Source: Gammaproteobacteria bacterium (GTDB lineage Bacteria; Pseudomonadota; Gammaproteobacteria; RBG-16-57-12). From it: a stretch of DNA of 58,231 nucleotides. The notes under the pieces are model-generated. The model was not told the origin of the DNA. It made no database searches and saw only the letters and a list, made by a program, of their open reading frames with translations. The position numbers were made by a program, and so were the translations under genes. The DNA lies in assembly GCA_021647245.1 (NCBI GenBank), contig JAKIVC010000017.1, forward strand, positions 1 through 58,231, written 5' to 3'. Below are positions 1-58,231 of the stretch, piece by piece; the first letter of the stretch is position 1; every line of letters starts with the position of its first letter.

Positions 1-126
1 TCTCAGGGGCTAGTGGCACTACGTGATGGATGGATCAAGCTTCACTATGCTAAGTGAAACGCCCTGTGCGGAGCCGCATGCAGGGTGTTGTGGGGGCTGA
101 GGGTTAGAGACCCTTGGCTACCCGAT
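1..126 (+). mobile_element. 3' end of a group II intron (domains V and VI), partial
   Basis: A domain V-like hairpin is visible: CGCCCTG (60-66) pairs with CAGGGTG (81-87), with one G-U pair and the CGC triad at 60-62. Inside it, TGCG (67-70) pairs with CGCA (75-78) around a four-base loop, and a two-base TG bulge (79-80) lies on the 3' strand, as in domain V. Domain VI follows at about 91-123, with an unpaired A at 120. That is seven bases from the likely 3' splice point after CCCGAT (121-126), the normal branch-point distance. The intron-encoded reverse transcriptase would lie upstream, outside the window. The structural match is seen directly; whether the intron is intact cannot be judged. 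Confidence 0.72.
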
Positions 127-258
127 TTATGTTGCTCTTTATTAAGCCTTGTTTTCTCCTGGTTGCGAGTGGTTATTTTGGCGGGCTCTTTGTTAGTGAT
201 ATTGTTTTTTACTTCTGTTTTTTAGATTGGAGTCAGGGGGATAACGATGTCGGTTCTT

Positions 259-288
259 TTTACATCTTTTTTGTATTATAAATATAAT
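259..288 (+). promoter_or_regulatory. candidate sigma-70 promoter for the PEP-CTERM gene
   Basis: TTTACA at 259-264 and TATAAT at 283-288 are separated by 18 bases in an AT-rich stretch. This would give a leader of roughly 105 bases before the gene starting at 403. No other gene lies between the intron end and this gene. Confidence 0.4.
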
Positions 289-402
289 GGTTTTTTTCTT
301 GTTATTAATCATGCTCTTATTTGTATGGCATGCTGTTTGCTTGTGGTAATGGTAGTGAAGTCATTGTGGCTTTTGAAACCTTTTTAGTAGTGGGATGTGA
401 AG

Positions 403-981
403 ATGAAGCGATTTTTGTTGTTAATAGCGGTACTGGTTGTTGGAATGGTCGGCAGTGTCAATGCGGCACCGATCCAATACAACTTCCAAAACAGTGGCAG
501 CGGCAGTTCTCCATCAATGGACTTTACGGTGGACGGTTTGACCGTGACCATTACCGCAACCTACAACGGCTTCAGTAACAGTGCTGATGTTAGCCGGGAT
601 GTCCATGGCCTTGGGGTACGAAATGGCCACCTTGACAGCTCCGATATTGATGGTCGCTGGCGTGATGATTACTTGACGCTTTCATTTGACCGGGCAGTTA
701 GTCTGATCGGTTTCAATTTTGCACACGATACACTTAATGATGAGTTTGATCTCTATGTGGATGGTATCAGTGTGGCCCACAACCTTGAAACCACGGGTGG
801 TTGGGAGACCTTCTCTTTAGGTACTTATGTGAGTGACTCTTTTACGATTCGCGCTAGTGAGTGGAATGATAACTTTGTGCTGAGCGGTATGCGCGTTCAA
901 GCGGTTCCTGAGCCGGCGCTTGTTTTTCTGATGGGGTTCGGCCTGCTTGGAATGGGCGTTATGGCCCGCCGCCGTGTTTAA
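403..981 (+). CDS. PEP-CTERM sorted exported protein
   Basis: This is a 192-residue secreted protein with an N-terminal signal peptide (Lys-Arg, then a Leu/Val-rich core ending near VNA-AP). The C-terminal sorting tripartite signal is VPEP, a hydrophobic helix and a final Arg-Arg-Arg. In this family the C-terminal signal is recognised by an exosortase (EpsH type) and the protein is delivered to the envelope or extracellular matrix. The central part is beta-rich, low in Lys and cysteine-free, and resembles no enzyme I recognise. An in-frame GTG lies two codons upstream (397), so the start could be 397 or 403; the Shine-Dalgarno is weak for both. It is monocistronic, with its own promoter and terminator. 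PEP-CTERM proteins usually occur in bacteria that make exopolysaccharide, which fits the glycan locus further on. Confidence 0.85.
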   Translation: MKRFLLLIAVLVVGMVGSVNAAPIQYNFQNSGSGSSPSMDFTVDGLTVTITATYNGFSNSADVSRDVHGLGVRNGHLDSSDIDGRWRDDYLTLSFDRAVSLIGFNFAHDTLNDEFDLYVDGISVAHNLETTGGWETFSLGTYVSDSFTIRASEWNDNFVLSGMRVQAVPEPALVFLMGFGLLGMGVMARRRV

Positions 982-1038
982 GCTGACTTGATTGTGTAAC
1001 CTGCATCTCAATATATTATTAGAGCTGTATTCTTGAGA

Positions 1039-1067
1039 CCCTGCCTTGTGCGGGGTTTTTTGTTTTT
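1039..1067 (+). terminator. Rho-independent terminator after the PEP-CTERM gene
   Basis: The stem CCCTGC / GCGGGG (1039-1044 with 1050-1055, one G-U pair) has a five-base loop and is followed by six T, G and five T. Confidence 0.8.
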
Positions 1068-1144
1068 AGCGTATTGGCTCTGGGGACTGGGCGTTACTGA
1101 ATATTTTTCTAGTTAGATTCTCTACATTGGGTTAGTGTTGGGTT

Positions 1145-2320
1145 GTGAAACCTAAACTCTACATTCTTGATGATGATTCGCAGTATGCCAATCTACTGCT
1201 TGAGCTTGCTAAACGTTCCGGCTGGTCAGCGGTGTCTGAGCAGAGTGCCAGCCGTTTTTTGGATTACGATTTGAGCGCAGGTGGTATTTTGGTATTGGAT
1301 CTTAATATGCCAGAAATGGATGGTATTGAGGTCATTAGGGCTCTGGCGAAAGAGAAAAAACGACTAGTGCTGATCTTGATCAGTGGTTTTGATGCACGAG
1401 TGTTGCACTCTGCCCGGCAATTGGCAGAAGCTCACGATATAAAAGTACTCGCCAGTTTGACTAAGCCTGTGGTTAGAAAGGAGTTTATTAAAGCACTGGA
1501 AAGTGTTGCGGGAGGGGAGCGAGCAGAAATCAGCCCCGTTTCTCATAATGAGCCCGTCACTGCACAAGAGCTGACAGAGGCTATTTTGCAGCGTCAACTG
1601 GTTCTACATTTTCAGCCACAGGTCACGATTGAGACAGAGGCTCTGTTGGGTGTTGAGGCGCTGGTTCGATGGCAGCACCCTGATCGAGGGCTTATTTTTC
1701 CTGGAGATTTCATTCCGCTGGCTGAAAAAGAGGGGTTAATTGACCGCTTGACCGAGGTGGTGATTATATTGGCAGTAGAGCAGAGTCGGCGCTGGCAGTC
1801 TGAGGGGCTTGATGTGGTTATTTCGGTCAATGTTTCAGCTGAAAATATTAAGAGTTTGAGCTTGCCAGAACAGCTGAAAGAGCTGACCGATAAACATGCC
1901 ATTGAACCCGGTAAAATCGAGCTGGAAATTACAGAGAGTGCATTTATGGGTGAATTGACCTCATCTTTGGATGTTCTTAACCGGCTGAGAATGAAAGGCT
2001 TCTCTCTATCTATCGATGATTTTGGCACCGGCTATTCGTCACTAACACAACTCTACCAAGCCCCCTTCACCGAGTTGAAAATAGATCAGCGATTCATTAT
2101 GCGAATGATCGAAGATAAAGAGGCGATGGTGATTGTAAAAATATGCATCATGCTGGGGCATATGCTCGGCATGAGGCTGGTTGCTGAAGGTGTTGAGACG
2201 AGAGAGATATGGGATGAGTTGAAAAAACTGGGCTGTGATGTGGCCCAAGGCTATTTTATTGCCAAGCCGATGCCTGCCGAAGCGTTGATTACGTGGAGTC
2301 GTTGTCGAAGTAAAATCTGA
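1145..2320 (+). CDS. response regulator with REC and EAL domains (cyclic-di-GMP phosphodiesterase)
   Basis: A 391-residue cytosolic regulator starting with GTG. Residues 1-125 are a receiver domain with the acidic pair DDD at 9-11, phospho-acceptor Asp52 in LDLNMPEMDG and the conserved Lys in SLTKP. Residues about 140-385 are an EAL domain. The catalytic set is complete: EALVRW, the Asn of VNVSAEN, the Glu of LEITES, DDFGTG, LKID and AEGVET. Family knowledge says such proteins hydrolyse cyclic-di-GMP, so it is probably an active phosphodiesterase controlled by phosphorylation. It lies 39 bases before a hybrid histidine kinase in the same direction, which is the likely partner (inference). No transmembrane segment is present. 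Confidence 0.92.
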   Translation: MKPKLYILDDDSQYANLLLELAKRSGWSAVSEQSASRFLDYDLSAGGILVLDLNMPEMDGIEVIRALAKEKKRLVLILISGFDARVLHSARQLAEAHDIKVLASLTKPVVRKEFIKALESVAGGERAEISPVSHNEPVTAQELTEAILQRQLVLHFQPQVTIETEALLGVEALVRWQHPDRGLIFPGDFIPLAEKEGLIDRLTEVVIILAVEQSRRWQSEGLDVVISVNVSAENIKSLSLPEQLKELTDKHAIEPGKIELEITESAFMGELTSSLDVLNRLRMKGFSLSIDDFGTGYSSLTQLYQAPFTELKIDQRFIMRMIEDKEAMVIVKICIMLGHMLGMRLVAEGVETREIWDELKKLGCDVAQGYFIAKPMPAEALITWSRCRSKI

Positions 2321-2359
2321 GTGAATAGAGTCCAACGTCACTGATACGGAATAAACTTA

Positions 2360-5300
2360 ATGAGTGCTTCACGCCGTTTAATTGATGCCAATACATTGAT
2401 CCTGCCGCTGTTGTTGAGCCTGTTTCTGATTATCATAAGCCAATATAACTTTCTTCTATTTCATACTCTGATTGAATTTTTTGCCATTACCGTCGCTGTT
2501 TTGATGATGGTGGTTGCATGGCAGGTCTACTCATTTACCCGTAACCACTTTCTGATGTACTTAGGGTGTGGTTACCTCTCTGTTGCAGCGTTGGATATGA
2601 TTCATACGCTGGCCTATCAAGGGCTGCCGATATTTTCGCTGTCTGGGGCAAATTTATCTACCCAGCTGTGGATTGGTACACGCTATTTAGAGTCTCTGTT
2701 GTTGTTAACGGCTCCCTGGTTTCTAACCCACTCTCTTAATCGAGGTGCGGCTCTTTCGCTATTTCTTGTCATCTCTGTTGCTCTCGTCGTATCGGTTTTT
2801 TCGGGTAATTTCCCAGCTGCATTTATTGAAGGCGAGGGCTTGACACCGTTTAAAATTTTGAGTGAATACGCGATTATTTTAATACTCGCGATAGCCATTT
2901 TTTATCTTTTCTCGCAGCGAAAAATGATCGACCCTCGGGTGTTTGTTTTGATGGTTGCATCCATGCTGCTAACAATGGCAGCTGAGCTGGCTTTCACCTT
3001 TTATATCACTGTTTATGGAATATCCAATATAGTGGGGCATATTTTTAAGCTGTTTTCATTTTGGCTGATCTTTATTGCGGTGGTTCGCACCACACTACGC
3101 GAGCCTTTTAGTGCGATGTCTAAGGCTGAAACTTACTATGATGCCATTCCTGATGCTGCTGTTATTGTCGATAGAGAGGGCACGATACGGCACCTCAACA
3201 AGTCAGCCTGTTTGCTGGCAGATAGATCAGTGGCTGATCTGATCGGCCAGCGATCCCATGCGGTTTTTCACAACAAAAATATAGACCAGTCGGCTTGTCC
3301 TATCTGCCAGGCGATTGCCAATGGGGCCGAACTATCTGCTTGTGAGCTGGAGGTGAGTGATCAACTCTGGGTTGAAGTTTCAACCTCTTCGGTTCAGGGT
3401 GAGAGCGCTTTTATAGAGATTATTCGTGATATTACCGAGAAAAAATCAGCCATTACCGCGCTGGAAAAGAGCGAAGCACGTTTAACAATTACACTCGATA
3501 GTATTGGTGATGCGGTGATCACCACCGATGAGTTGGGTGATGTCACACGCATGAATCCGGTCGCAGAAAAATTGACTGGCTGGTGTTTTGACGAAGCACA
3601 AGGGAGGCCACTAAAAGAGATATTTCCAATTGTGGATGCCGCTACGCGAGAACCCATAGAAAATCCGATTGATAAGGTGATCTCCCATGGCGAGACAGTC
3701 TATCTCAGTAACAACACCACCCTTATCGCCAAGTGTGGCTATGAGTACCAAATTGCCGATTCAGCCGCACCCATTCGAGGCGGAGATGAAAAAATTCTCG
3801 GCATGGTGTTGGTATTTAATGATGTGACAGAGCAGTATCAATTGCGAAAATCAGTGGCTGAAAGTGAAGCCCAAGTTCGCCTGTTACTTAACTCTACCGC
3901 AGAAGCCATTTATGGCGTTAACCATAAGGGTGAGTGTACTTTTGTTAACCGATCCTGTCTCGATATGCTGGGTTATCAACAAGATACCGAGCTTCTTGGC
4001 CGTAACATACATGACTGTATCCACCACCACTATCCAGATGGTTCGGAATATCCTGCGGATGAGTGCCATATCTATCGCGCTTGCCGCGAACAAAAAAAGG
4101 TACATATTGATGATGAGGTCCTGTGGCGCAAAGACGGTAGCCAATTTTATGTAGAGTATTGGTCGCACCCGATATTCTCTGGGGATAAATGTGTTGGTGC
4201 AGTGGTTACCTTTCTGGATATCACCTCAAGAAAATGCATTGAGAGGCAGCTGGATGAGAGTGAGAGCAACCTGATAAGAGGGCAAGAGATCGCGAAAATA
4301 GGTAACTGGAAGCTGGATCTGAAGACAAATGCAGTGGAGGTCTCTCGAGAGTTACGCAAGATATTTGAGTTAGAGCGTGGTGAAATTGTATTGGATCACT
4401 TGGTTAATGCACTTCACCCCGATGATCTTGAACACTTCCTTACCCATATTTCCAATGCCATTGGTTATGGTTTGGACTGGAGTATCGAGTGCCGTCTGCT
4501 GCTGCGCCATGGGCCGGTGAAATGGGTGCACCTGATGGGGGAGTCGGTTTTAAATGAGAGCGGTGATGTTTCGGCCATTGTGGGTATTGCGCAAGATATT
4601 ACGGCTCGCAAACAACTTGATGAAACAATTCGCAGAACGCAGAAAATGGATGCGCTTGGCAAGCTGACCGGTGGGGTCGCTCATGACTACAACAATATGC
4701 TGGGTATTATTTTAGGCTATGCCGAGCTGCTAGAGGAGATGCTGGATGAGCAGCCCGATCTTGCTCAATATGTGCGTGAGATCCATCGGGCAGGCAAACG
4801 TGGCGAGAAACTCACCAAGAAGTTACTGGCCTTTTCACGGCAAAGCGCCTCAAACTCCAAGCGAGTTGATATCAATTCACTGCTAAAGGAGCAGGCACAC
4901 TTACTGCAAAAAACCTTGACCTCGCGGATTCTATTAACGTTTGATCTGGCCGACGAGCTGTGGACGATCAAGGTGGATGAAAGTGACTTTGAAGATGCCA
5001 TTTTGAATATCGCCATTAATGCGATGCACGCAATGCCTAAGGGGGGGCAGTTGACCTTTAAAACAGCGAACAAGTCACTGGCTGAGTGTGAGGCGCGAGT
5101 GCTTGAGCTGGGGCAGGGAGACTATGTGGTGCTCGATATTATCGATACCGGACGCGGTATGGATGAAGAGACTAAAGAGAAGATATTTGAACCGTTTTAT
5201 TCAACCAAGGGAGATAAAGGCACTGGGCTGGGTTTAAGCCAGGTATACGGCTTTGTCGAACGCAGTGATGGCGCGATCAGTGTCTACTCAGAACTGGAGA

Positions 5301-5755
5301 AAGGGAGCTGTTTCACGCTCTATTTTCCTCGTGACAGTGCTGAGGGTTTTTCAGGGCAAGAGGCCAGCGTTACAGAAAAAGAGAGCCTTGAAGGGAGGGG
5401 AGTGATTCTGGTGGTGGATGATGAGCCGAGTCTGCTCAAACTGGAGTCAGAGATATTAGGCCGCGAGGGGTACCGGGTGATCACTGCGGCAGGCGCCCAG
5501 CAGGCACTGGATGTACTGGAACGTGAGCACATCGATCTGTTACTTTCAGATGTGATTATGCCCAGCATGGATGGCTATCAGTTGGCCGAAATTGTGCGGA
5601 AAAAATATCCCGCCATTAAAATTCAGCTGGTAAGTGGTTTTAGTGATGACCGTCATATGCAAGGGGGAGACCTTGCGCTCTATGAAAATATTATCTCCAA
5701 ACCAATGCAAGCGAAAGAGCTGCTGGAGAGGGTGAAGCGGTTGCTTTCACCCTGA
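2360..5755 (+). CDS. membrane-bound hybrid histidine kinase (MASE3, four PAS, HisKA, HATPase, REC)
   Basis: An 1131-residue sensor kinase. Residues about 10-245 contain seven or so hydrophobic helices with the MASE3 signature (CGYL..AALDMIHTLAYQG). Four PAS/PAC units follow: about 260-365, 370-495, 500-625 and 640-755. The HisKA domain carries the H box AHDYNN (about 775). The ATPase domain has the N box NIAINAMHAMP, the G1 box DTGRGM and GTGLGLSQVYG. The C-terminal receiver has DDEPS and Asp in LLLSDVIMPSMDG. Its ligand is not predictable; MASE3 and PAS domains commonly sense small molecules or redox state. It is probably cotranscribed with the preceding REC-EAL gene and may phosphorylate it, or pass phosphate through its own receiver and an external Hpt. 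Confidence 0.93.
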   Translation: MSASRRLIDANTLILPLLLSLFLIIISQYNFLLFHTLIEFFAITVAVLMMVVAWQVYSFTRNHFLMYLGCGYLSVAALDMIHTLAYQGLPIFSLSGANLSTQLWIGTRYLESLLLLTAPWFLTHSLNRGAALSLFLVISVALVVSVFSGNFPAAFIEGEGLTPFKILSEYAIILILAIAIFYLFSQRKMIDPRVFVLMVASMLLTMAAELAFTFYITVYGISNIVGHIFKLFSFWLIFIAVVRTTLREPFSAMSKAETYYDAIPDAAVIVDREGTIRHLNKSACLLADRSVADLIGQRSHAVFHNKNIDQSACPICQAIANGAELSACELEVSDQLWVEVSTSSVQGESAFIEIIRDITEKKSAITALEKSEARLTITLDSIGDAVITTDELGDVTRMNPVAEKLTGWCFDEAQGRPLKEIFPIVDAATREPIENPIDKVISHGETVYLSNNTTLIAKCGYEYQIADSAAPIRGGDEKILGMVLVFNDVTEQYQLRKSVAESEAQVRLLLNSTAEAIYGVNHKGECTFVNRSCLDMLGYQQDTELLGRNIHDCIHHHYPDGSEYPADECHIYRACREQKKVHIDDEVLWRKDGSQFYVEYWSHPIFSGDKCVGAVVTFLDITSRKCIERQLDESESNLIRGQEIAKIGNWKLDLKTNAVEVSRELRKIFELERGEIVLDHLVNALHPDDLEHFLTHISNAIGYGLDWSIECRLLLRHGPVKWVHLMGESVLNESGDVSAIVGIAQDITARKQLDETIRRTQKMDALGKLTGGVAHDYNNMLGIILGYAELLEEMLDEQPDLAQYVREIHRAGKRGEKLTKKLLAFSRQSASNSKRVDINSLLKEQAHLLQKTLTSRILLTFDLADELWTIKVDESDFEDAILNIAINAMHAMPKGGQLTFKTANKSLAECEARVLELGQGDYVVLDIIDTGRGMDEETKEKIFEPFYSTKGDKGTGLGLSQVYGFVERSDGAISVYSELEKGSCFTLYFPRDSAEGFSGQEASVTEKESLEGRGVILVVDDEPSLLKLESEILGREGYRVITAAGAQQALDVLEREHIDLLLSDVIMPSMDGYQLAEIVRKKYPAIKIQLVSGFSDDRHMQGGDLALYENIISKPMQAKELLERVKRLLSP

Positions 5756-5770
5756 TCCAGACTGTCTACA

Positions 5771-6904
5771 TCATAAGCCGCTATCCATCATATCCATCTC
5801 TGCTTCAAATTGATCCAGTGATTTGTCTAAACCAAGGCGTTGATACTCACCTTTGGTCTTTAGGGTCAGGGTGACCGGGGAGCTACTGTGGTTTTTCCAA
5901 TACCAGCCGTGAGTGCCTGTGAACGGTGTGGTTAATGAACGGCTTGATTGGCTTTCGGTACCCTTTGTATAACTTTTGAAAAACCCGCTGTTATCATTTT
6001 CAGGCTCTCCGTGAAAATCGAAAAAGAGTGCTGTGCCATCGGTTTCCCATTGGTATTCAAGTGTTGCGCCCTTCTTTAGCTGGAGCTTGTACTCTTTGTC
6101 ACTTCTGGCGGGAAGAGTGAGGGTGATGGTGTCTCTCCATTCTGGCTGGGTTGTTGTTAGTGCTGTTATTTCACTGTTGTGGGCCGGCTGCTCGACAATA
6201 AACTCCTCCGGGTGGCTGGTGTGGGCGTAGCCGTGCATCTGCATCAAAAAAAGATAGCCTCCGGCTAGAATCAAAAGTGCGTTTGTAATTCGGCTAAAGG
6301 TTGCAAAGGCGCGGCTTTTTCGAAAAACGGAAATAACCAGTAGCATCAGTGTGAGTGCTGCAATTTGCCCTATTTCGATGCCGAGGTTGAAGGAGATAAT
6401 ATTCATTAACAGCTGGTCTTCGCTCAGTGGCAGCTGTTGCAGGCGAGTTGATAAACCTAATCCATGAATTAGACCAAAGCCGGTAATCATCATCAGCATA
6501 TTGGGTGGGTTGATGTTGAGCTGTTTTTTGAATCCGCCCAGATTAACAAAGGCGATGTAACAGACACTCAGGGCGATGATGGCATCGATCAGGAAGTAGT
6601 TGATCTGAATGGCGTTGAAGGTGGCGAAAATCAGGGTAACGCTGTGGCCAAGTGTGAATGCTGTGATGTATTTAACAATATCCTTAAAGCGGGTTAGAAA
6701 AAAAATAATGCCGAAAACAAACAGTAAATGGTCATAGCCTGACAGCATGTGGGTGGCACCAATCCAGATGTAGTGCAAGTTGCCCCCCTCAATGATGAGC
6801 TGTTTTTCCGCATCGGACATGCCGTGACTATAGCCGAGCTGGGGCAAGAGAATAAGCAAAAGTATGCTGGTTATAAAAAAAGTAATTTTTGTTTTTAATA
6901 ACAT
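5771..6904 (-). CDS. HupE/UreJ-family membrane protein with C-terminal extension
   Basis: A 377-residue polytopic protein. Residues 1-26 form a signal-like helix ending at YSHG, and several membrane helices follow with the family pattern HYIWIGATHMLSGYDHLLFVFGI, GHSVTL and GLIHGLGLST, rich in conserved His and Asp. HupE/UreJ proteins are nickel or cobalt permeases linked to hydrogenase and urease. The last 120 residues are a soluble beta-rich extension (TLTLPARSDKEYKL onward) without membrane helices, which is unusual for short HupE. The start at 6904 was chosen because AGGAAACAG stands six or so bases upstream, although the frame stays open further. It converges with the histidine kinase, 15 bases between stops. 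Metal and partner are uncertain. Confidence 0.78.
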   Translation of the reverse strand: MLLKTKITFFITSILLLILLPQLGYSHGMSDAEKQLIIEGGNLHYIWIGATHMLSGYDHLLFVFGIIFFLTRFKDIVKYITAFTLGHSVTLIFATFNAIQINYFLIDAIIALSVCYIAFVNLGGFKKQLNINPPNMLMMITGFGLIHGLGLSTRLQQLPLSEDQLLMNIISFNLGIEIGQIAALTLMLLVISVFRKSRAFATFSRITNALLILAGGYLFLMQMHGYAHTSHPEEFIVEQPAHNSEITALTTTQPEWRDTITLTLPARSDKEYKLQLKKGATLEYQWETDGTALFFDFHGEPENDNSGFFKSYTKGTESQSSRSLTTPFTGTHGWYWKNHSSSPVTLTLKTKGEYQRLGLDKSLDQFEAEMDMMDSGL

Positions 6905-7022
6905 GATCTGTTTCCTGGTTACACAAAGTATTTGTGCACTCGCTAGCCTGATCGTCTCATAGCCAAAGTGGCATATAAAATCGAGGTAGTGTGCTTTAGT
7001 GAACGCTTTTAAAGGGGTTAGG

Positions 7023-7454
7023 CTAGGCGACTGTTGGGGGTGCGCGTAAAGGTGGGGAGAGGGTGTAACGGCTATAAAGGGCACGTTTTGCCTCGTGGTA
7101 GTGTGGATGGATCTGTTGCGAGGAGGGAGAGAGTATCAAGCTGAAAAAGAGCACAAAGAGAGCGATTGCCGGGGTCGTGTGATGGGTTTTTTTCAGTGAC
7201 TCATCAGGGTTGATCTCAATGTTGGATAGGAGACTACTATGATGGTCGCTGTGGGAGGTGTCGTGAATAAGATGTGCTTTGCTCAAGTGGAGGTGATCGG
7301 CTAGCTCATCCATGGTATGGCTGTGATGGGTATCATGGCCATGCCCCAGGCTGTGAATATGCAGCTGGCTGCTCTGTACGCACAGCAGTGCCAGTGAGAG
7401 CAGCAGTACCCACACTATTAATATCCATCTGTCTGTTTGACGAAAAGCACTCAT
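7023..7454 (-). CDS. histidine-rich membrane protein, function unknown
   Basis: A 143-residue protein with one hydrophobic helix at about 10-27 and another at about 95-112. The loop between them is extremely rich in His (HIHSLGHGHDTHHSH, HLHLSKAH, HSDHHSS). I do not recognise the family. Such His clusters bind Zn, Ni or Co. The HupE-like gene starts 118 bases downstream on the same strand, so a role in metal capture or metal sensing for that permease is a reasonable inference. It is transcribed divergently from the Crp-family regulator. No Zur-, NikR- or Fur-like palindrome was found in the 137-base divergent region. Confidence 0.65.
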   Translation of the reverse strand: MSAFRQTDRWILIVWVLLLSLALLCVQSSQLHIHSLGHGHDTHHSHTMDELADHLHLSKAHLIHDTSHSDHHSSLLSNIEINPDESLKKTHHTTPAIALFVLFFSLILSPSSQQIHPHYHEAKRALYSRYTLSPPLRAPPTVA

Positions 7455-7591
7455 ATTCGTCGTAGTCTATATCGTCATCCCGGATATTTCATCCGTTTTT
7501 CACAATGTCACCTAATTCCCAGTACTCGCTTTGCGACGTTTTTTGAACTATTGTTTCTGCCTGACTCAAAAGGGTCATTGGAGGAGAAAAC

Positions 7592-8335
7592 ATGACGCCC
7601 GAATCACCTTTTTACGCCGATAGCCTGAAGTGCCTTCAGGAGTCAACACTGTTTGGCGAACTTGATCGAGATACGTTGGTGGATATCTTGAGTCGTTGTC
7701 GTCGTGAGACCTGGAAGCAGCGGCGTTTATTGCCGCTGGAGGAGACGTGGCAGCGTTTTCATATACTCCTCTCGGGCAGGGTGCGGCTTAGCCGCAGTAA
7801 TCCACATAGCGGTCGCATGATTACCCTGTTTTTGCATGGTCCCGGAGAAGGTTTTTGTCTTTTCAGCTTGTTGGATGGACAGCCCCACGACCTGATGCTC
7901 GAAACCCTGGATGATGTTGCGCTGTTGAGCATGCCCATGGAGGAGACTCGGGAGTGGATCACCGCCCACTCTGCATTTAACCGTACACTCCTACCCTATA
8001 TCGGACAGCAGATGAGTGCTCTGGCAAACCTGGCAGAGGACCTGGCTTTGCATGATACCGAGACCCGTTTGGCGCGGTTGATATTGCGCCATTTGGATAA
8101 TGCAGAGCTTGAGCACGCCGAGCCGCGCCTGATAAACGACCTCTCTAACGAATCGCTGGCCGAGATGATTGGCAGTGTGCGTGTGGTTGTGAACCGGCAG
8201 TTGCAACACTGGAAGCAGGAGGGGATCATCGATGCCCACCGCGGCTATCTGGCAGTGGAAAAGCTCAATGCACTGGCACAGCGAGCAGAGCAGCAGTTGG
8301 CACTGCCTACGGCTAAAGCACCCACCTTGCAGTAG
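7592..8335 (+). CDS. Crp/Fnr-family transcriptional regulator
   Basis: A 247-residue DNA-binding protein with a strong GGAGGAG ribosome site. The N-terminal cyclic-nucleotide-type beta barrel covers about residues 15-130 (FHILLSGRVRLSR, GPGEGFCLFSLLDG). A dimer helix follows, then the winged helix domain at about 160-230, with the recognition region NESLAEMIGSVRVVVNRQL and the wing GIIDAHRGYLAV. Two Cys are present (residue 12 and in FCLFS), but not the four-Cys pattern of an Fnr iron-sulfur sensor, so the effector is not deducible. The divergent position suggests it could control the His-rich/HupE pair as well as the genes downstream; this is inference only. Confidence 0.88.
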   Translation: MTPESPFYADSLKCLQESTLFGELDRDTLVDILSRCRRETWKQRRLLPLEETWQRFHILLSGRVRLSRSNPHSGRMITLFLHGPGEGFCLFSLLDGQPHDLMLETLDDVALLSMPMEETREWITAHSAFNRTLLPYIGQQMSALANLAEDLALHDTETRLARLILRHLDNAELEHAEPRLINDLSNESLAEMIGSVRVVVNRQLQHWKQEGIIDAHRGYLAVEKLNALAQRAEQQLALPTAKAPTLQ

Positions 8336-8493
8336 AGCCAAGCGCCTACCTTTTGGCGATATCTTAAGGGTGCCTTTGAACCCTCTTTCTCTCACTTCCT
8401 TCGCCCTGTGTAACCCTGGTAGCAGAATTCACGCGCTTGGTGGTGCATGATCATCACAGTTATGTGTGGGGTCAGAGCAGGGAGGTTGAGAGG

Positions 8494-9006
8494 GTGGATC
8501 AAAATAGCTGCGTGGCGTTATACCTATCCCAGCCGCAGGCGGAGGCGGCGGTGCGGATGTTGCAACAGGCTGCATTCGATATTAAGAAGGTCTCTCTTAT
8601 TGGCAAAGGAGATGATCACGAGGAGTATCCTATTGGTTTCTACAGTACCGGTAAACGGGTCAAGTTGTGGGCGAAAAAGGGTGCTTTCTGGGGAGGTGTC
8701 TGGGGGTTGTTATTTGGCGCGGGTCTGTTTTGGATACCCGGTGTAGGACCCGTGCTGATGGCGGGGCCTTTGGTTGCCGTACTGGTGGCGACACTGGAGA
8801 GTGCTGTAGTGGTGGGTGGCCTCAGTGCCTTGGGGGCCGCGCTCTATAGCATTGGTATTCCGAAGGAGAGTATTATCCGTTACGAAACAGCACTTAATAT
8901 AGAGCAGTACCTGGTGGTTGTTCACGGTAACCTGCAAGAGGTGGAGCGGGCTTATGATGTATTGTCGGCCAGTGAGTCGACCGATGTAGCGATTCACCTC
9001 AGTTAA
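8494..9006 (+). CDS. general-stress-type small membrane protein (GSP17M/DUF1269-like)
   Basis: A 170-residue protein. The start GTG at 8494 is preferred because GGAGG lies at 8481-8485, eight bases before it; the open frame extends further but without a ribosome site. The N-terminal alpha/beta part (CVALYLSQPQAEAAVRMLQQ) resembles the stress-protein fold. A pair of glycine-rich membrane helices follows (GAFWGGVWGLLFGAG... and GPLVAVLVATLESAVVVGGLSALGAAL), then a C-terminal cytosolic segment (GIPKESIIRYETAL...YLVVVHG). Homologues are found beside transporters and stress genes; the molecular function is unknown. It may be cotranscribed with the permease that follows. Confidence 0.7.
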   Translation: MDQNSCVALYLSQPQAEAAVRMLQQAAFDIKKVSLIGKGDDHEEYPIGFYSTGKRVKLWAKKGAFWGGVWGLLFGAGLFWIPGVGPVLMAGPLVAVLVATLESAVVVGGLSALGAALYSIGIPKESIIRYETALNIEQYLVVVHGNLQEVERAYDVLSASESTDVAIHLS

Positions 9007-9104
9007 GGGTCTTTTTCTGGTTTGCACGGCTCTCGGTAGGAATTCATACCGTACAAAATAATAGCGCCGTATGCATCCCCATGCGGGAGAGGAGTGTTAA
9101 CTTA

Positions 9105-10412
9105 ATGGCAGTAACCCAGAAGATAGCCGCCAAGCTTGACCTTAAACAGATGATCGCTATGGGTGTAGGTGGAATGGTGGGTGGGGGTATCTTTGCGGTG
9201 TTGGGCCTTGCCATTGCCCAGGCGGGGCACGCGGCACCCATCGCCTTTGCACTGGGTGGCGTGATCGCGCTACTGACCGGCTACTCCTATGCCCGGTTGG
9301 GGTTGATGTATCGATCCGATGGCGGCAGCTTTACCTATCTGGAAAAGGCATTTAAAGCACGTTACGTGGCGGGTATCGGTGGCTGGCTGCTGCTGGCGGG
9401 CTACATTGGCACGCTGGCGCTTTATGCGTTTACCTTTGGTGTTTACGGTGCGGCGATGCTGGGTAGTGATGGCGACTCCGCTGTGCACCATCTGCTGCAA
9501 TCGTTTGTGCTGTTGCTGTTTCTCAGTATCAATCTTTATGGTGTGCGTGAGGCGGGTAACGCTGAGCTGGTGATTGTTACGGCCAAGGTGTTAATTCTGC
9601 TTCTGTTTGCGGTGATTGGTCTGTTTTATGTTGAGGGAGACCGGCTGTTGCCGGTGTTTAACCAAGGTGAACTTGGCGTGCTGATGGCAGCCGCACTGGT
9701 ATTTGTTGCCTATGAAGGCTTTGAGTTGATTCCCAATGCGGTCAATGAGATGGAGGATCCAGAGCGCAACCTGACCCGGGCAATTATGTGGTCCATTAGC
9801 ATCGCCATGTTCATTTATATCACGGTATCACTGGTTGCGGTGGGGAATCTGCTACCCGAAGAGGTGGCGCGTTATGAAGAGTATGCACTGGCGGTGGCGG
9901 CCAAGCCATTTTTGGGTGATGCGGGTTTTTTGCTGATTGGGCTGGCGGCGCTCTTCTCTACCGCTTCGGCCATTAACGCCACACTGTTTGGCTCAGCACG
10001 TCTGGGCAGTGTGATGGCTAAAGAGAAGGCGTTGCCCGCAGTATTTGGCTTTCGTCGCCAGCAAAACAACATCCCTTGGGTCAGCTTGCTGGTGATTACC
10101 GGGGTAACATTGATCTTTGTTAATACCAGCGACTTGACCCTGATCTCCTCTTTTGCCAGCGCAACCTTTTTGTTGATTTTTGCGGCCATAAATCTCTCGG
10201 CCTTACGCTTGAGAAAACAGATCGGTATCCGTCTCTCCGTAACACTCTGTGGCTTTCTGCTCTCCATCGCTTCGCTGTTGGCACTGTTGCTCTATTTGTG
10301 GCAGAACGATGCGACTATCCTGATTAAGCTGGCTCTGATCTATCTCGTGGTGATTATGGCGGAGTTGCTATTTAGTCAGCGGAATTTTTTCTTGCAAAAA
10401 AAGATCTCCTGA
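9105..10412 (+). CDS. APC-superfamily amino acid permease
   Basis: A 435-residue inner-membrane transporter with about 12 hydrophobic helices. The first helix carries the superfamily signature GVGGMVGGGIFAVLG, and helix six the pattern FVAYEGFELIPNAVNEMEDPERN that forms the substrate and sodium/proton site in APC proteins. The start at 9105 follows AGGAG (9090-9094). Substrate cannot be assigned from sequence alone. Alpha-glucan phosphorylase starts ten bases after its stop, so the two are likely cotranscribed. Confidence 0.88.
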   Translation: MAVTQKIAAKLDLKQMIAMGVGGMVGGGIFAVLGLAIAQAGHAAPIAFALGGVIALLTGYSYARLGLMYRSDGGSFTYLEKAFKARYVAGIGGWLLLAGYIGTLALYAFTFGVYGAAMLGSDGDSAVHHLLQSFVLLLFLSINLYGVREAGNAELVIVTAKVLILLLFAVIGLFYVEGDRLLPVFNQGELGVLMAAALVFVAYEGFELIPNAVNEMEDPERNLTRAIMWSISIAMFIYITVSLVAVGNLLPEEVARYEEYALAVAAKPFLGDAGFLLIGLAALFSTASAINATLFGSARLGSVMAKEKALPAVFGFRRQQNNIPWVSLLVITGVTLIFVNTSDLTLISSFASATFLLIFAAINLSALRLRKQIGIRLSVTLCGFLLSIASLLALLLYLWQNDATILIKLALIYLVVIMAELLFSQRNFFLQKKIS

Positions 10413-10422
10413 GAGGGTTAAC

Positions 10423-12960
10423 ATGCAAACAAACCACTATCTTCCCCGCGCACTGCCTGAACCATTACAAGGTTTGGCGACCTTGGCGCTAGATCTTCGC
10501 TGGAGCTGGAACCACGGAGCCGATGCTTTGTGGCATCAGGTTGCTCCTGAGTTATGGGCAGCGACGGCCAACCCCTGGTTGATTCTTGATACCGTTTCAG
10601 AGCAACGCATGAGTGCCCTAGCGAGTGATGTCGGGTTTCTTGATAAATTACAGCACCAACTCGATATGAGGCGGGCGCATATTGAAGAGAAATCGTGGTT
10701 TTCCGAGGTGATTGATGGTGATCTTTCGGGGCATATTGCCTATTTCAGCATGGAGTTTGGAATCTGTGAATCCTTACCGATCTACTCGGGTGGGTTGGGG
10801 GTATTGGCGGGGGATTACATCAAAACAGCGTGTGACCTGAATGTCCCGTTGGTAGGTGTTGGGTTGCTCTACCAACAGGGCTATTTTCGTCAGGCAATTA
10901 CCCCGCAGGGTGAGCAGATCGAATTTTATCCTTACAATGTTCCAACCATGCTGCCAGTTGTGCCGTTGCGCGATGATCGGGGCGAGTGGGTGCGGGTAAC
11001 TCTGGAGTTGCCTGGTCGCTCTTTGCGCTTGCGTACCTGGCGTGGCCAGGTGGGGCGGCGGACGTTGTTGCTGCTCGATAGCAACGACCCGCTTAATGAT
11101 CCAGGTGATCGAGCCATCACCAGCGAGCTTTATGGTGGTGGTGAGGAGATGCGGCTGCAACAGGAGATGGTGCTCGGCATCGGTGGCTGGCGGCTGCTGG
11201 AGATGCTGGGGATTGATTGTCCGGTTTGCCACCTTAACGAAGGACATGCCGGGTTTGCTATTTTGGAGCGCGCTCGTCACTTTATGCAGCAGCACAGCCA
11301 ACCTTTTCATGTGGCGCTGCGAGCCACCCGGGCGGGAAATCTCTTCACCACTCATACACCGGTAACCGCTGGTTTTGATCGCTTCGATCCCGAACTGTTC
11401 GCTCGCTATTTTCGGGAGATTGCACGAGATTACGGAGTGGCTCTGGATGAGTTGCTGGCGTTGGGGCGTTTGAATGCTGGGGATATGAGTGAGCCTTTCA
11501 ATATGGCCTACTTAGCGATGCGTGGAGCGGGTGCTGTTAACGGTGTCAGTCAACTGCATGGTGAGGTCAGCCGACAGATTTTTCAGCCGCTATTTCCCCG
11601 CTGGCCTAAAGATGAAGTGCCGGTGGGTTATGTGACCAATGGTATCCATGTGCCCAGCTGGGATTCCGCCACCGCAGATACTTTATGGACCGAGGCGTGC
11701 GGCAAGTCCCGTTGGCGTGGCACCTTGGACTCTGTTGGTGAGCAGTTGCAGCAGTTATCCGATGAAAAGTTATGGCACTTTCGTAGCGAAGGGCGTCAGC
11801 GGTTGATCGCATTCCTGCGCCAGCGGTTGGAGCGTCAGCGCCGTGGGCGTGGCGGGGATCAAGAGCAGATTAGAGCGTGTCGCGACACACTTGATCCTTA
11901 TGCACTGACCCTGGGTTTTGCCCGGCGCTTTGCCGAATATAAGCGCCCCAATCTGTTACTGTATGATACTCAACGGCTGATGCGCCTATTGACTAACCAC
12001 GAGTACCCGGTGCAGCTGGTTATTGCAGGAAAGGCCCACCCAAAAGATGCGGTGGGCAAGCAGCTGTTGCGTCAATGGCAGGCTTTTATCGAGACCAATG
12101 GCATACATGAGCGGGTAGTCTTTGTTGAGGATTACGATTTGGGGGTGGCAGCACAACTGGTGCAAGGGGTGGATCTTTGGATCAACACCCCGCGCCGCCC
12201 CTGGGAGGCCAGCGGCACTAGTGGTATGAAGGTCTTGGTAAATGGTGGGCTTAACCTCTCTGAGTTGGATGGTTGGTGGGCTGAAGCGTATGCAGCCGAG
12301 CTGGGTTGGGCGTTGGGGGATGGGGAGGAGCACGAGGATGTGGTTGCGTGGGATGCTCAAGAGGCACAGCAGCTATACCAGTTACTGGAAGATGAGGTGG
12401 TACCCTGTTTTTACCGCCGTAATGAGCGGGGACTGCCTGTGGAGTGGGTAAGGCGAATGCGGAAAAGCATGGGTAGCCTAACCTCGCAATTCTCCTCCAA
12501 CCGCATGATGAGGGAGTACACCGAAGATTATTACTTGCCACTGGCAAAAGCCTACCGGCAGCGCAGCGCAGATCTTGAACTCGCCGTGGAACTGGAGAGG
12601 TGGCATCAGCAGCTTAAGCAGTACTGGCACGGGCTGCACTTTGGTAATGTTGAGTCGAGGCTGGAAGAGCGTTGCTATCACTTCGAGGTGCAAGCTTATT
12701 TTGGTGAGTTGCCAGTGGAGAGGGTGAGTGTTCAGCTCTATGCCGATGCGGCAACGGGCGGTAAGCCTTTATGCCAGCTTATGACGCGAAGTGTAGCGCT
12801 GGCGGGTGTCCACAACGCTTATCTGTTTACCGGGGTGGTGGCGGCGAATCGTCCGGTATCCGACTACACCCCGCGTATTGTTGCGGCACACCCGCAGGCC
12901 AATATTCCTCTGGAGAGTGACTTGATACTCTGGTATCAGCCTCCTAGTCGTTCACTTTGA
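10423..12960 (+). CDS. glgP: alpha-glucan (glycogen) phosphorylase, GT35
   Basis: An 845-residue cytosolic enzyme that releases glucose-1-phosphate from glycogen or maltodextrin. The N-terminal helical domain ([16 protein letters not shown]) is that of the shorter bacterial/archaeal alpha-glucan phosphorylase type (DUF3417). The PLP-binding lysine sits in [15 protein letters not shown] (about residue 605), with other conserved active-site pieces [31 protein letters not shown] and [14 protein letters not shown]. It suggests that the cell stores polyglucose. The 3' end overlaps the convergent chemoreceptor gene by 17 bases, leaving no room for a terminator between them. Confidence 0.93.
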
Positions 12961-14407
12961 AAAATGTGATTAATTGAGTCAACGAACGGGACTCCTCATT
13001 CATCGATTCACTGGCCGCTGAAACCTCCTCTACCAAGGCCGCATTTTGCTGGGTGGCGTGATCCATCTGTGCAATCGCCTTGTTAATCTGCTCGATGCCG
13101 GCGGCTTGTTCCCGGGAGGCAGCTGAAATATCGCCTATAATGTCACTGACCTTTTGCACTGCGTTAACGATACCGGTGAGTGTTTCGCCAGAATTATCAA
13201 CTAAACGTGACCCCTCTTCGACCTTCTCTACGCTGTCATGGATCAGCCCTTTTATCTCTTTCGCAGCGGCTGCACTGCGCTGCGCAAGGTTACGCACTTC
13301 GCTGGCGACTACCGCAAAGCCACGCCCCTGCTCACCGGCGCGAGCGGCTTCAACCGCCGCATTTAAGGCCAGTAGGTTGGTCTGGAAGGCGATTTCATCG
13401 ATGACACTGATGATGTCGATAATCTTTCTGCTGGAGTCGTTTATTTCGCTCATAGCGGTGATCGCATCATCAACAATCGCACCGCCTTTTTCCGCTTCAG
13501 AGCGGGCATTGGCTCCCAGCTGATTCGCTTCACTGGCGTTATCCGCATTCTGTTTTACGGTGCTGGTGATCTCTTCCATGGCAGAAGCGGTCTCTTCCAA
13601 TGATGCGGCTTGCTGTTCTGTGCGTTGGCTTAGATCCTCGTTGCCTTTGGAGATTTCTGCTGAGGAGAGGCTGGTGGCGTTGGAGCTGTCCTGAATCTGC
13701 TTGACCATTCGCGAGAGATTGCCCAAGCAAGTATTAACCGCACCACTTAAATCTGCAAATTCACCCTCGAATTCACCGTTAACGTTATCCCTCAAATCCC
13801 CTTCAGCCAACTTATGAATAACCCGCGAAGTTTCACGTAGCGGTACCGCAATCGCCTCCATCATCGAGTTAATATCATTTACCAGATGTTTCACGAAGCC
13901 GCTGTAACTATCGGTATTGATGCGCTGTCCCAAATCACCGTGTTTAGCGGCTTCGATAAGCTTGGCGACCTGGTTGAGTGCATCTTTTTGTGAGGTGATA
14001 TCAGTGGCATATTTCACTACCTTAAAGGGCTTTCCGTCGAGACCCATGATGGGGTTGTACGAGGCCTGAATCCACACTTCTTTGCCGCCCTTGCCAATAC
14101 GCCGGTACTCGCCAGAGTCATACTCGCCGCGATTGAGCTTCTCCCAAAATAGTGTGTATTCGGTACTCGCTGCGTAGCCAGCTTCAGCAAACATGCTGTG
14201 GTGTTTGCCTTTTATCTCATTTAGCGAATAGCCCACGGTGCTTAAAAAGTTTTGGTTGGCATTTATGATGGTGCCATCCATGTTGAATTCGATAACCGCC
14301 TGAGACTTAGAAATCGCTTCCACTTGCCCTTTGTAATCAATGTGCAGCGCCTCCAGTTCTTGCTGTTCCTGGCTCACATCTTTTTCGTTACCCGTCTTAT
14401 TACTCAT
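12944..14407 (-). CDS. soluble methyl-accepting chemotaxis protein with PAS domain
   Basis: A 487-residue chemoreceptor without membrane helices. Residues about 30-140 form a PAS domain ([21 protein letters not shown]) of the type that in Aer-like receptors senses redox or small ligands. A HAMP-like segment ([18 protein letters not shown]) follows, then a long coiled coil with the invariant hairpin tip [31 protein letters not shown]. The C-terminus lacks a CheR-tethering pentapeptide. It is the first gene on this strand before the Slt gene, with 95 bases between. It points to a motile organism with cytosolic energy or redox taxis. Confidence 0.92.
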
Positions 14408-14501
14408 GGCTCATCACTCTCTGTTCCTAATCTGTTTTGTTGGCACTAGTGTCGTGTCGGACAAAAAAAAATAAGCTTGAGAGGTGAGTGTTTTTTGTGG
14501 T

Positions 14502-16448
14502 TCAGGGTTTTGGTTGGATGGCGGGCATTCTTTCGCTTAGGCGAATGGGAGGGCGATTGAGGCGTTGATCATAGATGGCGGTGTAGGCCATGATGTTTTG
14601 TACATAGTTTCGGGTTTCGTTAAAGCGGATGGTTTCAACCCAGCGGTCTGCCTCAACCGCCTCCCCTTCCGGTAACCACTTACGCACATTACCATAGCCT
14701 GCATTGTAGGCTGCGGTGGCAGCAACCGGATTGTCTTGTAGCCGATTGAGGTTGCGCCTTAAATAGGCAGTGCCAAATTTAATATTAAGATTGCTCTGTA
14801 ACAGGTTGGCCGTATTACGCAGCGGGCTGTTGAGGAGTCGCCCGATTTCACGCCCGGTGCGCGGCATGATCTGCATCAAGCCTAATGCACCACGACTGGA
14901 ACGGGCATCAGACATAAAGGCGCTCTCTTGCCTGATGACCGACATCACCCATGCCGGGTCAATCTCATGGCGCACGGCCTCGTTTATAACCTGCTGTCGA
15001 TGAGGGAGCGGGAAGCGTAATTCAAGATCATCCCGGTAGGGTGTTTGTGCAACGGTGTGTATGGCACGGTCGTGCCAGCCCCATTCACCTGCTAATTTAG
15101 CCGCTTGGGCCAGTTGCTGGGTATTCATCTGCTGTGTGGCATAACGCCATTCACGGCGTGCGTCGACCACACGGTTCAGTAAAAACAGCTCTCTGGCGCG
15201 TATAAAAGCAGGAATAGCGTGCAGTGCGGCAATCTGTATCTCATTCGCAACTATTTTTTGATCACCAAGCTGATAGGGGCTGCCAATTTTATCCGCTGCA
15301 AGGAAGGCATAGTAGTGCCGCTGTTGTGCCAGTTCGGCATAGCGGGCGAGTGTGAGTTCTTTTCGTTCGGTTGCCAACGCCTCTGCGGCACGTATCGACC
15401 AGTACTCCCAGCGCGGCTGCGACTGTTTTTGTAGGCTAAGACGCGGCAGCCAGGTTTGTACGGCCTGCCAGTCACCAACGGCCAACGCGGCGCGAATACG
15501 CCGCTCTTGAAGGTCGCTATTTCCGCGGGCACCCATTATCTGTACCAACTCAGGGCGGTCGATAGCCTCTTTTTGTAGCAGGCTGGCCAGCGCCAGATTG
15601 CGCTCGATGCGGGCGACCTCTTGGTGGCTGAACTCATATTTTGGCGATAAATTTTTCCAGCTCTGCCAGGCAAGAGCGGCATCGTATCGGGCTAGGCGCT
15701 TAATACCAAAGCGGACGATTGTGCGGGCCAGTGTGGCGGGTTGCCGGGCCAGTTGGAGGGTGTTGATTTTTTCAGGCTGGCTGCGCAGTTGATACCACTG
15801 TTTTGCGAGTTGCTGCTGTTCACCTTCGGTTAAACGAATCAGATAGCGTGCCAGCCGATATTTGCCGCTCTCCATTGCCAGCTGAAAACGCTGCCAGGCC
15901 AGTTCAGGTTTAAAGTGGCGTGACGCCAGCCAGGTGCGAAATAGCGAGTCACACGCCTTGGGTTGTGATCTTCCCACCATCCAGAGCGGTGCAACACGGG
16001 AGAGTGCCAGCGCCTCCTCGCCAGTGTGATACAGCGCACGTAAGCGGTAACACGCCAGTGTAGCATTACCATCGCCGGGGTAGTGCTCAAGAAAGTGTTG
16101 CCAGCGTCGGCTCTCGGCAAGCTGGATCAGCCATTGGTTACTGAGTCGTTTGGCCAGTGGCGTATCACTAAAGCGCTGATTAAATAAATCAACCTGCTGC
16201 GGCGACAGGTAGCCTAGGCGGTTTTTATAGTCTGCGTAGATGAGGTAGGGGAGTAGAGGGTAGTTTTCAAGCCGCTTTAAGTGATCCTGAAACTGCGAGC
16301 GCTGGTTATTATGCAGAAAAGTCTCGGCCTCTAAAAAGGCCAAGCGTTGCTGGTTGTAGTTACTCTGCTGATCAGTCGCAAGGCTGGCGCTAGCATAAGT
16401 GGAGACAAACAGTAGGAGAGCTAAGGCTATCGGCGTTGTTGACCACAT
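14502..16448 (-). CDS. slt: soluble lytic murein transglycosylase Slt
   Basis: A 648-residue periplasmic enzyme that cleaves the MurNAc-GlcNAc bond and leaves 1,6-anhydro ends. A signal peptide ends near residue 22 (TYASA). A superhelical U/L domain of short helices runs to about 470. The catalytic domain has the general acid Glu508 in VIRQESAF, then GALGLMQIMPRTG and the AYNAGYGNV motif. Length and order fit E. coli Slt70. It lies 33 bases downstream of the Rsd-like gene on the same strand, so cotranscription is possible. Confidence 0.93.
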   Translation of the reverse strand: MWSTTPIALALLLFVSTYASASLATDQQSNYNQQRLAFLEAETFLHNNQRSQFQDHLKRLENYPLLPYLIYADYKNRLGYLSPQQVDLFNQRFSDTPLAKRLSNQWLIQLAESRRWQHFLEHYPGDGNATLACYRLRALYHTGEEALALSRVAPLWMVGRSQPKACDSLFRTWLASRHFKPELAWQRFQLAMESGKYRLARYLIRLTEGEQQQLAKQWYQLRSQPEKINTLQLARQPATLARTIVRFGIKRLARYDAALAWQSWKNLSPKYEFSHQEVARIERNLALASLLQKEAIDRPELVQIMGARGNSDLQERRIRAALAVGDWQAVQTWLPRLSLQKQSQPRWEYWSIRAAEALATERKELTLARYAELAQQRHYYAFLAADKIGSPYQLGDQKIVANEIQIAALHAIPAFIRARELFLLNRVVDARREWRYATQQMNTQQLAQAAKLAGEWGWHDRAIHTVAQTPYRDDLELRFPLPHRQQVINEAVRHEIDPAWVMSVIRQESAFMSDARSSRGALGLMQIMPRTGREIGRLLNSPLRNTANLLQSNLNIKFGTAYLRRNLNRLQDNPVAATAAYNAGYGNVRKWLPEGEAVEADRWVETIRFNETRNYVQNIMAYTAIYDQRLNRPPIRLSERMPAIQPKP

Positions 16449-16481
16449 GGCTAGATAAATGCGCTGGTTGCTGGTGGCTTG

Positions 16482-16937
16482 TTATTTTCGGTCAGAGCGC
16501 AGCGCTGCAATCAGGCTATCTTCATTTTCAATGCGATCAGCCAGAACCTCGCCGATATAAGAGAGGTCTTTCTCCAGCATACCGAGCGACTCCTCACAGT
16601 GAGCCTGGTTATCATACTTATCGTTAAACGCAATGATAATGCCGGTAGTTTCAGATATTTTCGGGTAGATCTCATTAGCAACACTTAACACCCCGGAGCG
16701 CCGTTCTTTTCCCTCAGAAATAAAGCGATAGAGGCTAAAATGAGCATCGGCGGTATAATCTACCAGTGCCTGACAGAAATCCTGAATGGCGGTAATGGTC
16801 TCAGCATCTTTCTCAAAAGGGCGTGCCGCACCCAGCATGCTATATTGCGCTAACATTTCGGTGCGTAGCGTCATTAATTCATCGATAAGATGGAAGGACT
16901 GCCCACGGCGCTCTGTGTTATCAGTTTGAATTGTCAT
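16482..16937 (-). CDS. rsd: Rsd/AlgQ-like anti-sigma-70 regulator
   Basis: A 151-residue helical protein. Its central stretch DFCQALVDYTADAHFSLYRF aligns closely with the sigma-70-binding segment of E. coli Rsd (DFCQSLVDYLSAGHFSIYERI from memory). Length, acidic character and the final DIGEVL-like helix (LSYIGEVLADRIENEDSLI) also fit. Family members sequester sigma-70 in stationary phase and in pseudomonads affect alginate and siderophore genes. It is divergent from the CheX gene. Nearest alternative: another small helical-bundle regulator, considered less likely. Confidence 0.8.
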   Translation of the reverse strand: MTIQTDNTERRGQSFHLIDELMTLRTEMLAQYSMLGAARPFEKDAETITAIQDFCQALVDYTADAHFSLYRFISEGKERRSGVLSVANEIYPKISETTGIIIAFNDKYDNQAHCEESLGMLEKDLSYIGEVLADRIENEDSLIAALRSDRK

Positions 16938-17144
16938 AGTCTATTTAGTTACCTTCTACGGTGCTCAGCAGGAAAATATCGTGCCATTCTACGGACTAAA
17001 CTGCAATGTGTGAAGTGTTTCACAATGTGAGTGTAAAAAATAGCGCCGAATGCGGTATGTTTTATGCCGGCAACAACGCCTTAAGCGGTGGTTATATGTT
17101 ACTATTGCGTGGCAAGCAAAATCTTTGATCTGCGAGAGTCGATT

Positions 17145-17636
17145 ATGAATCAAGAGTATTTACAGGCAGTTAAGCAGGCGCTTCCCGATATATTGGCCTC
17201 CATGGGCGGTATCAAGGCAACGGCCGGAGACTCCCGCGAAAAACAGGGTAACAAGATACTGATTAACGACGCGATTACCGCGGTCATCTCCCTCAATAGC
17301 GAGGAGATACATTTTTCAGTAGCGTTGATCTTTCCGAAGGCGGTAATTATCTCCATTACACAGCGCATGTTGCAGGGGATGGAAATTGATGCAGAAAATC
17401 CGATCATTGCAGACCTGGCAGGCGAAATAGCCAATATGGTGGTGGGTGCCGCTAAAAACAGCTTGGATGAAGGGGGCAGTGAGCTGTCACTCTCTCTCCC
17501 GGTGGTGGTGGTTGGCCACGATTATCACATTGAGCACAAAACCGGCAGCACGGTGTGGATCGTCCCTTTTGAAAGTGATTTGGGCGAAATGTATATCGAA
17601 GCGAGCTACAGTGCCAGCCCAATGGCAGCCGTATAG
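17145..17636 (+). CDS. CheX-like chemotaxis phosphatase
   Basis: A 163-residue cytosolic protein of the CheC/CheX/FliY phosphatase fold. The active-site helix is visible as LAGEIANMVVGAAKNSL, where Glu and Asn separated by two residues attack CheY-P in the family. The start at 17145 follows GCGAGAG at a good distance; an upstream in-frame start at 17088 has no ribosome site. CheX dephosphorylates CheY-P and in some bacteria acts in place of CheZ. It stands alone rather than in a che operon. Confidence 0.85.
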   Translation: MNQEYLQAVKQALPDILASMGGIKATAGDSREKQGNKILINDAITAVISLNSEEIHFSVALIFPKAVIISITQRMLQGMEIDAENPIIADLAGEIANMVVGAAKNSLDEGGSELSLSLPVVVVGHDYHIEHKTGSTVWIVPFESDLGEMYIEASYSASPMAAV

Positions 17637-17766
17637 CGCAAGCTCTAATTCAGCATAAAAAATGTTGATGATTTTTGGCTAAGCTTTTGTTATCCTAGTT
17701 TAAAATTCACTGGGCCGATGACAAGCTAGCCCAATCACGAAATGCTTTAGTCTTGAGGGAATAATA

Positions 17767-18729
17767 ATGAAAAGAGTAAGCTGGTTGGCTTTAGCTGTTA
17801 TTGCGCAGGGGGCGGTTTCTGTCGGTTATGCAGATGGGTGGGATCCTGATACGAGAGCGAATAATTTAGTTGCTGAGGGTATTAAGGGAACACGTCATAA
17901 TATGACAATGAGTTATATGGAAGATGACTTCCCTCAGTATGTGGCAACGATGGATATCTATCGTAATAATTACGGAGAGGTCTGCGTCTATTGCCACACG
18001 CCGCACGGGGCTAACACTTCAACAGGTGTGGGTATGCCGCTGTGGAATAGGACAGTTGATGTTAATTTGGAGTTTGTACCATATAATATACCGACTACAC
18101 TGGGGCTCGGTGGTGAGCAGACAGTCACGGCTCCTGGTCCTGCATCATTAACCTGTCTCTCCTGTCATGATGGCGCGACTGCCATCGATTCTATTATCAA
18201 TATGCCGGGCTCTGGTAACTATATGGCAACTCAAGAGGCAACAGTAAATGCTGGGTTTCTGGCGGGGTGGTCTGCGACCACTTTCATGAATCAGAGTTTG
18301 GCTGAATGTGCGAGTCAGTGCCATAACGATGGTCAGCTACCACCGGATTTCCAAAACTTTGTTATTGGCGCGGGTACCAGTGAGCTAGATGGATCGCATG
18401 TTCCCCAGACGGGGAATGTAGTTGATTTGCGAGATGATCACCCGGTTGGCGTATTGTACCCCACTGCACTTACCAGCCAGGCGTGGGTTGATTTCAGGGA
18501 AGTGGACGTTGAAATTCCAGGCCGTTACGCCTTCTTCGATAATGGTAATCGCCGGGCAGATAAAAATGAAATTCGTGTTTATGACTCAGGGGAAGGTTTT
18601 GAGGTGGAGTGCGCCTCCTGCCACGACCCGCATGGCGTACCCGATGCGACTAATATCAACTTTATTCCAAGTTTCCTGCGCGTAGCGAATAATGATAGTA
18701 ATCTCTGTTTGACTTGTCACATTAAATAG
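17767..18729 (+). CDS. secreted pentahaem c-type cytochrome, copy 1
   Basis: A 320-residue exported protein with a signal peptide ending at about residue 23 (VGYADG). Five haem attachment motifs are seen: CVYCH, CLSCH, the unusual CX3CH form CASQCH, CASCH and CLTCH. The CHTPHG and CHDPHG doubled-CXXCH context is typical of periplasmic or outer-membrane electron carriers of the doubled-CXXCH family. The electron donor or acceptor is not deducible. It has the same leader as the second copy (CTTGAGGGA then a short AT stretch before ATG) and a strong terminator behind it. A 100-base block (17839-17938) is identical to the second copy, far above the identity of the rest. Confidence 0.9.
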   Translation: MKRVSWLALAVIAQGAVSVGYADGWDPDTRANNLVAEGIKGTRHNMTMSYMEDDFPQYVATMDIYRNNYGEVCVYCHTPHGANTSTGVGMPLWNRTVDVNLEFVPYNIPTTLGLGGEQTVTAPGPASLTCLSCHDGATAIDSIINMPGSGNYMATQEATVNAGFLAGWSATTFMNQSLAECASQCHNDGQLPPDFQNFVIGAGTSELDGSHVPQTGNVVDLRDDHPVGVLYPTALTSQAWVDFREVDVEIPGRYAFFDNGNRRADKNEIRVYDSGEGFEVECASCHDPHGVPDATNINFIPSFLRVANNDSNLCLTCHIK

Positions 18730-18760
18730 GCTGCTGTTTTATTGTTGTTTCAGCAAAAGA

Positions 18761-18789
18761 CCTGACATTACATTGTCAGGTTTTTTTTT
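18761..18789 (+). terminator. Rho-independent terminator after cytochrome copy 1
   Basis: Perfect seven-base stem CCTGACA / TGTCAGG (18761-18767 with 18774-18780), six-base loop, followed by nine T. Confidence 0.93.
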
Positions 18790-19132
18790 GAATAAAATTG
18801 TAGGGTTGTGTAGGGTTGAATATCCGTAAGTATTGCCGATTTCTTACTGTATGAACTACTTAAAAGTGAATTTGGCTATATAATCGGTAGATAGAAAGTA
18901 TGTGCTGCATGAAGTGAACGAACAGATATTGAGTGAGATTTGCTAGATTAACGAAACTGAATGACGAGCTATTTGCAAGTTTCAACTCCAATGTCTTACC
19001 GATATGCCGATACTGTTACATGTATTGCTCGGCCTGATAGTTTTTTAGTAAATATCTGTTGCCGTAGCCTATCTGGCGTGGCTAGTTTAGTATCTATTCT
19101 ATTTGAGGTGAGTTGGTCTTGAGGGATAAACA
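18790..19132. other. intergenic region between the two cytochrome genes
   Basis: This 343-base AT-rich stretch contains no convincing gene. Close to its start GTAGGGTTG is repeated directly (18801-18820). A promoter for the second cytochrome must lie here, because a strong terminator precedes it, but no clear -35/-10 pair could be fixed. The last 20 bases share the ribosome-site block with copy 1. Confidence 0.5.
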
Positions 19133-20101
19133 ATGAAAATCGTGGCTTGGTTGGTTTTGATAGTTGTTGCGCCGGGTGTTATTTCTATTGGCCATGCAGA
19201 TGGTTGGGATCCTGATACGAGAGCGAATAATTTAGTTGCTGAGGGTATTAAGGGAACACGTCATAATATGACAATGAGTTATATGGAAGATGACTTCCCT
19301 CAGTTTGTGGTAACGATGGATATCTATCGCAATAATTACGGGGAGGTCTGCGTCTATTGCCACACGCCGCATGGCGCTAATACCTCGTCAGGTGGTCTGC
19401 GTATGCCGCTGTGGAATAGAACGGTTAACCCAAGTTTGACGTATCAACCGTATGATATGCCAACTACACTAGGGTTTGCTGGTGAGCAAAATGTCACACA
19501 CCCTGGCCCCGCTTCGCTGACCTGCCTCTCCTGTCATGATGGCGTGACTGCAGTCGACTCTATTATTAATATGCCGGGTTCGGGGCCAGATAGGTATATG
19601 GAGTCTCAAGAGACATCAGTCAATACTGGTTTTTTGGGCGGATGGTCTACAAGCACTTACGTGCATTACAGCTTGGGCGCTTGTGCGTATCAGTGCCATA
19701 ATGAGGGTATGCCAGCGGATTTCAGTAACTTTGTTACTGGTGCGGGTCCCAGTGGAGTGGGCGAGCCATATCTAATGCAAACGGTGAGTTCGGTTGATTT
19801 AAGGGATGACCACCCTATTGGCGTGCTGTACCCAACGGCACTTACCAATCAGGCCTGGGTTGGTTTTAGGGTCATAAACGCTGAAGTACCCGGGCGCTAC
19901 GCCTTTTTCGATGATGGTAATGGCAGGGCAGATAAAGATGAAATCCGTCTTTATGACTCGGGAGAGGGTTTTGAAGTGGAGTGTGCCTCCTGCCATGACC
20001 CGCACGGCGTTCCTGATGCGGCTAATGTTGAATTTATCCCCAGTTTCTTGCGAGTAAGTAATGAGGCTAGTGCGCTCTGTCTGACGTGCCATATTAAGTA
20101 G
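19133..20101 (+). CDS. secreted pentahaem c-type cytochrome, copy 2
   Basis: A 322-residue paralogue of the preceding cytochrome with the same architecture: signal peptide to about residue 23, then CVYCH, CLSCH, CAYQCH (again a CX3CH motif), CASCH and CLTCH. The spacing between motifs differs only by small insertions. The N-terminal 33 residues after the signal peptide (GWDPDTRANNLVAEGIKGTR...) are identical in both copies and encoded by identical DNA, whereas the middle third diverges strongly (VNTGFLGGWSTSTY against VNAGFLAGWSATTF). The pattern fits tandem duplication followed by partial gene conversion or selection on a conserved partner surface. It has its own terminator. Confidence 0.9.
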   Translation: MKIVAWLVLIVVAPGVISIGHADGWDPDTRANNLVAEGIKGTRHNMTMSYMEDDFPQFVVTMDIYRNNYGEVCVYCHTPHGANTSSGGLRMPLWNRTVNPSLTYQPYDMPTTLGFAGEQNVTHPGPASLTCLSCHDGVTAVDSIINMPGSGPDRYMESQETSVNTGFLGGWSTSTYVHYSLGACAYQCHNEGMPADFSNFVTGAGPSGVGEPYLMQTVSSVDLRDDHPIGVLYPTALTNQAWVGFRVINAEVPGRYAFFDDGNGRADKDEIRLYDSGEGFEVECASCHDPHGVPDAANVEFIPSFLRVSNEASALCLTCHIK

Positions 20102-20127
20102 GTTTTGCTGGTTGTTATTTTGATTTA

Positions 20128-20155
20128 AGCCCTGATTTATCAGGGCTTTTTTTTT
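20128..20155 (+). terminator. Rho-independent terminator after cytochrome copy 2
   Basis: Eight-base perfect stem AGCCCTGA / TCAGGGCT with a four-base loop (20128-20147), then a T tract to 20155. Confidence 0.93.
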
Positions 20156-20309
20156 GGGGTTGAATGGCATCTACCCTAGGGGGTAAGATCAATGCATCAC
20201 TCTCTGATAGCCTTATTCAATGGCGCGGAGTGGCATTACCTCTGAGTCATGAGGATGCTGCGAGTGAGTGGGTATTGTTTTCTGATAGGCGTGCTAAAAG
20301 GAGATAAAA

Positions 20310-21593
20310 ATGAAAAAAATAATGGAAGTGGGTAGCGGTAAATGTTTTCGAAATTTAAGGGGTATTGTCATAGCGGGGGCTTTGGCGTTAGTTATATCCC
20401 CCTCTTTTGCCGCACCGTTTATTTACGTGGGCGACGCTTTTGGAGATATGTACCATGTTATTGATACGGCGACGAATGCTGAAACAGCAAGAATATCGAC
20501 GGGTGACTATAAGAGAGCTGTTGTACACCCTTCGGGGGAGCGCCTCTATGTACCAATAAGCCCCGGCGGAATGCGGGCGGGTTTACTTGAGGTGTATGAC
20601 ACTAATGATAACTCTCTGCTGGAGACGATTACTGTCGGCGCGTCGCCTAGCACAGTGGCCATACATTCCAGTGGGGACTTTGTTTATGTTGGGGCTAGGT
20701 CCGAGCAGCCTGGTGACGCCACCAGCCCTGGGATCATCTCAGTTGTAGATACAAGCACCAACACCATATCTGCAACAATAGATCTTGCTCAAACTACGAG
20801 AATTACCGATCCAATTTTGGTAGCACACCCAACGGAGGATATTTTATATGTGGGTATACGCAGCCGCCAAGCGAATAAAGTAATCGCATATAATACAAAT
20901 ACGCTCCAGCCTATTGGAACAATTAATGTGGGTGCCATACCCATGCGTGGTATCTTCGGTGGTTTTGTCGTACATCCCTCAGCCCCCTATCTTTACGCTC
21001 TTATTGGGTGGTCTGTTCAAGTTTATGATACGACAACCAATGCCCTTGTTGATTCTATTTCACTCAATAATCATGGGTTACTCATCGTAATTCATCCGAA
21101 TGGAAACACCCTTTATGTGGGAACAATGTACGGTGGCTCGGTATCTGTTGTTGACATCAATACGAATACAGTGGCGAGTGTTATTTCGGGGCCTGATTTT
21201 TCAGATAGCATGCCTATTTTGGCTGATATGGCCATACACCCTAGTGGTGATTCTCTATATGGGGTTGGGTATTCGGTGTCTGGTATTGAAGGTTTTGCCT
21301 CGGTTATCGATACTGCCAGCAATCAGGTAACGGAGGTCTTTAGCATTGCGACCAATGAAGGCAGCCCCAGGGGCTTGCCCTTGTCTATAACGATTGGTCC
21401 TCTGCTAGGAGACCCTGTCGGTGGCTCGCTAATGGGGCTATCCACGGTGTCGGTGACCTGTGTTAATGCTACTTCCGGGCAGTCTGTGTTGATTGGTTTG
21501 GGGAGTGATAAAACATGGGATTGTGAGTCGAGTGGCTTGCAGGTGAATAGTGGAGATTCTATCGAAATGGTGGTGTCTGGTAGTGCCGATTAA
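20310..21593 (+). CDS. exported YVTN/YncE-like beta-propeller protein
   Basis: A 427-residue secreted protein. After an unusually long N-region, a hydrophobic signal segment (IVIAGALALVISPSFAA) ends at about residue 35. Seven repeats of about 45 residues follow, each with the pattern V.DT.TN....I..G..P......P.G..LYV, the YVTN/NHL-type propeller. The last 60 residues (after GPLLGDPVGGS) form a separate beta-rich tail with two Cys that may be disulfide-bonded. Propellers of this kind bind ligands or proteins in the periplasm; no catalytic motif is seen. A strong AAGGAGA ribosome site precedes it. Placement behind two cytochromes suggests, but does not prove, a shared extracytoplasmic process. 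Confidence 0.82.
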   Translation: MKKIMEVGSGKCFRNLRGIVIAGALALVISPSFAAPFIYVGDAFGDMYHVIDTATNAETARISTGDYKRAVVHPSGERLYVPISPGGMRAGLLEVYDTNDNSLLETITVGASPSTVAIHSSGDFVYVGARSEQPGDATSPGIISVVDTSTNTISATIDLAQTTRITDPILVAHPTEDILYVGIRSRQANKVIAYNTNTLQPIGTINVGAIPMRGIFGGFVVHPSAPYLYALIGWSVQVYDTTTNALVDSISLNNHGLLIVIHPNGNTLYVGTMYGGSVSVVDINTNTVASVISGPDFSDSMPILADMAIHPSGDSLYGVGYSVSGIEGFASVIDTASNQVTEVFSIATNEGSPRGLPLSITIGPLLGDPVGGSLMGLSTVSVTCVNATSGQSVLIGLGSDKTWDCESSGLQVNSGDSIEMVVSGSAD

Positions 21594-21609
21594 CGGCTGA
21601 TGCAATGAG

Positions 21610-21641
21610 AGTATAGTGAGGCATTGCCTTGCTATACTTTT
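21610..21641 (+). terminator. Rho-independent terminator after the propeller gene
   Basis: Thirteen-base stem AGTATAGTGAGGC / GCCTTGCTATACT with two G-U pairs and a three-base loop (21610-21638), followed by TTTT including the last stem base. Confidence 0.82.
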
Positions 21642-21977
21642 AAGTTGAAGAGTGGTGGTGTGTTTACTTGTTCAGTTTTTATAATCAAAACCTCCAAAAA
21701 GTATAATATCCGCATTGATTACCAGAAAATTAAAAAAAACTTCCTGGTCGCACTTGTGCACACAATTCTTGCTACATCCAAAGCTTTCCACCACACTTTT
21801 TTCGAAAAAACGGTCACTACCGAATGGGTAGCGTCTACTGCTGGGTGATGTGGCATCTCTATGGGTAGTAATTAAAATAATTTTTCGTGACATGCTTAAA
21901 GCTTAATACGCATCAGGTGCTAGTGTAGCCTATTGGCTTAATATGTGTGGCTAAAGAGTTTGGGTGGAAAGCAGGCG
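21642..21977. other. intergenic region, no gene seen
   Basis: These 336 AT-rich bases hold no supported gene. The only structure noted is a 14-base perfect palindrome TTTTTTCGAAAAAA at 21798-21811. The region separates the end of the propeller gene from the end of the convergent hslR. Confidence 0.5.
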
Positions 21978-22391
21978 TCACTGCCCGCTGTTTTTAGTGG
22001 TAAATTGAATAATCTGGCGGCGCTTTCGCTTGGATGGCCGCCCTTTCCCCTCATGGCTGATTGTCGAGGCTCGCTCTATTTTTAACTGTTCAGCTAATTG
22101 CTGGCGTTTTACCGAACTCTCTTCTGTTTCGTTGTAGAGCAGGGTGGCGACTTTAGCCGGCCCTCGCTTATCCGATAGCTCAATCACATCTACGATTATT
22201 TTATAGGGGCCTTTGCTGATAGTGACCTGTTCGCCGCTTTTTAATGAACGGGAGGGCTTGCAGCGTTGGTTGCTAATGGCGATTTTTCCACCGTTAATCG
22301 CCTCTGTGGCCAGTGCGCGGGTTTTATAGAAACGCGCTGCCCACAACCACTTATCGATGCGTACTTTTTCTGCTATTTTATTTTCAGTCAT
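21978..22391 (-). CDS. hslR: ribosome-associated heat-shock protein Hsp15 (S4 domain)
   Basis: A 137-residue RNA-binding protein. The S4 domain is at the N-terminus (VRIDKWLWAARFYKTRALATEAINGGKI), then a basic linker and the C-terminal tail GRPSKRKRRQI typical of Hsp15. The family binds free 50S subunits carrying nascent chains after heat shock and moves the stalled tRNA. The ATG at 22391 is chosen because AGGTGA stands seven bases upstream; a GTG four codons earlier overlaps that ribosome site. The sequence just upstream carries a repeat also found downstream of the DksA-like gene. Confidence 0.9.
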   Translation of the reverse strand: MTENKIAEKVRIDKWLWAARFYKTRALATEAINGGKIAISNQRCKPSRSLKSGEQVTISKGPYKIIVDVIELSDKRGPAKVATLLYNETEESSVKRQQLAEQLKIERASTISHEGKGRPSKRKRRQIIQFTTKNSGQ

Positions 22392-22402
22392 TTTTTCGAT
22401 CA

Positions 22403-22422
22403 CCTAAGTCCGATAGCCTCCT
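22403..22422 (-). repeat. 20-base dispersed repeat, copy 1
   Basis: On the minus strand this reads AGGAGGCTATCGGACTTAGG and matches 18 of 20 bases at 48313-48332 (AGGAGGCTGTCAGACTTAGG). Here it sits immediately upstream of hslR and supplies part of its ribosome site; in the other place it is immediately downstream of the dksA-like gene. It could be the terminal sequence of an insertion element or MITE remnant. Origin unknown. Confidence 0.6.
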
Positions 22423-22493
22423 GATATGTATTAACTCGCAACTCATTATTCCAGAAGTCTTTTTTTATGTAATAATGATTGTCTAATATCATC

Positions 22494-22568
22494 GGACTTT
22501 ATGTATTTACTCGCCAACAATCCATATTATGGATAATTAAGCTGGTGGCGAGTTAATACATAAAGTCT
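22494..22568. repeat. 22-base inverted repeat around a 31-base spacer
   Basis: Left arm 22494-22515 (GGACTTTATGTATTTACTCGCC) and right arm 22547-22568 are inverted copies with two mismatched positions. The core CCATATTATGG in the spacer is itself palindromic. A third partial copy, TATGTATTAACTCGC, is at 22425-22439 in the left-arm orientation. The unit has no T tract and no coding content. Possible identities are a MITE remnant or a regulatory palindrome. Confidence 0.65.
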
Positions 22569-22605
22569 AGATGCAGGCGCAAGCGGTGGCCCGTTGTTTC
22601 TGTTT

Positions 22606-22690
22606 TCGCCATCTAAAGATGGCTCCTACTCTGCGTTTTATAGTCTATAAATACACGATACCCATGTAGGTGCAAGCTTTAGCTTGCGGT
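22606..22690. repeat. inverted pair of REP-like elements (REPIN-like)
   Basis: Two elements share the layout GTAGG-N-GC-stem-TTTA-stem. The first is on the minus strand (hairpin GCCATC/GATGGC 22608-22623, head CCTAC 22625-22629). The second is on the plus strand (head GTAGG 22666-22670, hairpin GCAAGC/GCTTGC 22672-22687). REP elements start with a GTAG-type head and are moved by RAYT transposases in gammaproteobacteria; no RAYT gene is in this window. Confidence 0.65.
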
Positions 22691-22717
22691 GAATCGCTGG
22701 TAGTCCATCTCTTTGGT

Positions 22718-23203
22718 TTAAAAAAAGCTGAGCTGCCCTTGCTGTTCAGATCGGTTGTCGGTTTCCATTTTGTCACTCTCTTTGAGCAGGATACCGATAG
22801 TTTTTCCTCTGTGGGCAGCTATTTTAAGCTGTTGCAGCTCTTGTGCGTTATGTTGTTTTGATCTTGCGATGACGGCGCTACAGCGGCCGGTTGAGAGGGC
22901 TTTGCCTAATATTTTGAGATGATTCTCTTGCTCTCTGAGGTGCACATGAAGTAGGCGGTGGGTTGAGGCCGATAGCTCTTGAAGTTTGATGTTGTCGGAG
23001 CGAAGTGAGGCACCTACCCAGGCTATCCAGCGGTCATGTGGGGTAATGACGGTTAATCTCGATAGTATTAAATCCAGTTGTTCGCTGCTGTTGTGGGGGG
23101 TGATTATTTCAATAATTCCTCCCTGTAGCACAATGTCACTCGGGATTAATGGGTTGTTTGAGTCAAGTGTAGAGGGTTGTGTATGGAGTGTTTGAATATT
23201 CAT
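22718..23203 (-). CDS. sulA: SulA-like SOS protein with C-terminal clamp-binding-type motif
   Basis: A 161-residue protein of the SulA/ImuA (RecA-like) family. The segment WIAWVGASLRSDNIKLQELSAS followed by HLKILGKALSTGRCSAVIARS and IAAHRGKTIGILLKES follows the order and spacing of E. coli SulA, which blocks FtsZ polymerisation during the SOS response. The start at 23203 lies one base after the lexA stop, giving the lexA-sulA operon known from pseudomonads, so LexA should control it. The C-terminus is odd: it ends in QLSFF, close to the QL(S/D)LF pentapeptide that binds the DNA polymerase sliding clamp. An ImuA-like role in translesion synthesis is therefore an alternative. Confidence 0.75.
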   Translation of the reverse strand: MNIQTLHTQPSTLDSNNPLIPSDIVLQGGIIEIITPHNSSEQLDLILSRLTVITPHDRWIAWVGASLRSDNIKLQELSASTHRLLHVHLREQENHLKILGKALSTGRCSAVIARSKQHNAQELQQLKIAAHRGKTIGILLKESDKMETDNRSEQQGQLSFF

Positions 23204-23204
23204 T

Positions 23205-23816
23205 TTAGAGTGCTCCGCTGCGAATGATGCCAACACCTAGCCCTTCAATTTCAAAGTTTTGATGACGTAAGTCGACTTCAATCGGGGCGAAGTCGGGGTT
23301 TTCGGCAATCAACGTGACCAGGTGTTCATTTTGATGAAAACGCTTTACCGTCACTTCATCTTCTATGCGGGCGACCACAATGTCGCCGTTTTTAGCCTGC
23401 TTGGTGGCGTGTACTGCGAGCAGGTCATCATCGAGTATGCCGATATCCTTCATGCTCATGCCGCGCACTTTCAGCAGATAGCTGGCGGGGGGGTGAAAGA
23501 GCTCTGCTTCGACGCTGATATACTCTTCTATATGCTGTTCGGCGAGTAATGGGCTGCCTGCGGCAACGCGCCCCACTACCGGTAGCCCTTTTGGTTTGCT
23601 GGAACGGCCAATGATTTTTATGCCTCTGGAGGTGCCCGCCGTCATTTTGATGGCCCCTTTTTTGGCCAGCGCCCGCAGGTGTTGTTCGGCGGCATTGGCC
23701 GATTTAAAGCCCAGTGCCTTGGCAATTTCGCTGCGAGTTGGTGGCATTCCGGTGTTGTTGATGTGCTGGCGAATCAGTTTAAGGACATCTTTTTGTCGCG
23801 GGGTTAGATTTTCCAT
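23205..23816 (-). CDS. lexA: LexA SOS repressor
   Basis: A 203-residue repressor-protease. The winged helix domain (1-70) has the recognition helix SANAAEQHL at 39-47. The cleavage site is Ala86-Gly87 (GRVAAGSP), the nucleophile Ser121 (RGMSMKD) and the general base Lys158 (VTVKRF), so RecA-stimulated self-cleavage should work. Compared with E. coli LexA numbering, the helix has Pro40 to Ala and Glu45 to Gln. The ATG at 23816 is the natural start; the frame is open 11 codons further but that would run into the operator. Two tandem palindromes lie 14-47 bases upstream and are probably the autoregulatory operators. Confidence 0.95.
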
Positions 23817-23829
23817 GGCTCTCACGTAT

Positions 23830-23863
23830 ATGTATGAATGAACATGCATGTAAGTATATACAT
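23830..23863. promoter_or_regulatory. tandem ATGT-N8-ACAT palindromes, probable LexA operators
   Basis: Box 1 at 23830-23845 is ATGT-ATGAATGA-ACAT; box 2 at 23848-23863 is ATGT-AAGTATAT-ACAT. Their centres are 18 bases apart. Position just before lexA and tandem layout match the two autoregulatory boxes of E. coli lexA, but the outer base pair is A-T instead of C-G (CTGT-N8-ACAG). No canonical CTGT-N8-ACAG was found in the 161-base lexA/pseB divergent region. Confidence 0.7.
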
Positions 23864-23965
23864 GTTTGGTTGCTGTGCAACTGTATTTCTTCTCCCTCTG
23901 CTGAGTTAACGCGGTTTGAATCGGTGGGTGCTTGATGATATGTTGCTTGGCATAAGAAAAACTGA

Positions 23966-26123
<2,158 letters not shown>

Positions 26124-26124
<1 letters not shown>

Positions 26125-27134
26125 TGCTCAAGGTACTCAAGCGGTTTCCCCTTATTCCGAAAAAACCTGGGTTTTATTACTCCTTTCCTACATTGGCAGT
26201 CGTGGCGGGTGAGCTGTTTATGGCGGTACGGGTTGCCACGGTTGATGAGGATGAACCCCACGGTCGCGCCGGGGTGGTTTCACTCTATAAGACCACGGCA
26301 GAAAGTTTAGAGCAGTGGCCGTCGGTAAGGCTTGATTCTGTTACGGGTGAGCGTTGGGAGATCGATGCGATTCTCTCGGCTGTGGATGATGAGCTCTACC
26401 TTCAATCCCGCCACTACCGGCAAGATTTTTATAATAAGGTTTTTTTCAGCCGGCTATCTCAAGGTGAAACGCCACCAAGTTTGCGTGAAGTCGATAGGCG
26501 TGCCCTGTCGTCGCTGCAACCCTGTTTGTCGGCATCGTATGGGCACCTTGTCCGCGCAGCTGATGGCGCACTTCTGTTGCCCGCTTATGGTGGCTTGAGT
26601 AAGAGCGGCATCACCTCACCGCTGCTTTTTCACTCTTATAATGGGGGTGTAGATTGGCAGCTGCGTGCGGTGTTGGCCGATTCTGATCTCCTCGAAAAGT
26701 ATTTAAATGAATATTCTATGCTCAATTTGGGTGGCAAACGGTGGCTGGCATTGATGCGAGATAACCACAAACCGTCAATTTTGTGGCAGCTCTACTCAGA
26801 AGATGATGGCTTTAGCTGGAGCGAATTAACCGATAGTGGCTTGCGGGGGCACGCACCGATGCTCTGCGCGGTGGCGGGTGGCGTGGTTGCAATCTATCGT
26901 GAGTTGTCGCCATCGACACACGGCATCGGTTTTGCTTATAGAGTTGAGGGCAGTGATCAGTGGGTCAATGCAGCAATCAGTCGTGACTACTCTGGGGCTC
27001 TTTATAATGGTGGTTATGGTGATGTGGTTGCGCTGGCGGGTAATCGTCTGTTTGCGGCCTATTATGTGGCCGATGGAGACCAATCCCCCTGGATTGAAGG
27101 GGCTGTTTTGTCGTGGGGTGGAGAAGGCGTATGA
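26124..27134 (+). CDS. cytosolic sialidase-like (BNR/Asp-box) protein in the glycan operon
   Basis: A 336-residue protein without signal peptide. Two Asp-box motifs are visible, SYNGGVDW at 171-178 and SEDDGFSW at 225-232, the fingerprint of sialidase-type six-bladed propellers. The canonical catalytic F/YRIP arginine is not obvious; FPTLAVV...MAVRVA at 21-38 is in the right place. Sialidases act on extracellular glycoconjugates, so a cytosolic one coupled (TAATG and ATGA overlaps) between pseC and a radical SAM gene more likely acts on a biosynthetic intermediate or is a non-catalytic relative. Its reaction is unknown. Confidence 0.72.
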
Positions 27135-28639
27135 AAATCTGTAATCAAGCTGAGTCTGAACCTCGCCAGGTGGTGGATGTCCTCTTTATTAATTCAGGGT
27201 CAAGAGCCTCACTCTATCAAGGGCTGGGGGCAAACCTCTCGGCGGTAGAGCCACCCATCTTAGCGGCCCACTTTGCAGGCTATGTGCGTGGCAAAGGGTT
27301 AACCACCGATATTATTGATGCACCGGTCTTTAATCTGGGTATTGATGAGGTGGTGGCGCTGGTTGAACGGCAGTATCAGGCAACGCTGATTGTGATTCCG
27401 GTGTATGGTTTCCAACCCTCTGCATCGACGCAAAATATGACGATTGTGGGTGAGTTGTGCCGTGCTCTCAAAGCGCGCACGATGACAACGCCGATACTGC
27501 TGACCGGCACTCACCCCGCAGCACTGCCCCGCTTGACGATGGAGCAAGAGGCGGTGGAGTTTGTCTGTGACCAGGAGGGGCCGCAAACGATCTACGCTCT
27601 CCATGCTCAACTCGCTGGAGACGTGGCCGATTACAGCGCTGTTCCTAACTTATGGTACCGGGAAGGTGATGAAATTCTCTGTACCGAATCGGGCCCTTTA
27701 ATGGTGGATCTGGATAGCGAGATGCCAATGCCCGCCTGGGATCTGTTGCCGATGTCGGCGTACCGTGCCCACAACTGGCACTGTTTTGATCATATTGATA
27801 AACGGCAACCCTACGCCTCTCTTTATACCTCATTAGGCTGTCCCTATAAATGCTCTTTCTGTTGCATCAACGCCCCTTTTGGCAAGCCCGCCTACCGTAT
27901 GTGGTCACCGGAAACGGTGGTCAGGCAAATTGATGTTTTAGTGAACGAGTATGGGATTAAAAATATAAAAATCTCGGATGAGATGTTTGTACTCAATGCC
28001 CGGCATGTTCTCGAAATTTGTGATCGGCTGATTGAGCGGGGCTACGACCTCAATATTTGGGCCTATGCTCGGGTAGATACTGTTAAAGATGAGTATCTGG
28101 ATAAACTCTTCAGAGCGGGTTTTCGCTGGCTAGCGCTGGGGATAGAGTCGGCCAGTAAGCAGGTGCGCGATGGTGTGGAGAAGGGGCGTTTTGGTGATGT
28201 GGATATTATCGACACCGTGCGCCGGATTCAGCAAGCGGGTATTCATGTTATCGGCAACTACATCTTTGGCCTGCCGAACGATACCGAACAGAGTATGCAA
28301 CAAACCTTGGTGCTGGCGCTGGAGGCGCGATGTGAATTTGCCAATTTTTACAGTGCTATGGCCTATCCTGGCTCGCCACTTTACAGGCAGGCAAAAGCAC
28401 ACGGCCCGGCACTGCCGGAAAGCTGGGTTGGCTACTCACAGCACAGTTATGACTGCCTGCCGCTGGCAACCCAAACACTGAGTGCTGCGCAAGTGCTGCG
28501 TTTTAGAGATGAAGCCTTTCAGCGTTACTATTCGGATGAGGGCTACCTCGCCCAGCTAGGAGAAAAATTTGGCCCAGAGGTGTGTTCGCATATTAAAGAG
28601 ATGGCGGCGGTGCCGCTTAAACGAAAAATTTACAGATAG
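27131..28639 (+). CDS. B12-binding-type radical SAM enzyme
   Basis: A 502-residue enzyme. Residues about 10-165 form a Rossmann-like cobalamin-binding domain (PVYGFQPSASTQNM, LLTGTHPAALP), without the DxHxxG base-off motif. The radical SAM core has C237, C241 and C244 in CPYKCSFC for the [4Fe-4S] cluster and the downstream GIESASKQVRDGVEKGR pattern. No SPASM-type second cluster motif is seen. Class B members methylate unactivated carbons or rearrange sugars. The ATG at 27131 overlaps the preceding stop (ATGA). In this operon a methylation or rearrangement of a nucleotide sugar is the natural guess. Confidence 0.85.
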   Translation: MKICNQAESEPRQVVDVLFINSGSRASLYQGLGANLSAVEPPILAAHFAGYVRGKGLTTDIIDAPVFNLGIDEVVALVERQYQATLIVIPVYGFQPSASTQNMTIVGELCRALKARTMTTPILLTGTHPAALPRLTMEQEAVEFVCDQEGPQTIYALHAQLAGDVADYSAVPNLWYREGDEILCTESGPLMVDLDSEMPMPAWDLLPMSAYRAHNWHCFDHIDKRQPYASLYTSLGCPYKCSFCCINAPFGKPAYRMWSPETVVRQIDVLVNEYGIKNIKISDEMFVLNARHVLEICDRLIERGYDLNIWAYARVDTVKDEYLDKLFRAGFRWLALGIESASKQVRDGVEKGRFGDVDIIDTVRRIQQAGIHVIGNYIFGLPNDTEQSMQQTLVLALEARCEFANFYSAMAYPGSPLYRQAKAHGPALPESWVGYSQHSYDCLPLATQTLSAAQVLRFRDEAFQRYYSDEGYLAQLGEKFGPEVCSHIKEMAAVPLKRKIYR

Positions 28640-28654
28640 CGATTTGGCTGAATA

Positions 28655-29653
28655 ATGATTATAAGCAAAACACCTTTCAGGATCTCATTTTTTGGTGGCG
28701 GCACCGATTATCCCGACTGGTATCACCAGTATGGTGGGAGTGTTCTGGCAGCGGGGATTGATAAATATTGCTATATCAGTTGTCGCTATTTGCCGCCCTT
28801 TTTTGATCATAAATATCGAATTGTCTATTCGAATATCGAGAATGTAAAAGAGATCTCTGAAATTCAACACCCGGCGGTGCGTGCCGTGCTCGGCTATCAA
28901 CAGTGTTACAAGGGGCTGGAGATACACCATGATGGTGATCTACCTGCACGCTCCGGGCTGGGTTCCAGCTCCAGTTTTACCGTGGGGCTGCTGCATGCTG
29001 TTTCGGCGTTGAAAGGGCAACACATTTCGCAGGAAGAGCTGGCGCGTCAGGCGATCCATGTGGAGCAGCAGCTTATCGGTGAGCATGTGGGTTCGCAGGA
29101 CCAAATCACCGCTGCGCTGGGCGGTTTTAATCGTATTCGTTTTTTTCAGGATGGCCACTTTAGTGCAGAGCCGGTGATACTGAGTAGCCAGCGCCGGGAT
29201 GAGCTGCAAGATCACCTCATGCTCTTCTTTACCGGCTTGCAACGTAACGCTCCCGATATTGCCAAATCCAAAATTGATAATCTGCACAAACGCGTGGACG
29301 AGCTTAAGGCGATGGGTGCGATGGTGGATGAGGCGCTGGCTATCCTGACAAATGACCCGGGTGATATCGGTGAATTTGGCAAGCTGCTGGATCAGAGTTG
29401 GCAGCTCAAACGCCAGCTCTCCCACAAAGTGAGTAACCCGATGATCGATGAACTCTATCACACGGCAAAACAGGCCGGGGCGCTGGGGGGCAAATTGTTG
29501 GGTGCCGGTGGTGGTGGCTTCTTGTTGCTGTTTGTACGGCCTGAGTTACAAAGCAGGGTGCGTGAGGCGTTGCAGCAGCTGATTTATGTGCCGGTTCGCT
29601 TTGATAGTAGTGGCTCTAAAATCGTCCTCTATCAACCCAATGGGTTGGGTTAG
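28655..29653 (+). CDS. hddA: GHMP kinase, heptose-7-phosphate kinase (HddA)-like
   Basis: A 332-residue GHMP-superfamily kinase. The start TPFRISFFGGGTDYPDWY is typical of the sugar kinase branch (HddA, FKP). The ATP loop is PARSGLGSSSSFTVGLL and the C-terminal motif LGAGGGGFLL. HddA phosphorylates D-glycero-D-manno-heptose-7-phosphate at C1 on the way to GDP-heptose. The nucleotidyltransferase at 33899 is the fitting next enzyme. Isomerase GmhA and phosphatase GmhB are absent here and would be shared with LPS core synthesis. Fucokinase-like activity is an alternative. Confidence 0.8.
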   Translation: MIISKTPFRISFFGGGTDYPDWYHQYGGSVLAAGIDKYCYISCRYLPPFFDHKYRIVYSNIENVKEISEIQHPAVRAVLGYQQCYKGLEIHHDGDLPARSGLGSSSSFTVGLLHAVSALKGQHISQEELARQAIHVEQQLIGEHVGSQDQITAALGGFNRIRFFQDGHFSAEPVILSSQRRDELQDHLMLFFTGLQRNAPDIAKSKIDNLHKRVDELKAMGAMVDEALAILTNDPGDIGEFGKLLDQSWQLKRQLSHKVSNPMIDELYHTAKQAGALGGKLLGAGGGGFLLLFVRPELQSRVREALQQLIYVPVRFDSSGSKIVLYQPNGLG

Positions 29654-29655
29654 AA

Positions 29656-30606
29656 GTGTCTCTCGATGGCAAGCGGGTCTATATTCCGGGCCACACCGGC
29701 ATGGTGGGTTCTGCGCTGGTTGAGCAGTTGGCAAAAAACCGCAATGTGACACTGCTCACAGTGCCACGCGCAGCCCTTGATTTGCGTAATCAGCAGCATG
29801 TGGATGATTTTTTCGCCCGCGAAAAGCCGCAGGTGGTGATTATGGCGGCGGGTGTGGTGGGCGGCATTATCGAAAACAGGGATTACCCCGGAGACTTTAT
29901 CAGTGATAACTTAACCTTGCAGCTCAACCTGATGGTGGCCGCTCGCCGTCATGGTGTGGCGCATTTTATTTTTCTCGCCTCCTCCTGTATGTATCCACAG
30001 CAAACGCACCAGCCAATGGCGGAGTCTCAACTGCTGACGGGGCCTCTGGAGTCGACCAGCCAGGCGTATGCAGTGGCAAAGCTAGCGGGCTTGCAGATGT
30101 GTTTGGCATTTAACCGGCAAGATGGTTGCAACCGTTTTATCCCGCTGATTCCAAATACCATTTATGGCCCCAAGGATAACTTTGACCCCGCCTCAGGGCA
30201 TGTTTTACCGGCTTTAATCAGCCGTTTCATACAGGCGAAACAGGACAAAAAAGAGACCATTACCCTCTGGGGCAGTGGGCGGCCGGTGCGTGAATTTATT
30301 CATGTGGATGATGTGGTGGCGGCGATTGTGTTGATATTAAAACAGCCCCCGGAGATATTGCAGCCGCCCTATAATATTGGCTATGGCGAAGGGGTGAGCA
30401 TCGCCGCTCTGGCCACAAAAATTGCCGCAGTGGTTGGTTTTTCAGGCACTTTGGTGTGGGATAGCTCAAAGCCGGATGGCGCACCGGAAAAGGTGCTGGA
30501 TGGCACCCGCCTACAGCAGTTGGGTTGGCAGCGCCAAATCTCCCTGGAAGAGGGGATTGTGAAGAGTGTTGCGTGGTTTCGTGAACAGCAGTTAATCGCA
30601 GGCTAA
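29656..30606 (+). CDS. GDP-sugar epimerase/reductase of the Fcl/ColC type
   Basis: A 316-residue extended SDR related to GDP-L-fucose synthase (Fcl/WcaG) and GDP-colitose synthase (ColC). Visible are the NADP motif GHTGMVGSALV, FLASSCMYPQ with the catalytic Ser, YAVAKLAGLQMC with Tyr-Lys, and NTIYGPKDNFDP. These enzymes epimerise and reduce a 4-keto-6-deoxy GDP-sugar. The start is GTG at 29656, three bases after the hddA-like stop, with a weak ribosome site. With the ColD-like dehydrase downstream, a 3,6-dideoxy product is more likely than fucose (inference). Confidence 0.8.
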   Translation: MSLDGKRVYIPGHTGMVGSALVEQLAKNRNVTLLTVPRAALDLRNQQHVDDFFAREKPQVVIMAAGVVGGIIENRDYPGDFISDNLTLQLNLMVAARRHGVAHFIFLASSCMYPQQTHQPMAESQLLTGPLESTSQAYAVAKLAGLQMCLAFNRQDGCNRFIPLIPNTIYGPKDNFDPASGHVLPALISRFIQAKQDKKETITLWGSGRPVREFIHVDDVVAAIVLILKQPPEILQPPYNIGYGEGVSIAALATKIAAVVGFSGTLVWDSSKPDGAPEKVLDGTRLQQLGWQRQISLEEGIVKSVAWFREQQLIAG

Positions 30607-30639
30607 AGCCTGCCCCGATGTGTGATTAAAAGGAGATTA

Positions 30640-31671
30640 ATGGTGATTAATTTTCCCTACCAGGGGAGTGATTTTGACAGTTGTGATGAGTTTGTTGAGC
30701 GTCATGATGCTGACTTTTTGACTCGGCTTCTTTACAGCATGTTACGCATTCGACGCATCGAAGAGGCGATTGAGGGAAAATATCATGAAGATCAGATGAA
30801 GACACCGATTCACCTAGTGATTGGTCAGGAAGCGGCTTCGGTTGGCGCGTGCAGTGCATTGAGGGAGAGTGACATCCTCTATTGCGGGCACCGCACACAC
30901 GGCGCTTATCTGGCCAAGGGGGGCGACCTTAAAGGGATGTTGTCGGAGTTCTTTTGTCGGTTGAATGGTTGTGCCGGCTCCCGTGGTGGTTCTATGCATC
31001 TTCTGGATAAATCGGTAGGCATGGCCGGCTCATCGGCGATTGTGGCCGGTGCGGTGCCGATTGCTACCGGTGCGGCGTTGAGTGCGCAGCTGCGGGGAGA
31101 TGATTATGTCAGCTGTGTTTTTCTGGGTGATGCGGCCACCGAAGAGGGTGCCGTTTGGGAGAGTCTCAACTTTGCGGCACTGAAAAAATTGCCGATTATC
31201 TATTTTTGCGAAAATAACTTCTTCTCGGTCTGTACGCCACTTGAGGAGAGGCAGCCAGCCGGTGTGGCTATTTATAAAAAAGCCGCCGCATTTGGTCTGC
31301 ACAGTGTTCAAGTAGATGGCTCAAATGTGTTAAAGGTGAATGAGGCTGTTGCCGATGCGGTAGCCCGGGCACGACGCGGTGAAGGTCCCAGTTTTATTGA
31401 AGCCGAGGTTTACCGCTGGCGTGGACACGGCGGTGCTGGTGACGATAGCCATACCGGATACCGGGATCCGGCGGAAGTGGCTTATTGGCAGAAACATTGC
31501 CCGGTGGAGGGGTATGCTGATTTCCTGCAACAGCAAGGGGTGCTGAATGCACTGCAGCGAGCCGCCATGGAGCAGCAAATCAGCGACGAAATTAGCGAGG
31601 CATTTTTACATGCTGAGAAGAGCCCGAACCCCCGCAAAGAGGATCTCTACACCCATGCCTATTGTGATTGA
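30640..31671 (+). CDS. TPP-dependent 2-oxoacid dehydrogenase E1 alpha-like subunit
   Basis: A 343-residue protein of the PDH/acetoin dehydrogenase E1 alpha family. The N-terminal LLYSMLRIRRIEEAI and the THGAYLAKGG, GSRGGSMHL and SSAIVAGAVPIATGAAL segments are all typical. The Mg-TPP motif is GDAATEEGAVWESLN...ENN. AGGAG at 30631-30635 serves ATG 30640 or GTG 30643. The beta subunit follows 14 bases later. No lipoyl E2 or E3 gene is near, so this pair is an orphan inside a sugar operon and probably does not feed a dehydrogenase complex. Confidence 0.88.
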   Translation: MVINFPYQGSDFDSCDEFVERHDADFLTRLLYSMLRIRRIEEAIEGKYHEDQMKTPIHLVIGQEAASVGACSALRESDILYCGHRTHGAYLAKGGDLKGMLSEFFCRLNGCAGSRGGSMHLLDKSVGMAGSSAIVAGAVPIATGAALSAQLRGDDYVSCVFLGDAATEEGAVWESLNFAALKKLPIIYFCENNFFSVCTPLEERQPAGVAIYKKAAAFGLHSVQVDGSNVLKVNEAVADAVARARRGEGPSFIEAEVYRWRGHGGAGDDSHTGYRDPAEVAYWQKHCPVEGYADFLQQQGVLNALQRAAMEQQISDEISEAFLHAEKSPNPRKEDLYTHAYCD

Positions 31672-31685
31672 AATCGAGGTAAATT

Positions 31686-32723
31686 ATGCCCTGGGCTGAA
31701 GCATTTATTAAGTCACAACCGTCTCATACTACCGCGCCGGGCGCGGCGCGTGAGCTGAGTTATACCGAGGCGCTGAATGAAGCGCTCACCCTGGCCATGG
31801 CACTGGACCCTCATGTATTTCTATTGGGGCAGGGGGTGGATGACCCCTCCTCCATGTTTGGCGTCACTAAAGGGCTGGCCGAACAGTTTGGCTCTCCCAG
31901 AGTCTTTGATACTCCGCTTTCGGAAGAGGGGTTGACTGGCATTTGCACCGGAGCGGCTATGCACGGCTTACGGCCAGTCTACTGCCATAACCGCCCCGAT
32001 TTTCTGCTATTGGCGTTTAACCAGATTGTTAACCACGCCTCGAAAATACACTATATGGATAACGGCCTGAGCCGGGTGCCGATGGTGATCTGGTCTGCTA
32101 TCGGGCGCGGTTGGGGCTCCGGGGCGCAACACTCTCAAGCGATTCAGGGGCTGCTGATGAGTGTGCCGGGCTTGAAGATCGTGATGCCCAGTACGCCCTA
32201 TGATGCGAAAGGGTTGATGCTGGCCGCCATTGCCGATAATAACCCGGTATTAATCTTTGAACATCGCTGGCTGATGAAGCAGCAGGGAGCGGTACCCGAA
32301 GGGATCTATAAGGTGCCGATTGGCAAAGGGGTTTACCGTGAGCGTGGCACAGACCTCTCAATTATCGGCACATCCCATGCACTGGCACTGGCACAACAGG
32401 CGCTGGCATCACTTAAAGAGCAGGGGATTAGTGCCGATGCGGTGGATCTTCGTACCCTTAAACCGCTTGATCATGAGATTATTTTGGAGTCGGTTAAAAA
32501 AACCGGTCGCGCCTTGATAGTCGATACTGGCTGGGCCATGGGAGGCGCTTGTGCCGAGATCGGCTGCGTGATTGCCGAAAACTGCCCACAAATTTTGAAA
32601 GCGCCCATTAAGCGAATCGGTCTTCCAGACCTGCCGACCCCGGCGGGCCACACCCTGGAGCAACTCTACTATCCATCAGAAGAGACAATGGTTGCGGCCA
32701 TTCTCGAGCTAGTAGACAAATAA
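31686..32723 (+). CDS. TPP-dependent E1 beta-like subunit (transketolase C-terminal type)
   Basis: A 345-residue protein. The pyrimidine domain shows LSYTEALNEALTLAM, TPLSEEGLTGICTGAAMHG with the Glu that activates the thiamine aminopyrimidine, and FNQIVNHASKIHYM. The C-terminal transketolase domain (TDLSIIGTSHALALAQQAL, VDLRTLKPLD) is complete. Together with the alpha gene it forms a standard alpha2beta2 E1. E1 enzymes decarboxylate 2-oxoacids and can transfer the resulting acyl group to aldehydes or ketones. In this neighbourhood a two-carbon transfer to a keto-sugar is conceivable (inference). Confidence 0.88.
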   Translation: MPWAEAFIKSQPSHTTAPGAARELSYTEALNEALTLAMALDPHVFLLGQGVDDPSSMFGVTKGLAEQFGSPRVFDTPLSEEGLTGICTGAAMHGLRPVYCHNRPDFLLLAFNQIVNHASKIHYMDNGLSRVPMVIWSAIGRGWGSGAQHSQAIQGLLMSVPGLKIVMPSTPYDAKGLMLAAIADNNPVLIFEHRWLMKQQGAVPEGIYKVPIGKGVYRERGTDLSIIGTSHALALAQQALASLKEQGISADAVDLRTLKPLDHEIILESVKKTGRALIVDTGWAMGGACAEIGCVIAENCPQILKAPIKRIGLPDLPTPAGHTLEQLYYPSEETMVAAILELVDK

Positions 32724-32733
32724 CGGTATTGGA

Positions 32734-33909
32734 ATGAGTGCGATGTTTTATGAGTTAGCGAGTAGTTCGTGGGGTGATGAAGAGTTGCAGGCGATCCAGC
32801 GGGTGATCGCCCGGGATCGCTTCACCATGGGTGATCAGGTGAAACGGTTTGAGCAGGATTTCGCCGCCAAAATGGGTACAAAACATGCTGTGATGGTCAG
32901 CTCCGGCTCCGCCGCTAATCTGGTGGGCGTTGCGGCGCTGTGTCATAAAAAAGAGCGCCCGTTACAGCGTGGAGATGAGGTGATCGTGCCAGCCATCTCT
33001 TGGGCGACCACCTACTATCCATTGCAGCAATATGGCCTTAAATTACGCTTTGTGGACGTAGAACGCGATACCCTTAATATGGATGTCAGCCAGCTAGAAG
33101 CGGCCTTGACACCTCAAACTCGTATGGTGGTCGGGGTGAGCATTCTGGGTAATCCGGCGGCACTGGATGTGATGAGAGCATTTTGTGACCAGCATAACCT
33201 CTACTTTTTTGAAGATAATTGCGAATCCATGGGGGCAACGCTGAATGGCCAAACTTGCGGCACGTTGGGTGATATTAATACCTATAGCACCTTCTTTTCT
33301 CACCATATTGCCACCATGGAAGGGGGGATGATTCTCACTGATGATCACGAGCTGTACCATCTGGCACTTTCGCTGCGTGCCCACGGCTGGGTGCGCGACC
33401 TTCCCCAAGATACGCCACTGTGTGACCGAAGTGATGATGAATTTGAGGAGGCGTATCGATTTATTCTGCCCGGGTTTAATGCCCGCCCGCTGGAGATGAG
33501 CGGCGCGATTGGTGTCGAACAGTTGAAGAAGCTGGATGGAATGCTACGGCTGCGGCGAAAAAATGCTGAGCAGTTTCAAATGCTGTTCGGTGATGATGAG
33601 CGCTTTATTTTACAGCGCGAAAATGGCGAGAGCTCCTGGTTCGCATTTACCCTGCAAATTCACCCCGAGAGCGGCTTAACCCGCGCTGGAATATTTAAAA
33701 AACTGCGTGCCGCTGATATCGGTTTTCGCATGATTACCGGCGGCAACTTCCTGCGCCATGATGTGATTAAATACTTTGACTACGATGTGGTGGGCGGCAG
33801 CACTCCCCATGCGGATCACGCCCATGATCACGGCTTCTTTGTTGGTAATCACCCCCACGATATTCAACCCCAGCTGGCGCGGCTCAGGCAGGTACTGAGT
33901 GAGTGCTGA
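32734..33909 (+). CDS. ColD-like PLP/PMP-dependent GDP-4-keto-6-deoxysugar 3-dehydrase
   Basis: A 391-residue member of the DegT aminotransferase fold. In the position of the Schiff-base lysine it has His190 (FFSHHIATMEGG, aligned six residues before EGG as in K-x5-EGG). His at this site is the hallmark of sugar 3-dehydrases such as ColD (about 388 residues, His188) and DdhC/RfbH. The extra iron-sulfur cysteines of DdhC are not evident, and the length fits ColD, which acts without a reductase partner. ColD removes the 3-OH of GDP-4-keto-6-deoxymannose on the way to colitose. Substrate here may be the heptose analogue. Confidence 0.85.
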   Translation: MSAMFYELASSSWGDEELQAIQRVIARDRFTMGDQVKRFEQDFAAKMGTKHAVMVSSGSAANLVGVAALCHKKERPLQRGDEVIVPAISWATTYYPLQQYGLKLRFVDVERDTLNMDVSQLEAALTPQTRMVVGVSILGNPAALDVMRAFCDQHNLYFFEDNCESMGATLNGQTCGTLGDINTYSTFFSHHIATMEGGMILTDDHELYHLALSLRAHGWVRDLPQDTPLCDRSDDEFEEAYRFILPGFNARPLEMSGAIGVEQLKKLDGMLRLRRKNAEQFQMLFGDDERFILQRENGESSWFAFTLQIHPESGLTRAGIFKKLRAADIGFRMITGGNFLRHDVIKYFDYDVVGGSTPHADHAHDHGFFVGNHPHDIQPQLARLRQVLSEC

Positions 33910-34624
33910 ACGGCACGTGCTCAGTGAGGCGATTATTTTGGCCGGTGGGCTGGGCAGTCGCTTAAGATCGGTCGTCTCAGATCGACCCAAACCGATGGCA
34001 CTGGTCGCGGGGCGGCCTTTTCTGGAGTATCAAATTGAATACCTTATGGGGCAGGGTATTCAACGGGTAGTGCTCTCGGTGGGGTATCAAAAAGAGCAGA
34101 TTATCCAGCACCTTGGCAACCGCTATGGTGATGTTGAAATTGACTATGGAATAGAAGAGTCCCCGATGGGCACCGGTGGTGGCCTGCTGCTGGCACTGCA
34201 ACAGTGTGAGCAGAATGAGACGGTGCTGGTGGTGAACGGTGATACCTGGTTTCCGCTCGATCTTGCACCGATGATGCGCCTGCACCAAACGAAGCAGGCC
34301 GATGTCACCCTTGCACTTCGCCAAGGAGAGGGGGCAGGGCGTTACGGTGGCATAGATCTTGATGGGTCTCAGCGCATCGTCAACTTTTCATCACGGGGTG
34401 AATCGGGTGACTACATCAATGGCGGAGCCTATCTGATTGCAGCTGGCTGCCAGAGAGCGTGGCGGGTGCGGGGTGAACAAAAATGTTCACTGGAGATGGA
34501 TCTTCTTGAGCGAGGGGTCGGCGAGGGTTTGCGCTGCTTTGGCTTTCCCAGTGAGGCCACATTTATTGATATTGGAGTGCCCGCCGATTATGCGCGGGCC
34601 GCCAACGTGATTAACCCGAAATAG
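33899..34624 (+). CDS. hddC: sugar-1-phosphate nucleotidyltransferase, HddC-like
   Basis: A 241-residue nucleotidyltransferase. The nucleotide loop is AIILAGGLGSRLRSV...RPKPM, followed by GRPFLEYQIEYL, ESPMGTGGGLLLAL and the metal-binding VVNGDTWF. Length and the FIDIGVPADY end fit HddC (D-glycero-D-manno-heptose-1-phosphate guanylyltransferase) and related small transferases. Start GTG at 33899 overlaps the preceding gene by 11 bases. It is probably the partner of the GHMP kinase; GDP versus another nucleotide cannot be read from sequence. Confidence 0.8.
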   Translation: MSAERHVLSEAIILAGGLGSRLRSVVSDRPKPMALVAGRPFLEYQIEYLMGQGIQRVVLSVGYQKEQIIQHLGNRYGDVEIDYGIEESPMGTGGGLLLALQQCEQNETVLVVNGDTWFPLDLAPMMRLHQTKQADVTLALRQGEGAGRYGGIDLDGSQRIVNFSSRGESGDYINGGAYLIAAGCQRAWRVRGEQKCSLEMDLLERGVGEGLRCFGFPSEATFIDIGVPADYARAANVINPK

Positions 34625-34636
34625 AGGTGAGAGGCG

Positions 34637-35575
34637 ATGGGGTTTAATATATTAGTGACTGGCGGTGCCGGTTATCTGGGGTCAATTCTGCTGCCGGAGC
34701 TGTTAGCGCAGGGGCATAAAGTCACCGTATTGGATAACTTTATGTTTCGCCAGAATAGCCTGGCACAGCTCTGCATCAATCCCGGTTTCACCGTGGTTAA
34801 GGGTGATGTGCGTAGCGCTGGCATCGTGAATCCACTGCTTGCGCAGGCGGATATCATCATCCCGTTGGCGGCACTGGTGGGTGCGCCGCTATGCAATAAA
34901 GATCCGGTGGGGGCAACCACAACCAACCGCGATGCTATTTTTGCGATGATGGCGCGCCTCTCACTCGAACAGCGAGTATTGATGCCCACCACCAATAGCG
35001 CCTACGGCAGTGGTGATGAGAACAACCACTGTGACGAAAACTCGCCTCTGAATCCCATCTCCCACTATGCACGGGAGAAGGTTGAGGTGGAGCAACGGCT
35101 GTTGGCACACGACAACGCCATCAGCTTTCGCCTCGCCACCGTTTTTGGCATGGCCCCCCGCATGCGTACCGATCTGCTAGTGAATGACTTTGTCTACCGC
35201 GCCGTATACGACCGAGCAGTGGTGCTGTTTGAGAGCCACTTCAAACGTAACTACATCCATGTGCGTGATGTGAGCCGGGTGTTTCTGCACGGTATCGATC
35301 ATTTTGATGCCATGAAGGGTGAGATCTTTAATGTGGGACTCTCCAATGCCAATATCTCCAAGTGGGAGCTGTGTGAGGCGATTAAAAAACAGATCCCCGA
35401 ATTTGTCTTTGTCGAGGCGGGTGAAGGAAAAGATCCGGATCAGCGCAACTACATCGTCTCCAATCAGAAGATTGAAAAAACAGATTTTGAGCCAACCTAC
35501 TCTTTGGGTGATGGTATTACCGAGCTGATGAAAGGGTATATCATGATTAGAAACAGTTGTTATGGGAATCTATAG
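34637..35575 (+). CDS. NAD-dependent epimerase/dehydratase (extended SDR)
   Basis: A 312-residue extended SDR. NAD motif GGAGYLGS, then the substrate-side stretch ALVGAPLCNKDP, catalytic TTNSAYGSG and YAREK (Tyr-Lys), and IHVRDVSRVF near the C-terminus. The N-terminus looks like UDP-glucose 4-epimerase relatives but it is not Gmd. Relatives are seen with heptose kinase and transferase genes; it could be the 4,6-dehydratase or C4/C2 epimerase of the nucleotide heptose. GAGGTGAGAGG is a strong ribosome site. It is the last gene of the tight series; a 166-base gap follows. Confidence 0.82.
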   Translation: MGFNILVTGGAGYLGSILLPELLAQGHKVTVLDNFMFRQNSLAQLCINPGFTVVKGDVRSAGIVNPLLAQADIIIPLAALVGAPLCNKDPVGATTTNRDAIFAMMARLSLEQRVLMPTTNSAYGSGDENNHCDENSPLNPISHYAREKVEVEQRLLAHDNAISFRLATVFGMAPRMRTDLLVNDFVYRAVYDRAVVLFESHFKRNYIHVRDVSRVFLHGIDHFDAMKGEIFNVGLSNANISKWELCEAIKKQIPEFVFVEAGEGKDPDQRNYIVSNQKIEKTDFEPTYSLGDGITELMKGYIMIRNSCYGNL

Positions 35576-35741
35576 TCACTCGCACCAAATAGACCTTTAA
35601 TAGTCGAGGCAGCTCTCGTAGAAGAGATCTCCATTGGAACCTTCTGAATAACGGGTTGAAAATCAATTGACCGGTTAAACTCGAATTTTTTATTTATGGC
35701 GGGGCAAAATGTGTGTGCCAACCGCTCCAGGTGGATAGATT

Positions 35742-37121
35742 ATGGTTGATAAAGGTGTTAGTGCATCGCCTGAGGCAAAGAGCATGGTTGTGGGTGCTCC
35801 ACGCACCGGTTTTGCACTTCTGTTGAGTATATTGGGTGAGTTGGGTAGACCCCCGTATCAGGTTGATGAGGGTGTACAGCGTTCAGTCAATATTTTATTG
35901 CCACTGCTGGGTGAGTATCTACAGCTCAAAATTATCTCTTTTCTAGAAAAGAGGTACGTGGCGGGTGACATCATCTATAACCAGACATTTCGTCAGTTGC
36001 TGGGTGGCCCTCGCTGGTTGGATGGTGAGCAAGCCTGTGTCAGAAAGTATATCGGCGTTAAAGGTGTTGGTGACTTCACACTGTTAATCTATCTGCCCAA
36101 GAAAACGCTCCATTATCACGATAGAATTCACTCTCACTATAGCCCTTCTCGCTGGGTGAATGACCCCGAGTTTTCGGATTGCATACCTTTCGCCTCAATG
36201 CGCAACCCACTGGGTGCACTCTATTCGGCTGCATTCTCAATTAATGCCATCACTGGGGAGTACATCGATCGATTCATCGGTGATGAGGGTGACTTAAGGG
36301 ATAAATTTGCTCGGTTTCGTCTCACTGATATGGCGATGGTAGATGGCTTGATGTCACATGCTTGCTCATATTTGGAGGAGTTCTGTCTTGTTCGGGATGC
36401 TTTCAATCTGTTCCGTTGGGAAGATATCATTCAAAATCCGGCATTAAATATTGTTGATATTGCCCGCTGTCATGGGATCTTTCTCTCTGTTGATCAGGCT
36501 CAGAGGTTGTGGGATAAAATAGCCTATAAGAATCTGACTGGAAAACATCAGTATAATTTTAGGAAAAGTAAACGGAGGGGGGTGGTTGATGATTGGCGAT
36601 ATTTCCTCACAAATGAACACCTAGAACAGTTCAAGGGGCATGGTGTCGACCTGTATATGGCTGAATTTGGTTATGCGCCTATTGCCCTGTTTGATGAGCG
36701 GAACTACAGCCCATTTCAGCGTAAAATAAGTGAAGCGTTGGCAAAAGGTGAGGTGTTGACGGAGGGGTTAGAGGATCGGAATCTACAAATTTTTAACTGG
36801 AATAAATCCAATATCACAAAAACAGCTCATAATTTTGAGCGATTCCCCCGCAAGAATTTTAGTTGTATTGAACGTGCAAATTTTTCTGATAGCGATGTTT
36901 TGGAGGGGTTTTCAGAGCATATCGAAGAGGTGATGTTATTTGTAAATCACTTTATTGACGAGGTTTATGAGGCGGGTAAAGAGCAAGATGTTGATGGCTG
37001 GAGGGTACGGCTTATCAATGTTCGGAATGAATATAGAGAGCCCTTCAACGCGTTAAATAACAAGGTATTAGCTGATTTTTATTCACAACGGTTCGATCTT
37101 CTTTTTGATGCTATTTTTTAA
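35742..37121 (+). CDS. divergent sulfotransferase-like protein
   Basis: A 459-residue cytosolic protein. The N-terminal SMVVGAPRTGFALLLSILGEL resembles the PAPS 5'-phosphosulfate loop (GxPRSGTT type, with Thr-Gly-Phe variant). SMRNPLGALYSAAF resembles the 3'-phosphate site, and FRWEDIIQNP matches the sulfotransferase end pattern. The C-terminal 130 residues are unassigned. The gene is more AT-rich than the upstream sugar genes, so it may have been acquired separately. AGGTGG at 35728 supports the start. Confidence in fold is moderate and the acceptor is unknown. Confidence 0.62.
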   Translation: MVDKGVSASPEAKSMVVGAPRTGFALLLSILGELGRPPYQVDEGVQRSVNILLPLLGEYLQLKIISFLEKRYVAGDIIYNQTFRQLLGGPRWLDGEQACVRKYIGVKGVGDFTLLIYLPKKTLHYHDRIHSHYSPSRWVNDPEFSDCIPFASMRNPLGALYSAAFSINAITGEYIDRFIGDEGDLRDKFARFRLTDMAMVDGLMSHACSYLEEFCLVRDAFNLFRWEDIIQNPALNIVDIARCHGIFLSVDQAQRLWDKIAYKNLTGKHQYNFRKSKRRGVVDDWRYFLTNEHLEQFKGHGVDLYMAEFGYAPIALFDERNYSPFQRKISEALAKGEVLTEGLEDRNLQIFNWNKSNITKTAHNFERFPRKNFSCIERANFSDSDVLEGFSEHIEEVMLFVNHFIDEVYEAGKEQDVDGWRVRLINVRNEYREPFNALNNKVLADFYSQRFDLLFDAIF

Positions 37122-37150
37122 CCGATTCCATCGGGTGTAGGTGTTTTGCT

Positions 37151-38431
37151 ATGAATAATCGATTGATTTTTGTTGAAGAGTACACAGTCGCATCGTTGCG
37201 GGGTGAAATTAGAGAACAGATGAAGCGCCTTGATAAGCCTGTGGTGCTTTTATTGCGGGGTAGTGGAGAGGTTTACTCACACCTGTTGGATGAAGTATCC
37301 GGTTGGGATGATATAACGATTTTGGTTGATGAGTGCGCATATTCTGATTTGGATCTCCTCTGCTTTGATACCACGACCTCGCTTGCGGAGGCGCTGCATA
37401 CCTATATTGATAAAACGGGGAAGACTATTATTGCGCCCGTAACGGGTTCGTATTATAAAAAAAGGCCACTCTATCTGATTGGTATTCCAAAGTCGGGCAC
37501 ACACTTGTTGATGGCGCTTGCCAAGGTGTTTGGGTATGTAGCGCGAGGTGCTTCACCTGAAAAGCCGAAAGGGGGGGAGTGGCACTATGTGGAGCACAAT
37601 AATGCTCATACGACTGCAAAAAACTTCTTTATTGAGAGCGTTTATAAGGGCGACTTTGGCTTAAGGGATCACCCCTTTATCTACTCTCCGGCACTATTCA
37701 TCTATAGAAATCCTGCTGATGTCGTTATCTCCGAGGTGAGTTATTATCCTAAAAAAGGTAACAGCGCTTTTTATAACTATTTTACCGGGAAATCATTCGA
37801 AAAACGATTGTCGCTGTTGATCAATGACCCATACCTGCTGGGTACTATACGGGATCGTATTGTTCAATATATCCCTTGGTTATCATTTCCCAATGTAATT
37901 CCGGTCTCATTTGAAGAGTGTGTCGGCTCTCATCGAGGTGGTGACGACACGCTACTTTATCAATTGATCTGGTCACTTCAGTTGAAATTGCATATTCCCG
38001 GCTCACCGGTTGAGTTTGCCAGTCAACTGTTGCTCTCATCGAGTGAGACGCACTACAAGGGGTTATGTGGTCGTTATAAAGAACACTTTTCTGCAGATAA
38101 CTATTGTGCGTTCAATGCGTTGCCTACTGATTTTACAGCACTTTTCGGGTATAAATGCAGCCTGAAAGCGGCCGTTTTCTCTTCGAATATTGACCGATAC
38201 CGGCGACGAAGCCTAGTGGTGGACGAAGCACCAGAATGGCCGCCTATTATCAGGGATAATCAATTTCTTGATCACCGGATTATTGAGTGTCAGGGTGAGC
38301 TGTATGGCGTTCCGTTTGGAACGGCTCTGGCCGATTTGAAGAGATTATTACAGGAAGAGGACTCACCGATCGTCGCTGGACGGTATGTGGAGGAGGTCAA
38401 AGTGAAGTTAATTAAAAAATATATCGGTTAA
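37151..38431 (+). CDS. sulfotransferase family protein
   Basis: A 426-residue cytosolic protein. After an N-terminal 100-residue domain of unknown role comes the classical PAPS loop LIGIPKSGTHLLMALAK (about 109-125), then ALFIYRNPADVVISEVSYY, the 3'-phosphate binding strand and helix of sulfotransferases. With the preceding protein it suggests sulfation of the glycan or of a glycosylated protein (inference). Base composition is AT-rich like its neighbour. It is 29 bases from the gene before and three from the gene after, so one transcript. Confidence 0.8.
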   Translation: MNNRLIFVEEYTVASLRGEIREQMKRLDKPVVLLLRGSGEVYSHLLDEVSGWDDITILVDECAYSDLDLLCFDTTTSLAEALHTYIDKTGKTIIAPVTGSYYKKRPLYLIGIPKSGTHLLMALAKVFGYVARGASPEKPKGGEWHYVEHNNAHTTAKNFFIESVYKGDFGLRDHPFIYSPALFIYRNPADVVISEVSYYPKKGNSAFYNYFTGKSFEKRLSLLINDPYLLGTIRDRIVQYIPWLSFPNVIPVSFEECVGSHRGGDDTLLYQLIWSLQLKLHIPGSPVEFASQLLLSSSETHYKGLCGRYKEHFSADNYCAFNALPTDFTALFGYKCSLKAAVFSSNIDRYRRRSLVVDEAPEWPPIIRDNQFLDHRIIECQGELYGVPFGTALADLKRLLQEEDSPIVAGRYVEEVKVKLIKKYIG

Positions 38432-38434
38432 AAT

Positions 38435-39703
38435 ATGCCAACACTCCATGTAATAGACCCACTGCTGGTTGATCAGGGTGGGCACTATTTGAGCCAGCAT
38501 GTGGCGCTCTGGAACCTGTGCCAATCCAGGGGTTACCAGATGGTCAGTTATTGCTCTCTTGATTTTGACCCCTTGTTGATGCCGACCGGTGTCGAGGTGG
38601 TTGCCACTTTTGGCGGTGTTGAGCTGCCCACGCTCAACGGGCATTACTGTACTGTACTGGGTGCGAGCAATATGCAGAGTTATCAGGCGTTGCAGAGGCT
38701 TGAGCCGTCGTTATTCAAAGATGACGATATTGTGTTTCTCACCTCAATGACTGCCGAGTGTGTGGTCGCCTATGGGCAATGGCTGCGGGAGCTGATTGAT
38801 AAAACAAAATGTCGGTTTGGCCTCTACGCACATATCAGCTCAGAGGTGGATGATACCCTTGCCCGCGATATTCGGCGTCATGGCCTGCCACTCAGTGATG
38901 ACTCCTTTGCCGCACTGGATGAGACAGTAGTGCCCAATGAGGTGAAGCGCTCCATGTACCGCTATCTCTTTGAGAGCATTCCCGAAGGGGAGGTCGAGCG
39001 CTTTCGTATTTTCTATGAAGAGCCATTTCCAAACCGGAATTTTATCGACCTGGCGCAAAAGCCCGGTTTGCGCTTTATCTATCTGCATTCACTCTATCCG
39101 GGAGAGGATCTGGATAGTGACCATCCCACCCCATCCGGGATAACCAATATCGCCTGTTTAGGCTCGGGGGGTTTGGGAGGGAACGGTGTGAATAAAGGTC
39201 AGCACCTACTGGCAGGTATTGTCGACGGTGTTTTGCAGCAACACGACAACATCACCTTCACGGTGCAACTAGGTAATCGCTTTGCAGCAGGCAATATGAC
39301 GGATATTCAGCGCCAGCAGCATGAACTTCTGGAGCCGCGTGGCAAGGTATCTATTTATAATGGATTGTTAAGTTGTCGTGAGTATTGTTCGTTAGTCGCG
39401 CAATCCGACCTGATGTTACTGCCATACAGTCCTCGTTATCGCCACATTATGTCAGGAATTTTTGATGATGCGCTCTATCTGGGGAAAATCTGCATTATTC
39501 CCCGACAGAGTAAAATGGCACTGTGGATGGATCGGCATAATCTGGATTTCCCGATGTTTGAAAAATGGGATCAAACATCGATATTAATGGCGATTGATGA
39601 TGCACTGGCACGCTTGCCGTTTTATCAGCAGCAGGCACAGGCGGCACAGAAAATTCGCAGAGAGAGCTGGGCCAGAAATAACCCTATCGATGTTTTTTCA
39701 TAA
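38435..39703 (+). CDS. glycosyltransferase (GT-B, GT4-like)
   Basis: A 422-residue protein with the two Rossmann-like halves of GT-B enzymes. The N-terminal VIDPLLVDQGGHYLSQHVALW carries the acceptor-side Gly-Gly-His. The C-terminal half has NKGQHLLAGIVDGVLQ, then VSIYNGLLSCREYCSLVAQSDLMLLPYSPRY, the usual donor-binding area, although the E-x7-E motif is degenerate. It probably transfers one of the sugars made by the locus. Donor and acceptor unknown. Confidence 0.7.
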   Translation: MPTLHVIDPLLVDQGGHYLSQHVALWNLCQSRGYQMVSYCSLDFDPLLMPTGVEVVATFGGVELPTLNGHYCTVLGASNMQSYQALQRLEPSLFKDDDIVFLTSMTAECVVAYGQWLRELIDKTKCRFGLYAHISSEVDDTLARDIRRHGLPLSDDSFAALDETVVPNEVKRSMYRYLFESIPEGEVERFRIFYEEPFPNRNFIDLAQKPGLRFIYLHSLYPGEDLDSDHPTPSGITNIACLGSGGLGGNGVNKGQHLLAGIVDGVLQQHDNITFTVQLGNRFAAGNMTDIQRQQHELLEPRGKVSIYNGLLSCREYCSLVAQSDLMLLPYSPRYRHIMSGIFDDALYLGKICIIPRQSKMALWMDRHNLDFPMFEKWDQTSILMAIDDALARLPFYQQQAQAAQKIRRESWARNNPIDVFS

Positions 39704-39714
39704 CACTATTGTAA

Positions 39715-40665
39715 CTACTCAGCGTATTCATCTTTTAAGCTCAACAAAACAAGGTTATCTAGGCGGATGGTTTTTAGAGGGGCGCTGTCCATGAAAAAGA
39801 AGGTTACATTAGCAATGCGCGCCATCTCCATGGCACGTTTGGCGGGCGCTTGCTTGACCTGTTGCAGGTTGATCTGAAACTGATTCCAGCCTGGCTTGAG
39901 TGGCATTTGTGTGTTGTATCGGTCGTTATAGTGTTGGCCATTTTCATGGTGTAAATTGTCGTTGATGCGAAAATAGAGCGGCCATGTTTGATCGCCACTA
40001 TTGTAAATTTCAAACTGCAAAAAGGCGTAACCGCGCCAGTCACTTACCCTCGGGGTGAGAGTGAATCCTGGGTGTTTATCTGTTGAGCTGATATGAACGC
40101 GTAGCTGTTTTGATTCATGTTGGACAATCTTTAGTGGTCGTTTGCTGTCCCATCTCGATTGTTCAAAGGGGGTCTCAAAGTCGGCAATAATGGGGTGTTT
40201 GTGATGCGCAATGAGTGTGTCGGCAGTGATCGACAGCAATGGGGTTAAAGAGCAGATCAGTAACAGCGTGAGCAGCGATATCAGGCCTAACTTCATACGG
40301 CTGTTCAAGCGTAATCTGAGTTGGAAAATAGAGAGTGCCAGTAAAGAACCCAATAAGTTATTGAGTAGATCATCGACGGAAGCCTGCCGGCCTATTATTA
40401 GCTGAACGGCCTCAATAACCACACTGAGAAGCAGCGTAATCAGCAGCGCCACGGCTATGCGAGAGGTTAATGATGAGAAATGTCGTTGCAGGTAGGGTAA
40501 TAGAGAGGCGGTCAGCAGGAAAAAATATCCGATATGACCCAGGTTCCAGATCGCCACCTGGTAATCATTAAACTGACCGCTGATATTGGGAGTGAAAAGC
40601 AGTATAGTTGCGATGAGTAATAAAGCTTTTGCCCAATGATGTCGCATAACTTCATAAGTGGTCAT
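39715..40665 (-). CDS. VanZ-like membrane protein with C-terminal carbohydrate-binding-type domain
   Basis: A 316-residue protein. The first 145 residues have four or five hydrophobic helices with the VanZ pattern (GHIGYFFLLTASLLPYL, SVVIEAVQLIIGRQASVDDLLNNLLGSLL). A periplasmic beta-rich domain of about 165 residues follows (DFETPFEQSRWD...RVSDWRGYAFLQFEIYNSG...RLDNLVLL), like the jelly-roll modules that bind carbohydrate. VanZ proteins are linked to envelope and polysaccharide phenotypes. The fusion suggests interaction with the glycan made by neighbours. It faces the opposite direction, so it splits the locus. Confidence 0.75.
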   Translation of the reverse strand: MTTYEVMRHHWAKALLLIATILLFTPNISGQFNDYQVAIWNLGHIGYFFLLTASLLPYLQRHFSSLTSRIAVALLITLLLSVVIEAVQLIIGRQASVDDLLNNLLGSLLALSIFQLRLRLNSRMKLGLISLLTLLLICSLTPLLSITADTLIAHHKHPIIADFETPFEQSRWDSKRPLKIVQHESKQLRVHISSTDKHPGFTLTPRVSDWRGYAFLQFEIYNSGDQTWPLYFRINDNLHHENGQHYNDRYNTQMPLKPGWNQFQINLQQVKQAPAKRAMEMARIANVTFFFMDSAPLKTIRLDNLVLLSLKDEYAE

Positions 40666-40779
40666 GACTGTCCTGTTCGGGTTGAACCAATAACCCTAAC
40701 CCTTAGGCCTATCTGGCGGCTCCTTGTTTCCATGCTCACGCGAGGGGGCGCACGCGGCACTACTCTTTTGTACGGTATG

Positions 40780-40805
40780 GGTTTCCACGGAGGACCGTGG
40801 AAACC
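40780..40805. repeat. perfect 11-base inverted repeat (REP-like palindrome)
   Basis: GGTTTCCACGG (40780-40790), loop AGGA, CCGTGGAAACC (40795-40805). No T tract follows in either direction, so it is not a standard terminator. Palindromes built on TTCCACG/CGTGGAA are commonly dispersed in sulfur-oxidising gammaproteobacterial genomes (recollection, not searched). Confidence 0.65.
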
Positions 40806-40846
40806 AGGAGGTAAGATTGTGCATAATTCGATAAATTATACGGGTT

Positions 40847-42319
40847 TTAACTTATAGCCGCCATCGCGGTTTTGACACGCTCAGCATAATCGGTATCTGC
40901 CGCTTTGATTTGCGCTAACATCTGCTCCTGTGAGTGACTACTGGCATGAATCAGTGCGCCCGCAATATTTCCCGCCAGCTGGTTTTTTTGCTCATCGGAC
41001 ATCAAGCGGTAGAGTGTGCCGGCTTGGGTGAAGTTATCATCTTGCTGGGTATCATGGGGTTTTACCCACGCTTCACTCTCAAGGGGAAGTGGTGGCTCTG
41101 CAACTTCAGGCTGTGGTGCGGGGGCGCCCTCAGTTATCTGGTCATTTGGGTAGAAGTTGACGCCACTGCCTTGATTATTGTCATTGCCAAAGGCGGGCGG
41201 CATACCCGCCATTGCGCCATCACGCTGATAGTGGTGAAAAGGGCAGCGAGGTGAATTGACCGGCAGTTGGTTGGCATTGGCACCGATGCGGTAGCGGTGA
41301 GCATCCGGGTAGGCCATCAGGCGTGCCTGTAGCATTTTGTCAGGTGATGCACCAAGACCGGGTACTAGATTGCCAGGGCTGAAGGCGGCCTGCTCGGTTT
41401 CGGCGAAATAGTTTTTAACATTGCGGTTTAACTCCATTTGACCGATCTCAATGAGTGGGAAATCGCTGTGTGGCCAGACTTTGGTGAGGTCAAAAGGGTT
41501 CATTTGACCGTCGCGAGCCTGTGCTTCGCTCATGACCTGCACCTTCACTGTCCAGCTGGGAAAATCACCGCGATTGATTGCATCCACTAGATCTTGTTGT
41601 GCACCGAAAGATGGCATGTTTGCCGCCTCTTCGTTGGTAAGATTTTTGATTCCCTGATTGGTTTTGAAGTGCCACTTTACCCAGATACGCTCCCCCTTGT
41701 CATTCCACATGCTCAGGGTGTGGGAGCTGAACCCGTGCATGTGCCGGTAGGAGTAGGGGATACCGCGGTCTGACATCAGAATGGTCATTTGATGCAGCGA
41801 TTGCGGGGTGTTGGCCCAGAACTCGAACATTGCCGCCGGGTCAGGCAGGTTGGTGGCCGGGTTTTTTTTCTGTGAGTGAACGAAATCGGGGAACTTGATC
41901 GGGTCACGGAGAAAGAAGACCGGGGTGTTGTTGCCGACCATGTCCCAATTGCCCTCTTCGGTGTAAAACTTGATGGCAAATCCGCGGGGGTCACGGGCGT
42001 AGTCGCTGGAGTCCTGCCCCCCTCCAACCGTAGAAAAGCGCACGAAAATATCGGTTTTATTGCCTTCATTGTGTAGGAATTTTGCGATGGTGTTTTGTGA
42101 CATATCCTTGCTTAGGGTGAATGTTCCATAAGCACCGGTACCGCGTGCGTGTACTACCCGCTCCGGGATACGCTCTCGATTAAAATGCGCCAGTTTTTCA
42201 AACATACGGAAATTGTCGAAAGTGAGGGGGCCATGCTCACCCGCGCTAATGCTTGTTTGGTCATTCGCAATAGGTGCACCGTTGACACTGGTTAATGGGC
42301 ACTTTGGTGTTTTTTCCAT
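40847..42319 (-). CDS. katA: monofunctional haem catalase
   Basis: A 490-residue small-subunit catalase that disproportionates hydrogen peroxide. The distal His57 is in VVHARGTGAYG, distal Asn in MVGNNTPVFFLRD, and proximal haem ligand Tyr in RLMAYPDAHRYRIG. The C-terminal helical region ends normally, without the flavodoxin-like domain of large catalases. Start ATG is preceded by a GGAGTC-like site. It is divergent from the CgeB-like gene; no clear OxyR box was identified by eye. Presence shows aerobic or microaerobic life. Confidence 0.95.
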   Translation of the reverse strand: MEKTPKCPLTSVNGAPIANDQTSISAGEHGPLTFDNFRMFEKLAHFNRERIPERVVHARGTGAYGTFTLSKDMSQNTIAKFLHNEGNKTDIFVRFSTVGGGQDSSDYARDPRGFAIKFYTEEGNWDMVGNNTPVFFLRDPIKFPDFVHSQKKNPATNLPDPAAMFEFWANTPQSLHQMTILMSDRGIPYSYRHMHGFSSHTLSMWNDKGERIWVKWHFKTNQGIKNLTNEEAANMPSFGAQQDLVDAINRGDFPSWTVKVQVMSEAQARDGQMNPFDLTKVWPHSDFPLIEIGQMELNRNVKNYFAETEQAAFSPGNLVPGLGASPDKMLQARLMAYPDAHRYRIGANANQLPVNSPRCPFHHYQRDGAMAGMPPAFGNDNNQGSGVNFYPNDQITEGAPAPQPEVAEPPLPLESEAWVKPHDTQQDDNFTQAGTLYRLMSDEQKNQLAGNIAGALIHASSHSQEQMLAQIKAADTDYAERVKTAMAAIS

Positions 42320-42517
42320 ATAGGACTCCGGCTGGGGATTAGGGTGAATAAAAACTATAGACTTTGGGTGAAGATTTCTCTACGGCAGATTTTTAATTAA
42401 CATTAGTCGGTAGATGAGTTCATGGTAAGCTGGCGCTGCTTTTATCTGTTTTGTACTGGCTTAAATTTGGTCTGTTTTCCCAGCAGACCGTGACAATAGG
42501 TGGCGGCTACTTCTACT

Positions 42518-43447
42518 ATGAAATTCAAATTAATATACGAAAATCACGGTCATTTCGGTATTCATGTGGGGGACTATTTTCTCTATTTGAAATACGCTCT
42601 GGAGTCGTTGGGGCACCGTGCTGATATTGAGTATGCCTTCTGCCCGGGAGAGATGAATATTGTGCTTGAGTGCTTTAACGATGCTTTCGCAGAAAAAGTA
42701 GAGTCAAACTGGACCCCAGGCACGGCAATGATTGTGGTTGCCACGGAGTTTTTGACGGGCCACACCTTTAATGATATTTACCAAGATGCCGCTGAAAACC
42801 AGCGGGCATCTGACCATAATCAGCGCCGGGATTTCTGGCAGATGCGCTACACAAATTTTATCCGTTTGATGCCCCGCTTTTCTGCCATCTGGCACGTTTC
42901 GGATGAGCAGCAGCTGGTCTATCAACAAGCGTTCCCAGATAAAGTAGTCGACTACTTGCCCCATGGCTATTGTGAGTCGTTTGCTACCGTTGAACACCGC
43001 AGTAACGCGGAGAAGGATATTGATATACTGTTTACCGGTGCGATGACCACTTACCGCCGCCAGGTGCTGGATGCGCTAGAACAAGGTGGTTTGAAGGTGC
43101 TATCAACCGTGCAGTTTACCGCCCCCTTTCATCGTGAAGATTTGATCGCCCGCAGTAAGTTAACCCTGAATATTAAACAGCACCCCGACTGGCAGCACGA
43201 GTCGGTTACACGCCTCTACTACCACATCTGTAACGACTCGCTGTTAATGACAGACCAATGTCGTTATACAACAGATCTGCACCACCATGTTATCGAGCGG
43301 GATGGGGAGTGGCTGGATACGGTACAGCGGGTGTTATCCCAGGGTGGCTTCACCGAACGGGCGGTAGCAACTCGGGAGCGCTATGCCTTAGCGCGACCAG
43401 TGGCTGCAGTGATGGATCCGCTGTTGCAGCGGGTTGAGCTGTTGTGA
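42518..43447 (+). CDS. CgeB/YkvP-like glycosyltransferase
   Basis: A 309-residue protein. The N-terminal LIYENHGHFGIHVGDYFLYLKYALESLGH and the C-terminal IDILFTGAMTTYRRQVLDAL then LIARSKLTLNIKQHPDW...RLYYHICNDSLLMTDQC form the donor-site half of CgeB-type GT-B transferases. The ATG at 42518 is favoured because homologous N-termini begin there; a GTG at 42500 is possible, and neither has a good ribosome site. The stop overlaps the next start (TGATG). It heads a three-gene operon with a NeuB-like synthase. Confidence 0.72.
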   Translation: MKFKLIYENHGHFGIHVGDYFLYLKYALESLGHRADIEYAFCPGEMNIVLECFNDAFAEKVESNWTPGTAMIVVATEFLTGHTFNDIYQDAAENQRASDHNQRRDFWQMRYTNFIRLMPRFSAIWHVSDEQQLVYQQAFPDKVVDYLPHGYCESFATVEHRSNAEKDIDILFTGAMTTYRRQVLDALEQGGLKVLSTVQFTAPFHREDLIARSKLTLNIKQHPDWQHESVTRLYYHICNDSLLMTDQCRYTTDLHHHVIERDGEWLDTVQRVLSQGGFTERAVATRERYALARPVAAVMDPLLQRVELL

Positions 43448-44301
43448 TGCCGTTCTTTATCGCCGAAGTCTCCAGTAACCACCATGGCGACCTGCAGCGC
43501 TGTTTTCAGTTTATCGATAAAGCCGCTGAAATGGGTTGTGATGCGGTCAAGTTTCAACTGTTTAAAATCGACCAACTTTTTTCCCCTGAAGTGCTGCGAG
43601 CAAGTGAGCAGCATCGTCAGCGACGAGAGTGGGAGCTACCACTATCATTTCTGCCTGCTCTGGCGGAGCGGTGCCAGCAGCAGAGTATTCAGTTTGCCTG
43701 TACTCCTTTTTATCTACAAGCCGTTGAACAGCTGCAACCCTATGTCGATTTTTATAAAATAGCTTCCTATGAACTGCTGTGGGATGAGTTACTGGTGGCG
43801 TGTGCTGAAACAGCCAAACCGGTGGTTCTCTCCACAGGCATGGCAACGCTGGATGAGGTGAAACATGCGGTGGATCTGTTCAAGTGTAATACTCAACAGT
43901 TGAGTTTGTTGCACTGTGTTTCGGGCTACCCGACACCGATTGATCAGTGCAATTTGGCGGCGATTCAGACCCTGCGTGATTGCTGTGGTTGCCCGGTGGG
44001 TTGGTCTGATCACACGGTTTCGCCCATGGTGCTACAACGCGCTGTGCACCGTTGGGGGGCGGAAATAGTGGAGTTTCATCTCGACCTTGATACGCAAGGC
44101 GAAGAGTATGCCGCGGGGCACTGCTGGTTGCCAGAGAAGATTGCGCCACTCATCCGTGATATTCGCAGTGCCTTTACGGCGGATGGCTCGGCACGCAAGG
44201 AGCCAGCGCTGGTTGAGCAGGTTGATCGAGACTGGCGAGCAGATCCGCAGGATGGTCTGCGTCCGCTGCGCCATATTCGCAAAACATTTGGCAGGGGGTA
44301 G
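43447..44301 (+). CDS. short NeuB/PseI-like nonulosonate synthase without SAF domain
   Basis: A 284-residue TIM-barrel enzyme of the sialic acid synthase family, which condenses PEP with a hexosamine-type sugar. Seen are IAEVSSNHHGD, AVKFQLFKIDQLF, FACTPFYLQAVE, VVLSTGMATLDEV, the first metal His in GWSDHT and the second in VEFHLDLD (aligned to ERHFT). The C-terminal antifreeze/SAF domain (about 60 residues) present in NeuB, PseI and LegI is absent. The PGPDH-type segment after the second His is replaced by TQGEEYAAGH. The substrate could differ from the usual. Coupled to the gene before. Confidence 0.82.
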   Translation: MPFFIAEVSSNHHGDLQRCFQFIDKAAEMGCDAVKFQLFKIDQLFSPEVLRASEQHRQRREWELPLSFLPALAERCQQQSIQFACTPFYLQAVEQLQPYVDFYKIASYELLWDELLVACAETAKPVVLSTGMATLDEVKHAVDLFKCNTQQLSLLHCVSGYPTPIDQCNLAAIQTLRDCCGCPVGWSDHTVSPMVLQRAVHRWGAEIVEFHLDLDTQGEEYAAGHCWLPEKIAPLIRDIRSAFTADGSARKEPALVEQVDRDWRADPQDGLRPLRHIRKTFGRG

Positions 44302-44304
44302 CCG

Positions 44305-45069
44305 GTGCTGGAGTCTGAAAAAAATAGAGAGCGACTGGTGATCGTAACGGGCGGAACCCGTGGCATTGGCTTAGCGATTGCGCGTCAACTGGCTGAGCAG
44401 GGTTATGCACTGGCGCTGTGGTTTCATCAGCGCAAACCGGCTGAGTCCTTGTTGGCAGAGTTGCTCTCTTGCGGTGCGACTGCCCTCTATTGTACTCAGG
44501 TCGATGTGAGTGATCGTGCCTCAGTGGTTAAGGCATTGGCGGCGCTTGAAGCGCTACCCCATGCTGTTTATGGGCTAGTGAATAATGCCGGTATCTTGCA
44601 ACAAAAACCCTTTGAAAGTCTGACCGATCAAGAGTGGGATCGTCTGCTCGATATTAACCTGAAAGGCAGCTTTATCTGTGCGCAGCTGGTGTTGCCTCTT
44701 ATGCGTGAAAAGGGTGCGGGTAGTATTGTTAATATCTCCTCCTCGGGTGGGCAGCTGGGGGGAACCCTGGCAGTCCATTATGCGGTGAGCAAAGCGGGTG
44801 TTATCGCACTGAGTAAATCATTGGCCCGTTTGGGCGCAGATGATCAGATTCGGGTTAATTGTGTGGCACCCGGTTTAATAGAAACCGAGATGACCCAGGC
44901 GGAAATATCATCCCCGGCAGGTATTGATAAAGTGAATCAGCTGATCCCGCTGCACCGGGTAGGCCAGCCCGATGAGATTGCCGATGCGGTGAGCTTTCTG
45001 CTCTCTGATCGCAGTCGCTATATTACCGGCCAGACCCTTAATGTGAATGGTGGGCTCTATATGGGCTAG
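44305..45069 (+). CDS. FabG-like short-chain dehydrogenase
   Basis: A 254-residue classical SDR. NADP motif TGGTRGIGLAIA, NNAG, catalytic Ser in NISSSGGQLGG, YAVSKAG with Tyr and Lys, and C-terminal GQTLNVNGGLYMG. Start GTG at 44305, three bases after the synthase stop. In this position it may reduce a keto group of the sugar or its acyl chain; fatty-acid FabG is less likely because no acyl carrier genes are near. Confidence 0.85.
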   Translation: MLESEKNRERLVIVTGGTRGIGLAIARQLAEQGYALALWFHQRKPAESLLAELLSCGATALYCTQVDVSDRASVVKALAALEALPHAVYGLVNNAGILQQKPFESLTDQEWDRLLDINLKGSFICAQLVLPLMREKGAGSIVNISSSGGQLGGTLAVHYAVSKAGVIALSKSLARLGADDQIRVNCVAPGLIETEMTQAEISSPAGIDKVNQLIPLHRVGQPDEIADAVSFLLSDRSRYITGQTLNVNGGLYMG

Positions 45070-45192
45070 CCGCTTTGATTACTCTATTTCACTTAATTGT
45101 GTGTGGTAATCGACACTTTCTACCCAATGCCCCTCATTGCTTACGCGTAGGGTCCGATAACCTTAAAAGTATCTATATTGGGGCATAGAGCT

Positions 45193-47493
45193 ATGAAGGC
45201 ATCAAAAAAGTCGCTGCACTTGGCAGTTGGAAAAAGTGAAGATTTACGGACACGCTCAGAGCTGCTGGTTCAGTGTCGTACTACGGCTCAGAAGCAGTTG
45301 CTAGAGCTGATGCGTAAACTGTATGACCAGCTGGATGATGCCCTGTTTGAATTTTCTCAAAAAGCAGAGACCAATACCCTTCAATCCCTCTATTTTGATG
45401 CGATGCGCGAGATCCGACTTCGTCGCGAGGCCTTTGTGATCGCCTACACCGAAAACTTTGTCGGCAATTACCAGTCCCGTTGTGACTGTATAAGTAATGA
45501 ACATGTCGTATCGATTAAGGCAAACAAAGGCGAGGAATCTGAGCTTTCGCTGGTTGAGTCGGATGACCTGGAAGAGCAGATTGCCATTTCATCTTTAGTG
45601 AATAAGGTACAACACCACTTTTCACAACCGCTCTCTGAGCTGGCTCACCGCTATGCGTACTTACTCAATACAACCGAGCTTCAACCCGAAGACCTGCCCC
45701 TCTCCCCACGCATGATTACCGACTCTTTCCAGTCCGCCTGTACGGTTTTTGAGGTGCCACTTCAGGTGAAATTGATTTTGTACAAATTGCTTGATCAGCA
45801 CGTTATGGGTAGCTTGCAGGGGATGTATAACGAGGTTAACAACCTGCTCATTGATAAAGGGGTGTTTCCTGATGCTATTCCTAGCCTGAATGCGATAAAA
45901 AAAGCTACCAGTAGTTCATCTAGTCCGGCTGCCGATACCTCATTTGATCAACTGTGTGGTTTGTTGAATACTGGGCAGGCTGAGGTTGGAGGGGTTGCTC
46001 ACCACGGCAGCGTGGGTGGGGGTGGGTCAGCTATGGGAACCACCCAATACCTATCCGAAGATGTGATTGCCGCCTTGAGTCAACTGCAACCAAAAGGTGG
46101 GCAGGGCTTACCTTTAGATGATTCATTGCTGGATGCGCTTAAGCGCCTGCCTGATATGTTGCCGGGGAGCGCCATTGGTACCCAGGAGAGAAATGCGATT
46201 GAACTGATTGAGATGATCTTTGACTTTATCTATGAAGATAAAGAGTTGTCAGATCATCTGAAATCGACGGTTGCCCGCTTGCAGATCCCAATGTTGAAGG
46301 TGGCCATTCTTGATAAAAACTTCTTCAGTGATAAGCAGCACCCCTCCCGAGAGCTGCTAAATGAGTTTACCCAGGCATCGATTGTTGATGACAGTGCCAA
46401 GGTGGAAGAGAAAATTGAGGTGCTGGTTAATCGTATCGTAAATGAGTTTAGCGATGATTTGTCACTCTTTTCTGATGTTTTGGAGGATTTTCGTGAGTTT
46501 ATGCGCAAGGAGCAGCAGGCCTACCTTGAGGCACAGCATAAGCAGCTGGAAGAGGCTGAACGCCAGGAGCAACGTGCCCGTGATATTAAGGCAGTGGACG
46601 ATGCGATCGCTTCTTGCGTGCCAGAACACCCGATACCCGACTTGCTGCAAGCTTTTATGGATGAGGTGTGGCGTGAATTGATGATCAACACTTATTTGGA
46701 TGAAGGGCCAGAGAGTCCCGGTTGGCATATACACCTACAGCTGACGGAGGATCTATTGTGGTCAATCACACCAAAAGTCTCAGCAGAGGAGCGTAGCTAT
46801 CTGGCCAGTATGATCCCCCACCTGGTGAAAATGCTGGGTGAAAGCCTGGCTCAGACCGGTTGGGATAAAAAGAAAATTGGCGCTCTGTTTGATGAGCTGG
46901 GTGATTGTCATATCGGTGCTTTGCGTGGCGAGGGTGCGACGACTGAAACGGCGATTGCAGCGGCTGTTTCTCAACAGCACGAGCCAGTGGAGGAAATTAC
47001 TGACCCACTGCATCAACATCTGCTGCGTGAACTGGAAGATGTTGAGTATGAGGAGATCATTCTTGACGAGAGTGGAATTCATAGCCAGATAAAAAATGCC
47101 GCTAATGAGAGTGATGACGAGTTTTTTGGCATGAATGGCGACCTGCCGGTACTCGACGATGAAGTTGTCGATGAGGAGAGTCGTGTTGAGAGTTCTGATT
47201 ATTATGATGAGCAGGTTGCCAAAATGGAGGTCGGTGATTGGGTGGAGTTCAGTGATGATGGTGAAAATCTACTCAAGGCCCGCTTGATCTGGCGTGGCGA
47301 GGTGGATAGACAATTGATTTTTGCCAACTGGCGTCACGAAATTGTACGCCGCTGTGATGAAAAAGAGTTAGCGACGATGTTAAGAAATTGGGATGTACGC
47401 ATCTTAAATACTGTGCCGATTATGGAGCGTGCGCTCAGCTCTGTAATGAGCGTGCTCTCAGACAAGAGCGCGGTAGAGGGTGATAGAGGCTAA
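45193..47493 (+). CDS. DUF1631 family protein with C-terminal PilZ-like domain
   Basis: A 766-residue cytosolic, mostly helical, acidic protein. The N-terminal LLVQCRTTAQKQLLELMRKLYDQLDDALFE and the central SAIGTQERNAIELIEMIFDFIYEDKELSD match the DUF1631 family seen in gamma- and betaproteobacteria. About residues 678-750 (VGDWVEFSDDGENLLKARLIWRG) resemble a PilZ-like barrel, but the RxxxR cyclic-di-GMP motif is not evident. The ATG at 45193 is preferred over the upstream TTG. A single-domain receiver and an Hpt protein follow in one operon, so it may be the output or target of a phosphorelay. Confidence 0.78.
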   Translation: MKASKKSLHLAVGKSEDLRTRSELLVQCRTTAQKQLLELMRKLYDQLDDALFEFSQKAETNTLQSLYFDAMREIRLRREAFVIAYTENFVGNYQSRCDCISNEHVVSIKANKGEESELSLVESDDLEEQIAISSLVNKVQHHFSQPLSELAHRYAYLLNTTELQPEDLPLSPRMITDSFQSACTVFEVPLQVKLILYKLLDQHVMGSLQGMYNEVNNLLIDKGVFPDAIPSLNAIKKATSSSSSPAADTSFDQLCGLLNTGQAEVGGVAHHGSVGGGGSAMGTTQYLSEDVIAALSQLQPKGGQGLPLDDSLLDALKRLPDMLPGSAIGTQERNAIELIEMIFDFIYEDKELSDHLKSTVARLQIPMLKVAILDKNFFSDKQHPSRELLNEFTQASIVDDSAKVEEKIEVLVNRIVNEFSDDLSLFSDVLEDFREFMRKEQQAYLEAQHKQLEEAERQEQRARDIKAVDDAIASCVPEHPIPDLLQAFMDEVWRELMINTYLDEGPESPGWHIHLQLTEDLLWSITPKVSAEERSYLASMIPHLVKMLGESLAQTGWDKKKIGALFDELGDCHIGALRGEGATTETAIAAAVSQQHEPVEEITDPLHQHLLRELEDVEYEEIILDESGIHSQIKNAANESDDEFFGMNGDLPVLDDEVVDEESRVESSDYYDEQVAKMEVGDWVEFSDDGENLLKARLIWRGEVDRQLIFANWRHEIVRRCDEKELATMLRNWDVRILNTVPIMERALSSVMSVLSDKSAVEGDRG

Positions 47494-47509
47494 ATTTAGG
47501 AAGTAAGGT

Positions 47510-47905
47510 ATGCGGGAGCTGAAAAGAATTTTCTATGTAGAGGATGAGCCGGACATCATGGCCGTTGCACGGCTGGTTTTGCAGGATGTGGGTGGTTTTG
47601 AGCTTGAAACAGCCGTTTGTGGGGCTGATGCACTCGAAACAATCGTAAGATTTCAGCCGGACTTGATCTTGCTGGATGTGATGATGCCGGGCATGGATGG
47701 CCCTACCACATTGCAGGCGCTGCGAAAGCTGGAGGGGTTGCAGGAGACACCGGTGCTTTTTATGACGGCAAAGGTACAGATAGAAGAGATTGAGCAGTAT
47801 AAAGTGCTGGGCGCGATTGATGTTATCCCCAAGCCATTTGATCCTATGATGCTTTCAGAACAGATAGAGGCGATTTGGAGGCGGCACCATGGCAAACAAC
47901 CCTGA
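47510..47905 (+). CDS. single-domain response regulator
   Basis: A 131-residue CheY-like receiver with DEPD acidic pair, phospho-acceptor Asp in LILLDVMMPGMDG, Thr in FMTAK and Lys in IPKPF. No output domain. The stop overlaps the Hpt gene by 17 bases, so the two are coupled and probably exchange phosphate. Confidence 0.92.
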   Translation: MRELKRIFYVEDEPDIMAVARLVLQDVGGFELETAVCGADALETIVRFQPDLILLDVMMPGMDGPTTLQALRKLEGLQETPVLFMTAKVQIEEIEQYKVLGAIDVIPKPFDPMMLSEQIEAIWRRHHGKQP

Positions 47906-48239
47906 GCTACAGGCAAAGCTTGATCTGCTATTGAACCGTTACTGCTCTCAACTCCCTAATCGACAAAAGGAGATTGATGCGCTGTGGCAATCAGTTTGCC
48001 AGCAACAGGCAATGGGCGATGAGGGGCGCGAGCTTCACCGCTTGGTTCATAGTTTGGCAGGCAGTGGTGCTTCATTTGGTTTTGCCGCGTTGAGTGAAAC
48101 GGCGAAATCATTCGAATTACTATTAAAAGAGTGTTGTGATGGTGATTTAATTATGGACTCTGCAAGACAGCAGCTAATGGAGCGGGAGCGGCTGGGGCTA
48201 TATGAGGCGCTTAATAAATTTGCAGAGGAGAGGGCTTAA
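47889..48239 (+). CDS. Hpt-domain phosphotransfer protein
   Basis: A 116-residue helical protein with the phosphotransfer motif HRLVHSLAGSGASFGFAAL, in which the His before SLAGSG is the expected phosphorylated residue. It starts within the receiver gene. The hybrid kinase at 2360 has a receiver but no Hpt, so it is a possible though distant donor (inference). Confidence 0.88.
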   Translation: MANNPELQAKLDLLLNRYCSQLPNRQKEIDALWQSVCQQQAMGDEGRELHRLVHSLAGSGASFGFAALSETAKSFELLLKECCDGDLIMDSARQQLMERERLGLYEALNKFAEERA

Positions 48240-48263
48240 TTCTGGAGAAGAGGGGCTAACCGA

Positions 48264-48297
48264 ACGCACACCATTCAATTGTAATAATGGTGCGCGT
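48264..48297. repeat. 12-base imperfect inverted repeat between convergent genes
   Basis: ACGCACACCATT (48264-48275) pairs with AATGGTGCGCGT (48286-48297) with one mismatch around a ten-base loop. No T tract is present on either side. It may act as an RNA-stabilising hairpin for both convergent transcripts. Confidence 0.5.
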
Positions 48298-48312
48298 TGT
48301 GATTTGAGTCAC

Positions 48313-48332
48313 CCTAAGTCTGACAGCCTCCT
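48313..48332 (-). repeat. 20-base dispersed repeat, copy 2
   Basis: Matches 18 of 20 bases of the repeat at 22403-22422 in the same orientation. It overlaps the stop codon of the DksA-like gene by two bases. Confidence 0.6.
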
Positions 48333-48789
48333 AGCGGCTAATATGCTTTTCCCGAATCTCATCAAGGGTTTTACAGTCAATGCAGAGATCTGCTGTAGGG
48401 CGTGCTTCGAGGCGGCGGATACCGATCTCTTCACCACAGTTATTGCAGAACCCATATTCATTATCATCCAGATGTCTAATGGAAGACTCTATTTTTTTGA
48501 TAAGCCTGCGCTCGCGATCCCGGGTGCGTAGCTCCATGGTGAAATCTGACTCTTGGCTGGCGCGGTCATTCGGGTCGGGAATATTACCCGACTCATCTTG
48601 CATGTGATGGACGGTTTCGTCCACTTTTTCCATTAACTCCCGTTTCCACTCGATTAAAATACTCTGGAAATGTTTGAGTTGTCCTGGATTCATATACTCT
48701 TCGCCCTTAACGGGTTCGTAAGGTTTGAAGTTTGTATATGAGTCGGAAGGTTGTTCCGTCGTCGCTTTATTCGATTTTTCTTGAGCCAT
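48331..48789 (-). CDS. dksA: DksA-like RNA polymerase-binding zinc-finger protein
   Basis: A 152-residue protein. The coiled-coil region contains DPNDRASQESDFTMELRTRDRE with the acidic tip residues DxxDxA that DksA inserts into the RNA polymerase secondary channel. The four-cysteine finger is CNNCGEEIG...CIDC. DksA works with ppGpp in stringent control of rRNA and biosynthetic promoters. A 35-residue Ser/Thr/Pro-rich N-terminal extension precedes the conserved part, as in E. coli DksA. Convergent with the phosphorelay operon. Confidence 0.92.
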   Translation of the reverse strand: MAQEKSNKATTEQPSDSYTNFKPYEPVKGEEYMNPGQLKHFQSILIEWKRELMEKVDETVHHMQDESGNIPDPNDRASQESDFTMELRTRDRERRLIKKIESSIRHLDDNEYGFCNNCGEEIGIRRLEARPTADLCIDCKTLDEIREKHISR

Positions 48790-48987
48790 CTACTGGCCTC
48801 CTTACTACCTGCTTGAAAATATTAAGCCGCATCTATACCAGAAAAAGCAAAGGAGGTGCAATATAATTGTTATTTACTTTGATGCTTTGCTCAAACTTTG
48901 TTCACTTGCGAGGTGATGTGCTGGTTTTATGTGCAGGCGGCACCATCTCATGTAGTATCCCAGCTTTAGTTAAATCAGGTAGTGATT

Positions 48988-49758
48988 ATGTCGACGCTAA
49001 AGGCTTTGATTTTTGATGTGGATGGCACCCTTGCCGATACTGAACGCAATGGTCATCGTGTTGCTTTTAATCTGGCATTTGACGATGCCGGTTTGGGGTG
49101 GCGCTGGTCGCCAGAGCTATATGGCAAGCTGCTGGCTGTTACGGGTGGTAAAGAGCGGATTCGCTTCTATCTTGAAAAATTCAATTTGGAGTTTATAAAG
49201 CCAGATGATTTTGATGGGTTTGTTGCGAGCCTGCACGCCGCCAAAACCCATTTTTATACCGAGCTGATGGCCCGGGGTGAAATTCCACTGCGCCCCGGAG
49301 TTGAGCGGCTAATCTCTGAAGCGCGCAAAGCGGGCTACCGTATTGCCATCTCGACGACCACGACACCAGAAAATGTCACCGCATTGGTGACCAATACGCT
49401 GGGGGCGGCGGCGCTGGATTGGTTTGAAGTGATTGGTGCCGGGGATGTCGTGCCATCGAAGAAACCAGCACCTGATATCTACGATTATGTGCTGAAAGAG
49501 ATGAATCTGACACCATCCGAGGCGATCGCTTTTGAAGACTCACGTAACGGGGTGCTCTCCTCACTGGCTGCTAACTTGACCACGGTGATTACGGTGAATA
49601 GCTATACAGCGGAAGATGACTTCTCCGGTGCGGCCATTGTGCTCGATCAGATGGGTGAGCCTGATACGCCTTTTACATTGCTGGCGGGAGATGCTCATGA
49701 TCAGGATTACCTGAATATTGCACTGGTAGAGGCGCTGCACCGATCTGCGCATGGCTGA
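48988..49758 (+). CDS. cbbY: CbbY-like HAD phosphatase
   Basis: A 256-residue HAD hydrolase. Nucleophile and acid Asp10/Asp12 in FDVDGTLADTE, motif II Ser/Thr in AISTTTTPEN, motif III Lys in VPSKKPAPD and motif IV FEDSRNG. The cap pattern RVAFNLAFDDAGLGWRW is characteristic of CbbY, which removes the Rubisco inhibitor xylulose-1,5-bisphosphate. ATG at 48988 is preceded by CAGGTAG; a GTG two codons upstream is less likely. Suggests a Calvin-cycle organism, although no Rubisco gene is in the window. Confidence 0.85.
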   Translation: MSTLKALIFDVDGTLADTERNGHRVAFNLAFDDAGLGWRWSPELYGKLLAVTGGKERIRFYLEKFNLEFIKPDDFDGFVASLHAAKTHFYTELMARGEIPLRPGVERLISEARKAGYRIAISTTTTPENVTALVTNTLGAAALDWFEVIGAGDVVPSKKPAPDIYDYVLKEMNLTPSEAIAFEDSRNGVLSSLAANLTTVITVNSYTAEDDFSGAAIVLDQMGEPDTPFTLLAGDAHDQDYLNIALVEALHRSAHG

Positions 49759-49977
49759 GCATATTGCTCAGAATAGCCCTCTCTCGGCACCCACGCTCGC
49801 ACCATACGCTCCCGCTCCGCAGCCCTTGGATTTCACAGCGCAAAGCAGCTCTCATCTCGATGCGAATCGTCAGAAATCAACCGGTCATCGTGTTTATTTT
49901 TGCCATTAGCTTTTAGAAAAAGCGGTGCTTGCCGTTACAGCTGGAAAGAACTTTGAGGCCAATGGGCAATATAGATT

Positions 49978-51537
49978 ATGAAGAAAAATATGTCACTAAC
50001 GGGGCGTGAGGTTTCATTTCCTGATACCGCCAACATTCTTTCAACAACAGATGAAAAAGGTCAGATCACTTATGTAAATAGTGATTTCATCGCCATCAGT
50101 GGTTTTGCAGAGAGTGAGTTGATTGGCAAAAGCCACAACATTGTACGCCACCCAGATATGCCTGCCGCCGCTTTTGCGGATATGTGGAGCACGCTGAAGC
50201 GGGGCAAACCCTGGATGGGGGTTGTCAAAAACCGTTGTAAGAGTGGCGACCACTATTGGGTGGATGCTTTTGTCACCCCTATTTTTGAAAATGGCCGGCT
50301 GGTTGAATATCAATCTGTGCGCGGTAAACCAAAACCGCAAAATGTAGAGCGCGCCAAGCAGGTCTATGCGCGTATTAATGAGGGGAAGTCCCCCTTTAGC
50401 AGCCATGTCCTCTCTACCCACCATAAGCTGATGATCACTCTTTTGGCTGCACTGTTACCGGCGCTGTCGGCGGCCGCCTATTTTGGCGTGCCGTTATTAA
50501 CGGTTCTACTGCCAGTATTACTGCTCAGTATGTTGGTGGGTGTTGTCGGTTTTCAAATGGCAATTAATCCCCATAAAGAGGCGTTCCGGCGCGCTGCGGA
50601 GATTGTTGATAATCCGCTGATGCAATATATCTATACGGGTCGCACCGATGAAGCGGGGCAGGTTGAGCTTGCCCTGATCGTTGAAAATACACACCTTCGT
50701 GCAGTGGGCGGTCGCATGGCTGACTTTATCGATAAAATTGACAAACGCGCTGTCGATGCCGCAGCAAATATGTCGGGTGCTCAGGCACGCGCACTGGAGC
50801 AGCGCAGTGACCTGCTGCACCTTGCCCAGTTTATGGAAGAGATGGTGGAGACCATGGGTGAGGTTAATACCTCGGCGAGTACCGCATCTGATGCCTCACA
50901 GGAGTGTCAAAATAGTGCGTTGGCGGGTCGTGATGCGGTTACCCAAGTGGTCTCCTCCATTGGCGGGCTGGCTGATGAGGTTGACCAGGCTTCGAGTGTG
51001 ATCGCGGCGCTGGGCGAAGCCAGCGATAACATTGGATCGGTACTCGAGGTTATTCGTGGGATTGCCGAACAGACAAATTTATTGGCGCTGAATGCGGCCA
51101 TTGAGGCGGCAAGAGCGGGGGACTTGGGGCGTGGCTTTGCGGTGGTTGCCGATGAGGTGCGCACCCTGGCAACACGCACTCACAGCTCAACGCAGGAGAT
51201 TCAGTCGATGATTGAGGTGTTGCAATCCCGTGCCTCTGAAGGTGTGACAGTGATGCAGAGGAGCAGGGTCTCTGCTGATAAGAGTGTTGACCAGGTTGAA
51301 GAGACGAAACGGGTACTGGAGCAGATCATCGATAGCATTACCCAGGTGACCGAGATGAATAACAGCGTCACCCAGATGGTGAGTCAGCAGCAGTGCGCTG
51401 TGGATGGTATCAACCAGAGTTTAGTGCGTGTTAATGAAGCGGCGGAAGAGAGTTCGCTGGAGTCCGAAGTTCCCGGCACGCTGTCCAGTGAAATTGGCAG
51501 TTGCAAACGGTTGATTAACGAGCTGCGGAAGTTGTAG
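49978..51537 (+). CDS. Aer-like PAS chemoreceptor
   Basis: A 519-residue membrane chemoreceptor. The N-terminal PAS domain ([39 protein letters not shown]) matches the FAD-binding PAS of Aer. Two close hydrophobic helices at about 150-195 form a membrane hairpin with no periplasmic domain. The signalling tip is [34 protein letters not shown]. Aer receptors monitor electron-transport redox state. It stands alone; a TAGA...GCCGTTA resemblance to a flagellar sigma-28 promoter upstream has the wrong spacing. Confidence 0.92.
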
Positions 51538-51544
51538 GCCTCAT

Positions 51545-52894
51545 TTATCCACAGCACTTTTTATATTTTTTACCGCTTCCACAGGGGCAGGGGTTGTTTC
51601 TACCCACCTTGGGGACGGTGCGTTGAATGGGCTTATTGGCACGCTGGCGCTGCTCTAGGAAGTGTAGATAGAGCGTTTTTACCGCAGGTTCGATAGTGAG
51701 CCCGCTCTGGTTTATCTGCTCTTCGCTTAGCTGGTCCAGTGCCTCACCCTCGTGCTGAGTGGTAAATAACTGAATGGGTTTCAGGGCTTGTTCTAAGGCG
51801 CTGTGATCTTCCGCTGCGGTTAACTCATCCCATAGTGTAATGCCACGCATGAAGCCCTCACACCAGCTGCTAACGATGGTGTACTCCTGCTCATCTTCCA
51901 CCTCGACCAGAAACAGAGCGTGATACTCTTTTTTGTGCATACCCTCCATAACATGGTTGTAGAAGGTGAAGATGGCATCATTGAACTCTTCATATTCGCT
52001 GCGCTTTTTCCAGTGGGGTGTTTTCTCCTCTCCTCCCCAAAGTGCGGGTAACCACTGTGCCGCCATAATGTTGTTAGGGGCGCAGGCGAGGGCGGAGAAA
52101 AAGCCGTCCAGCTCAGAGGCGTTAAATATGGCCTCATCATTGCCGTCGCGGTCAAAGTAGTAGTTGACCAGATCAATGACATCACCACTTTCTGGTTTTT
52201 TAGCGGGCGCTGCTTTAAAACCATAGCTCTCTGCCTGAGAGGGGCGTGGTGTCTCACGGCTGCTTCGAAATCCCAGTTTGATTTCAACCTCTTCCAGGTC
52301 ACCCGCGCAACTGCTGTCAACCCCGTCATTTTGATACAGGGCTCGAATACCCTCAATTAACTCTTTGGCTTTTAGCTCACACAATCGGCCAATTAATAGG
52401 CCATTCAGGGTGGGCAGTGTGAGATCCGGCTTCTCCAGATAGGCTTGGTAGTGGGCCAGTACCGCACGACGTTGTTCGGGGTAGTGTTCAACAACCTCAC
52501 ACAGTGCATCTACCGCCATAACGTGGGTGAATTCATCAAGCTCTGGTGTGTTCAAGAGGGCTGCCAGTGGCTCAATAGCCGACTCGCCGATCATGCCCAA
52601 GACAATGGGCAGCTCGTACAGTGCCCAGTCATCTTCCACGAGCTCATCGAAAAGCTTGATCAAGGGCAGGGCTGCGTGGCTGCAACGCAGCTGTGCCAAC
52701 GTTCGCCAAGCGTGGAGTGGCGCCCAAATATTGGCGCTGTCTGCATCTGCCTGATGCAGCGCTTTATCGCCCGCTATTTTGAGCAGGGCGGTGACATCAC
52801 TATTATTAAAACCGTATTGCAGGTAGTCAGGCCATTGATGGGCAGCGCAATTTAAGTCGCCCAGTGTGAAAAGAATCTCAGTTTTATTGGCCAT
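51545..52894 (-). CDS. DUF1186/UPF0149-type protein with SEC-C motif
   Basis: A 449-residue cytosolic acidic protein. The N-terminal half consists of HEAT-like helical repeats ([20 protein letters not shown]). The middle has a YecA/UPF0149-like segment ([28 protein letters not shown]). The final 20 residues are the zinc-binding SEC-C motif [19 protein letters not shown] modules in SecA and YecA bind zinc and contact ribosomes or SecB. Exact role unknown. Two bases separate its start from the stop of the DsbA-like gene, so it is in the same operon. Confidence 0.8.
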
Positions 52895-52896
52895 TG

Positions 52897-53556
52897 TTAT
52901 GATCCGGGGTAATAGGCGTTAACTTCACTGGCCACCAGGTTTTTAAGTTGCTCATAACCAAATCGGCTGAGGGGTTTGCCGTTAACAAAAAACGTCGGGG
53001 TTTTAGTGGCCCCCAGTCGTTGCCCATCGGCTATATCCTGATTGATTATTTTGTCAATTTCAGGGCTGTTTACATCTTTCCTGAGCTGCACAACATCAAA
53101 GCCAAAGCGCTCCAGATAGGTCCAGAATATTTCTGGTTTAGGTTGGTGGTGTGATGCCCAGTGGGACTGTGTTTCAAACATCAACTCTAATACCTCCCAG
53201 AATTGACCTTGTTTTTTAGCCGCCTCCAGAATTTTTACCATATGGTCAGAACCGGGGTGTAGTGGGGCGTAGCGGATCACTAAGTTTACTTTTCCACGGT
53301 AGGTTGCCAATAGCTCTTTTACCAGAGGATGGAACTGACGGCAGGTTTCACACGCGGGATCGAGAAACTCTACAATAGTCACTTTTGCCTCAGGATTGCC
53401 TTTTCTTGGCGAGTAATGCTTGCTTAGGGCATCTGCATTTTGCGTGACCCGCTGTGTTTGAGTGTCGGTTTGTTGGCTGTTGTAGAGGTAAGCCGCCATT
53501 AAAAAGGCGAGTACCATTAAGAAGATTGCGCCGATTATGGTGTAGTTCTGTTTCAT
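52897..53556 (-). CDS. DsbA/Com1-family thiol-disulfide oxidoreductase, membrane-anchored
   Basis: A 219-residue protein. N-terminal helix ([19 protein letters not shown]) anchors or exports it. The thioredoxin fold has the active site CETC in [14 protein letters not shown], and the cis-Pro loop is [10 protein letters not shown]. The DsbB-like gene overlaps upstream by four bases and is its likely electron acceptor. The Cys-Glu-Thr-Cys dipeptide differs from the usual CPHC of DsbA. Confidence 0.9.
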
Positions 53557-53984
53557 GTGGAGACCTTGCTTTTGAGTAACAAAATAATAATGAGCGAAAA
53601 GGAGAGCAGCGAGAGCAGTGAAATCGGTAGAAAACCAAATAGCACCATACTGTCATCAGCGCAGGAGACTCCCTGGCTACAGGGCTGAAGGTTCTCAGGT
53701 ATCAAGCCAAAAAAGAGTAAACAGTGGTAGAGGGTGAAGAGCAAGCCGATCACAGCGATGGGTAGGGCGTAGTTGACTACCCGTTTATCCAGCGGGTAGA
53801 GCCCTACCAGTAGGATGACCACCAGTGGGAACATGAATATTCGCTGGTACCAGCACAAAACACAGGGCACCAGCTCCATTATTTCACTGAAAAAAAGGCT
53901 GCCTAAGGTCGATAGGGTAGCTATCAGCCAGCTACTGAAGATAAGTAACCAGCGTCTATCATCTGTCTGTTGGTGGGATTTCAT
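53553..53984 (-). CDS. DsbB/BdbC-family disulfide bond formation protein
   Basis: A 143-residue membrane protein with four helices. The quinone-side pair is CVLCW in the first loop and the second pair is CSQGVSC before helix four, the BdbC/DsbB arrangement. It re-oxidises the DsbA-like partner and passes electrons to quinone. Together with the next gene it forms a self-contained oxidative folding module. Confidence 0.9.
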   Translation of the reverse strand: MKSHQQTDDRRWLLIFSSWLIATLSTLGSLFFSEIMELVPCVLCWYQRIFMFPLVVILLVGLYPLDKRVVNYALPIAVIGLLFTLYHCLLFFGLIPENLQPCSQGVSCADDSMVLFGFLPISLLSLLSFSLIIILLLKSKVST

Positions 53985-54265
53985 TTAAGCCCTACTTTCT
54001 CTAAATAACAATTACCCCGAACACTTAATAAGTGAGGCACAATCTTACTCGCCTATTGATGCTGACTGTAATTTTCCTTAAAAATCAATGTGCTGCGTTG
54101 TTTTTGTGCGAATTTATTAAATACCTGGGTGATACGAATATTGATTTTACTTGAGCGCTTTTGTGCAGGCTATTACTATTTTGTAGCTTTGCACGCGTTG
54201 TTGGGGTTGTCGGCTGTTTTTTGTGTTGTCAGATAGAGCCATTGGCAGTGGTATGGGATTTGTCG

Positions 54266-54293
54266 TTGACTATGCAGTTTGGACGTATATAAT
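54266..54293 (+). promoter_or_regulatory. strong sigma-70 promoter of the cold-shock gene
   Basis: TTGACT (54266-54271) and TATAAT (54288-54293) with a 16-base spacer. A start near 54300 would give a leader of about 165 bases. The rest of the 53985-54265 gap shows no gene. Confidence 0.78.
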
Positions 54294-54296
54294 TTA

Positions 54297-54465
54297 GCAC
54301 AGCTTGATTGTGCGTTTTTATGTATATCATTTCGATGTTCTATAATGGTCTTCGTCCTGCGTGTCATATACAAATAGCAACACTTCTAGCTAAATCGCCT
54401 TTAGCGCCTAAGTTTTTTGGATTTAGGCAGGGCACGACGACTTTTGAAATTTATAGGATATGATT
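54297..54465 (+). promoter_or_regulatory. long structured 5' leader of cspA
   Basis: The transcript would begin with a hairpin GCACA/TGTGC (54297-54313) followed by G and five T. A second hairpin GCCTAA/TTAGGC (54406-54428) lies 35 bases before the ribosome site. Length (about 165 bases) and layout resemble the thermoregulated cspA leader of E. coli. The E. coli cold box sequence itself is not recognisable. Confidence 0.6.
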
Positions 54466-54672
54466 ATGTCTACTACTACTGGTACCGTTAAATGGTTCAA
54501 CGAATCAAAAGGTTTTGGCTTTATTGAGCAAGAATCTGGTCCCGACGTATTTGCCCACTTCAGCGCTATTTCTGGTTCAGGGTTTAAAACTCTGGCAGAA
54601 GGTCAGAAAGTTGAATTTACTGTTACTCAGGGTCAAAAAGGTCCTCAGGCAGAAAATATCGTCGCGATCTAA
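54466..54672 (+). CDS. cspA: cold-shock protein (CspA family)
   Basis: A 68-residue cold-shock domain protein. RNP1 (KGFGFI) and RNP2 (DVFAHFSAI) are intact, and [14 protein letters not shown] is the standard start. It binds single-stranded RNA and melts structure at low temperature. The ATG at 54466 is seven bases after AGGA; the in-frame ATG at 54460 is too close. Long leader, strong promoter and own terminator indicate a highly expressed monocistronic gene. Confidence 0.95.
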
Positions 54673-54735
54673 TACCGAATTGCGATTGCGTCTGCGACTT
54701 CAGTTGCAGAGTTGCTCACTCCTTGAGGGTGAGTG

Positions 54736-54771
54736 AAGGGTGAGGCCTTAATGGTCTTGCCCTTTTTTATT
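54736..54771 (+). terminator. Rho-independent terminator after cspA, in front of dbpA
   Basis: Twelve-base stem AAGGGTGAGGCC / GGTCTTGCCCTT with three G-U pairs and a five-base loop (54736-54764), followed by TTTTAT after the stem. It ends 31 bases before the dbpA start. Confidence 0.8.
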
Positions 54772-54801
54772 TGGACACGTTGCACAATTGAGGACGATAC
54801 G

Positions 54802-56184
54802 TTGAGCGAAACCGCTTTCTCATCCCTGAAGCTCCACCCTGACTTGTTAAAAAACATCACCTCATTGGGTTACGATGCGATGACTCCGATTCAGGCGAAA
54901 AGCTTGCCCTACATATTGGCCGGGAGAGATGTTATCGCTCAGGGGCAAACCGGGTCGGGTAAGACGGCCGCGTTCACATTGGGGTTGCTGGAGAATCTGA
55001 ATGTAAAGCATTTTCGCATTCAGACGCTGGTGCTGTGTCCCACTCGCGAGTTGGCTGATCAGGTGGCAAAAGAGATTCGCAGGATGGCCAGAACGATTCA
55101 CAACATCAAAGTATTAACCCTCTGTGGTGGCATGCCTTTTGGCCCCCAAGTGGGATCGTTGGAGCATAACGCACATATTGTGGTGGGAACGCCGGGTCGT
55201 GTTGCGGATCACTTGCGTAGAGGAACACTAAGTCTGGATGAGGTGAACACCCTGGTGCTGGATGAAGCGGATCGTATGCTTGATATGGGGTTTCAAGAGA
55301 CCCTAGATGAAATTATTGACCATATGCCTAAGCACTATCAAACGCTGCTGTTTAGTGCGACCTATCCCGAGCAGATCGCCTCAATGGCTAGTCGCATTAC
55401 TCAGGACCCAGTGATGGTTAAAGTGGCGACAACACACGATAACAGCAGTATTCATCAATCTCTATATGAGGTGGATGAGCAGATGCCGCGAATTACGGCC
55501 GTTCGCCTGCTGTTGTTGGCGCACCGCCCGTTGTCTGCGGTGGTGTTTTGCAATACTCGGCTGGAGACCCAGGAGGTGGCTGATCAGCTTTCTCGCTTTG
55601 GCTTCAGTGCAGCAGCGTTACACGGCGAGCTGGAGCAGCGTGAGCGAGATCAAACTCTGGCGTTGTTTGCCAATAAGAGTATTTCGATATTGGTGGCTAC
55701 TGATGTGGCGGCTAGAGGGTTGGACATCGATGCGTTAGATGTGGTTATTAACTACCAAATTGCACGGGAGTATGAGGTTCATATTCACCGTGTTGGCCGT
55801 ACTGGGCGTGCAGGTAGCAAGGGGATGGCCTGTACACTGTATACAGAAAAGGAGCGTTATCGGGTAGGCCGCCTGGAGGCGCACCTAGGCCACTCAATAG
55901 AGCGGGCTGCTTTGCCGGTGGCTGACTTGCTTGAACAACCCGTCTATAAACCGAGCATGGCGACGTTACAGATAGAGGGTGGTAAGAAACAAAAAGTGCG
56001 TCCAGGCGATATTTTGGGTGCATTGACGGGTGAGAGTGGCATTAGTGGTCGCGAGGTGGGGAAAATTAACGTCTTTGACAACGCCTCTTATGTTGCGGTT
56101 ATGCGTGAGGTTAAAAATGTAGCATTGAAAAAATTGTCCGCAGGGAAACTGAAAGGGCGCTCATTCCGTGTGCGGCTGCTTTAA
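54802..56184 (+). CDS. dbpA: DEAD-box ATP-dependent RNA helicase DbpA
   Basis: A 460-residue helicase. Q motif MTPIQAKSLP, Walker A AQGQTGSGKTAAF, PTRELADQ, DEAD box LDEADRMLDMGF, SAT in LLFSATYP, and HRVGRTGRAG. The C-terminal 75 residues (KQKVRPGDILGALTGESGISG...RSFRVRLL) are the DbpA domain that binds hairpin 92 of 23S rRNA, so it acts in 50S assembly. The start is probably TTG at 54802 with AGGA seven bases before; the upstream ATG at 54733 lies within the cspA terminator. Read-through from cspA could raise its expression in the cold. Confidence 0.92.
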   Translation: MSETAFSSLKLHPDLLKNITSLGYDAMTPIQAKSLPYILAGRDVIAQGQTGSGKTAAFTLGLLENLNVKHFRIQTLVLCPTRELADQVAKEIRRMARTIHNIKVLTLCGGMPFGPQVGSLEHNAHIVVGTPGRVADHLRRGTLSLDEVNTLVLDEADRMLDMGFQETLDEIIDHMPKHYQTLLFSATYPEQIASMASRITQDPVMVKVATTHDNSSIHQSLYEVDEQMPRITAVRLLLLAHRPLSAVVFCNTRLETQEVADQLSRFGFSAAALHGELEQRERDQTLALFANKSISILVATDVAARGLDIDALDVVINYQIAREYEVHIHRVGRTGRAGSKGMACTLYTEKERYRVGRLEAHLGHSIERAALPVADLLEQPVYKPSMATLQIEGGKKQKVRPGDILGALTGESGISGREVGKINVFDNASYVAVMREVKNVALKKLSAGKLKGRSFRVRLL

Positions 56185-56285
56185 TCTAAGCGCAATAGAG
56201 TGCACTGTTCATGCGGCTTGCTTGTATTGTGATGCTGACTTGTTATTATTGTCATAAGTATAATTTTAGTGGATAAAGTGTATTT

Positions 56286-57191
56286 ATGGCTGATCGCCGA
56301 CTGAGAGTGTTTCACGCGGTGGCGCAGCTGTTAAGCTTTACTAAGGCGGCAGAGTCACTCTATATGACCCAGCCAGCCGTCACTTTTCAGGTGCGCCAGC
56401 TTGAGGAACAGTTTAATACTCGCCTGTTTGATAGAACCCATAATCGAATTGCACTGACAGAAGCGGGGCGCTCTGTTTATAGCTATTCATCACGTATTTT
56501 TGAGCTTTACGATGAGATGGATAATTCGGTCAGAGAGATCACAGGTGATGTGAGTGGTGTGCTGATTATTGGTGCTAGCATGACCATCGCCGAATATATG
56601 CTGCCCGCGCTCCTGGGTGAGTTTAAACGTGCTTACCCAGAGGTGGGCCTGCGTCTGAAAGTGGGCAATACAGATGCGATTGTTATGATGGTCGAAAGTA
56701 ACATCATCGACTTAGGAGTGGTTGAGGCACCTGTCTCGAATAAAAGCCTCTCAGTTGAGTTGTGTCGAGAGGATCAGCTGGTGGCGATTGTTGCACCTGA
56801 CCACCCGTTATCAGTATATGATGAAATTTCGGCTGAAAAAATATTAAAATACCCCTACATCTCCCGTGAAGAGGGATCCGGTACCCGCGATGTGTTTGTT
56901 GAATACTTGCAACAACATGGCTTTGATGAAAAACAGCTGAATGTCATTATGGAGCTGGGGAGTCCCGAGGCGATTAAAGGTGCTGTTGAGGCGGGTATTG
57001 GGGTGACGGTGATGTCCCGTACCACTCTTGATAAAGAGTTGGCCCTGGGCACACTGAAGGCGATTGCATTCAATCCACCGCTGGTGCGCCCCTTCTCCTT
57101 TGTACACCAACGGCAAAAATTTAGGCAGCGTGCGATGGATGAGCTTCTCAGCTTTGCCCGCAACTACTGTAAAACACACTGTAAAGAGTAA
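56286..57191 (+). CDS. LysR-family transcriptional regulator
   Basis: A 301-residue regulator. The winged helix is at 1-62 (FHAVAQLLSFTKAAESLYMTQPAVTFQVRQLE) and the effector domain begins near 90 (GVLIIGASMTIAEYMLPALL). The effector-domain pattern (SREEGSGTRDVFVEYL, LGSPEAIKGAVEAGIGVTVMS) is that of the CysB/CbbR-like branch. Its target is not obvious; the next gene in the same direction starts nine bases later. Confidence 0.9.
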   Translation: MADRRLRVFHAVAQLLSFTKAAESLYMTQPAVTFQVRQLEEQFNTRLFDRTHNRIALTEAGRSVYSYSSRIFELYDEMDNSVREITGDVSGVLIIGASMTIAEYMLPALLGEFKRAYPEVGLRLKVGNTDAIVMMVESNIIDLGVVEAPVSNKSLSVELCREDQLVAIVAPDHPLSVYDEISAEKILKYPYISREEGSGTRDVFVEYLQQHGFDEKQLNVIMELGSPEAIKGAVEAGIGVTVMSRTTLDKELALGTLKAIAFNPPLVRPFSFVHQRQKFRQRAMDELLSFARNYCKTHCKE

Positions 57192-57200
57192 GTTTGCACC

Positions 57201-58231
57201 ATGATTGAGATATTTAAAGAGTGGTATCAGCGCAACTTCTCTGATCCCCAGGCCGTTATACTGGCGCTACTGCTGCTGGTTGGTTTTGTAGTGGTGATCT
57301 TTCTTGGCGATATGCTGGCACCGCTGTTGGCCAGTGTGATTATCGCCTATCTTCTGGAAGGGACGGTCGCCAAATTACAGCAGTATGGGGTGGCACGTTT
57401 GTGGGCGGTGGTGAGTGTCTTTATACTTTTCGTGACACTGCTGGTTTACACTATTCTTGGCTTGATTCCCTTGCTCTCCCAACAGGTTAGCGAGCTGGTT
57501 GGTGAGGTTCCTAATATGGTGACCAAGGGACAGCAGAGCCTACTATCTTTGCATGAATCCTATCCAAGTTATTTCAGCGAAGAGCAGGTGCGTGAGTTGA
57601 TGAGTGGGGTGCGTGCGGATCTTACTACCTTTGGGCAGAGCGTATTCTCCAAATCGATCGCCTCGATTCCGGTACTGATTACCGTTCTGGTCTACCTGAT
57701 ATTAGTACCGATTATGGTGTTCTTTTTTCTCAAGGATAAACAGAGCATCGTGCAGTGGTTTACTGCCTATCTACCTGAGCAGCGTCGCCTGGCAGGAGAG
57801 GTATGGCAGGAGATGGATCGGCAGATTGGTAACTACATACGAGGGAAAATTTTAGAGATCATTATCATCGGGGTCGTTACCTACATCGCCTTCTATATGA
57901 TGGGGCTAAACTATGCACCGCTACTGGCAGCGCTGGTGGGCATTTCGGTGTTGGTGCCATACATTGGCGCGGCGGTGGTGACGATTCCTGTGGCGTTGAT
58001 CGCTTATTTTCAGTGGGGTCTTAGTGCAGATTTTGGCTATCTAATGCTAGTGTATGGCATTATTCAAGCCCTTGATGGTAATGTTCTGGTGCCGATTCTA
58101 TTCTCTGAAGCGGTTAACCTGCATCCCGTGGCCATTATCGCTGCAGTGCTGTTTTTTGGTGGTATCTGGGGTTTTTGGGGGGTGTTCTTTGCCATTCCGC
58201 TAGCCACCTTGGTTGCTGCTGTACTAAGAGC
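57201..58231 (+). CDS. AI-2E/PerM-family transporter, 3' end cut by window
   Basis: 343 residues are visible from ATG 57201 to the window end without a stop. Hydrophobic helices at about 18-60, 70-90, a soluble middle (QVSELVGEVPNMVTKGQQSLLSL), then four or five more, with FFLKDKQSI and the terminal GIWGFWGVFFAIPLATLVAA that are typical of PerM/AI-2E permeases. These export small molecules or act as permeases of unknown substrate. Full family length is about 350, so only the last few residues are missing. Confidence 0.88.
   Translation, partial: MIEIFKEWYQRNFSDPQAVILALLLLVGFVVVIFLGDMLAPLLASVIIAYLLEGTVAKLQQYGVARLWAVVSVFILFVTLLVYTILGLIPLLSQQVSELVGEVPNMVTKGQQSLLSLHESYPSYFSEEQVRELMSGVRADLTTFGQSVFSKSIASIPVLITVLVYLILVPIMVFFFLKDKQSIVQWFTAYLPEQRRLAGEVWQEMDRQIGNYIRGKILEIIIIGVVTYIAFYMMGLNYAPLLAALVGISVLVPYIGAAVVTIPVALIAYFQWGLSADFGYLMLVYGIIQALDGNVLVPILFSEAVNLHPVAIIAAVLFFGGIWGFWGVFFAIPLATLVAAVLR

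Follow-up and report, generated by a model that had tools for sequence, protein, structure and literature searches.

Paired ATGT-N8-ACAT boxes, predicted LexA operators, before the lexA gene of a small gammaproteobacterial genus with glutamine at LexA residue 45

The LexA box of beta- and gamma-proteobacteria is the 16-bp palindrome CTGT-N8-ACAG, two copies of which stand in tandem before E. coli lexA, and in the LexA-DNA structure its outermost C is read by Glu45. Changes in the recognition helix can alter the sequence that is read—LexA408, an altered-specificity mutant of the E. coli protein (P40A N41S A42S), reads CCGT. E. coli LexA needs two CTG motifs, and CAG substitutions severely abrogate binding (PMC5999292); Glu45 is one of the five DNA-contacting residues in its helix III (PMC3091678). 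Elsewhere, in the Xanthomonadaceae and the alpha-proteobacteria, lineage-specific LexAs recognise divergent operators (PMC3108266). A search of the literature for ATGT-N8-ACAT, the pattern described below, returned as its sole match LftR of Listeria, an unrelated PadR-like regulator.

The window—the whole stretch of 58,231 nucleotides that we analysed—contains a true, full-length lexA on the minus strand (23208..23816, with an ATG start codon at 23816-23814). Its product scored 249.7 bits in a profile search against TIGR00498 (cut-off 110.95 bits) and matched both the LexA DNA-binding domain (PF01726, LexA_DNA_bind) and the S24 peptidase domain (PF00717, Peptidase_S24) above their curated cut-offs. 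Alignment to E. coli LexA showed an intact peptidase domain that retains the Ala-Gly cleavage site (AAG) and the Ser/Lys dyad (the serine of GMSM and the lysine of VTVKR), along with a recognition helix that reads SANAAEQH as opposed to SPNAAEEH in E. coli; the substitutions P40A and E45Q, which a preliminary description of this DNA had placed in the DNA-reading helix, are thus both real. On the same strand, directly 3' of lexA, lies a gene (22718..23203) resembling sulA and imuA (ImuA 3.2e-14, SulA 5.6e-12, both sub-cutoff), whose product had no Pfam domain match and reached none of the curated cut-offs. The two genes share an orientation and probably form one operon; the arrangement looks like a lexA-sulA unit whose SulA has diverged. 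Divergent from lexA, on the plus strand, 23978-26124 encodes an SDR-type sugar dehydratase and, after it, a DegT-type aminotransferase, a pair that by eye resembles PseB/PseC of nonulosonic acid synthesis.

Directly 5' of lexA are two perfect ATGT-N8-ACAT palindromes, for which we confirm the coordinates and the 18-base spacing given in the preliminary description. Box 1, nearer the gene, occupies 23830..23845 on the minus strand (ATGTTCATTCATACAT on the lexA strand, ATGTATGAATGAACAT on the forward strand), about 14-29 bases 5' of the start codon, and box 2 occupies 23848..23863 on the same strand (ATGTATATACTTACAT, or ATGTAAGTATATACAT on the forward strand). The window holds exactly these two matches, 18 bp apart from start to start, a count that carries little weight because the computed chance expectation is 1.01 (in agreement with the earlier estimate of about one per window) and two or more matches arose in 30 of 100 shuffles. 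For two matches within the 159-bp lexA intergenic region, a first-order Markov model of the same region gives p of about 5e-5. A position weight matrix built from standard E. coli boxes, with the inner 14 bases alone scored, gave 17.6 for box 2 and 13.3 for box 1, and at a threshold of 10 it produced zero matches inside lexA genes. The canonical box had been described as absent, which is so only for the lexA promoter: CTGT-N8-ACAG matches twice in the window, near chance expectation, at 18040-18055 and at 29985-30000. The latter site falls within an ORF resembling NAD-dependent epimerases.

Compared with the beta/gamma-proteobacterial arrangement, the locus has the same tandem pair over the promoter, the same 16-bp palindromic form and the same TGT-N8-ACA core with an AT-rich interior. 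The difference is confined to the ends, as CTG..CAG is absent and all four half-sites carry A/T outermost, not C/G; box 2, for example, differs from CTGTATATACTTACAG before a Pseudoalteromonas lexA (L095) in its two ends alone. Because their position matches that of the boxes in 80 other lexA loci and their interiors are LexA-like, the two palindromes are very probably LexA operators, with a predicted autoregulatory role.

We compared the locus with these 80 named lexA loci, in which the boxes lie at a similar distance from the start codon and mostly in pairs. ATGT..ACAT twice, together with Q45, was found only in the two closest relatives—a Chromatiales MAG (L037, LexA 96% identity) and Gammaproteobacteria MAG MC-02 (L038, 86%)—and the other loci carry CTGT..(A/C)CAG, bar a few single-end variants. 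The genus comprises three sequenced species, all of which keep both boxes, ending ATG..CAT, with all four A-type ends; 12 of 12 half-sites begin with A. Across LexAs that are 86-96% identical, the interior bases of the boxes vary and the A/T ends are constant, and for this small genus of three genomes the boxes with non-canonical ends are probable LexA operators, as predicted from sequence. A putative -10 element, TATACT, lies within box 2 (23853..23858, minus strand) and is conserved in the alignment, with TATAAT in its place in L038; it was assigned by eye because an automatic promoter scan did not reach its threshold at the lexA promoter. The corresponding -35 element, TTGCAC (23875..23880, minus strand), is 16 bp from the -10 and invariant in the three species.

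Our reading of the regulon in this genus covers three promoters. In all three species the box of yebG, a classical SOS gene, is a near-perfect CTGT-N8-ACAG (CTGTATACATATACAG, CTGTATACATATACAG and CTGTATAGATATACAG; consensus CTGTATA[C/G]ATATACAG), and the recA box is GTGT-N8-ACAT in two of them (GTGTATAAATGTACAT in genome G000 and GTGTATAAATATACAT in G001; consensus GTGTATAAAT[G/A]TACAT). At recA of the third species, G002 (L151), the LexA-type box of its relatives is absent and the promoter region has been replaced. That replacement is found again in front of this genome's Y-family polymerase (L157), which suggests a mobile repeat. No recognisable LexA box was found at the recN promoter in the genus, and the search for umuDC, dinB and imuB returned no Y-family polymerase in G001 and a single one in each of the other two genomes, G000 and G002, neither preceded by a clear box. 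A tyrosine recombinase in G000 (contig C20, L327 2618-3667, minus strand), labelled integron-integrase-like by resemblance, carries CTGTATAAATAAACAG at its start. Its promoter side, 272 bp long, recurs in a 97% copy near the start of contig C40 (L034, about 539) of the same genome. On contig C33 of G000 (L326 2326-2438), ATGTATAAATAAACAG and ATGTATAAATAGACAT lie about 97 bp apart, the former before the apparent start of another integrase, with a DarT/macro-domain (DarTG) pair downstream. From the box sequences of lexA, recA, yebG and the recombinase, it follows that A, G and C box ends coexist in one genome.

Across the class, we sampled 126 lexA loci through profile search and promoter retrieval, and a peptide-pattern scan of 369 genomes turned up further Q45 LexAs. 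Spacing between paired boxes was mostly 16-22 bp from start to start in this sample, in line with the 18 in the window. Where residue 45 is acidic, the first base is C in 182 of 192 half-sites and A in 3 (E45, n = 92: 88 C, 1 A, 2 G, 1 T; D45, n = 100: 94 C, 2 A, 3 G, 1 T), as opposed to 18 C, 19 A and 1 G among the 38 half-sites of Q45 proteins. A-type ends occur in three of seven Q45 families versus five of 57 others (Fisher p 0.036), and family-level permutation gave p 0.0039 for A with Q45 (stricter boxes) and p about 0.0001 for G with a residue 45 that is neither acidic nor Gln; since the LexA tree is weakly supported and an independent-pairs test had no power, these values describe a cross-family correlation uncorrected for ancestry. 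On that tree, Q45 changes number seven, the supported branches offer only one independent pair, and Q45 may have a single origin. G ends were present in 10 of 17 families with a non-acidic, non-Gln residue 45 versus 3 of 35 acidic families, and where the residue is Ser, Gly or Thr, G often stands at one or both box ends (L258, L283, L247, L217, L263 and L295).

Glutamine at residue 45 does not bring A with it in every family. Boxes are CTGT..ACAG throughout families f125, f133, f138 and f166, including f138, whose helix has the same eight residues as that of the window LexA. This helix, SANAAEQH, goes with a CTGT-N8-ACAG box, CTGTATAAATATACAG, in genome G140, from a different family than the window genus. 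Each main box of family f144 (SDNAAYQH) has one C end and one A end, family f179 (SANAAEQH) has GTGTATAAATAAACAT, a GTGT..ACAT form, and no recognisable LexA box was found before lexA in family f150 (L193 and L194; G263 and G152), whose operator may differ from the LexA box. Because four of the seven Q45 families with boxes show C alone, Q45 is at most permissive for A and does not require it. As a cause of A ends, P40A was rejected: with an acidic residue 45, A40 proteins still have C at 78 of 82 half-sites, compared with 58 of 58 for P40. We consider this class-wide covariation of residue 45 and the outer base a more interesting lead than the lexA boxes themselves.

The reading that we think likely is that both palindromes are autoregulatory LexA operators, that Q45 relaxes recognition of the outermost base pair, and that lexA has moved to A; here we infer that LexA binds, that its affinity is relaxed and that Gln45 plays a part. 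Bound at operator 2, a LexA dimer would cover the -10 element; another, at operator 1, would cover the stretch from the transcription start to the ribosome binding site, so that uncleaved LexA would silence lexA until RecA-stimulated self-cleavage. At residue 45, an acidic side chain would accept a hydrogen bond donated by the amino group of cytosine, restricting the outermost base to C. Glutamine could accept a hydrogen bond from cytosine or adenine and also donate one to adenine, a behaviour that would fit tolerance of A besides C. Gln45 would probably accept G too. The lexA operators would then have drifted to A or been selected for A, recA would have moved partly (G/A ends), and yebG would have stayed at C. 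Overall, the pattern points to a loosening of recognition, not to a new SOS code.

The preliminary description had instead suggested an operator code co-evolved with Glu45Gln. On this view E45Q, together with P40A, would have driven a complete switch of SOS operators, CTGT giving way to ATGT, and in its favour Q45 and ATGT coincide perfectly in the 80 nearest lexA loci. We judge such a switch very improbable, given the canonical yebG boxes in the same three species, the GTGT-N8-ACAT form of recA where its box is kept, and the identical helix with CTGTATAAATATACAG in G140. Nor do Q45 lineages elsewhere use ATGT as the idea would have it, with the four C-only families (three beyond that identical helix), the mixed f144 and the GTGT-type f179, and P40A appears to be without effect, A40 being common among CTGT-using LexAs. 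Genome-wide, ATGT-N8-ACAT matches 28 times versus 20 for a reversed control pattern, an excess that is not clear, and we dropped the count as a route to an ATGT-N8-ACAT regulon; the TGT​AT-N6-ACA sites listed are mostly within ORFs. Canonical boxes at SOS promoters had been named in advance as counter-evidence, and yebG supplies one, although recA does not. What survives of the co-evolution proposal is that Q45 goes with A ends more than acidic residues do; the switched code does not.

Could the A ends instead be deliberately weak? If low-affinity ATGT boxes served to raise the LexA level, Q45 would be incidental, and the strong box form retained by yebG, which is not autoregulatory, would fit, as would the fact that E. 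coli LexA needs C there to bind strongly (PMC5999292). We regard this as unlikely, since decay would give a mixture of ends and not A at every half-site in three species; moreover, with so few A-ended half-sites in the E45/D45 sample (3/192), C-to-A does not appear to be a usual route to weakening. Least credible is that the boxes arose by chance or belong to another regulator, such as the second LexA-like S24 repressor encoded beside the Y-family polymerase in G000 (C12:35500-37500; L325/L028) and in G002. Chance is opposed by the low p value for two boxes in the lexA intergenic region, and the conservation and placement of the boxes match those of LexA boxes. The second repressor was rejected as their owner because G001, which has the same boxes and zero Y-family polymerases, has a single lexA match.

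The data suggest change through a permissive intermediate, not a clean switch, and the natural covariation of one recognition-helix residue with one operator base offers a testable case of repressor-operator evolution. More tentatively, and with somewhat greater doubt than belief, residue 45 could be a class-wide specificity dial (acidic for C, Gln for C or A, small for C or G); were this true, the A ends of lexA, G/A ends of recA and C ends of yebG would make a graded regulon in the genus. In the class, SOS boxes are taken to end invariably in CTG/CAG; a standard scan for LexA boxes would overlook both lexA and recA in this genus.

Among known altered systems, LexA408 shares with the window LexA the combination of recognition-helix changes and an altered CTGT half-site, but it alters N41 and A42, both unchanged here, and P40A alone accompanies CTGT. 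The motifs of the Xanthomonadaceae and alpha-proteobacterial LexAs differ throughout, whereas the boxes before this lexA differ from the canonical form only at the outermost base pair and, unlike those motifs, share their genome with a canonical box that persists.

Follow-up and report, generated by a model that had tools for sequence, protein, structure and literature searches.

An E1-type ThDP enzyme pair in a recurrent GDP-sugar cassette as a putative carboligase for branched heptose-derived sugars

Within a 58,231-nucleotide contig from a gammaproteobacterium (the window, meaning the whole stretch analysed), the genes for the alpha and beta subunits of an E1-type enzyme lie inside a GDP-sugar operon. 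We propose that the pair is a dedicated ThDP carboligase that works outside the oxo-acid dehydrogenase complexes and branches GDP-3-deoxy-4-keto-heptose, a reading to which we assign a probability of roughly 0.6. It draws on the gene content and its conservation, on the separate clade of the E1 proteins, on the absence of E2 and on the His-type 3-dehydratase, all of which can be read from the sequences. The branched sugar would most likely end in cell-surface or flagellar glycans. If the proposal is correct, proteins annotated as pyruvate dehydrogenase E1 in more than 10 phyla would lead to branched surface sugars and not to acetyl-CoA, and the products would form a new family of C9 sugars.

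The putative carboligase consists of an E1 alpha-type subunit (30622..31671, + strand) and an E1 beta-type subunit (31686..32723, + strand). The alpha open reading frame begins with a GTG at 30622, but translation more probably starts at the in-frame ATG (30640), the start favoured by the sister-species sequences. The alpha subunit matches Pfam E1_dh at 228 bits and the beta subunit matches Transket_pyr and Transketolase_C at 120 and 101 bits. Among solved structures the alpha subunit is closest to human PDH E1 alpha (155 bits), the beta subunit to Geobacillus PDH E1 beta (227 bits). The enzyme is of the two-chain, E1-type ThDP kind and has both catalytic residues, Glu and His. The preliminary description had placed a complete alpha/beta pair between an Fcl-like SDR and a sugar 3-dehydrase, with neither E2 nor E3. 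The open reading frames and Pfam matches confirm this arrangement within a GDP-sugar operon, and Pfam and profile searches found no E2 or E3 among the operon-region proteins scanned.

All the neighbouring genes of the operon lie on the + strand. Upstream of the pair are a B12-binding radical SAM enzyme (27113..28639; Pfam Radical_SAM and B12-binding), an HddA-type anomeric sugar kinase (28655..29653; HddA profile 152 bits, cut-off 600; nearest structure 3k85) and the Fcl-like SDR (29656..30606; GDP-L-fucose synthase profile 373 bits, cut-off 500; PDB 1e6u/7ll6), which we infer to be the keto-reductase of the branched product. The best NCBIfam profile for the radical SAM enzyme is HpnJ, far under its cut-off (141 bits vs 577), and its nearest solved chains are AprD4 and OxsB; it may carry out C-methylation or the formation of a C-C bond or ring. 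Downstream lies a ColD-type PLP 3-dehydratase (32734..33909), a DegT protein with 431 bits to ColD in which the PLP lysine is replaced by His (SHHIATMEGG). Such a His is the mark of a 3-dehydratase, and it occupies this position in 49 of 49 ColD-like cassette homologues among the matches listed. The operon continues with an HddC-type sugar-1-phosphate guanylyltransferase (33899..34624; HddC profile 172 bits, cut-off 300), matching PDB 5xhw/6jq8 with the title 'Putative 6-deoxy-D-mannoheptose pathway protein', and with a Cj1427-like SDR, a putative GDP-heptose C4-dehydrogenase (34637..35575), which scores 342 bits to PDB 6vo6, presumably Cj1427 itself, vs at most 77 bits to all other solved chains. 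Just outside this run, a BNR-repeat-like protein (26124-27134) is kept beside the operon in both sister species at 62-83% identity, and two sulfotransferase-like genes (35742-38431), the first of them alone with a Pfam match, follow the cassette and are both conserved in one sister species (G002, locus L045).

We infer pyruvate as the donor, a heptose as the acceptor, attack at C4 and the following order of steps. The Cj1427-like SDR would oxidize C4 and the ColD-like PLP enzyme would remove the C3 hydroxyl to give GDP-3-deoxy-4-keto-heptose, after which E1 alpha/beta would decarboxylate pyruvate and add the hydroxyethyl-ThDP to the C4 ketone. The resulting 4-C-acetyl sugar would be a branched C9 sugar, the heptose analogue of the yersiniose precursor, whose branch the Fcl-like SDR might reduce and which the B12 radical SAM enzyme might tailor further. 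It is the HddA- and HddC-type genes, together with the Cj1427-like C4-dehydrogenase, that point to GDP-3-deoxy-4-keto-heptose. Cj1427 acts on GDP-heptose (PMC10680097), and Raushel's group obtained GDP-D-glycero-3-deoxy-4-keto-heptose in vitro with Cj1427 and a C3-dehydratase (PMC10680097), so that the predicted acceptor is defined, testable and already made by chemists. Judged at the level of gene family only, a cluster making a keto-sugar nucleotide surrounds the pair, and the HddA and HddC matches, being under their equivalog cut-offs, are likewise family-level assignments. A 4-keto-forming enzyme, either Cj1427-like or GMD-like in its stead, is present in 35 of 36 wide cassettes among the matches listed, a proportion that is partly by construction, the Cj1427-like SDR being one of four cassette-defining markers. 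GmhA-like genes occur inside several cassettes among the matches listed, and loci L115 and L112 each bring together GmhA-like, HAD, HddA, HddC, Cj1427-like, ColD-like, E1 and radical SAM genes. The heptose assignment is weakened because GmhA (SIS_2) was not found in this assembly, while both sister species have one; either an assembly gap hides the gene or the pathway starts from another sugar. A GmhB-like gene is present but stays below its profile cut-off, with 109 bits vs 149.6. An L-2-hydroxyglutarate-oxidase-like gene was also seen in 3 cassettes among the matches listed, in keeping with the proposed route.

The sister species retain the operon nearly gene for gene, with E1 alpha/beta identities of 82-88% in one and 84-91% in the other. 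An E1-beta alignment, run against 84,980 species, retrieved at least 80 loci, collected by that query and therefore no census of cassettes. The recurrent set comprises the HddA-type kinase, the HddC-type guanylyltransferase, the Cj1427-like C4-dehydrogenase, the ColD-like 3-dehydratase and E1 alpha/beta, often joined by the Fcl-like reductase and the B12 radical SAM enzyme. Among the matches listed, 51 loci were wide, with at least 6 kb on each side of E1, and in these the ColD-like gene was found in 35, HddA in 34, Cj1427-like in 30, HddC in 26, radical SAM in 24 and Fcl in 22; at least three of the six markers were present in 35/51. The markers co-occur strongly in pairs (ColD-like with Cj1427-like, Fisher p 7e-6), for loci that are not independent by descent. 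Loci with at least three markers come from Pseudomonadota, Thermodesulfobacteriota, Omnitrophota, Planctomycetota, Chloroflexota, Nitrospinota, Acidobacteriota, Myxococcota, Verrucomicrobiota, Poribacteria, Bacillota and candidate division WWE3, placing the cassette in more than 10 phyla. Plasmid pDMC1 of Solidesulfovibrio magneticus carries radical SAM, NUDIX, kinase, E1 alpha, E1 beta, Fcl, DegT, epimerase and nucleotidyltransferase genes in one run. Phage records among the matches listed, many of them short and unannotated, encode E1 betas that are all below 43% identity. As a separate observation, an aldo/keto reductase gene lies near the E1 in loci L119, L122, L099, L101 and L103, at 44-52% to a copy on an Azospirillum B510 plasmid (L155); the branch ketone of paulomycin is reduced by the aldo/keto reductase Pau7.

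A search that started from the Cj1427-like SDR, and not from E1, returned seven plasmid records, four of which have E1 alpha/beta close by. On the plasmids of Azospirillum sp. B510 and A. argentinense, a two-subunit split transketolase adjoins the HddA-type kinase and the Cj1427-like SDR and occupies the place expected for E1 alpha/beta (L155:11017-12812 and L156:10198-11960, both on the - strand), and a Sinorhizobium fredii plasmid record has the kinase and the SDR with neither E1 nor split transketolase. Split transketolases in Streptomyces are proposed C2-branching enzymes (PMC12247030). That two unlike ThDP C2-transferases adjoin one and the same module argues for a C2 transfer at this step.

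The genome, which is 99.5% complete and was searched by gene family, holds only two E2 genes, each adjoining its own E1: AceE, AceF and a lipoyl-bearing Lpd stand together on one contig (C3), and SucA, SucB and Lpd on another (C38). Since both E2 genes have their own E1, there is no unclaimed E2 for the window pair; no unpaired E2 was found in the genome, which speaks against an oxo-acid dehydrogenase E1. No E2 was found near the E1s of any of 50 cassettes among the matches listed. An E2 is adjacent in 18 of the 21 short E1 loci (L019-L039), related E1 pairs in other genomes of the class usually have one inside the same 4 kb, and nearly all E1s in genomes of the genus of a Coxiella-like endosymbiont have one adjacent. 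In an E1-beta tree built without the AviB, Pau and KbDH sequences, the E2-linked proteins form a clade of their own (30 rows, SH-aLRT 96) and the window E1 beta falls in a 27-row clade free of any E2-linked protein; the cassette E1 betas are split over two clades, not one, both of them apart from the E2-linked clade.

The residues follow the same division. Glu59 and His128 (Geobacillus numbering), the catalytic pair, are universal in the E1 betas compared and are kept in the window protein as E80 and H149, whose Q49 stands in place of the canonical E28. Among the matches listed, position 28 is Glu in 28/28 E2-linked and 0/50 cassette proteins, all 50 of the latter having Q, L, I or M. H101, R103, D105, W143, D280 and W283 are invariant in cassette E1 betas and absent or nearly absent in E2-linked ones, and the cassette E1 alphas have lost the M and D of the HSMSD loop and kept the catalytic-loop His. 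Glu28 and the HSMSD loop count here by their observed conservation in E2-linked E1s. This pattern would fit a retained decarboxylation with an altered second half-reaction. The ThDP motif of the E1 alphas also shows a change from GDG to GDA, which is not specific to cassettes. Aligned to 1w85_B, the window E1 beta has a similar C-terminus, in which the E2-contact residues are not placeable by alignment alone.

That the pair is instead a conventional E1 of PDH or acetoin dehydrogenase, using an E2 from elsewhere and in the operon by chance, would agree with its PDH/AcoAB-type sequence family and with the presence of an E2 (AceF) in the genome. Both E2s, however, have dedicated E1s of other types, the cassette is kept across phyla, and the E1s form a separate clade with the E2-type residues lost; on genome content and phylogeny we reject a PDH role and regard this reading as highly improbable. 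The view of the preliminary description that the pair is a keto-sugar C2-carboligase and not a PDH finds good support in context, in phylogeny and in the lost E2-type residues. The acceptor it had named was ColD's 4-keto-3,6-dideoxyhexose, and the same chemistry on a GDP-4-keto-hexose of this kind is an unlikely but substantial alternative: ColD, the closest of the solved structures to the ColD-like enzyme, acts on a hexose, a GMD-like dehydratase replaces the Cj1427-like SDR in some related cassettes, and the HddA/HddC scores are of family level only. Against it, no GDP-mannose 4,6-dehydratase over cut-off was found in the genome, which weakens a GDP-mannose/colitose route, the usual 4-keto former of the cassettes is the SDR resembling Cj1427, an enzyme of GDP-heptose (PMC10680097), and several cassettes have GmhA-like genes. 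With HddA/HddC-type and Cj1427-like genes present, the acceptor is probably a heptose and not the hexose product of ColD.

It is also conceivable, though very unlikely, that the pair makes another oxo-acid-derived building block, such as a precursor for a flanking pseudaminic-type sugar. PseB/PseC (23978-26124) and a short NeuB-like gene (43444-44301) do flank the operon in the window, and PseB/PseC also neighbour the cassette in sister species and, together with NeuB, in L046; most cassettes, however, have GDP-sugar genes without PseB/PseC, and to our knowledge there is no nonulosonate route that uses an E1. The proximity rather suggests that a pseudaminic-type sugar and the cassette sugar serve one glycan, perhaps on flagellin. 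Returning to the branched heptose, we consider it quite unlikely that the cassette leads to a caryose-like carbocyclic C9 sugar. HpnJ and BchE, the best (distant) profile matches of the radical SAM enzyme, are involved in forming five-membered rings. Trinickia caryophylli, the caryose producer formerly called Pseudomonas caryophylli, is not among the at least 80 loci from the E1-beta scan. Caryose is 4,8-cyclo-3,9-dideoxynonose (PMC9026286), and such a route is suggested because a 3-deoxyheptose with a C4 acetyl would match it exactly in the number of carbons, in the 3-deoxy position and in the C9 methyl; only the C7-C8 bond is missing, which the B12 radical SAM enzyme might form.

The branched-sugar reading may bear on Coxiella. 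Of the genomes searched, none was recognised as Coxiella burnetii itself, and the genome read was that of Coxiella-like endosymbiont 580, in which the same eight cassette genes lie around the chromosome end/start (L065:1-3929, L153:68-4479), with HddA, Fcl and E1 beta in fragments and the cassette thus partly decayed. In C. burnetii, CBU_0686, CBU_0692 and CBU_0693 of the O-antigen region have been read as a pyruvate dehydrogenase serving acetyl-CoA and fatty acids (PMC5423948), and the O-antigen structure is unresolved (PMC5843353, PMC5423948). By analogy, these 'pyruvate dehydrogenase' genes may have a sugar role of the cassette kind, which would give them a different function from the one assigned.

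The preliminary description had suggested that the pair could be an independent solution to sugar branching, but E1-type alpha/beta pairs are already assigned to this task in avilamycin, paulomycin (Plm8/Plm9, PMC4802897), aldgamycin and kibdelomycin, and KbDH has been studied in vitro (PMC12247030, PMC4802897). The aKADH2 group of actinobacteria numbers about 120 clusters (PMC12247030), and its pairs (AviB1/AviB2, Pau11/Pau12, Plm8/Plm9, KbDH-alpha/beta) resemble the window pair as two-subunit E1-type ThDP enzymes in sugar clusters, for which transfer of the pyruvate C2 unit onto a keto-sugar or ketone has been proposed or shown (PMC12247030, PMC4802897, PMC4753412). They serve actinobacterial antibiotics and mostly deoxyhexoses, whereas the window pair belongs to a GDP-sugar, probably a heptose, in Gram-negative and other bacteria, and its cassette, unlike the aKADH2 clusters, has a ColD-like dehydratase, a Cj1427-like SDR and a B12 radical SAM enzyme. 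A literature search mostly outside subscription journals returned no paper that brings E1 and radical SAM together with heptose and glycan genes. As far as the literature reached, the kind of enzyme is known, and the GDP-heptose setting, the use outside antibiotics and in Gram-negative glycans, the wide cassette and the B12 radical SAM enzyme appear to be new. YerE, of yersiniose in the Yersinia O-antigen, likewise places the acetyl of pyruvate on C4 of a 3-deoxy-4-keto sugar nucleotide, but it is a single-chain flavoprotein of the decarboxylase superfamily acting on a CDP-hexose and belongs to another ThDP superfamily than E1 alpha/beta; the window pair, whose E1_dh and Transketolase_C domains are divided between two chains, is not YerE-like. 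Campylobacter jejuni Cj1427 and the HS:5 C3-dehydratase share with our proposal the C4 oxidation and PLP-dependent C3 dehydration of GDP-heptose, but the C. jejuni pathways as described end in C4 reduction, and the papers describe no C-branching step (PMC10680097, PMC10440746). The split-gene transketolases of miharamycin and amipurimycin are likewise proposed to transfer C2 by ThDP to a keto-sugar (PMC12247030), but they are of another ThDP family and transfer hydroxyacetyl, not the acetyl of pyruvate.
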